Assembly (NCBI GenBank): GCA_025359985.1
Contig: JANYDB010000029.1
Coordinates: 1 to 32,125 of the forward strand
Length of the DNA: 32,125 nucleotides
Direction: 5' to 3'
Origin: Burkholderiales bacterium
GTDB taxonomy: Bacteria > Pseudomonadota > Gammaproteobacteria > Burkholderiales > Usitatibacteraceae
Position numbers and translations under genes: made by a program. Each line of letters opens with the position of its first letter. The stretch's first letter is position 1. The notes under the pieces are model-generated. The model ran no database searches. It was not told the DNA's origin and was given only the letters and a program-made list of their open reading frames with translations. This document shows positions 1 through 32,125 of the stretch, in pieces.

Positions 1-529
1 CGTAGCTCGCCCGGCGTTTGCTCGGAGCGTGCGAGACGACTCCCTTCTCAACGGTCAGCTCGCCTACCGGAACATGCCACTCTTTCGAAGCCGCCGAGAC
101 CAAGATCGCGCGCGCCTTGGCACCTGCGTCGCGAAGCTGCGCATACGAGTTCGCCATGGCCGAGCTGCCGCCAGTGCCTTGAACGGGGCCGAAAGCAAGG
201 TTGTTGTAGAGCTTGGCATCGGCCGGAGCGCTTTCCACACTCACCCTCGACCAGTCGGCGTCAAGTTCCTCGGCGAGGATGGTCGCAAGGCCGGTGTAAG
301 CGCCTTGGCCCATTTCCAGGTGTTTGGCGATCACCGTAATGCTGTCGTCGGCACCGATTCGTACGAAGGCGTTCGGTACAAATGGTCCCGGCGAAGGCGC
401 GCCGAACGCGCGCCGCGTCGAGGCGGTCCACTCAAATCCGATGCTCAATGCCAGTGCGGAGGCACCGGCGGCGCTCTTGAGAAAATCGCGGCGGGTTGGC
501 AATTGCGAATGGGCTGACGGGCTTTTCAT
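1..529 (-). CDS. Molybdopterin-binding subunit of xanthine dehydrogenase/IorB family, N-terminal part (partial)
   Basis: This is the first about 176 codons of a large molybdenum hydroxylase subunit that runs off the left edge. Enzymes of this family (isoquinoline 1-oxidoreductase beta subunit, membrane-associated aldehyde dehydrogenases) hydroxylate N-heterocycles or oxidise aldehydes at a Mo-cytosine-dinucleotide centre. The ATG at 529-527 opens a Tat signal peptide with the twin-arginine motif TRRDFLK at residues 12-18, followed by an Ala-rich hydrophobic stretch, so export to the periplasm is predicted. Family signatures follow: FVRIGADDSITV, KHLEMGQGAYTGLATILAEE and GPVQGTGGSGAM. The frame stays open to base 1. 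It starts 2 nt after the stop of the 2Fe-2S subunit gene, so the two are co-transcribed. The substrate cannot be told from this fragment. Confidence 0.9.
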   Translation of the reverse strand, partial: MKSPSAHSQLPTRRDFLKSAAGASALALSIGFEWTASTRRAFGAPSPGPFVPNAFVRIGADDSITVIAKHLEMGQGAYTGLATILAEELDADWSRVSVESAPADAKLYNNLAFGPVQGTGGSSAMANSYAQLRDAGAKARAILVSAASKEWHVPVGELTVEKGVVSHAPSKRRASY

Positions 530-531
530 TT

Positions 532-993
532 TCACGCCTTGATGGATTGCGCAGCCGAGTGAATCGCGGCGCGGATACGAGTGTAAGTGGCACATCGGCA
601 AATATTGCCGCTCATGGCCGCATCAATTTCAGCATCCGTTGGCGCCGCATTTTTGGTCAGTAGCGCCGTGGCCGACATGATTTGCCCGGACTGACAATAG
701 CCGCACTGCACCACATCTTCAGCAATCCAAGCCGCCTGAACGCGCTTGCCGACCGGGGTTTTACCGATTTCCTCAATGGTCACCACCCGCTTGCCTGCCA
801 TCGCGGATAACGGCATGGAACATGAGCGCGTGGGCTCACCATTTACCAGCACCGTACACGCCCCACATAGCGCCATGCCGCAGCCATATTTAGTGCCAGT
901 CTTTTGCAGGTTATCGCGTAAAAACCATAGAAGGGGCGTGTCTGGGGACACATCAGTTTCCAACTGTTCGCCGTTAATGGTGAAGCGGATCAT
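532..993 (-). CDS. (2Fe-2S)-binding subunit of molybdenum hydroxylase (IorA-like)
   Basis: Small electron-transfer subunit of about 153 residues that carries two 2Fe-2S clusters and partners the Mo subunit encoded just downstream. The N-terminal plant-ferredoxin-like domain has [13 protein letters not shown] followed by a further Cys (RSC). The C-terminal helical domain has CGYCQSG and GNICRCATY. All eight expected cysteines are visible and the length is typical of IorA/CoxS-type subunits. I chose the ATG at 993-991 ([10 protein letters not shown]) because GGAG lies 6 nt upstream and the family begins here. The frame extends 21 codons further upstream, but that extension looks like noncoding sequence. 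No FAD subunit is next to it, which fits the IorAB type that passes electrons to a cytochrome or other acceptor rather than to NAD. Confidence 0.95.
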
Positions 994-1198
994 GGGTTTC
1001 TCCAGGAATGAGTTCAATAAAAGAAGAGAGCAATGGCAAACTAGGAAATAAATCACTACAACCCGACATCTGCATAGGCGAAAAGTTTACGCTAGTTGCG
1101 GGACAAAATAAATTGATGCGGCCATATCTTTACCATTCACGGCAAACCGCTGCATATTCGCACCAGCCGACTAAAAGCACGGCGTAGTATCATCGTGC

Positions 1199-1654
1199 AT
1201 GCGTAAAAAATTACCTAAAATTTTATTTCCTGCTCCCAGCGATTGTGAAGCAGCATTTTATGATGCCTTTGAGCGAGCTGATTTGAACGCCATGATGGCG
1301 GTTTGGGCGGATGAGCCATCGATTGTTTGTATCCATCCGCAAGGCCCCCGTCTCGCGGGGCTATCGTCGATCAGCAATAGTTTTGCAGAAATTTTTTCGC
1401 ATGGGCCGGGCACTCAGTTGCAGGTCAGCGAACTGCGCAAGCAGCAGAGCCAGACCCTGGCGATTCACAATGTGTATGAAACTTACATACTTAAAACTGA
1501 ACCCGGCGCCAAACCCGCCGAGATGCCGCCGGTCTTGGCCACCAATATTTACCTGCTGACGCCAAACGGCTGGCGGATAATTCTGCATCACGCTTCACTT
1601 TCACCGCGAGGCACGACGGCCGAAGAGCAAGGCGTGTCGCGGATCTTGCATTGA
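1199..1654 (+). CDS. SnoaL/NTF2-like (DUF4440/YybH-type) small protein
   Basis: A 151-residue soluble protein with the pattern of the NTF2/SnoaL-like cone fold: an N-terminal helix (DCEAAFYDAFERADLNAMMAVWADE), then IVCIHPQGPRLAG, and a C-terminal strand pair ending NGWRIILHHASLSP. Such domains appear in small hydrolases, isomerases and stress proteins, so no reaction can be assigned. No signal peptide is seen. It diverges from the molybdenum hydroxylase pair across a 205-bp gap. Its TGA stop overlaps the TTG start of the downstream solute-binding protein (TTGA), which implies translational coupling. Confidence 0.8.
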   Translation: MRKKLPKILFPAPSDCEAAFYDAFERADLNAMMAVWADEPSIVCIHPQGPRLAGLSSISNSFAEIFSHGPGTQLQVSELRKQQSQTLAIHNVYETYILKTEPGAKPAEMPPVLATNIYLLTPNGWRIILHHASLSPRGTTAEEQGVSRILH

Positions 1655-3477
1655 TTTCGCATTCAGGGTTGCGCCCGTTCCTGACCCGACTAGGCTTTGC
1701 TGTTCTGCTGCACTGCGTTGCTGCAGGCTCTGCGCAGGCGGCCGATATGCGCAAGGTGATCCGCAATCCTTATCAGTCAGCAGAAACCAATTTTAATTGT
1801 GCGGTGGAGTCAGATGAATTTACCGGCACGCTTTGCGACAATATTTTCGATTCATTGCTGCAATACGATTACCTCGCCCGCCCAGTTAAATTGCAAGGAC
1901 GCGCAGCGGTTGGACTACCGAATATTTCAGCGGATGGTTTAACCTTTATTTTCAAACTAAAGCCTGGCATTTTTTTTACCCGCGATGTTTCATTCAACGG
2001 CAAAAAACGTGAGCTTACGGCCAGTGATTATGTGTACAGCCTCAAGCGCATTCTGGACCCCAAGCTGATTTCCAAATGGCAATTTTTACTGGATAAAAAG
2101 TTAGTCGGCGGTGATGAGCTTGTCGCTGATGCGCAGAAAACTGGCAAATTTGATTACGACAAACCTATTGCCGGGCTGGAAGCGCCCGACAAAAATACGC
2201 TTATCATTCGCCTCAAAAAGCCAGACTACAACCTTTCTTATATTCTCGCTTTGCCTGCGACATCAGCGGTCGCGCGTGAGGTGGTGGAGCACTATGGCAG
2301 CACTTTTCCGGAACACCCGGTGGGTACCGGGCCTTATTATTTGAAAGATTGGCGACGGTCATTACGCGTGACACTGGAGGCGAATCCCGATTTTCGCGAA
2401 GAGTATTTCGAGTCTGCCATTACCTCAGATGCCCATGCAGATCCGCGCGATCTGGCGATTGCCGCTCAGCTTAAAGGCCAGCGTTTGCCGTTAGCTGGCC
2501 GCATCGAAATGTCACCGATCGAGGAAGAGCAGCCTCGCTGGCTGGCATATCTGAATAATCAATTTGATTTTATTCGCCCGATCCCGACCCCTTTTATTGA
2601 CGTCGCCATGCCAGGCGGCAAACTCGCCGCCAATTTAGCCAAACTTGGTATGACCACACGCCCGGATGAAAACTCATGGCTTACTTACACTTCCTTTAAT
2701 ATGCAGGACAAAATTCTCGGTGGTTATACGCCTGAAAAAATCGCATTGCGCCGCGCGATGTCGATGGCCTATCCGGTTGAAGACGAGATTGCCATTATTG
2801 AAAAAAACCAAGCGCTTAAAGCATGGTCGCCCATCGCGCAGGGCATGGCTGGCTTTGTGGATGAGCGCACCGATATTTTTGATTACAACCCCGCCAAAGC
2901 CAATGCGTTGCTGGATACCTACGGCTACATTGACCGCGATGGCGACGGCTGGCGCGAGTTGCCCGACGGCTCGCCGCTGGTGATTGATATGGCTTCGGTA
3001 CCCGATCAACGAGAGCGCAGCCGCATGGAGCTATGGCGGCGGGCGATGGAACGCATCGGCATTCGCATGACAAACAATAAAGTCGAGAAGCTGCCAGAAC
3101 TGCGCAAACAAGCGCAAAACGGCAAAGTACTGATGTTTAACTATGGCTGGATTGCCGATTATCCAGATGGCGAAAATTTTCTGCAGTTATTCACCACCGA
3201 TTCTATCGGCGGCGCGAACTACTCACAATTTTCATTGCCTGAATTTGATCGGCTGTACAAACAAATCGTCACCATGCCTGATTCAGCCGAGCGCACCGCC
3301 ATTTACCAGCGCATGGTGCGGTTGCTATGGGTTTACAATCCGTGGCGGGTAAATACCTTAAAGCAAGGCACGGTGCTGATTCAGCCCTGGATAATCGGCT
3401 ATCGAAAACATCCGTTCGCGCATGAGCCGTTTCGTTATCTGGATGTTGATTTGTCCAAATTGCCTGGTAATAAATAA
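1651..3477 (+). CDS. ABC transporter substrate-binding protein, family 5 (oligopeptide/dipeptide type)
   Basis: A 608-residue periplasmic solute-binding protein of the SBP_bac_5 group. An N-terminal signal peptide (hydrophobic LGFAVLLHCVAAGSAQA, cut near AQA|AD) is followed by family features: FDSLLQYD, LTFIFKLKPGIFF, LTASDYVYSLKRILDP, HPVGTGPYYLKDW, and FQ-like C-terminal segments including RMELWRRAMERIGI. The TTG start at 1651 is preferred because the first in-frame ATG (1747) would delete the whole signal peptide. A TTG at 1669 is a possible alternative. No lipobox Cys is seen. No permease or ATPase genes lie nearby, so it either works with a transporter encoded elsewhere or has a different role. 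The ligand is unknown. Confidence 0.88.
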   Translation: MISHSGLRPFLTRLGFAVLLHCVAAGSAQAADMRKVIRNPYQSAETNFNCAVESDEFTGTLCDNIFDSLLQYDYLARPVKLQGRAAVGLPNISADGLTFIFKLKPGIFFTRDVSFNGKKRELTASDYVYSLKRILDPKLISKWQFLLDKKLVGGDELVADAQKTGKFDYDKPIAGLEAPDKNTLIIRLKKPDYNLSYILALPATSAVAREVVEHYGSTFPEHPVGTGPYYLKDWRRSLRVTLEANPDFREEYFESAITSDAHADPRDLAIAAQLKGQRLPLAGRIEMSPIEEEQPRWLAYLNNQFDFIRPIPTPFIDVAMPGGKLAANLAKLGMTTRPDENSWLTYTSFNMQDKILGGYTPEKIALRRAMSMAYPVEDEIAIIEKNQALKAWSPIAQGMAGFVDERTDIFDYNPAKANALLDTYGYIDRDGDGWRELPDGSPLVIDMASVPDQRERSRMELWRRAMERIGIRMTNNKVEKLPELRKQAQNGKVLMFNYGWIADYPDGENFLQLFTTDSIGGANYSQFSLPEFDRLYKQIVTMPDSAERTAIYQRMVRLLWVYNPWRVNTLKQGTVLIQPWIIGYRKHPFAHEPFRYLDVDLSKLPGNK

Positions 3478-3534
3478 CTTTAAATTACGTCGAAGTTTTC
3501 CTTAAATCTTTCTTGAATTATCCCTGAATCATTC

Positions 3535-4419
3535 ATGATCACACCCTACTCACAACGCATCACCACGGCTTTAACGATGCTCATCATCATTGCTCTAGGG
3601 CTTCAGCTTTCATGGTGGAGCTGGCATTTTATCGCGCCCGCCATGACGAGCGATGCCTCAGGCGCTAGCACTGGCGCGGGTTTTGAGCCTGCTGCCGACT
3701 ATAAAAAACGCGCGCGTCAGTTATTTGGCGGCGATAGTTCTACCGGAGTTGCCAGCATGGATGCCACTTATGTTGCCAGTGATATCAGTCTGAAAGGCGT
3801 ATTCGCGGTGGATGGTAAAACCTTATCAGCGGCAGTGGTTAATTTAGGCGGCAAAGATCAAGTGGTGGTGTTGAATCAGGCGCTGTCGAACGGGGCCAAG
3901 CTGACCGAGATACACGCCGAATATATTATGATCAGCCGCGCGGGTAGCGTCGGGCCCGGTGAAAAAATTATGTTGGATCAGTTCCGCAGCACTCGCGGGC
4001 CCGCTGGAGCTAACACCGCCAATGCTGGCGCTAATGTCGGCGCCGGTACGGGCACCAATGCCGGTGCCGCCAATGCAGGTTTCCGGCTCAATGTCGCGAA
4101 TGCTGGTCTCAATAGCTATAGCCTGTCTCGCCAGGAGCTTAATACCGTGTTGCAGGATCAACGCCAGTTGGAATTCCTCGGCCGTATCGGCAACGCACCC
4201 AATGGGGGTATTCGCGTCGATGATGCGCCCACCAATTCACTCTCCAGCAAACTCGGGCTTCGGCCTGGCGACATCATCAGCAACGTCAATGGCCAGCCGG
4301 TCAACGGCACCGGCGATTTAGCCCGGCTCTACCAACAATTTGCCACCCTCTCGCAAGTACGTATCGAGCTTAAACGGGGGGGTGCGCCAGTGTTATTAAC
4401 TTACGCGGTGCAGAATTAG
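3535..4419 (+). CDS. gspC: Type II secretion system protein GspC
   Basis: Inner-membrane clamp protein that links the cytoplasmic-membrane platform to the secretin. A short cytoplasmic N-terminus precedes one membrane segment (about residues 12-30, LTMLIIIALGLQLSWW). A homology region follows at about 80-140 (YVASDISLKGVFAVDGKTLSAAVV). Next is a low-complexity Ala/Gly/Asn linker at about 160-185, then a C-terminal PDZ domain at about 215-294 (LGRIGNAPNGGIRVDD, SKLGLRPGDIISNVNGQPV). At 294 residues it has normal length. It is the first gene of the gsp set but is cut off from gspD by an inserted hydrolase gene, so it may not share the main gsp transcript. Confidence 0.92.
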   Translation: MITPYSQRITTALTMLIIIALGLQLSWWSWHFIAPAMTSDASGASTGAGFEPAADYKKRARQLFGGDSSTGVASMDATYVASDISLKGVFAVDGKTLSAAVVNLGGKDQVVVLNQALSNGAKLTEIHAEYIMISRAGSVGPGEKIMLDQFRSTRGPAGANTANAGANVGAGTGTNAGAANAGFRLNVANAGLNSYSLSRQELNTVLQDQRQLEFLGRIGNAPNGGIRVDDAPTNSLSSKLGLRPGDIISNVNGQPVNGTGDLARLYQQFATLSQVRIELKRGGAPVLLTYAVQN

Positions 4420-4527
4420 CCTTTGTTAATGCCCCGCCGTGCCTGCATGGCATGGTAAAAAGCAACGCCAATTTTCTGCCACGCAATATTCAGCGTCCTA
4501 TTCAATGTCAAGGCGCGTCTTCGCCGC

Positions 4528-4558
4528 TTGACCTAAACTTCGGATTGCGGGTTATATT
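4528..4558 (+). promoter_or_regulatory. Candidate promoter for the MPH-like hydrolase gene
   Basis: TTGACC at 4528-4533 and TATATT at 4553-4558 (spacing 19, or 18 to TTATAT) resemble sigma-70 -35 and -10 boxes. They lie about 30 bp upstream of the ATG at 4586. That start has a good ribosome binding site, GGAG ending 7 nt before it. The spacing is longer than ideal, so this is tentative. Confidence 0.4.
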
Positions 4559-4585
4559 TTTTATTAACACTTTCGGAGTATTCGT

Positions 4586-5575
4586 ATGATCAGTATTAAA
4601 ACGCTTCACCACCAAACCATTGCGGCATTGATACCCATGATTACTGCTGCCGCCTGTTTAAGCTTTATCGCCGCCGGATCTGCACACGCCGCTGCGCCAA
4701 TGGTTAAAACCCCTAACCCCGGCTATTACCGCATGATGCTGGGCGAATTTGAAATCACCGCTTTGTCTGACGGCACCGTCAATCTGCCGGTGCGCGATTT
4801 ATTGACACACACCGCGCCATCCGCCACCGATCAAGCGCTTGCCAAGGCGTATTTGAAAAACCCACTGGAAACCTCCGTCAATGGCTACCTCATCAACACC
4901 GGTGACAAGCTGGTGCTGGTGGATACGGGTGCGGCTGGCCTGTTTGGCCCAACGCTGGGGAAGCTGCTCACTCATTTGAAAGCAGTCGGCTATCAACCAG
5001 AGCAGGTTGATGAAATATACATCACTCACATGCATGCCGATCATGTGGGTGGACTGATGTCCGGTGACAAACTTGCGTTCCCGAACGCGATCGTACGCGC
5101 CGATAAAAAAGATGCGGATTTCTGGTTAAGTCAGGCAAATCTTGACAAAGCGGCAACCGATGACAAAGGTTTTTTTCAAGGCGCGATGGCGTCCTTGAAC
5201 CCCTACGTCAAGGCGGGCAAATTTAAAGCCTTCGACGGCAACACCGATTTAATGCCCGGCATCAAAGCCATCGTTACGCACGGCCATACTCCCGGACACA
5301 GCATTTATGCGATCGAAAGCAAAGGCCAGATACTGATGCTGTGGGGCGATCTGATACATGTGGCCGCGGTGCAGTTCAGCAATCCATCCGTCACCATCAA
5401 GTTTGACAGCGACAGCAAAACCGCCGAAGCCCAGCGCAAGAAAGCTTTCGCCGACGCAGCCAAAGGCGGCTATCTGGTGGCCGCTTCCCATCTGTCATTT
5501 CCGGGTATCGGTCATATCGTGGCTGCTGGCAAGGGCTACACTTGGCTGCCAGTCAATTACTCTGCGCTGAAGTAA
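4586..5575 (+). CDS. Secreted MBL-fold hydrolase, methyl parathion hydrolase/dihydrocoumarin hydrolase family
   Basis: A 329-residue metallo-beta-lactamase-fold enzyme with a signal peptide cut near residue 35 (GSAHA|AAP). Zinc ligands are all present: HMHADH at 148-153, H234 in HGHTPGH, D255 in WGDLIH, and H302 in ASHLSFPG. From memory of the family, long blocks match methyl parathion hydrolase (Mpd): GYYRM, EITALSDGTV, LVLVDTGAAGLFGPTLG, YQPEQVDEIYITHMH, GAMASLNPYVKAGKF and KKAFADAAKGGYL. The residues L72, H258, I271 and F273, and the absence of the extra Ser at 193, match the reported ancestral dihydrocoumarin hydrolase rather than the organophosphatase. A lactone/aryl-ester hydrolase in the periplasm is therefore more likely. 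It stands between gspC and gspD with its own candidate promoter, RBS and terminator. Confidence 0.88.
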   Translation: MISIKTLHHQTIAALIPMITAAACLSFIAAGSAHAAAPMVKTPNPGYYRMMLGEFEITALSDGTVNLPVRDLLTHTAPSATDQALAKAYLKNPLETSVNGYLINTGDKLVLVDTGAAGLFGPTLGKLLTHLKAVGYQPEQVDEIYITHMHADHVGGLMSGDKLAFPNAIVRADKKDADFWLSQANLDKAATDDKGFFQGAMASLNPYVKAGKFKAFDGNTDLMPGIKAIVTHGHTPGHSIYAIESKGQILMLWGDLIHVAAVQFSNPSVTIKFDSDSKTAEAQRKKAFADAAKGGYLVAASHLSFPGIGHIVAAGKGYTWLPVNYSALK

Positions 5576-5616
5576 TCCATACGATCTCATCTGTATGGTG
5601 CAGATGACATTTTTTG

Positions 5617-5639
5617 AAAAGGGCCTCGCGGCCCTTTTT
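5617..5639 (+). terminator. Rho-independent terminator after the MBL-fold hydrolase
   Basis: A perfect hairpin with stem AAAAGGGCC (5617-5625), loop TCGC, and stem GGCCCTTTT (5630-5638), followed by another T. It lies 42 nt after the hydrolase stop and makes that gene a closed transcription unit. The remainder of the 321-bp gap to gspD (5640-5896) holds no gene I can support. It ends in an AT-rich stretch from about 5790 that probably contains the gspD promoter. Confidence 0.85.
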
Positions 5640-5896
5640 AAAATTGCGGTTTATGAACTGCTGGATACATTAAAAACTGAAGCGGTTATTGCTGCCGCCA
5701 CCTACTGTCATGCAGCATTAGCAGCTTTCGAGAACGGGCAAGTCCGTCAATTCACGGTGGGCCCTGTACTGCTTTATGCCCACTTCCAGTCCTAATTAAA
5801 AATCGTGATTTAGCCCAATTTGCGGCATTTATACTGCTACAACATTGATGCCGTACAATCATGAAATAAATTTAAATCGTTTTTTATGGGCGCGCA

Positions 5897-8014
5897 ATGC
5901 ACTTATCTTTTACACGACCAATACGATCAACTTTTGCGGCAGCCTGCGTAGTCCTGGCAATGAGCAGCAGCACGCTGGGCACCATCTCACCGGCATTTGC
6001 CGATGATATGGTGATGATCAATTTCGTTAACGCCGATATTGCTTCAGTGGTGAAAGCAATAGGCGCGCATACCGGAAAAAATTTCATCCTTGACCCTCGC
6101 GTGACGGGCAATATGAACATCATTTCACAGACACCCGTATCGAAAGAACTGGCGTATCAAATTTTGTTGTCAGCACTTAGGGTGCACGGCTTTGCGGCAA
6201 TTGAAGAGCGTGGCGCCGTGAAGATCGTGCCGGAGGCGGATGCCAAAACCAGCGGCACCGTGATTGATCGTGGCACGCAGATGTCGGGTGACCGTATTGT
6301 CACGCAGGTCTTCGTGTTGCAAAATGAGTCAGCCGCGCAGATTGCGACCGTATTGCGACCGCTAGTCGCACCGAATAATTTTATCGGCGCTTATCCTGGC
6401 AACAACACACTGGTGATCACCGATTATGCACAAAATGTGCAGCGCATCGCCAAGATTATTGCTTCAATTGATGTGCCGACGAGTGCTGATGTGCAACTGA
6501 TCAGACTGCAGTACGCGAGCGCTGTTGATGTTGCCAACCTGCTTGGCCGCCTGATGCCGGAGGCCACGCCGAATCCCACCCAACCTGGCGCGCCCGCGAA
6601 ATTGACGATCGCCGTGGAGCCACGTACCAACAGCCTGATGATGCGTGCCGATACCCCGGCACTGATTACGCGCATCAAAACATTGGTGGCGGGCATGGAT
6701 ATTCCGACTGCTGCGAACGGCAATATCCATGTGGTGTATCTGCGTAATGCAGAAGCCACCAAGCTGGCTGAAACCTTGCGCGGACTGATGAGCAGCGGCA
6801 ACAGCGGTAGCAGCAGTGTCGGCAGCAACGCTACACCCGCCACGCTCAATGCCGCAAACCCTAGCACTGGCGCGGCTTCGGGGGCATCCACTTCGAGTGC
6901 AGTCATTAGCTCGATCCAAGCTTATGCGGCCACCAATTCACTGGTAATAGTAGCGCCCGACCATGTTTATAATTCACTGCGTTCGGTGATCGACAAACTG
7001 GATACGCGCCGCGCCCAGGTTTATGTAGAAGCCTTGATTGTGGAAGTATCAACCTCGATTGCATCCGAGTTTGGTATCCAGTGGCAGGACCTGACGGGTG
7101 TCAACAACACCGGAACCCGCTTGATTGGCGGCACCAATTTTGGCGGCACCGGCCAGAATATTATTGGCGCAGCCGGCAATATCAGCACCGTGGGCACCGG
7201 ACTCAATCTCGGCATCGTCCGTGGCAAGGTAACCATCCCCGGGGTTGGCGAAGTGCTAAACCTCGCCGCTCTGGCGCGCGCCCTCGAAGCCGATCAACGC
7301 AACAACGTGCTCTCCACCCCCAACATCCTCACCCTGGACAACGAGGAAGGCAAAATTGTAGTGGGGCAGAATGTGCCATTTGTGACGGGCAGCTTTACCT
7401 CTACGGCCAGCAGTTCCACCAATCCGTTCCAGACCATTGAACGCAAAGATATCGGCCTGACCCTGCGGGTTACGCCGCAGGTTGCCGAAGGTGGCGCGGT
7501 CAAATTAAAGGTTTACCAGGAAGTATCCAGCGTCGTGCCAACTACCAGCAGTATTAAATCGGCTGATTTGATTACCAATAAACGTTCCATTGAAAGCACT
7601 GTGCTGGTCGACGATGGGCAGATCGTAGTGATCGGCGGCTTGATCCAGGATGACACCAAAAATAACGACAGCAAAGTACCGCTCCTGGGCGACATCCCGT
7701 TCATCGGCAACTTCTTCAAATACCAGACCCGCAATCGCGATAAAACCAATTTGATGGTGTTCCTCAGGCCCTATGTGTTGCGCGACGGCAAATCAGCCAA
7801 TGCGCTCACCGGTGATCGATACGACTACATTCGCAATGAACAAGGTGTGCATTTGAAGGATGCTGAATCACTGTTGCCGCCCACCGGCGGGCCGCAATTG
7901 CCAGCGGTTTCTTCGCAGCCCATTACTTCTCTTAAGACTACTTCTGCTGCACCGGCGGCCGCATTCTCAATTGCACCACCCGCTTCGTCACCCGCCCCCT
8001 CAACGGTAAAGTAA
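5897..8014 (+). CDS. gspD: Type II secretion system secretin GspD
   Basis: Outer-membrane secretin that forms the multimeric exit pore. The 705-residue precursor has a signal peptide cut near residue 35 (SPAFA|DD). The N0 domain follows ([20 protein letters not shown]), then KH-like N1-N3 domains with the usual [22 protein letters not shown] and [16 protein letters not shown] segments. Before N3 completes there is a Ser/Gly/Ala-rich insertion at about 300-335. The secretin domain spans about 370-625, with [28 protein letters not shown] and the signature [16 protein letters not shown] Pro/Ala/Ser-rich tail of about 45 residues ends the protein, where a pilotin-binding region may lie. gspE begins 2 nt after its stop. 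Confidence 0.96.
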
Positions 8015-8016
8015 TC

Positions 8017-9567
8017 ATGGGTGCCGCCTTGAACAAAGATGACGTCACACCGCAGCACACGGATAGCGCCACAGTACGCTTGCTGCCCTATCATTTCGCC
8101 AAAGCCAAAGGCGTCATCACCGCGCGCGAAATTGAGGGCGAAATTGAAATCTGGCTAGCGCCTAACCCTGAATCGGCCACTCTCGCCGAGGTGCGCCGCA
8201 TGACTGGCAAAGCGCTGCGTCCGGTGCTGTTATCGGATGCTGATTTCAAAATACATCTGGCGCGTGCTTATGCAGGCGACGCTTCCGATAGCGCCCAGGA
8301 TTTCGCGCTCGATATCGCCAGCAATATCAATAGCGCATCTGACCTCACGCTGCTTACTGAAGCGCTGACCGACATCACCGATCTGCTCGAAACTGAGAAC
8401 GATGCGCCGATTATTAAGCTCATCAATGCCTTGCTCACCCAGGCCGTGCGCGAGAATGCCTCCGACATTCATCTGGAAATTTTTGAGCGGCGTTCACTGG
8501 TGCGCTTCCGCGTTGATGGTGCGTTGCGCGATGTGGTCGAGCCCCGACGATCGCTGCACGCGGCGATGGTGTCGCGGGTAAAAGTGATGGCCGAGATGGA
8601 TATTGCCGAAAAGCGCTTGCCGCAGGATGGCCGCATTATGCTCAGGATTGCGGGACGTCCGGTGGATGTGCGCGTCTCAACATTGCCCACCGGTCACGGT
8701 GAGCGGGTGGTGCTGCGCCTGCTCGATAAACAGGCGGGTCGGTTATCGCTGGATGGCCTCGGTATGCCTGCACATACGCTGGCACGGCTTGATCATTTGA
8801 TCCAGCAGCCACACGGCATTATTCTGGTCACCGGGCCTACGGGCTCCGGCAAAACCACCACTTTGTATGCGGCGCTGTCACGGCTCGATGGCCGCACCCG
8901 CAATATGATGACCGTCGAAGATCCGATTGAATATGATCTTGACGGGGTCGGCCAGACGCAGGTGAATCACAAGATCGACATGACTTTTGCGCGGGCGCTG
9001 CGCGCGATCCTGCGCCAGGATCCGGATGTGATCATGATCGGTGAAATTCGTGATCTTGAAACTGCGCAGATTGCGGTGCAGGCATCCCTTACCGGCCATC
9101 TGGTACTGGCCACGCTGCACACCAATTCGGCAGCGGGTGCGGTCACCCGTCTCGTTGATATGGGGATTGAACCGTTTCTGTTGGCGTCCACTTTATCCGG
9201 CGTATTGGCACAGCGGCTGGTGCGTAAATTAGCCTCTGACACAAAACGCGAACGCGCACCCACCGAGGCTGAACAGGAAATCTTAGCCGCCTCATTAAAC
9301 GCGACACATCGACAATTAGCCCGGGTATTTGAACCGGTTGAAGGCATCACCGCCAACGCTACCGGCTATCGTGGACGCACTGGTATTTATGAGCTGCTGA
9401 CCGTAGATGAAGCCTTGCGCAAGCTGATTCATGACGCCGCATCTGAACATGAAATTGCCGATGCTGCCATTCGCGGCGGCATGACACCCTTGCGTGAAGA
9501 CGGTTTGCGCTGGGTGGCCGACGGCGTGACCTCGATGGAAGAAGTGCTGCGGGTTACGCGTGATTGA
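8017..9567 (+). CDS. gspE: Type II secretion ATPase GspE, cysteine-free
   Basis: Cytoplasmic hexameric ATPase that powers pseudopilus assembly. The 516 residues contain an N-terminal domain that binds GspL, the N2 domain, and then the motor domain. Walker A is GPTGSGKT at 273-280, the Asp box is [10 protein letters not shown] near 301, Walker B is [10 protein letters not shown] near 337-346, and the His box is [11 protein letters not shown] at 360-370. The C-terminal [12 protein letters not shown] is also typical. Most GspE proteins carry a CxxC...CxxC zinc module between LVRKL and GYRGRTG. Here that segment (about 404-449) is kept in length but has no cysteine, and I find none in the whole protein. 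Confidence 0.96.
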
Positions 9568-9671
9568 CGCTTGATGAACGCGTGATTAACACATGATGAG
9601 CGCGACTATGCGTGATGGCCACGCCACTAAATTATGATTAAATAATATTTACGCCAACCCAAATAACCAAT

Positions 9672-10904
9672 ATGCCCGGCTACCGTTACACCGCCTATGA
9701 TCTTGATGGCCGCGAACAACGCGGCGTGCTGGAATCTGACAGCCCGCGATTGGCACGCGCGCAGTTGCGCGATAAGGGTTTGTTCCCGATGGATGTGGCG
9801 CAAATTGCAGCGGCCAACGACACCTATGCTGCAGGGGGTGGCAAGCGTCGTGCGCATCTGGCCACCGCGGATCTGGCGCGCGTAACCCGGCAGCTCGCCA
9901 CTTTGCTGGGCGCTGGCTTGACCATCGAGCAAACCTTTAACGCCATCATCGAGCAGGCTGAATCCGAGCCCGAACGCCAGCTGCTCGCGGCGGTGCGCAG
10001 CCAGGTGCTGGAAGGCCAGTCGCTCGGCACCGCACTCACGCAATTCCCGAATACATTTTCGGATTTATATCGCACCCTGGTCGCGGCCGGTGAGACCTCG
10101 GGTCGGTTGCCGTTAGTGCTGGCGCGATTGGCGGATTATGTAGAAGAGCAACAGGCGCTCAAGCAAAAATTATTGATCGCGATGATTTACCCGGCGATCG
10201 TCATGACCGTGTGTATTTTGGTGGTGACAGGCCTGATGGTTTATGTTGTGCCGCAGGTAATCGGGGTGTTTGAATCCACCAAACAAACCCTGCCGTTGAT
10301 GACGCGAGCCTTGCTGGCGCTATCGAAATTTATTCAGATCACCGGCGTATTCTGGCTGGTTGCAGGGGTAGCCGCTTTTATCGGAGCGCGCATCGCGCTG
10401 CGCCGTGAAGTGGTACGACGGCGTTTCGATAAGGAGTTGCTGCGCCTGCCGCTGTTTGGTCGGCTGATTCGTTCGCAGGAATCCGCGCAACTAGCCGCCA
10501 CTTTGTCGATCCTGGTCGGCAGCGGCGTGCCGGTTCTGACCGCGTTGCAAGCCGGTGCAGGCGTGGTCGGCAATCTGTCCATGCGTGAAGCCTTACAGCG
10601 CGCCACCGTTGCGGTGCGTGAAGGCTCCGGCCTAGCCCGCGCCATCATTGCGCAACAACAAAAGCCGCCGCTGTTTCCACCAGTGATGGTGCACCTGATT
10701 GCATCCGGTGAAGCCAGCGGCCGCCTGACCCAAACTCTGGAAGCGGCCGCACGTCAACAGCAACGCGATGTCGAAACTCGTACCACCGCGTTCGCCGCAA
10801 TCATTGAACCCGCGATGATTTTAATCATGGGCGTGATCGTGCTGGCGATTGTGCTCGCGGTACTCCTGCCCATTTTTGAACTCAACCAACTTGTCGCCCG
10901 CTAA
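9672..10904 (+). CDS. gspF: Type II secretion inner-membrane platform protein GspF
   Basis: Polytopic platform protein that contacts GspE, GspL and GspM and is thought to be the rotor for pseudopilin addition. The 410 residues start MPGYRYTAYDLDGREQRGVLE and contain the duplicated GspF domain: RVTRQLATLLGAGLTIEQTF near 75 and SAQLAATLSILVGSGVPVL near 275. Three membrane segments are visible (about 170-195, 225-245 and 375-400, the last being ILIMGVIVLAIVLAVLLPIFELN). A 104-bp gap separates it from gspE, with an AT-rich run just before the start, so a secondary promoter is possible but unproven. gspG starts one base after its stop. Confidence 0.95.
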   Translation: MPGYRYTAYDLDGREQRGVLESDSPRLARAQLRDKGLFPMDVAQIAAANDTYAAGGGKRRAHLATADLARVTRQLATLLGAGLTIEQTFNAIIEQAESEPERQLLAAVRSQVLEGQSLGTALTQFPNTFSDLYRTLVAAGETSGRLPLVLARLADYVEEQQALKQKLLIAMIYPAIVMTVCILVVTGLMVYVVPQVIGVFESTKQTLPLMTRALLALSKFIQITGVFWLVAGVAAFIGARIALRREVVRRRFDKELLRLPLFGRLIRSQESAQLAATLSILVGSGVPVLTALQAGAGVVGNLSMREALQRATVAVREGSGLARAIIAQQQKPPLFPPVMVHLIASGEASGRLTQTLEAAARQQQRDVETRTTAFAAIIEPAMILIMGVIVLAIVLAVLLPIFELNQLVAR

Positions 10905-10905
10905 T

Positions 10906-11427
10906 ATGAAAATCCTGCCTTGCTATCGTCTCCCTAACCGCGCATGCGGTTTTACCATCAACCGCGCATGCGGTTTTACCATCAATCGCGCATGCGATGT
11001 CAAACATGAACGCGCACGCGGTTTCACGCTCATTGAAATCATGATCGTCGTCGTCATCATCGCCATCCTCGCCGCGGTCGTCATTCCGCGCATTTTAGAT
11101 CGCCCCGATCAGGCGCGGGTCACGGCGGCTAAAGCCGATATCGCGATCATCATGCAGCAGTTAAAACTGTATCGACTCGATAACGCTGCCTACCCTTCCA
11201 CCGATCAGGGCCTGCAGGCGCTGACCGTTAAGCCCACCACCACGCCTGCGCCGATGAACTGGAAAACCGGCGGCTATCTGGAAAAACTGCCGAACGATCC
11301 CTGGGGTCGGCCGTACCAATATTTGAATCCTGGCCTCAAAGGAGAGATCGATATATTTAGCCTGGGTGCCGACGGCCAGCCCGGCGGCGAAGGCAACAAT
11401 GCGGATATTGGCTCATGGAATCTTTAA
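10906..11427 (+). CDS. gspG: Major pseudopilin GspG with a long, repeat-containing leader
   Basis: Main subunit of the T2SS pseudopilus. The prepilin site RARG|FTLIEIMIVVVIIAIL has G at -1, F at +1 and E at +5, followed by the hydrophobic helix. The mature part has the GspG features YRLDNAAYPSTDQGLQAL, LPNDPWGRPYQYL and a calcium-loop-like C-terminus (DIFSLGADGQPGGEG). The leader is unusually long at 39 residues and contains two copies of NRACGFTI plus a partial third, encoded by a 24-bp tandem repeat. No other in-frame ATG, GTG or TTG lies between 10906 and the cleavage site, so the long leader appears genuine. An upstream in-frame start at 10849 would lie inside gspF and is not needed. Confidence 0.94.
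   Translation: MKILPCYRLPNRACGFTINRACGFTINRACDVKHERARGFTLIEIMIVVVIIAILAAVVIPRILDRPDQARVTAAKADIAIIMQQLKLYRLDNAAYPSTDQGLQALTVKPTTTPAPMNWKTGGYLEKLPNDPWGRPYQYLNPGLKGEIDIFSLGADGQPGGEGNNADIGSWNL
10936..10997 (+). repeat. 24-bp tandem repeat in the gspG leader, about 2.6 copies
   Basis: AACCGCGCATGCGGTTTTACCATC occurs at 10936-10959 and again exactly at 10960-10983. A diverging partial copy follows from 10984 to about 10997 (AATCGCGCATGCGAT). The unit is a multiple of three and encodes NRACGFTI. Each copy contains the palindrome CGCATGCG. Confidence 0.9.
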
Positions 11428-11454
11428 GGTTTTTTGATACAAAGTCGTTTATCC

Positions 11455-12030
11455 ATGAGGCTCTTGAAGCATAAATGGTCTGTGATGCTCGTCAATGCTA
11501 GAGTTTTTAATTCAAAAAACGGGTTCACCTTAATCGAAATTCTGGTGGTGGTTATCATCATTGGTATTGCGCTGTCATTAGCAGTGGCCAAGCTTTATCC
11601 CGACGAGAACGAACGCCTGCGCGAGGAAACCGATCGCGCCGTGGCGATGCTCGAAGCCGCACGCGATGAAGCCGCCTTTAGCGGACACACGATTGCCTTC
11701 AACATCAGCGAAAACACCTTGACCTTTTACGAACGCGACACCCGATCAGCTGAAATAAAATGGCTGCCCGTGAACAACCCGCAACTTGAAGCGCGGCCGT
11801 TTGCCAAAGGTATTATCGCGGCCTTGCGGCTGGGCGGATCTGGTGGCCAAACCAGCGATAAAAATGCGCTAGCCCTGTTCCAACCGGCGGGTGTCGGCGC
11901 ACCTTTTGAAGTGCTATTGGCCTCCAACTTTGGCCAACGCGTGATTGTGGCCGATGCGTTGGGCAACCTGTCATTGGGCAATCTCGATACGGCCACCAAC
12001 GCCAACGCCAGCCAAGTTAATGCGCGCTAA
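11455..12030 (+). CDS. gspH: Minor pseudopilin GspH
   Basis: Minor pseudopilin that sits near the tip of the pseudopilus. The prepilin motif NSKNG|FTLIEILVVVIIIGIALSL is followed by a GspH-type globular domain (ERLREETDRAVAMLEAARDEAAFSGHTIAF). The ATG at 11455 gives a 23-residue leader. An in-frame TTG at 11434, preceded by AAGG, and an ATG at 11485, giving a 13-residue leader, are both possible, and the sequence does not decide. It follows gspG closely and overlaps gspI by 11 nt. Confidence 0.88.
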   Translation: MRLLKHKWSVMLVNARVFNSKNGFTLIEILVVVIIIGIALSLAVAKLYPDENERLREETDRAVAMLEAARDEAAFSGHTIAFNISENTLTFYERDTRSAEIKWLPVNNPQLEARPFAKGIIAALRLGGSGGQTSDKNALALFQPAGVGAPFEVLLASNFGQRVIVADALGNLSLGNLDTATNANASQVNAR

Positions 12031-12481
12031 TTTTTTTACTCATCCCGCCTTATCAACGCGCGCTCAGCAAGCGTTCACGCTCGTGGAAGTGTTAATCGCG
12101 TTGGCGATTTTAGCGATTGCTTTATCGGCTGCCGTTCGAGCCGCGAGCGTCGCGGTAGATAGCGCTCATGAAAGTAAATTACGTACCTTGGCCACCTGGA
12201 TTGCGCAGGATCGGATTGCGCTTGCAAATGCACAGGTTATGACCAGCGCACGCTTGCCACCGGTGGGCGCTAGCAATGACAGCCAAACTTCAGCCGGGAT
12301 TGATTTTGGCATTCAAATTAGCGTAGGCGATACGCCCAACCCCGCGTTCCGCAAGCTCGATGTGCGGGTTCTGCGCCCCAGTGACTCACAGGCGTTGGTC
12401 ATCATGACCACTTATCTGGTCGCAGTCCCTCATGTTTCCAACGCCTCTAATGTTTCCAATGGTTTAAGGGCAGCACCATGA
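12020..12481 (+). CDS. gspI: Minor pseudopilin GspI
   Basis: Minor pseudopilin that forms the tip complex with GspJ and GspK. The leader of 18 residues ends RAQQA|FTLVEVLIALAILAIAL: E is at +5, but the residue at -1 is Ala instead of the usual Gly. The mature domain (AASVAVDSAHESKLRTLATWIAQDRI) is typical of GspI. The ATG at 12020 overlaps the end of gspH by 11 nt. Its TGA overlaps the gspJ start (ATGA). The frame is open further upstream inside gspH, but that extension is not family-like. Confidence 0.9.
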   Translation: MRANFFTHPALSTRAQQAFTLVEVLIALAILAIALSAAVRAASVAVDSAHESKLRTLATWIAQDRIALANAQVMTSARLPPVGASNDSQTSAGIDFGIQISVGDTPNPAFRKLDVRVLRPSDSQALVIMTTYLVAVPHVSNASNVSNGLRAAP

Positions 12482-13116
12482 GCCTGCCATTTAAAGAACG
12501 CCGCGCACAAATTGGCGTCACACTGATTGAGCTGCTGGTGGCAATGGCCATTTTTGCGATCATTGCGGTTATGGCCTATCGCAGCCTGGGCTCGGTATTT
12601 CAAACCCGCGAACAATTGCAAACTGAAACCGCCAAGTGGCGCGACGCCGCCTTATTTTTTTCGCGTCTGGATAATGATTTGAGCGCGCTGCTGGATCGTC
12701 CCATTAAAAACGCCGATAACCTGGCGGAGCCCGCGCTCTTGTTGCGACGTTATCCCGCAGGCCCGAATGAAGCCACCCTGACGTTCACGCGTGCAGGCTT
12801 TGCCGATAACGATGGCGAGATGGCCGCGCCCCAACGGGTCGGCTATCGCCTGCGCGATGGCAAGCTCGAACTGCTGATCTGGACGGGCCTTGATCAAGCA
12901 CCACGCGCCACACCACAAGTTTTTGCCGCATTGAGCCATGTGCGAGAAGCCAGTTGGCGCGCGCTGCATCCAACCCAATCCTGGCAACCGGGCTGGGAAA
13001 AAATCGACACTAATCGCAGCGCTTTTCCGTTGGCGCTGGAATTATCGATCACGCTAGACAGTGGTGAAAAAATAGTACGTACTTTCGCCATCAGAAATAG
13101 CGGCTATGCAAGCTAG
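12478..13116 (+). CDS. gspJ: Minor pseudopilin GspJ
   Basis: Tip-complex pseudopilin of 212 residues. A 13-residue leader ends at RRAQIG|VTLIELLVAMAIFAIIAVMAYRSL, with G at -1 and E at +5. The GspJ signature REQLQTETAKWRDAALFFSRLDNDL follows, then a beta-rich C-terminal domain ending in KIVRTFAIRNSG. The start overlaps the gspI stop by 4 nt and the end overlaps gspK by 11 nt, which implies tight translational coupling across the minor pseudopilins. Confidence 0.93.
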   Translation: MSLPFKERRAQIGVTLIELLVAMAIFAIIAVMAYRSLGSVFQTREQLQTETAKWRDAALFFSRLDNDLSALLDRPIKNADNLAEPALLLRRYPAGPNEATLTFTRAGFADNDGEMAAPQRVGYRLRDGKLELLIWTGLDQAPRATPQVFAALSHVREASWRALHPTQSWQPGWEKIDTNRSAFPLALELSITLDSGEKIVRTFAIRNSGYAS

Positions 13117-14071
13117 GCGCGCACTCCCATATCAACGCGGTGTGGCCATCATCACCGCCCTGCTGGTGGTGATGCTCGCAGCGACGATCGCTACTTATTT
13201 GCTGTCGCAACAATCACGCGCACTCACCCGCACCGCGCGCGCCACCGAGCGCGCCCAAGTTACGTTATATGCAGAACCCACGCTTAATTGGGCGCGGGCG
13301 GCGTTGTTTGCGAGCCAGAACAACAGCGTCTATGTCGCCCTTACACAGCCTTGGGCGCAGCCGATTGCGGCGCAACCGCTGGTCAGCCCGGATGGTGGCG
13401 CGGCGGTACTGGCGTCCGGCCTGATTCATGATGAGGCAGGCAAATTCAACCTCAATAATTTAGTGAAGGTCGATAAAACCGCCAGCGTTGATGATATTGA
13501 AATATTCAAACGCCTGCTCAAAAACCTGAAGCTGAATCCTGATTTAAGTGATGCCGTGGTGGACTGGATCGACGCCGATAATGAGCCGCGCACAAATGGC
13601 GCAGAAGACGGCTATTACATGAGTCTTGCCGCACCCTATCGCACCGCCAATCAGCCGCTGGTGCAGTGGCAAGAGCTGGGCCGGGTGCGTGGCTTTGATG
13701 CCGCCACGATACGGCGGTTAGCCCCCTACATAAGTGCTTTGCCAACGGGTACCAAAATAAATATCAACACCGCGTCGACCGAGGTAATCACCGCCCTGTT
13801 CCCTGATTTATCGGGCGCGGATGTGGCCGATCTGATGCGCAAACGCGCGACCACCCCGTTTCAAAATATTGATGGTGTAACCGAAAAGAAACCGTCATTG
13901 CAGAAAGCGTTATCCACCTTCAATCAGGTGGCGGACGTGACCAGCTCCTATTTTTCAGTCTCGATTGCCATCACCGGAGAAGCTGCGGCCACGCATCAAA
14001 CCGCGCTACTGGACTGCACCGAATCAAAAAAAGGCAGCTGGCCCCGTATAATTTGGGTTCAAGCCCAGTAA
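13106..14071 (+). CDS. gspK: Minor pseudopilin GspK
   Basis: Large tip pseudopilin of 321 residues. The leader MQARRALPYQRG is followed by VAIITALLVVMLAATIATYLL. Like other GspK proteins it lacks Glu at +5 (Thr here), which fits its place at the very tip. The globular part shows the GspK/SAM-like features GKFNLNNLV, LLKNLKLNPDLSDAVVDWID and INTASTEVITALFPDLS. It overlaps gspJ by 11 nt. A 97-bp pyrimidine-rich gap with TATCCC-type repeats (about 14104-14130) separates it from gspL. Confidence 0.93.
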   Translation: MQARRALPYQRGVAIITALLVVMLAATIATYLLSQQSRALTRTARATERAQVTLYAEPTLNWARAALFASQNNSVYVALTQPWAQPIAAQPLVSPDGGAAVLASGLIHDEAGKFNLNNLVKVDKTASVDDIEIFKRLLKNLKLNPDLSDAVVDWIDADNEPRTNGAEDGYYMSLAAPYRTANQPLVQWQELGRVRGFDAATIRRLAPYISALPTGTKININTASTEVITALFPDLSGADVADLMRKRATTPFQNIDGVTEKKPSLQKALSTFNQVADVTSSYFSVSIAITGEAAATHQTALLDCTESKKGSWPRIIWVQAQ

Positions 14072-14168
14072 ATTTTTCTGCTTATTTTTATTTTGATTCT
14101 TATGCTTATCCCTATCCCTATCTTTATCCTGACCAACATGCAGCACCCTCGTTGATGTCCAGCCGCCC

Positions 14169-15557
14169 GTGCTCTTAATCATCACCCTTCCCGATCAAGC
14201 AAACTTTAGCGCGTCCGACACCCGGGCGAGTTTCTTGCTGCTGAATGCGCAGGGCCATGTATTGCGCAGCGGACACGATGTGTTGAGTGATTTGTCAAAT
14301 GCAATGTTAAATACTGTGCCGCGCACCGCACTAGACATCATCGCCACCGTCCCGGCCAGCCGCATCGTCTTCATCGAGACGCCACTACCCCGCGTCAGTA
14401 GTGCGCGACGTGAAGCATTGCTGCGGTATGCAATTGAGGACAAGCTCACAATTGATCCCGATACCATGCATGTGGCGTTGTTAGGGGAAGCACAATCTGC
14501 AGCTGGACCCGCAGCCCAGCCAGCATCGCAACCTGTCGCACGCTATATCGTGGCCGCAATTGATCGCCGTTGGTTTGGTGCAGCGCTTGCGTGGCTCAGC
14601 GCCGCTCAACTCGCCCCGCGCGCAGTGTATGCCGAAACCGAGCGGGTGGCCGCCGCCGTCAATGAATGGGCGATTGTGCTCGGCCCCGACCAGTGCTATG
14701 CCAAACGTCATGACGGATTTGCTTATTCGCTGGACAGCGGTGGTCAAACTTTGTCGGAACCGCCGTTTGCGTTGAGTCTGGCCTTGCGCGAAGTGGCCCA
14801 TCCACCGTCTGTGTTGACCGTATACCATGCGGATGCGGCAAATCCCGCCAACACAATGTTGGCCGAATTAGCATCGCACTGGCAGGCCAAGCTGGGCATT
14901 CCCACGCGGATGGCCGACGCCGTCGCTGTCACGGCCGCACAATCGGGTCATCGTCTGCTGCAACTGTCGAACGGCAATTTGCTCACCAGTGAATTCAAGC
15001 CGCGCAGCCGAGGCGCTGGTTGGGCGCAAAGCCTGCGGCCGGTGATGTGGCTGGCGGCCGCCTTGGTCAGTCTGCAACTGATTTTCAGCGTCGCCGATGT
15101 TTTACAGCTTGATCAACAGCGGCAAAAAATCGAACTTGAAATGCGGCAATTGTTTCAGGCAACCTTCCCCCAAGCCACCACCATCGTCGACCCAGCACTT
15201 CAGTTGCAACGCAATCTGGACACGCTTAAGCATGAACGTGGATTGAGCCAGAGCGATGATCCACGGCTGGCGCTGGCGCAATTATCTGAGCTATCGCAAT
15301 TGTCTGAGCTATCGCAGAACGCGCCCGAGCTCGTCATTAATGAAATCACGATCAGCGAAAATTTTACGGTCTTGTCACTCAACATGCCCAGCCCGGAAGC
15401 ACTTAATCAGTTGCGCCAGAAAGTCGCACTGATGCCGAACGCCAGCCTGAAAATTAATGCGCCGCAAAAAGATAATCCAGGCCAGGTAGTTATTACGCTT
15501 GCCGCGACTACTGGAACACGCTCTGCAACTACAACTGCAACGAAGGCAGGCACATGA
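14169..15557 (+). CDS. gspL: Type II secretion inner-membrane protein GspL
   Basis: Single-pass protein that recruits GspE to the membrane. The 462 residues show a cytoplasmic actin-like domain (about 1-270, with TVPASRIVFIETPLPR and RREALLRYAIEDKL), a membrane segment at about 291-312 (PVMWLAAALVSLQLIFSVADV), and a periplasmic ferredoxin-like domain. GTG at 14169 is the only reasonable start: upstream ATGs in this region run into stops at once. A tandem LSELSQ repeat lies in the periplasmic part near residue 372. Its TGA overlaps the gspM ATG. Confidence 0.92.
   Translation: MLLIITLPDQANFSASDTRASFLLLNAQGHVLRSGHDVLSDLSNAMLNTVPRTALDIIATVPASRIVFIETPLPRVSSARREALLRYAIEDKLTIDPDTMHVALLGEAQSAAGPAAQPASQPVARYIVAAIDRRWFGAALAWLSAAQLAPRAVYAETERVAAAVNEWAIVLGPDQCYAKRHDGFAYSLDSGGQTLSEPPFALSLALREVAHPPSVLTVYHADAANPANTMLAELASHWQAKLGIPTRMADAVAVTAAQSGHRLLQLSNGNLLTSEFKPRSRGAGWAQSLRPVMWLAAALVSLQLIFSVADVLQLDQQRQKIELEMRQLFQATFPQATTIVDPALQLQRNLDTLKHERGLSQSDDPRLALAQLSELSQLSELSQNAPELVINEITISENFTVLSLNMPSPEALNQLRQKVALMPNASLKINAPQKDNPGQVVITLAATTGTRSATTTATKAGT
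15279..15314 (+). repeat. 18-bp tandem duplication inside gspL
   Basis: CAATTATCTGAGCTATCG at 15279-15296 is followed by the same unit with one change (G for A) at 15297-15314. It keeps frame and encodes the repeated hexapeptide QLSELS in the periplasmic helical region. Confidence 0.85.
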
Positions 15558-16138
15558 TCAGCGCCGTTAAGATTAAATGGGCCGCTGCGCAAAATCGTGT
15601 TGCAGATTCGCTCACTAGCAGCGCTTTGTGGCGACGCTGGCAGAACCTGAGCAGCGACGGGCAACGCATCATCCGCTGGAGTACCATGCTGCTTACGGCT
15701 GCGCTCGTTTGGGCTTATGTATGGTTGCCCGCTGCGCGTGATCGCGAGACATTGTCGATGCGTATTCCAGTATTACAGGCGCAGCTGGCCGCCATGCGTA
15801 GTGAGGCCGATGAAGTCAAGCGCATCAACACCACACCGCTGGTGGTGACCACCAATGCGCGTACTCTCGCTGATACCATCGGCTTGCAAATTGCATTTGG
15901 CCAAAACAATACTGCCACCACTGCCAACACCACCGTTACGATTAACGAGCGCCGACAATTTCGCGTCAATATTGCCAGTATCGCTTACACAAGCTGGCTG
16001 GATAATCTGGATGCCGCATTAAAGCGCTATCGAGTGCGCGTGGTATCGGTCAATTTAAAACCCCTACAGCCGGGCAACAGCGCGGCGTTGATGGCCGTTG
16101 AGCTGGTGTTGGCAGATGACGCACCTTCGGGCAGATAA
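15554..16138 (+). CDS. gspM: Type II secretion inner-membrane protein GspM
   Basis: Bitopic platform protein of 194 residues that partners GspL. A cytoplasmic start (SSALWRRWQNLSSDGQRIIRW) leads into one membrane segment (about 40-57, STMLLTAALVWAYVWLP). A periplasmic coiled region (REMLSMRIP-like, LQAQLAAMRSEADEVKRI) and a ferredoxin-like domain ending in LKPLQPGNSAALMAVELVL follow. The start overlaps the gspL stop by 4 nt (ATGA). The stop codon lies within the first unit of an 8-bp tandem repeat. Confidence 0.9.
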   Translation: MISAVKIKWAAAQNRVADSLTSSALWRRWQNLSSDGQRIIRWSTMLLTAALVWAYVWLPAARDRETLSMRIPVLQAQLAAMRSEADEVKRINTTPLVVTTNARTLADTIGLQIAFGQNNTATTANTTVTINERRQFRVNIASIAYTSWLDNLDAALKRYRVRVVSVNLKPLQPGNSAALMAVELVLADDAPSGR

Positions 16139-16170
16139 GCAGATGAGCAGATGAGCAGATGAGCAGATAA
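16131..16170 (+). repeat. 8-bp tandem repeat, five units, between gspM and gspN
   Basis: GCAGAT(A/G)A repeats five times without a break: GCAGATAA, three times GCAGATGA, then GCAGATAA. The first unit contains the gspM stop. A sixth, detached copy (16112-16119) lies inside the gspM coding end and may be the source. The gspN start is 15 nt downstream. Confidence 0.92.
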
Positions 16171-16184
16171 GGCGTAAACATCCT

Positions 16185-16967
16185 ATGAAAATTCGACATG
16201 CACTAGTTTTGCTGGCGGTCACATTTCTGCTCGGCTTGATCGTGTTGATGCCAGCCACGCTGATTCAAGCTCCGCTGAATCGCGCGATGGCATCGAATGC
16301 GGCTTTGGTCGTCACCGCCGGTACTATTTGGTCAGGCACCGCCAAGCTCACCCTGTTTCCCGCAGCGCGCCCGGTGGTGGTGCCGATCACGTGGCGCTTT
16401 GATCCAATGGCATTGTTGCGCCTGCGTCTGGGTTTTTACATCCGCGCAGATTCAGCCGCGCTGGCGGGCATCACCCGTATCGGCGCGGGCATTCGTACTA
16501 TCGAGCTGCGCGATACCAACCTGAAAATTGATAGCGCTCTCATTAACCGCACCCATTCACTGCTTCCGATGTTTGGCTCTCGCGGCACACTGCATCTGAC
16601 TATAAACGAGGGTGATCATATCGTCATGCCCTATCAGGCCGCTGACGGATTGCGCACCGCCGAAGGCAAACTGGCTGCAAAAATTGATAGCCTGACACTA
16701 GGCATGTTTTCATCGCGCCCGTTGGGCACTTATGAAATCGCGGTCAAGCTCAACAATACTACTGCAGAATATTTACTGGTCAATGCCACCGGCCCGCTCA
16801 AATTTGACGGCGGTGGTGCGGTCTCGTGGGGCACCAATCGCAGCTTCGTCTACCGCGGTTTTGCCGTCGCCCCGCGCGAATCTGCAATGCTCCTGACACC
16901 GTTACTGGCGGTGGGCAGACCCACTGCTGATGGCCGCTTGCAAATTGACTACTCCAGCAAATGGTAA
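16185..16967 (+). CDS. gspN: Type II secretion system protein GspN
   Basis: A 260-residue bitopic membrane protein of the GspN family, an accessory T2SS component found in only some systems. A single N-terminal membrane segment (HALVLLAVTFLLGLIVLMPATLI) is followed by a periplasmic beta-rich domain with family-like APLNRAMASNAALVVTAGTIWSG and a C-terminal VGRPTADGRLQIDYSSKW. It is not essential in systems where it was studied. It follows gspM across the 8-bp repeat and overlaps the next hydrolase gene by 7 nt. Confidence 0.87.
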   Translation: MKIRHALVLLAVTFLLGLIVLMPATLIQAPLNRAMASNAALVVTAGTIWSGTAKLTLFPAARPVVVPITWRFDPMALLRLRLGFYIRADSAALAGITRIGAGIRTIELRDTNLKIDSALINRTHSLLPMFGSRGTLHLTINEGDHIVMPYQAADGLRTAEGKLAAKIDSLTLGMFSSRPLGTYEIAVKLNNTTAEYLLVNATGPLKFDGGGAVSWGTNRSFVYRGFAVAPRESAMLLTPLLAVGRPTADGRLQIDYSSKW

Positions 16968-17992
16968 CGCCAATAGATCAGCCCGTTTTAAAAAACGTGG
17001 CGACACCCGCCGCTGCCGTCCCTGCTGGTTACAAAGCCCCGTGGTGGCTGCCGAGTGCACATGCGCAGACAATCTATCCGCCGCTCTTCGCAAAGCGTCC
17101 CACCATTCAATATCAGCGTGAGCGCTGGGATTCCACACCGCACGGCATCGCGGACGGTGATTTTGTCGATGTGGATCGTCTAGCTGGTCACGCCGATAAA
17201 CCGCTGCTGGTGGTATTCCATGGGCTCGAAGGCAATTCGCAAAGTATCTATGCACTGAACTTGATGCACGTAGCACAACAGCGCGGCTGGCGCGGCATGG
17301 TGCCGCATTTTCGGGGTTGCAGTGGTGAGATGAATCGCTTGCCGCGTGCCTATCATTCCGGCGACGCGGCTGAAATTGACTGGATTTTACGCCGCGCAAA
17401 ATCTGAATCACCAAATGCGCCCGTCTATGTTGCCGCCATTTCGTTAGGCGGCAATGCCACCTTGAAATGGCTGGGCGAACAAGGCAGCAACGCCATAAAT
17501 ATTGTCGAGGCGGTCGCAGCCATTTCAGCACCACTCGATTTAACCGCAGCAGGCAATGCGCTCGAAGTCGGTTTCAGTAAAATTTATGCGAAAAATTTTC
17601 TCAACACCATGAAAAAAAATGCGCTCGCCAAGCTTGCCGTGCATCCCGGTATTTTTAATGCCGACGTGGTGCGTGCTGCCACCACGCTGCGCGAGTTTGA
17701 TAATGAAGTCACCGCGCCGCTGCACGGTTATCGCGATACCGATGATTATTGGCTGCGTGCTTCCGCCAAACCAGGCTTATCAAATGTCTGCGTGCCAACG
17801 CTGGTGTTGAATGCGCGCAACGATCCATTTTTGCCGGCATCGGCACTACCTGCCGCATCCGAAGTTTCGTCATTAGTCACTCTTGATTTTCCACTCGACG
17901 GTGGCCATGTTGGATTTTTTTCTGCCCCCTTCCCGGGCAACAGCCAGTGGATGCCACAACGGGTTTTTAATTTTTTTGATCATCAACACTGA
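16961..17992 (+). CDS. Alpha/beta hydrolase of the YheT family
   Basis: A 343-residue cytoplasmic alpha/beta hydrolase (COG0429/YheT type). Family hallmarks are WWLPSAHAQTIYPPL near the N-terminus, PLLVVFHGLEGNSQSIY (oxyanion region), the block HFRGCSGEMNRLPRAYHSGD, the nucleophile elbow AAISLGGNATLKWLGE, NARNDPFLP (acid) and DGGHVGFF (catalytic His). Relatives act on esters, but the physiological substrate is unknown. The ATG lies within the end of gspN, and an AlgC-type mutase starts 15 nt after its stop. It therefore probably shares the gsp transcript, although no role in secretion is known. Confidence 0.9.
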   Translation: MVTPIDQPVLKNVATPAAAVPAGYKAPWWLPSAHAQTIYPPLFAKRPTIQYQRERWDSTPHGIADGDFVDVDRLAGHADKPLLVVFHGLEGNSQSIYALNLMHVAQQRGWRGMVPHFRGCSGEMNRLPRAYHSGDAAEIDWILRRAKSESPNAPVYVAAISLGGNATLKWLGEQGSNAINIVEAVAAISAPLDLTAAGNALEVGFSKIYAKNFLNTMKKNALAKLAVHPGIFNADVVRAATTLREFDNEVTAPLHGYRDTDDYWLRASAKPGLSNVCVPTLVLNARNDPFLPASALPAASEVSSLVTLDFPLDGGHVGFFSAPFPGNSQWMPQRVFNFFDHQH

Positions 17993-18007
17993 AAGCGCGC
18001 ATAGCTT

Positions 18008-19390
18008 ATGACCACCATCGCAAACGAAATTTTTAAAGCCTACGACATTCGCGGCATTGTCGGTAAATCATTGACGCCTGAAGGTGTTGAGCTGATCGGC
18101 CAAGCACTTGGTAGCGAGATGAAACTGCGCGGCGGCACCCATGTCGCCATCGGTCGTGACGGTCGCCTCTCCGGCCCCAGCCTTTCACAAGCACTCGCTC
18201 GTGGCCTGCAGGCAACCGGTATTCATGTGATCGATATTGGCGTGGCCGCCACCCCGATGGTTTATTTCGCGGCACATCATTACGACGTTGGCTCTGCCAT
18301 CATGGTCACCGGCTCGCACAATCCGCCGGATTACAACGGCATCAAGATGGTGTTGCAGGGCGAGACCTTGGCACTCGATGCGATTCAGGTGCTAAAACGC
18401 CGCATTGAAGCGGATGATTTTTTGCATTCTGCAACACCGGGTAGTTACGAGACACGCGACATCAAAGCCGCTTACATCGAACGCATTATCAGCGATGTCA
18501 AACTTTCCCGCCCGATGAAAATCGTGATGGACTGCGGCAATGGTTCGCCGGCCATTATTGCAGCACCGTTATTCAAAGCGCTGGGCTGCGAGCTGGTTGA
18601 ACTTTATTGCGAGGTGGATGGCAATTTTCCCAATCACCACCCGGATCCTTCACGGCCGGAAAATTTGCAGGACGTGATTCGCGCCTTAAAAGAAACCGAT
18701 GCGGAGCTGGGCATTGCGTTTGATGGTGATGGTGATCGCCTCGGCGTGGTCACCAAGGATGGCGAAATTATTTATCCGGATCGCCAACTCATGCTGTTCG
18801 CCGCGGATGTGCTGTCGCGTGTGCCGGGTGGAGAAATTATTTTTGATGTCAAGTCATCGCGCAATTTATTTAAATGGATTCGTGACCACGGTGGCAAGCC
18901 GTCGTTATATAAAACCGGCCATGCGCTGATCAAACTGCAAATGAAAAAAACTGGCGCACCGCTGGCTGGCGAAATGAGCGGGCATATCTTTTTCAAAGAA
19001 CGCTGGTACGGATTTGATGACGCGCTTTACTGCGGCGCGCGCCTGCTCGAAATCGTCAGTAAATTTGCTGATGCCAATGCACCGCTAAAAGCGCTGCCGA
19101 ACGCCGTTTCCACGCCTGAACTCAATTGGCAATTAGTGGAAGGTGAACCCCATCGCCTGATCGCGGAAATGGAGAAGACCGCAAAATTTGAAGGCGCAGA
19201 TGAAATCATCACCATCGACGGCTTACGCGTGGAATACCCGGACGGCTTCGGCTTAGCGCGAGCCTCTAACACCACCCCCGTGATCGTATTGAGGTTTGAG
19301 GCCGAGACCGAAGCAGGACTTGAGCGGATTAAGGAAGATTTCCGTCGTGAGCTGCTTAAAGCGAAGCCGGGAGCAACGCTGCCTTATTAA
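18008..19390 (+). CDS. algC: Phosphomannomutase/phosphoglucomutase (AlgC type)
   Basis: Alpha-D-phosphohexomutase of 460 residues that interconverts the 1- and 6-phosphates of mannose and glucose, supplying sugar nucleotides for polysaccharide and lipopolysaccharide. Catalytic phosphoserine S103 lies in VTGSHNPPDYNG. The Mg-binding loop is FDGDGDRLG near 238-246. The sugar-binding loop is GEMSGHIFF near 321-329. The phosphate-binding site follows near 425. It begins AYDIRGIVG, as AlgC does, and has nearly the length of the Pseudomonas enzyme. It closes the plus-strand gene run and could feed glucose-1-phosphate to RfbF at 29591. Confidence 0.93.
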   Translation: MTTIANEIFKAYDIRGIVGKSLTPEGVELIGQALGSEMKLRGGTHVAIGRDGRLSGPSLSQALARGLQATGIHVIDIGVAATPMVYFAAHHYDVGSAIMVTGSHNPPDYNGIKMVLQGETLALDAIQVLKRRIEADDFLHSATPGSYETRDIKAAYIERIISDVKLSRPMKIVMDCGNGSPAIIAAPLFKALGCELVELYCEVDGNFPNHHPDPSRPENLQDVIRALKETDAELGIAFDGDGDRLGVVTKDGEIIYPDRQLMLFAADVLSRVPGGEIIFDVKSSRNLFKWIRDHGGKPSLYKTGHALIKLQMKKTGAPLAGEMSGHIFFKERWYGFDDALYCGARLLEIVSKFADANAPLKALPNAVSTPELNWQLVEGEPHRLIAEMEKTAKFEGADEIITIDGLRVEYPDGFGLARASNTTPVIVLRFEAETEAGLERIKEDFRRELLKAKPGATLPY

Positions 19391-19434
19391 AAATCGTGGC
19401 GTAGAAAATGATCTCCCTTCAACACATAGCCCTT

Positions 19435-19497
19435 CCCCGAATTCAGTCCGGGGCCTAGGTTCATTATTACCTGCTGATCCGGTCGCCATTACCTAGG
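19435..19497. terminator. Inverted repeats between convergent genes, possible bidirectional terminator
   Basis: Between algC and the convergent photolyase-like gene lie a short hairpin, CCCCG (19435-19439) with CGGGG (19449-19453), and a wider inverted repeat, CCTAGGT (19454-19460) with ACCTAGG (19491-19497). There is no T-tract, so intrinsic termination is uncertain. Confidence 0.3.
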
Positions 19498-19507
19498 ACT
19501 ACGCGAA

Positions 19508-20701
19508 TTATTTATGCCACTTCTTTTGCAACTTTTCACGTCCGACAGCGGCCCAGAATCGTGAGAAGGATGCGCATAATTTTTCAGGGTCTTTCGTGAA
19601 GCGCCGCACCGGTGCTAATGTGACCTGTGCTGATGACAGCGCTTCACGATAACCAAAATGGTAGGTCTCAGTGGCGTGCAGTTGAATACTGGGATTTGCT
19701 TGCAGCAATTGGTTTAAATCGCCGACAAAAATTTCGTCGGTGATGGCACGCATACGCGTCAACACAAAATCCCAGCGCTGCTGCGACCAAGGTAATTGAG
19801 CGTGAAACGGCTGGTGGATGATGCCGATTTTTTTCATCGTCGTATTTACCATATGATGCTCACCCAAATCCCACGGATGAATCAGCCAGGCGCCAAACTC
19901 TAGCACTGGCGATGCTTTCGGGGTAGTTACAGAGGCATTGTCAGACGCTGGCTGGGCAAGTAGGGGCGGCACTCCGCACGGCGGCAGCAGCTCGCAACGC
20001 CACTCTGGCTTCACCGCTTGAGGGCCGCGCGCAAGATCGTCCAACTCTTCATAGCTGATATCAATTGCCGTTTTGGGGCTGGCCCATGCCGGTGCATAGC
20101 GCGCCACGTTTTCCGCATTGAATACATAGGGTTTACTGCTGAAAGTAGCCGCCACCCATTGCCAGGAAAGATGATTGCTGGCTGGATCTCCATCCAGCAA
20201 ATGGCCGTACATCCAATCAGCAGCGGCACGCCAATGCACTTTGCGCAAATGCACTACATATGATGCCAGCCACATTCGTGCGTGATTGTGCAAATAGCCG
20301 GTTGCATAAAGGGTGCGCACCGCTTGATCAATCACCGGAATGCCGGTGCGTGCTTCGACAATGTCAGGCGGCAAATCAGACGCGTATTTAACGCCAGTCA
20401 GGCCAGGTTTTAAGTCGCGCAAAATACGCTCGCCTTGATGCCGCCACACATGCTGAAAAAACTCACGCCAGCCAAACTCCATGATGAGTTTTTCGCATTC
20501 ATCCGCCGGATAATTCATTTCAATCTCGACGGCCAGATCAGCAAGGCTTAAAAATCCGTGCGTTATGTAAGGCGAAATGCGGGTGACCGCGCCGTCGAGA
20601 AAATTACGGGTAGAGGCGTAGGCTTTAGGCTTGATGACACGGGCGCGGTGGCGTGCATCTTCAATTTGGGGCGGGAACGCAGAAAAAAGATCAACAACCA
20701 T
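19508..20701 (-). CDS. Photolyase/cryptochrome-like flavoprotein with apparently permuted domains
   Basis: A 397-residue protein. Its N-terminal 215 residues match the FAD-binding domain of DNA photolyases: RISPYITHGFLSLADL (41-56), EFGWREFFQHVWRH (75-88), RTGIPVIDQAVRTLYATGYL (118-137) with HNHARMWLASYV, and DGDPASNHLSWQWVAATFSS (170-189). Normal photolyases have an alpha/beta antenna domain before this, but here the protein starts directly with the FAD domain. After a Pro-rich linker (about 228-265), residues 268-355 (WLIHPWDLG, PWSQQRWDFVLTRMRAITDE, IFVGDLNQLLQ, HATETYHFGYREAL) resemble that antenna fold. Light-driven DNA repair or photosensing is likely, but the substrate is unknown. It could be monocistronic. 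Confidence 0.85.
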   Translation of the reverse strand: MVVDLFSAFPPQIEDARHRARVIKPKAYASTRNFLDGAVTRISPYITHGFLSLADLAVEIEMNYPADECEKLIMEFGWREFFQHVWRHQGERILRDLKPGLTGVKYASDLPPDIVEARTGIPVIDQAVRTLYATGYLHNHARMWLASYVVHLRKVHWRAAADWMYGHLLDGDPASNHLSWQWVAATFSSKPYVFNAENVARYAPAWASPKTAIDISYEELDDLARGPQAVKPEWRCELLPPCGVPPLLAQPASDNASVTTPKASPVLEFGAWLIHPWDLGEHHMVNTTMKKIGIIHQPFHAQLPWSQQRWDFVLTRMRAITDEIFVGDLNQLLQANPSIQLHATETYHFGYREALSSAQVTLAPVRRFTKDPEKLCASFSRFWAAVGREKLQKKWHK

Positions 20702-20830
20702 AAAATGATACTTTCACAAATAGCAGGTTATAGCCTTCGGCGTCGCATGCTACGGTTATGAGCGTTGATCTAGCGAGCTAAAGAGCTAACGAGGCCGAGG
20801 GATCGATGCCAACATAAAATGCTGCTAAGC

Positions 20831-21454
20831 CTAATGTGCGCCCATGATGATAAACGCCAGCACCGTGTAAACGATTCCCGCTATTGCGGCGGTACCGGCG
20901 AGATAAAGCATCCATCGACGACGTGTCAATACACAAATGGCAGCCAGTGAAATCGCGATCTGAATAAACGTCATCGCCTGCGCCAGTTTGTCGTGCGGCT
21001 CCAATTCATGCGCAGATTTTTTATCTGCATCGGCGGACTGTAACTCGAGCGCTTCCGCCTGTTTTTTGATCACATCTTTTTCCAATTTATAGCGCGCAAT
21101 ATCAGCGGTGTATTTTGCTTTCAGTTCGACATTCGTCGCCAGCGCCTCGGCAAGTTCAGCCAAATTTTGTTTGGTGCTTTTGCCCTGGTAGTAAGACCAT
21201 TGGTTGGCTGCGTCTGCTTTTTTCAACACGGCTTCATTTTTAAACAACAGCGCCGCGTTTTGAGTATGTCCACCTTTGTAGCTGACAATCGCGCCTACAG
21301 TGGCGAGAATCGCGGTAAAAATGGCGACCCACTGAATAAACTTGGCGTCAAATTTCCCTTTGTCATCTCCGCCATCATGGTCACCATGGCCGCCCGCGCC
21401 ATGCTCAAGCGCGTGATCATGGGGTCCGTGTACGTGAAATCCTGCTTCAGACAT
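20831..21454 (-). CDS. DUF4337-like membrane protein with His-rich N-terminus
   Basis: A 207-residue protein that I recognise as DUF4337-like, function unknown. A His/Asp/Gly-rich N-terminus (HVHGPHDHALEHGAGGHGDHD) could bind metal. It is followed by a membrane segment (about 40-60, FIQWVAIFTAILATVGAIVSY), a long charged helical stretch rich in Lys, Ala and Glu (about 70-155, probable coiled coil), and two C-terminal membrane segments (MTFIQIAISLAAICVL and WMLYLAGTAAIAGIVYTVLAFIIM). A strong ribosome binding site, AGGAG, lies 7 nt before the ATG. It is downstream of the ligase/polymerase gene on the same strand, separated by a strong inverted repeat. Confidence 0.8.
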   Translation of the reverse strand: MSEAGFHVHGPHDHALEHGAGGHGDHDGGDDKGKFDAKFIQWVAIFTAILATVGAIVSYKGGHTQNAALLFKNEAVLKKADAANQWSYYQGKSTKQNLAELAEALATNVELKAKYTADIARYKLEKDVIKKQAEALELQSADADKKSAHELEPHDKLAQAMTFIQIAISLAAICVLTRRRWMLYLAGTAAIAGIVYTVLAFIIMGAH

Positions 21455-21493
21455 TTCTATCTCCTAAGTTTTAAATCCCGGCTTTTGAATGCC

Positions 21494-21522
21494 GCGTTTC
21501 AAATTGAAATAATTTGAAACGC
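21494..21522. repeat. Perfect 12-bp inverted repeat between the polymerase and DUF4337 genes
   Basis: GCGTTTCAAATT (21494-21505), loop GAAAT, and AATTTGAAACGC (21511-21522) form a perfect stem. It lies 70 nt after the stop of the upstream minus-strand gene and 40 nt before the DUF4337 start. No T-run follows on either strand, so it is either a weak terminator, an mRNA 3'-end stabiliser or an operator. Confidence 0.7.
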
Positions 21523-21591
21523 TTGCCTAATTGAGACTTCGCAAATACGTAACTGCCGAGGTGGCGCAATTGTATGCCGCAATGGCAGTCA

Positions 21592-23037
21592 TTAACGAGT
21601 GCGTCGTTCCAGATGCAGCGATAGCCACGCCAACGCCAGCAGCACCATGAACAACAAAGCATTTGATGGAATCTGTAAATTAAAATCGACGCTGGAATGA
21701 ATCAGAATCGCCACAATCCCCATGATGCTGGCAAACGAGAGGCCACGCATCAAAGGATCACGCCTAATGTACTGCGCCCGTATGGCTATTGCTAGCGACC
21801 ATGCCACCATCAAGCCCAGGAGCCCTAAACCAATTACGCCACTTTCGGCGGCAAATTGCGCGTAATCGTTATGCGCATGTTCAAATAATTCCGCTACCTC
21901 CGGCCCGCGATAGCGCGGGAACACGGTGTAAAAAGAACCCGGGCCACTGCCGACGGCTGGATAGTCCTGAATGATTTTTAACGCGTAAGCGGATGGGTCT
22001 TGGCGCACCTCGACATCAGCTATGGTGGTCTGTTCGAGTCGCCGCGCAAGCTTGTCCACCCCAAACCAGGAGCCCACGATAAACAGATCGATCACAATCA
22101 AACTCACCAACAAAATGACGGTGCCACGTGCCGCATGTCGAGCGAGCGCAATACCGATCACGCCTGCAATCAATAACGATGAAAAAAATCCGGTATTACC
22201 CATCCGCGAATGGGTCGCCACCAGTGCGATTACCATGATGCACAACATCAAGCGAAGACGCATTTTTGCGCTCAATATCCATTCGATAAAATGCCGAAAA
22301 AATTGTTTCCAGGTCTGCACACGATAGTCTTTCAAGCCTGCGATCAGCAGGCCAATACCGAGCGCCAGCGTCATCTCCAAATAGCCCGCGAAGTGATTAC
22401 GGTTAGCAAAGGTTCCACTCGCTTCAGCACCATGCGCAATGAGCGTCCCGAACCACTCAAGATTGATTCCGGCCAAATGCAACAGAATACCGAACACCGC
22501 CATTACCACGCCCGATAACACCAGCGTGTATGCAAATTGCTGCACACGTTGTCGAGTGGTGATCACCGCTAATGTCATCACGAAGCCGAGCACGTAGCAA
22601 AGGCTTTTAAGCCACGACACCATCGCCGCATGGGGATCAACGGCCAGCGTTTTCCAGCTATCGGCAGTGTTCATATTTAAGATAGCTGTTAGCGCGTGCA
22701 TCGCCGCTGCTTCAGGCGAGATCAATACGATCCATCGCATGGGCATCGGCACCACATATATCGCCTGGACGATTAGCCAGATGATCAGCAGCAACAAAAA
22801 CCACTTAGCCCGTTGTAGGCCAGCCGGTATTGCTGTGCGGTTTACCGCAACCGCCACCAGCCACAGCGCTGTGAGCGTCAATATGCCCAGCTCCAGCAGA
22901 GCCCACGCCCATGGCCGATTGCTGCCGAGTGGAACAGGTACCCATACCATCAACGCGACCCATGACCAAAAGAAAAAAGCCTCCTGACCAGCCGCATAGG
23001 ATGAGGACAAAAATGAATGGTGTGGGTTTTTAATCAA
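21592..23037 (-). CDS. O-antigen ligase/Wzy-type polymerase family membrane protein
   Basis: A 481-residue polytopic inner-membrane protein (about 11-12 hydrophobic segments) of the Wzy_C/WaaL superfamily. These enzymes join undecaprenyl-linked glycans into polymers or to an acceptor at the periplasmic face. The large periplasmic loop near residues 345-395 holds the family pattern VGSGPGSFYTVFPRY and HAHNDYAQFAAESGVIGLG. Given its place in an exopolysaccharide export locus, polymerisation is more likely than lipid A ligation. The start is TTG at 23037, since TAG lies three codons upstream and no earlier ATG exists. A later start near the first membrane helix cannot be excluded. A terminator sits between it and fecR, so it needs its own promoter. 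Confidence 0.87.
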   Translation of the reverse strand: MIKNPHHSFLSSSYAAGQEAFFFWSWVALMVWVPVPLGSNRPWAWALLELGILTLTALWLVAVAVNRTAIPAGLQRAKWFLLLLIIWLIVQAIYVVPMPMRWIVLISPEAAAMHALTAILNMNTADSWKTLAVDPHAAMVSWLKSLCYVLGFVMTLAVITTRQRVQQFAYTLVLSGVVMAVFGILLHLAGINLEWFGTLIAHGAEASGTFANRNHFAGYLEMTLALGIGLLIAGLKDYRVQTWKQFFRHFIEWILSAKMRLRLMLCIMVIALVATHSRMGNTGFFSSLLIAGVIGIALARHAARGTVILLVSLIVIDLFIVGSWFGVDKLARRLEQTTIADVEVRQDPSAYALKIIQDYPAVGSGPGSFYTVFPRYRGPEVAELFEHAHNDYAQFAAESGVIGLGLLGLMVAWSLAIAIRAQYIRRDPLMRGLSFASIMGIVAILIHSSVDFNLQIPSNALLFMVLLALAWLSLHLERRTR

Positions 23038-23074
23038 TTGAATCTAAAAAGTCGTGGGCAACAAAGAATAGCCA

Positions 23075-23107
23075 TAAAAAAGCGGGAGGCCTTTCAGCCT
23101 CCCGCTT
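23075..23107 (-). terminator. Rho-independent terminator after the FecR-domain gene
   Basis: Read on the minus strand: AAGCGGGAGGC (23107-23097), a six-base loop, then GCCTCCCGCTT (23090-23080) followed by TTTT. The 10-11 bp GC-rich stem with a T-run is a textbook intrinsic terminator, 18 nt after the FecR gene stop. Confidence 0.88.
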
Positions 23108-23124
23108 GTTCATAAAAATAAAAC

Positions 23125-23916
23125 TTATTGTTTACTGGCAGAGCCGCCGCCCGCCGCATTGGCGTTAGTGCCGGGCTCTGGCGTGCGTCCGGACTCAGTG
23201 CCTGGTGGAGGCGGGGTTGACGTGACCGCTTTAGTCACGGCGGCTTCAAGGTCAGGTGCAGCCAAGCCGGTCAATGCCGCAATCAGCGCAGGCGATGCAC
23301 CTTGTGCTCTAAGTGCTGCAATCACCTGTGCGGCTGGCATGCTTTTGATCATGCCGCCAATAGTCACGGCACCCTGACCGCTGGGAATCGAAACGGTGGT
23401 GCCTTCAAAGGTAAAGGCAATCTGGCCTTCTGAAACCGACACACCCACAACACCACCGTCAACGGCGATATTGACGTCCGTGCCGCGAATCCCGATGGTC
23501 GCACTGCCGGCGCGATAGCTAACCGCTTGCGGACGGGCGCGACCAATTAGACCAGTAATGGAGCGCATCCCCCCCTGCAGCAGAGAGAACAGCACATTGC
23601 TCTTGGCGGGCTCCATCGGCGCATAGATATAGCTTGAAATCACGAAGCGTGATCGCGCCGTCAGCGCGGCCACTTGCTTGTCGGCAAAGACCACCACCAC
23701 CGACGATGCATCACCCGTGATCAGCGTATCGCCTTGATTGATGGTGTCGCCTTTGCGCAAAGTACGCGTGGCACCGCCAGCAGTAGCAGGTGCGGTGGCC
23801 TGAACAATTCCTGTTAGCTCCGATACCGTGGCGACCTGCGCCACAGCGATTTCAGCGCAGCACATAAGCGCTACAAACAAACCGAATAGCATGATCTTGA
23901 TTGCTGATAACTTCAT
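23125..23916 (-). CDS. FecR-domain periplasmic protein
   Basis: A 263-residue protein with a signal peptide (IKIMLFGLFVALMCCAEIAVAQ) and a FecR domain at about 55-165: RTLRKGDTINQGDTLITGD, SVVVVFADKQVAALTARSRFVI, VSYRAGSATIGIRGTDVNI and VSVSEGQIAFTFEGTTVSI. Classical FecR proteins are membrane-bound anti-sigma regulators, but this one has no N-terminal cytoplasmic anti-sigma domain and no neighbouring sigma factor. A structural or carbohydrate-associated periplasmic role in the exopolysaccharide locus is therefore more likely. The C-terminus is helical and then Pro/Gly/Thr-rich. It is separated by 153 bp from the gene upstream and ends in its own terminator. Confidence 0.85.
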   Translation of the reverse strand: MKLSAIKIMLFGLFVALMCCAEIAVAQVATVSELTGIVQATAPATAGGATRTLRKGDTINQGDTLITGDASSVVVVFADKQVAALTARSRFVISSYIYAPMEPAKSNVLFSLLQGGMRSITGLIGRARPQAVSYRAGSATIGIRGTDVNIAVDGGVVGVSVSEGQIAFTFEGTTVSIPSGQGAVTIGGMIKSMPAAQVIAALRAQGASPALIAALTGLAAPDLEAAVTKAVTSTPPPPGTESGRTPEPGTNANAAGGGSASKQ

Positions 23917-24069
23917 GATTAACCCCTTTGTTTTCCCAAAAATACAGGATGAAAAACTGCTGCAAAAAAATTATGCCATCGATACAACGTCAACTAACAC
24001 CATTACAGCACGGTGATCTAAAAACTATCACTCATTTGCCGATCAAAATGCTAACAGATATTGAAATTG

Positions 24070-24798
24070 CTAAATGGCCTCAGCTCTTGGCATTAAACTG
24101 CATCCTGCCATTTTAACGAGCTTTTCAGAATCGCACACCAAAACCAGCTTGCCACGTTTTGCGGCAATCGTCATGACGCGATCAGGGTAGCGTTGCTCAG
24201 CGTTGATGGCCATTTTTTTGATCATCGGCTGAATCAATTTTGGCATCTCGTCCCACAATGCAAAACCTAAATCCATCAACACAAACTGCACCTCGGGCTC
24301 CCATGGCCCCAACCGGGCCGCGTTCTGCAGTGCCGCATAAAAAGCTGAGTCAATTTGCCCCGCCCGATATTTTGCGCTCGCAAAATTTGCCCAGCCATAA
24401 GGTGAAACGGGACGCGCGACTACAGCCCTCGCATAGGCTGTGATCGCGCGGTTCGTTTCATCGTATGGCACGGCAATTTTTTTATCGGGCGAGATCGCAA
24501 ATGCTTGGCCTGCTATCTCCCCCGCTATTTCCATTATTGCCGGGTTCTGCGGGTCCAGTTTTTGCGCCAGCGCAAGTTGTTCATGTTGCGCATGCAGCGC
24601 CTCTGCAGACGGTGCCTGCCCGGTCTGCATAAAAATATTGCGCTGCTGATCGTGCGTATGCGCTACCTGCGCGATAACCACCGCGGCCCAGCCCCAACGC
24701 GCCGCAATCAACGCGGCCAGCATCAGCGCAAGCGCAGCGAGCATGGCCATGCTGCGCCTGATCACACTGCGTTCGGCAGGGATTAGGGAAGCGCCCAT
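24070..24798 (-). CDS. Membrane-anchored TPR-like protein of the exopolysaccharide locus
   Basis: A 242-residue protein with one N-terminal membrane segment (SMAMLAALALMLAALIAARWGWAAVVI). The periplasmic part is largely alpha-helical and looks like degenerate tetratricopeptide repeats: HEQLALAQKLDPQNPAIMEIAG, AITAYARAVVARPVSPYGWANFASAKYRAG and FYAALQNAARLGPWEPEVQF. Comparable small TPR proteins (VpsP-like) occur beside tyrosine kinases in polysaccharide loci and probably scaffold the assembly. The exact function is unknown. Its ATG overlaps the stop of the autokinase gene by one base (TAATG), so the two are translated together. Confidence 0.75.
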   Translation of the reverse strand: MGASLIPAERSVIRRSMAMLAALALMLAALIAARWGWAAVVIAQVAHTHDQQRNIFMQTGQAPSAEALHAQHEQLALAQKLDPQNPAIMEIAGEIAGQAFAISPDKKIAVPYDETNRAITAYARAVVARPVSPYGWANFASAKYRAGQIDSAFYAALQNAARLGPWEPEVQFVLMDLGFALWDEMPKLIQPMIKKMAINAEQRYPDRVMTIAAKRGKLVLVCDSEKLVKMAGCSLMPRAEAI

Positions 24799-27080
24799 TA
24801 TTTAGCCGTCTTCGGCTGATAGCCATAAGCGTGGCCTTTATTGCCGCCGTAGCCACTGTAGCGACCATAGCCGCTGTATTCACCATAGTATTTTTCGGCC
24901 CGCTCCAAATCAAGTTGGTTAAGCACCACGCCTAGCAATGGCGCGTTGCCCATGGCAAGGCGGCGGATGCCGCTGCGCGCTAACGGGTATGGTGTTGAAT
25001 CGGCTTTAACCACATAGATAACGGTGCTGGCAAGCTGCGACAGCACCACCGCATCGCTTACTAACTGCACTGGCGGAGAATCAATCAGTACCACATCGAA
25101 TGTGTCTCGCAACTTCTCAAGCATCTCGGCAAATTTTTCAGACGAGAGCAGCTCAAGCGGATTCGGTGGCACGAAGCCCGCCGTCAAAATATGAAAACCA
25201 CCCTGCTCGTGCTTGACCACGCACTCACTCGCCGTTGCCACCCCCGACACCAGATGCGAAAGCCCTGGTGCATCGTTCTCGCGACCAATGAGCCGGCCGA
25301 TTTTAGGACGACGCAAATCAGCATCAATCAACAGCACGCGTTTGACCTGGGCGAGCGCGCAGGCCAGATTAAATGATACGGTGGTTTTACCTTCTTCAGG
25401 TACCGATGAGGTAATGACAATAACCTTTTTGGGAGTGTCGAGCGCACTCATCAATACGCTCGTGCGCAGAGTGCGAATCGATTCAGAAAACATCGATTGA
25501 TTGTCGGTGAGAAAAGCCATTTCAGATTTCGTACTTTTTTTATTGAGACCGGTTATTTTTTGCAGATAACCCAGCATCGGCAGGCCCAAACGACTTTCTA
25601 CTTCGCCTGCGGTATTGATGGTGTTACTGAGGCGATCCAGCAGCAGAGACAGCATCATGCCAATTAGCAGCGCGATAACTGCAGCGATGCCCACAATCTG
25701 CGGCTTCTTGGGTGCGTAAGCGTAATTGGGCACAGTGGCAGGATCAATTACGCGCGCCACCGTGGACTGCAATTCGCCACCCACATTGGTTTCTTTCGCG
25801 CGATTGCCGAACATGTCATAAAGCTGCTTATTGGCTTGTGCCTCGCGTTCCAGCACACCGAGCTGGAACTCTTTGCGGTTCAAGCCCTGAATCTCGGCTT
25901 TGCTTTGCCCCAGCGCGCGCTCAATGGCCTGCTCATTGGCTTTGGCGATTTCATATTCTTTGGTCACACCCGACACGACTGATTCAATTTGTCTTTTCAC
26001 GTTTTCGCGTGCGGCGGCCAGCTCGGCATTGGCTTGCAACATTTTGGGGTGCTCGGGCCCGTAACGTTTGGAGGCATCAGCCAGCTTGCGCTCTGCATCG
26101 CCTTCACTTTCTTTCAGCCGCTGCACCGTAGGATGGCGCAATACCGCCGGAATCGACTCGTAGCCGCCCGTGGCGCGGCCCTGCTTGACGGATTGCACCT
26201 GGTTGTATAAGGCCTCCGCCTCGGCGCGTTTGGCGCGTACCGATACCAGGTTTGAGGTCGCATCTTCAAGCGCTCTTGACGCCCCCGACAGCACCAGACC
26301 CTTCGCATCCACAATCCGTTCACGCTCGCGATAATCCTGTAGCGATTTTTCAGACGACTCCAATTTTTTGCGTAAATCACCCATACGCTCCGTAAGCCAT
26401 GCGCTAGCTTTTTGGGTCATGGCAACGCGTGCTTCGAGATCGCTTTCGATATACAGCTCAGCGAGCATATTGGGTACTTTTGCGGACAGCTCGCGGTCGT
26501 AGGCGGTAAAGCTTATCTGCACCAATTGGCTATTGCGTACCGGCTGGATTTGTAAATCATCACCGAGGCGTTTTAGTGCGGTTTTGAGCACATCATCGTC
26601 ATTGAATGGCACTTTGGATTTAAACCATTGTGCAGGCCACCAGGGTTGCGCTGAATCTTGGCGCATATCAAAATCAACATGCTTGGTAAGTTCCAGTTTC
26701 TGAATCACTTTGCGCGAAAGTTCATTTGATTTCAGAATCTCAACCTGAGTTTGATAATACTCACGATTGCCGCCCATGCCGTTGTAAACCTCTTCGATCG
26801 AAACCACCTTTGATTTACCCTGCTCAATCAGCAAAGTGGTGGTTGAACGATAGCTGGGACGCAACGAAAACACCACCAGCGTAGTGAGCAATGCCACCAA
26901 CAACACCAGGCCCAAAATACTCCACTTGCGCTTGGCAATTGAACGCCAATACTCGACCAGATCCAGGGTCTCAGTCGGCAGTGGGTCATTGAACGCATGG
27001 GCCATGCTATTTGAGCCACCTGCCCCGCCAGCTCGTCGCTGTGGAGATACAGCCGGATTATTAAAGCTACGATCATTCAT
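24798..27080 (-). CDS. Exopolysaccharide tyrosine autokinase/chain-length regulator (Wzc/EpsB-like)
   Basis: A 760-residue fusion of a Wzz co-polymerase domain and a bacterial tyrosine kinase. The N-terminal Wzz domain starts LDLVEYWRSIAKRKWSILGL, with membrane segment 1 at about 53-72. A long periplasmic coiled-coil/GNVR domain follows to about 440, then membrane segment 2 near 455-475 (IVGIAAVIALLIGMMLSLLL). The cytoplasmic kinase has Walker A SSVPEEGKTTVSFN near 555, Walker A' LLIDADLRRPKIG near 590, and Walker B VVLIDSPPVQLVSDA. The C-terminal tail is a Tyr cluster (YYGEYSGYGRYSGYGG) for autophosphorylation. It controls polymer length and export with the Wza-like protein, whose stop overlaps its ATG (TGATG). 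No Wzb-type phosphatase is nearby. Confidence 0.93.
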   Translation of the reverse strand: MNDRSFNNPAVSPQRRAGGAGGSNSMAHAFNDPLPTETLDLVEYWRSIAKRKWSILGLVLLVALLTTLVVFSLRPSYRSTTTLLIEQGKSKVVSIEEVYNGMGGNREYYQTQVEILKSNELSRKVIQKLELTKHVDFDMRQDSAQPWWPAQWFKSKVPFNDDDVLKTALKRLGDDLQIQPVRNSQLVQISFTAYDRELSAKVPNMLAELYIESDLEARVAMTQKASAWLTERMGDLRKKLESSEKSLQDYRERERIVDAKGLVLSGASRALEDATSNLVSVRAKRAEAEALYNQVQSVKQGRATGGYESIPAVLRHPTVQRLKESEGDAERKLADASKRYGPEHPKMLQANAELAAARENVKRQIESVVSGVTKEYEIAKANEQAIERALGQSKAEIQGLNRKEFQLGVLEREAQANKQLYDMFGNRAKETNVGGELQSTVARVIDPATVPNYAYAPKKPQIVGIAAVIALLIGMMLSLLLDRLSNTINTAGEVESRLGLPMLGYLQKITGLNKKSTKSEMAFLTDNQSMFSESIRTLRTSVLMSALDTPKKVIVITSSVPEEGKTTVSFNLACALAQVKRVLLIDADLRRPKIGRLIGRENDAPGLSHLVSGVATASECVVKHEQGGFHILTAGFVPPNPLELLSSEKFAEMLEKLRDTFDVVLIDSPPVQLVSDAVVLSQLASTVIYVVKADSTPYPLARSGIRRLAMGNAPLLGVVLNQLDLERAEKYYGEYSGYGRYSGYGGNKGHAYGYQPKTAK

Positions 27081-27769
27081 CAGAAAAAACTTTCCTCGAC
27101 GGTGATGATATCGCCGGGCCGCACTGGCGCATCCAGACTCACGCGTTGCGAGAGTCCCTTGGTATCTTCTTCACGAATCACATTGATTTTTTCTTTCGAC
27201 GCACGCTCCTTGAAGCCGCCTGCTATCGAAATCGCTTTACGTACGGTCAGGCCCGGCGTAAACGGATAGCCGCCGGGTTTATCAACTAAACCATTAACAA
27301 AAAAATTTCGGTACTCGTTGATCGTGACATTGACCTGCGGGTTCAGCAGGTAACGCACTTTCAGGCCCTTAGTAATAAAATCTTCAAGCTCACCCACCGT
27401 CAGCCCGCGCACCCGAATTTCACCTAGATACGGAAATGACAACGTGCCCGCATCTGACAAACGAACCTTCTCGCGTTTTAACTCATCCTCGCCCACGACC
27501 TGTACCGTAATGACATCACCAACACCCAGCTTATAGCTGGACAGTTCAGCGGGTACGCTGGCTTGTACTTTGTTCAGCACAGGTGCCTGAGCTTGCACCA
27601 ACGAGGAAAATATAAGGATAGCGACGCCAACCGACCCAATGAAAGCTAACGCCACCGCATTCGCCATGGCGAGCCAGATCCGGTTTACTGAATGTGCTGA
27701 ACGAATTCTGCATCGCAGAGGCTCTATCAACACAGATAGCGGAACGGCAATCATTTGTACTTTACGCAT
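27080..27769 (-). CDS. Polysaccharide export protein (Wza/EpsE type, SLBB domain)
   Basis: A 229-residue export protein expected to form the periplasmic/outer-membrane conduit. The Poly_export domain is YKLGVGDVITVQVVGEDEL through PYLGEIRVRGLTVGELEDFI, and an SLBB domain follows (VNGLVDKPGGYPFTPGLTVRKAI, SIAGGF). A signal-like segment (NAVALAFIGSVGVAILIFSSLVQAQA) lies at residues 36-61. No lipobox Cys is present, unlike Wza, so an outer-membrane lipoprotein is not supported. The start may be the ATG at 27769 or, more consistent with a normal signal peptide, the internal ATG at codon 35 (27667). Its stop overlaps the autokinase start. Confidence 0.88.
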   Translation of the reverse strand: MRKVQMIAVPLSVLIEPLRCRIRSAHSVNRIWLAMANAVALAFIGSVGVAILIFSSLVQAQAPVLNKVQASVPAELSSYKLGVGDVITVQVVGEDELKREKVRLSDAGTLSFPYLGEIRVRGLTVGELEDFITKGLKVRYLLNPQVNVTINEYRNFFVNGLVDKPGGYPFTPGLTVRKAISIAGGFKERASKEKINVIREEDTKGLSQRVSLDAPVRPGDIITVEESFF

Positions 27770-27823
27770 ACCACTTGCACCTCGTATACCTGGTTATTTT
27801 TTCCAAATGATTTTATTTCCATA

Positions 27824-27863
27824 AAAAAAGCTTCGTCAGCCAAAATACTAACGAAGCTTTTTT
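27824..27863 (-). terminator. Terminator after the outer-membrane beta-barrel gene
   Basis: A perfect 13-bp stem, AAAAAAGCTTCGT (27824-27836) with ACGAAGCTTTTTT (27851-27863), and a 14-base loop. The T-run is present on both strands, so it could act in both directions. It lies 57 nt past the stop of the EpsL-like gene and separates it from the Wza-like gene. Confidence 0.85.
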
Positions 27864-27919
27864 AGGTTAACTCACCCATCAATTAATTTCATGACACACC
27901 CACCAGCGCCGCGCAAAAA

Positions 27920-29155
27920 CTACAGCGTCGCACCCAAGGTAAACATGTAAAGGTTTTTCTTGTAGTGATAAATGCTCTGATTTGAATCGCGGTTGGTATA
28001 AACATATTCGCCGCCTACGGTCAGCCAACGCATCGGTCTATAGCTAAGCTTGAAGCTCATAGAATCGGTGCTGTCGCTACGTGCGTTGCCGGAGAAAGCG
28101 TCATCCGCGCGAAAATATGAAACAGCGGAGTTAAAACGTGAATCCCACTCATGCTTCCAAGCGGCACCATAGCGCTTGGTCAGAATAAAATCGCCCAAGC
28201 CCGTCGATTCAGCAAATGATTTAGAGGTGAAGAAATCAAATTTTGAATAACTTAACGGTGCCCATTGAATATTTGCTTCCCAGCCCGTGCCTGAATAATC
28301 CTGGCGCGCGTTTGACGTAAAATCTTTACGAATCTGTCCGAACTTCACCGTCCCGCTGGTAGCGGCAGTGGCTTCCCATGTTGCGCCTAGTAAATAGCGG
28401 CGTTCTTTACTACCAAGTAATGAAGCTGAAGATGAATAATCCAACCGGTCTTCACGCGCTTCAAGCAACAGCGATGTTTTGGGCGCGATGCGATAGAAGA
28501 AACGGCCTGCATACGCGTCGGTATCGCGATCACTCGCGAAAGTCGTGATGCGGTTATTGGTGTAACGCTTTTTGTAGCTGCCGGCTTCAACTTCAAAGCG
28601 ACCGATTGCACCGTTTCCGCCATAGGCAAATAATGCGCTTGGCCCGGTGTTGTAATACTCGTCAGGTCGGCTGCTGACGCCGCGATCTGTTGAGCCGCGA
28701 GGGTCATGAGCTTGTTCGTAAAGCGCTTTCAGGCGCAGCCCTGCTTTGCCGCCAAACGCAAATTCAGCCGTGCCGTTAATGCCTTGATCATTGTAGTTAT
28801 CAGCTGAGGAAGAGGTGTAGCGGCCCAGCTTGGCATCATAGTTAACACCGAGCTGCACGCTTTCGCTTCTGGCAACGAGCCGCAGACCAGGACTTAAAAT
28901 ATAAAAATTGGAGGCAGTTTGATTGGTATTGGTCAAAAACAAATTATCATCGCGACCAAAATACAGGTTGGCATACGGGAAGAGCTTGACACCGTCCTGA
29001 AGCTGCACGCCGCGCGGACCATCGCTATCTTTAGCTATCTCGTTGCCCGGAATTTCATAGCTGGGCTTTACCGCATCAGATTGTGCGATAGCCTGAAAAG
29101 CAGCCCCGATCAATGAGCATGCCATGCACGCGGCCAATACTTTATTAATTTTCAT
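27920..29155 (-). CDS. EpsL-like outer-membrane beta-barrel protein of exopolysaccharide export
   Basis: A 411-residue precursor with a signal peptide (KVLAACMACSLIGAAFQAIAQ|SD) and a body of alternating aromatic/polar strands typical of an outer-membrane barrel. It ends in a hydrophobic/aromatic strand (YHYKKNLYMFTLGATL). The segment LFPYANLYFGRDDNLFLT resembles the EpsL family of betaproteobacterial exopolysaccharide operons. I chose the ATG at 29155 (MKINKVLA) because GGGAA lies just upstream and the signal peptide begins there. An in-frame ATG at 29194 would add 13 charged residues. It probably forms or guides the outer-membrane exit for the polymer. It is transcribed first in the locus and closed by its own terminator. 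Confidence 0.87.
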   Translation of the reverse strand: MKINKVLAACMACSLIGAAFQAIAQSDAVKPSYEIPGNEIAKDSDGPRGVQLQDGVKLFPYANLYFGRDDNLFLTNTNQTASNFYILSPGLRLVARSESVQLGVNYDAKLGRYTSSSADNYNDQGINGTAEFAFGGKAGLRLKALYEQAHDPRGSTDRGVSSRPDEYYNTGPSALFAYGGNGAIGRFEVEAGSYKKRYTNNRITTFASDRDTDAYAGRFFYRIAPKTSLLLEAREDRLDYSSSASLLGSKERRYLLGATWEATAATSGTVKFGQIRKDFTSNARQDYSGTGWEANIQWAPLSYSKFDFFTSKSFAESTGLGDFILTKRYGAAWKHEWDSRFNSAVSYFRADDAFSGNARSDSTDSMSFKLSYRPMRWLTVGGEYVYTNRDSNQSIYHYKKNLYMFTLGATL

Positions 29156-29290
29156 AGATGATTCCCGCTTTTCTGAAATTCTTTGAATTTTCATTAACCG
29201 CTAATGCATCGCTAACGTGTTGCTCATTCGTCATAAAGGCGCCCCCTTTAACTGCTAACTGCAACTGCTAACTAACTGACTTCGATCAAC

Positions 29291-29296
29291 ATTATA
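29291..29296 (-). promoter_or_regulatory. Candidate -10 box for the EpsL-like gene
   Basis: TATAAT on the minus strand lies about 135 nt before the chosen start, without a good -35 match. The 373-bp divergent gap (29156-29528) also holds a short direct repeat, AACTGCTAACT at 29250-29260 and 29263-29273, downstream of this box. No gene was supported in the gap. Confidence 0.3.
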
Positions 29297-29470
29297 GTGT
29301 TTATTGAGCCGGGCTGCGGTAACGATAAATTTTTAATACTGTCAATGATACCAACCCATAAAATCACATAACGCACCTTGTAGAGCTTCATGTCGATCAG
29401 AAAAACATACACTAGACATGAATAAAACGTCAATCCCGCGTTTAATTTTTACCGTTAGGCTGGTTGCGAA

Positions 29471-29499
29471 TTGAATAGCGACGCCATACCGTTTATTCT
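29471..29499 (+). promoter_or_regulatory. Candidate sigma-70 promoter for the rfbFG unit
   Basis: TTGAAT (29471-29476), a 17-bp spacer and TATTCT (29494-29499) match a sigma-70 promoter moderately well. It lies about 30 bp before the leader ORF and about 90 bp before rfbF. Confidence 0.4.
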
Positions 29500-29528
29500 G
29501 TTTTGATTCTTTGTTCAAAGAGACATTC

Positions 29529-29594
29529 ATGAGACCTGAAATAGCAAAAACAAGTCATCAGCATACGCAACCGCGTGCAGCTTGGCCGCGATGA
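29529..29594 (+). CDS. 21-codon leader ORF overlapping the rfbF start
   Basis: ATG at 29529 opens a short frame ([11 protein letters not shown]...) that ends with TGA at 29592-29594, overlapping the rfbF start as ATGA. A weak purine-rich site (AAAGAGA) precedes the leader ATG, whereas rfbF itself has no visible Shine-Dalgarno sequence. The leader may therefore serve to bring ribosomes to rfbF. The peptide shows no known motif. Confidence 0.4.
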
Positions 29595-30361
29595 AAGCCG
29601 TCATTCTTGCCGGCGGCATGGGCACCCGCATTAGCGAAGAATCTGCGGCCCGTCCCAAGCCGATGATCGAAATCGGCGGCAGGCCGATCCTCTGGCATAT
29701 CCTGAAAATTTATTCTTCCCACGGCATTAACGATTTTGTGATTTGCTTGGGCTATAAGGGCTACATCATCAAGGAGTATTTTGCAAACTACTTCCTGCAT
29801 ATGTCCAACGTGACTTTTGATATGGCCAATAATCGCATGGATGTCCATCAGAATAATACGGAGCCGTGGAAGATCACGCTGGTTGATACAGGCGAGCAAA
29901 CCATGACCGGAGGCCGACTCAAGCGCGTGCGATCTTACTTGGGCGATGAGGATTTTTGTTTTACCTATGGCGACGGTTTAGGTGACATCAACATTAGCGA
30001 GCTGATTAAATTTCACCAGGCACATGGCCAATCCGCCACCCTCACCGCAACCCAGCCGCCGGGCAGATTTGGCGCGTTAAAACTAAATGGCAATCAGGTC
30101 GCAGGTTTTCAGGAAAAACCACAGGGCGATGGCGGCTGGATAAACGGCGGCTTCTTCGTGCTATCGCCCAAAGTGATTGATCGTATCGATGGTGATGATT
30201 CGGTATGGGAGCAGGAACCGATGGAAACGCTTGCGCATGATGGTCAGATGAGCGCTTATCTTCATCATGGATTTTGGCAGCCGATGGATACGCTGCGCGA
30301 CAAGTTGCAGCTGGAACAGCTATGGGCAACAGGCAAAGCGCCCTGGAAGACCTGGGAATAG
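29591..30361 (+). CDS. rfbF: Glucose-1-phosphate cytidylyltransferase
   Basis: A 256-residue nucleotidyltransferase that makes CDP-glucose from CTP and glucose-1-phosphate, the first step of the CDP-dideoxyhexose pathway. It has the N-terminal nucleotide-binding signature [18 protein letters not shown] with [17 protein letters not shown], the RfbF-specific [14 protein letters not shown] and [26 protein letters not shown] with the metal-binding Asp, and [10 protein letters not shown]. The ATG at 29591 is preferred to a TTG three codons upstream because MKAVILAGG is the family start. rfbG begins one base after its stop. Confidence 0.95.
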
Positions 30362-30362
30362 C

Positions 30363-31499
30363 GTGGCCCTTGATCCAAGCGCATGGCGCGGTCGCCGCGT
30401 CTTTATCACTGGCCACACCGGCTTCAAAGGCGGCTGGCTTTCGTTATGGTTGTCGTCGCTCGGTGCGCACGTGACCGGCTATGCATTAGCACCCAACACC
30501 GAGCCAAATTTTTTTACGCTTGCCAAACTTTCTGCTGACACCGGCTCAACCATTGATGGCATTCAAAACGATATTCGCGACTATCCCCGCTTGCTCAACG
30601 CTGTGCAACAAGCACAACCGGAAGTTATTTTTCACCTAGCCGCACAGCCACTGGTACAACGCTCTTACGCAGACCCACGTGAGACCTACGAGACCAATGT
30701 CATGGGCACTGTGAATCTGCTCGAAGCCGCCCGCCATACATCAAGCGTGCGGGCAGTTGTGGTTGTCACCAGCGATAAATGTTATGAGAATCACGAAACC
30801 CATACCGGCTATGTTGAAGATGACCCCATGGGCGGTCATGACCCCTACAGCAACAGCAAAGGCTGCGCAGAATTAGTCACCTCCGCTTTCAGGAAATCCT
30901 ATTTTTCTTCCGCCGCATCAGAAACTTTCGGTGGCTCACTTCACACGCTGATTGCCTCAGCGCGCGCTGGCAATGTTATCGGCGGCGGCGATTTCTCGGC
31001 AGACCGCTTGGTCCCGGATCTGCTGCGTGCGTTCTCCCAAAATAAACCCGCCCTCATGCGTCATCCGCTCGCGGTACGGCCATGGCAGCACGTGATGGAG
31101 CCGCTATGCGGATACATCATGCTGGCGGAGCGGTTACTGAAAGCTGAGCGCTCATTTGCAGGGGCATGGAATTTTGGTCCGGCCGATATGGATTCAGTCA
31201 GCGTCGGACAAATGGCAGATACGCTTTGCAGCCTGTGGGGCCAACAAGCAAGCTGGCTACCGCAGCGAGATGGAGGCGGGGGCGGGGGCGGAGACAGCAA
31301 TCAGCCATTGCATGAAGCCAAGCTGCTTAAGCTAAATTCAGCCAAGGCCCGCACCCAGCTTGCCTGGCAGACCATTTTGCCTCCAGAAGCCGCACTGGTG
31401 CTCATTATTGATTGGCATAACGCTCATCTGCGCGGCGATGATATGCGGGCATTTTCGCTTCAGCAAATGAGTGATTACACAACCGCGATAACCCGCTGA
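30363..31499 (+). CDS. rfbG: CDP-glucose 4,6-dehydratase
   Basis: A 378-residue short-chain dehydrogenase/reductase that converts CDP-glucose to CDP-4-keto-6-deoxyglucose with bound NAD. The glycine-rich loop TGHTGFKG (16-23), FHLAAQPLVQRSYADP, the TSDKCYEN segment, and the catalytic Tyr162 and Lys166 in DPYSNSKG are all present, as are GNVIGGGDFSADRLVPDL and RHPLAVRPWQHVMEPL. The GTG start at 30363 directly follows rfbF. The frame is open further back inside rfbF but is not family-like there. A run of seven glycines (304-310) is an unusual insertion near the C-terminus. No rfbH or further CDP-sugar gene follows here. Confidence 0.94.
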   Translation: MALDPSAWRGRRVFITGHTGFKGGWLSLWLSSLGAHVTGYALAPNTEPNFFTLAKLSADTGSTIDGIQNDIRDYPRLLNAVQQAQPEVIFHLAAQPLVQRSYADPRETYETNVMGTVNLLEAARHTSSVRAVVVVTSDKCYENHETHTGYVEDDPMGGHDPYSNSKGCAELVTSAFRKSYFSSAASETFGGSLHTLIASARAGNVIGGGDFSADRLVPDLLRAFSQNKPALMRHPLAVRPWQHVMEPLCGYIMLAERLLKAERSFAGAWNFGPADMDSVSVGQMADTLCSLWGQQASWLPQRDGGGGGGGDSNQPLHEAKLLKLNSAKARTQLAWQTILPPEAALVLIIDWHNAHLRGDDMRAFSLQQMSDYTTAITR

Positions 31500-31935
31500 A
31501 CTGAAGAGATGATCTTCCCGGGTATGCTCCCGCCATCCTAAAAGTCTAGGCAAATTTGTTGTACATTCACTGCCGCTAACGCCGCTTGATCAAGGCGTTC
31601 TGCAAGAATGTCCATGCTATTTATCTAGGTTATTTTACCGAAACCTCTTTATCTAAGTTTTTTATCTGGGCTTTTTTAATATGTCTGATCCCAAGAGACA
31701 AAAGCCGATTTTGTTTGGTTAATAACATCATTTTTTCAATATCGGCAACGCCAAATTGCCAGCTACATTTTTAACTGCATTTCCCACAGACTTGCCACAC
31801 GGATTGAACACAACTCTTTACTCATCAGTAAGGCCGTCGGGTTGGAAAGGCGTGCACTTTTCGTCATCCACCAATAAGCAATTTAAGCGTCAAACAGATA
31901 GCGTGTCATTCTTTTTCACTACCCAATCTTCCAAC
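31500..31935. other. Noncoding AT-rich gap
   Basis: This 436-bp stretch between rfbG and the convergent end gene has no ORF with protein-like content. It contains three imperfect TTTATCT(A/G)(A/G)G copies (31620, 31648, 31661) and no clear terminator hairpin or RNA gene. Confidence 0.5.
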
Positions 31936-32125
31936 TCACATCGTACTGGAGGCGCCCATCTGGCTATGCTGCGGCATGGCATTAAACGCTTTTTGCATAT
32001 GCAAATGATAGGCCACAAACAGCGCCACGAAGGCAGCAAACATGATCGGCTCTGGCACGCCCAATTTCCAGCCACCAACACCGATTGCAGCACAGACTGC
32101 ACTCGCTGCGATACTCACAACACTT
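31936..32125 (-). CDS. C-terminal end of a small hydrophobic membrane protein (probably partial)
   Basis: The minus-strand frame is open from the window edge to a stop at 31936. It encodes a hydrophobic stretch (SIAASAVCAAIGVGGWKLG) and a second one (PIMFAAFVALFVAYHLHM), then a polar tail ending GASSTM. A GTG at 32118 could start a 60-residue protein, but no ribosome binding site is visible and the frame continues past the edge, so this is more likely the end of a longer gene. I do not recognise the family. Confidence 0.45.
   Translation of the reverse strand, partial: SVVSIAASAVCAAIGVGGWKLGVPEPIMFAAFVALFVAYHLHMQKAFNAMPQHSQMGASSTM

What the first reader, a model, noticed from the sequence alone, without database searches (positions are those of the whole stretch)
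4586..5575. Methyl parathion hydrolase homologue that keeps all five ancestral (dihydrocoumarin-hydrolase) states
The protein aligns almost block for block, from memory, with methyl parathion hydrolase. The reported evolutionary path from a dihydrocoumarin hydrolase to that enzyme used l72R, insertion of S193, h258L, i271T and f273L. This protein reads L72, one residue fewer in the loop at 193 (KAATDDKGFF), H258, I271 and F273. It therefore looks like a natural, unconverted relative of the xenobiotic enzyme in a chromosomal setting.
Basis: partly seen in the sequence, partly recalled or inferred. Interest (0 to 1): 0.7.

Follow-up and report, generated by a model that had tools for sequence, protein, structure and literature searches.

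The report
Ordinary relative of a pesticide-degrading enzyme
The gene encodes an ordinary, conserved bacterial hydrolase related to the enzyme that recently evolved to break down the pesticide methyl parathion; it has the usual family residues at the five positions that changed, and tracing its relatives led to a natural near-final version of the pesticide enzyme and to what looks like its original genome neighbourhood.

Summary
ORF 4586-5575 (329 aa) is a metallo-beta-lactamase-fold protein, 78% identical to the reconstructed dihydrocoumarin hydrolase AncDHCH1 and 70% to methyl parathion hydrolase (MPH). It has L72, no S193 insertion, H258, I271, F273 and all seven metal-site residues. But these states are the family default: 76 of 84 sampled non-MPH members have all four substituted positions ancestral, and none has the insertion. 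The window protein also differs from both MPH and AncDHCH1 by W253 and a longer loop after L73. Its tree partner is a congener, not MPH, although an AU test does not exclude a grouping with MPH. It lies between gspC and gspD of a type II secretion cluster. None of ten congener regions has it there, and eight have other ORFs in that gap, so position says little about function. Verdict: new member of a known kind, most likely an exported lactone/aryl-ester hydrolase under purifying selection. Side result, worth more than the finding: Caballeronia zhejiangensis OP-1 carries an mpd allele with four of the five derived states (I271 still ancestral) and no IS6100 on its contig. A metagenome bin carries a DHCH-type gene in the same gene order. 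This is probably the native locus of mpd, with i271T as the last step.

The parts
4586..5575 (+). DHCH-type metallo-beta-lactamase-fold hydrolase gene, 329 aa
   Evidence: Pfam Lactamase_B 1.7e-19; PDB hits AncDHCH1 and MPH
4586..4690 (+). Predicted N-terminal export signal, residues 1-35
   Evidence: Read by eye; deposited MPH chains 8zu4/8zu5 begin at the residue aligned with window residue 36. No signal-peptide program was run
4799..4801 (+). codon for L72 (R in MPH)
5027..5044 (+). HxHxDH metal-binding motif, H148 H150 D152 H153
   Evidence: the four residues conserved in 84 of 84 rows
5141..5176 (+). loop that lacks the S193 insertion (residues 186-197)
5285..5287 (+). metal ligand H234
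   Evidence: H in 84 of 84
5348..5350 (+). bridging metal ligand D255
   Evidence: D in 83 of 84
5357..5359 (+). codon for H258 (L in MPH)
5396..5404 (+). codons for I271 and F273 (T and L in MPH)
5489..5491 (+). metal ligand H302
   Evidence: H in 84 of 84
5576..5645 (+). two hairpins with T-runs directly after the gene, terminator-like
   Evidence: -29.6 kcal/mol, z -6.39, 0 of 200 shuffles as stable; one of them also, where the number of terminator-like sites in the region (4) is near the shuffled mean (3.3)
3535..4419 (+). gspC, upstream neighbour
   Evidence: Pfam T2SSC 1.9e-11
5897..8014 (+). gspD, downstream neighbour; gspE-gspN follow to 16967
   Evidence: TIGR02517 1.1e-192; Pfam

Best explanation
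The gene is an ordinary chromosomal member of the dihydrocoumarin-hydrolase-type (DHCH) branch of the metallo-beta-lactamase superfamily, the branch from which methyl parathion hydrolase arose. Shown here: homology, the family residues at all five MPH positions, an intact dinuclear metal site, purifying selection, and presence in about half of its genus at varying positions. Inferred: the protein is exported by an N-terminal signal, binds two divalent metals in the periplasm, and uses a metal-activated water to open lactones or cleave aryl esters such as dihydrocoumarin, with at most weak methyl parathion activity because F273 and L72 leave the pocket narrow. Its physiological substrate is unknown. 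Its place between gspC and gspD is probably incidental, with transcription ended by its own terminator before gspD.
For: PDB hits 1e-152 (AncDHCH1) and 1.7e-148 (MPH); alignment and five positions; seven metal-site residues identical to MPH; dN 0.157-0.219 against dS 1.4-3.7 (saturated) in seven pairwise comparisons, first 35 aligned codons left out; 6 of 13 genomes of the genus have a close copy at E <= 1e-114; in five congeners the copy has none of the window's neighbours beside it; hairpins after the gene; GC of the gene matches its surroundings. From literature passages: DHCH to MPH mutations and effects (PMC8222346); F273 clashes with methyl parathion in the ancestor and R72 stabilises the leaving group (PMC10739712 passages); relative OPHC2 hydrolyses dihydrocoumarin best and showed no AHL hydrolysis (PMC3817169 passages).
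Against: No activity data for this protein. NCBIfam's best model is the AidB AHL-lactonase family (196.7 bits, curated cut-off 360), so an AHL or other lactone could be the substrate. No conserved neighbour across lineages points to a substrate. OPHC2's authors doubt that lactonase, esterase or phosphotriesterase is its native role. Export was not tested with a program.
Confidence: 0.8

Rival explanations
1. A quorum-quenching N-acyl homoserine lactonase of the AidB type.
For: AidB model is the top NCBIfam hit, E 4.4e-58; 4zo2 acylhomoserine lactonase is a PDB hit at 2.6e-33.
Against: The score is 196.7 against a curated cut-off of 360; AncDHCH1 and MPH match far better; the relative OPHC2 showed no AHL hydrolysis (PMC3817169 passages).
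Confidence: 0.1
2. A substrate of the adjacent type II secretion system, encoded in its cluster and secreted to the medium.
For: It sits between gspC and gspD on the same strand; the mpd locus of C. zhejiangensis and the L088 locus have gspB next to the gene.
Against: None of 10 congener gspC-gspD regions holds it, and 8 of 10 hold other ORFs there (several typed); in 5 congeners it lies away from the window's neighbours; apart from gspB beside the mpd lineage, none of 89 loci has the window's gsp genes within the DNA held around the match.
Confidence: 0.07
3. A recent stop on the historical path to MPH, that is, a direct donor or close sister of the mpd lineage.
For: All five ancestral states and 78% identity to AncDHCH1; the AU test does not reject a window + MPH + AncDHCH1 clade (p 0.24).
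Against: The window pairs with congener L021 (91/97), while MPH pairs with AncDHCH1 and L088 (99/94); W253 and the longer 70-89 loop separate it from MPH and AncDHCH1; the mpd gene order is found at L088, not here.
Confidence: 0.03

Closest known systems
AncDHCH1, reconstructed dihydrocoumarin hydrolase (PDB 5hif, 6c2c)
   Same: Same fold, metal ligands and all five ancestral states; 78% identity.
   Different: Window has W253 instead of L and one more residue in the loop after L73; AncDHCH1 is a reconstruction, the window gene is natural.
Methyl parathion hydrolase (Mpd/MPH), strain WBC-3, PDB 1p9e
   Same: 70% identity, same fold and metal site.
   Different: None of R72, S193, L258, T271, L273 is present; not on an IS6100 composite element, unlike the WBC-3 and JS425 plasmid copies.
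L088, uncultured proteobacterium SRR9109409_bin.16 DHCH-type gene
   Same: Ancestral at all five positions.
   Different: Sister to MPH + AncDHCH1 in the tree (99/94), only native of 84 with L253, and shares the mpd gene order.
OPHC2 (PDB 4le6, 4o98)
   Same: Same superfamily branch, E 7.6e-86 and 2.1e-85; dihydrocoumarin was its best substrate (PMC3817169 passages).
   Different: Much more distant; isolated as an organophosphorus hydrolase.
AidB AHL lactonase family (NF047979)
   Same: Profile match over residues 51-322, 196.7 bits.
   Different: Well below the curated cut-off of 360 bits.

Membership tests
DHCH-type hydrolases (MPH family, ancestral type) | Full-length homology to AncDHCH1/MPH | tested here: met
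   E 1e-152 over residues 34-327
DHCH-type hydrolases (MPH family, ancestral type) | L72, no S193, H258, I271, F273 | tested here: met
   the states are the family default (76 of 84 at the four substituted positions)
DHCH-type hydrolases (MPH family, ancestral type) | Dinuclear metal site HxHxDH, H, D, H | tested here: met
   H148 H150 D152 H153 H234 D255 H302
DHCH-type hydrolases (MPH family, ancestral type) | Dihydrocoumarin hydrolysis | not testable with these tools
   needs purified protein
Methyl parathion hydrolase (MPH) | R72, S193, L258, T271, L273 | tested here: not met
   0 of 5
Methyl parathion hydrolase (MPH) | Membership of the MPH clade in a tree | tested here: inconclusive
   free tree: pairs with L021, not MPH; AU test does not reject a joint clade (p 0.24 and 0.38)
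AidB AHL lactonase | NCBIfam curated cut-off (360 bits) | tested here: not met
   196.7 bits
Type II secretion substrate | Conserved linkage to the gsp cluster | tested here: not met
   0 of 10 congener regions

The most novel reading that the evidence does not exclude
Two extant loci preserve the history of the mpd gene. L088 keeps the unconverted gene at its native address (gspB / DHCH / sigma factor / polyketide-cyclase-like / MFS). C. zhejiangensis OP-1 and a second Caballeronia-group genome (G446) hold the mpd version in that same order, without IS6100 on their contigs. OP-1 is a natural penultimate genotype (R72, S193, L258, L273 with I271). i271T was therefore the last of the five historical steps, as the published epistasis landscape predicts, and IS6100 later excised a 2.6-kb piece of this locus onto plasmids.
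Probability: 0.65. Interest if true: 0.6.

Novelty: new member of a known kind. Interest (0 to 1): 0.35.

Why it matters
The window gene itself adds one more natural DHCH-type enzyme, with W253 and a longer loop near position 72, useful as a background for asking whether the MPH mutations work outside the AncDHCH1 lineage. The larger gain is the side result. The DHCH to MPH transition is a model case of enzyme evolution built on a reconstructed ancestor and laboratory genotypes; an extant penultimate allele and the native gene order would give that history natural evidence on the order of mutations and on where the gene came from.

Tried and rejected
Type II secretion link: the gsp neighbours suggested a secreted substrate, but the gap between gspC and gspD holds other ORFs in 8 of 10 congener regions and the DHCH-type gene in none. 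In 2 of the 10 (L117, L125) gspC was not found upstream of gspD.

Conserved neighbours as a clue to the substrate: clustering of flanking ORFs in 86 loci plus the window gave only lineage-specific neighbours (largest cluster 18 loci, chemotaxis-receptor-like by eye, mostly Undibacterium).

Recent acquisition of the window gene: GC of the gene matches its surroundings; a single copy in its genome.

Phage or virus carriage of mpd: a viral-contig scan with MPH found no relative.

More mpd alleles: further samples found none besides G028 and G446 at the limits used: 399 genomes of the L088 family at E <= 1e-140 gave 8 matches, the best 72% identical, so none an mpd allele; 58 of the Caballeronia genus (2 matches); 398 of its family (the same 2); 398 of its phylum (1, G028 itself). 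These are samples; the genomes overlap in part.

Tree: the backbone is poorly resolved (45 of 84 inner branches starred), so the claim that the window lies outside the MPH clade is only a preference; the AU test does not reject the alternative.

Literature: no paper on the OP-1 allele or the native mpd locus was found in searches; most hits were seen as listings only, and the original Nature Chemical Biology 2019 paper was not looked up. A structure prediction was not run because sequence similarity to solved structures is already decisive.

Full report
WHAT IS THERE. The window holds an ORF at 4586-5575 (+), 329 aa, with a metallo-beta-lactamase domain (Pfam PF00753, 1.7e-19). Its closest solved structures are the reconstructed dihydrocoumarin hydrolase AncDHCH1 (5hif/6c2c, E 1e-152) and methyl parathion hydrolase (1p9e, E 1.7e-148). 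The window's genome has one copy.

THE FIVE POSITIONS. I took the MPH gene from the plasmid of strain WBC-3 itself (NZ_CP142111.1) and aligned it with the window, AncDHCH1 and congeners (A1; identities of the window to MPH 70%, to AncDHCH1 78%). Published mutations are l72R, insertion of S193, h258L, i271T, f273L (PMC8222346). The window has L72, one residue fewer in the 193 loop, H258, I271 and F273, and by coincidence of one extra residue after 73 and one fewer near 193 its own numbers equal MPH numbers at the four substituted positions. All seven metal-site residues are present.

HOW UNUSUAL IT IS. A scan of one genome per species (genome contigs) found 312 relatives, of which the best 80 were kept. 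With plasmid and congener rows, and after dropping MPH itself (L017, L018), the OP-1 Mpd (L044), AncDHCH1 and three duplicates (L037, L047, L082), 84 rows remain, window included. H258 and F273 are in 84 of 84, L72 in 80, I271 in 80, all four together in 76. The 193 loop is one residue shorter than in MPH in 83 and two shorter in one. The ancestral states are therefore the family default. The sample favours close relatives of the query.

WHERE IT DIFFERS FROM ANCDHCH1. At MPH position 253 the window has W, like 81 of 84 rows; MPH, AncDHCH1 and one native, L088, have L. Between MPH positions 70 and 89 the window has 22 residues, like 77 of 84; MPH and AncDHCH1 have 21, as do seven rows including L088. 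In a maximum-likelihood tree of 87 rows the window pairs with congener L021 (91/97, not starred); MPH groups with OP-1 Mpd (100/100), AncDHCH1 (100/90) and L088 (99/94). The backbone is poorly resolved and an AU test does not reject the window with MPH and AncDHCH1 (p 0.24) or with L088 added (p 0.38).

FUNCTION. Seven pairwise comparisons give dN 0.157-0.219 against dS 1.4-3.7 (saturated; the first 35 aligned codons left out), so the protein is maintained. The N-terminus reads as an export signal by eye; deposited MPH chains begin at the residue aligned with window 36. By analogy with characterised relatives (PMC8222346 sections 4 and 7 and passages; PMC3817169 and PMC10739712 passages) it should be a dinuclear metal hydrolase of aryl lactones or esters. 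The AidB AHL-lactonase model scores 196.7 bits, below its cut-off of 360.

SURROUNDINGS. Upstream lie SnoaL-like, solute-binding and gspC genes; downstream gspD to gspN. Two hairpins with T-runs follow the gene. Close copies occur in 6 of 13 genomes of the genus. In five of these (own genome aside) none of the window's neighbours lies beside the copy (two of the five stretches are short or start at a contig end). In ten congeners whose gspD region was fetched, none has the gene upstream of gspD; gspC was found in eight, each with another ORF in the gap: methyltransferase-like in L118 and L126, glycosyltransferase-methyltransferase in L119, no Pfam match in L120, DUF4397 in L121, L122 and L124; L123 looks like L124 but was not scanned. 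The gap between gspC and gspD thus varies in cargo, and the link with secretion is probably incidental. A scan of 89 relative loci for the window's gsp genes and for GspB found only GspB, in the mpd lineage.

SIDE RESULT: THE ORIGIN OF MPD. L044 (Caballeronia zhejiangensis OP-1, contig 73) reads R72, S193, L258, I271, L273, that is, four of five derived states. Against WBC-3 a block of 2,581 bp is collinear with three substitutions and one 6-bp difference; all three substitutions are nonsynonymous in mpd (I271T, A280V, T301S). In WBC-3 the block is bounded exactly by IS6100 terminal repeats. OP-1's 10,758-bp contig and the 12,409-bp contig of a second genome of the same genus (G446, found in 2 of 58 genomes with G028) show no IS6100 transposase and no IS6100 terminal repeat; the same search finds two transposase copies and four repeats in each plasmid locus. 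These are draft contigs, so an IS beyond their ends is not excluded. The two contigs differ at five sites in 10,758 bp, four of them nonsynonymous in mpd codons 271, 280, 281 and 301. G446 has T271, V280, V281, A301. Family states are I271 80 of 84, A280 84 of 84, A301 60 of 84, so by parsimony the common ancestor of the three alleles had I271 with the other four derived states; reversion in OP-1 would need two back-changes (271 and 280). The published landscape says i271T lowers activity alone in all metals but Cd and becomes positive only after several other mutations (PMC8222346).

NATIVE ADDRESS. In L044/L140 the order is gspB (Pfam T2SSB), mpd, sigma factor, polyketide-cyclase-like, MFS. 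L088 has the same genes in the same order: GspB 63% over 75 aa, DHCH-type gene 75% over 299 aa, sigma 77% over 422, cyclase-like 67% over 233, MFS 82% over 555, plus an extra RibD_C gene between the DHCH-type gene and the sigma factor. L044 and L140 have about 71% GC, above what I recall for Caballeronia, which suggests import from a high-GC donor like that of L088 (69%). At 75% identity L088 is a relative of the donor, not the donor.

CONCLUSION. The finding is correct as an observation and ordinary in meaning: a new natural member of the DHCH-type family. Its pursuit exposed an apparent natural intermediate and a candidate native locus of mpd, which I rate higher than the finding.

Noticed in passing
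L044 5908-6903 (C. zhejiangensis OP-1); L140 7113-8105 (G446): mpd allele with four of five derived states (I271 ancestral), and a second full five-state allele with V281 and A301; the two contigs are 99.95% identical over 10,758 bp with four of five differences in mpd, all nonsynonymous.
   Followed up: yes
L088 102-6095: DHCH-type gene in the gene order of the mpd locus (gspB, hydrolase, sigma factor, polyketide-cyclase-like, MFS); likely relative of the mpd donor.
   Followed up: partly
window 4420-5896; L117-L126: The gspC-gspD interval holds different ORFs in different species of the genus (DHCH-type, methyltransferase, glycosyltransferase-methyltransferase, DUF4397), while gspC and gspD flank it.
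   Followed up: partly
L017 5846-5907 against L044 5870-5925: A 6-bp tandem duplication (two extra codons in the leader upstream of the usual start) distinguishes the IS6100-borne mpd from the OP-1 copy.
   Followed up: no
MPH residue 301, beside metal ligand H302: The three mpd alleles differ here (T, S, A), and the family also varies (A 60, T 13, S 11 of 84).
   Followed up: no
window 532-1056 (-): [2Fe-2S]-binding protein with Fer2 and Fer2_2 domains.
   Followed up: no
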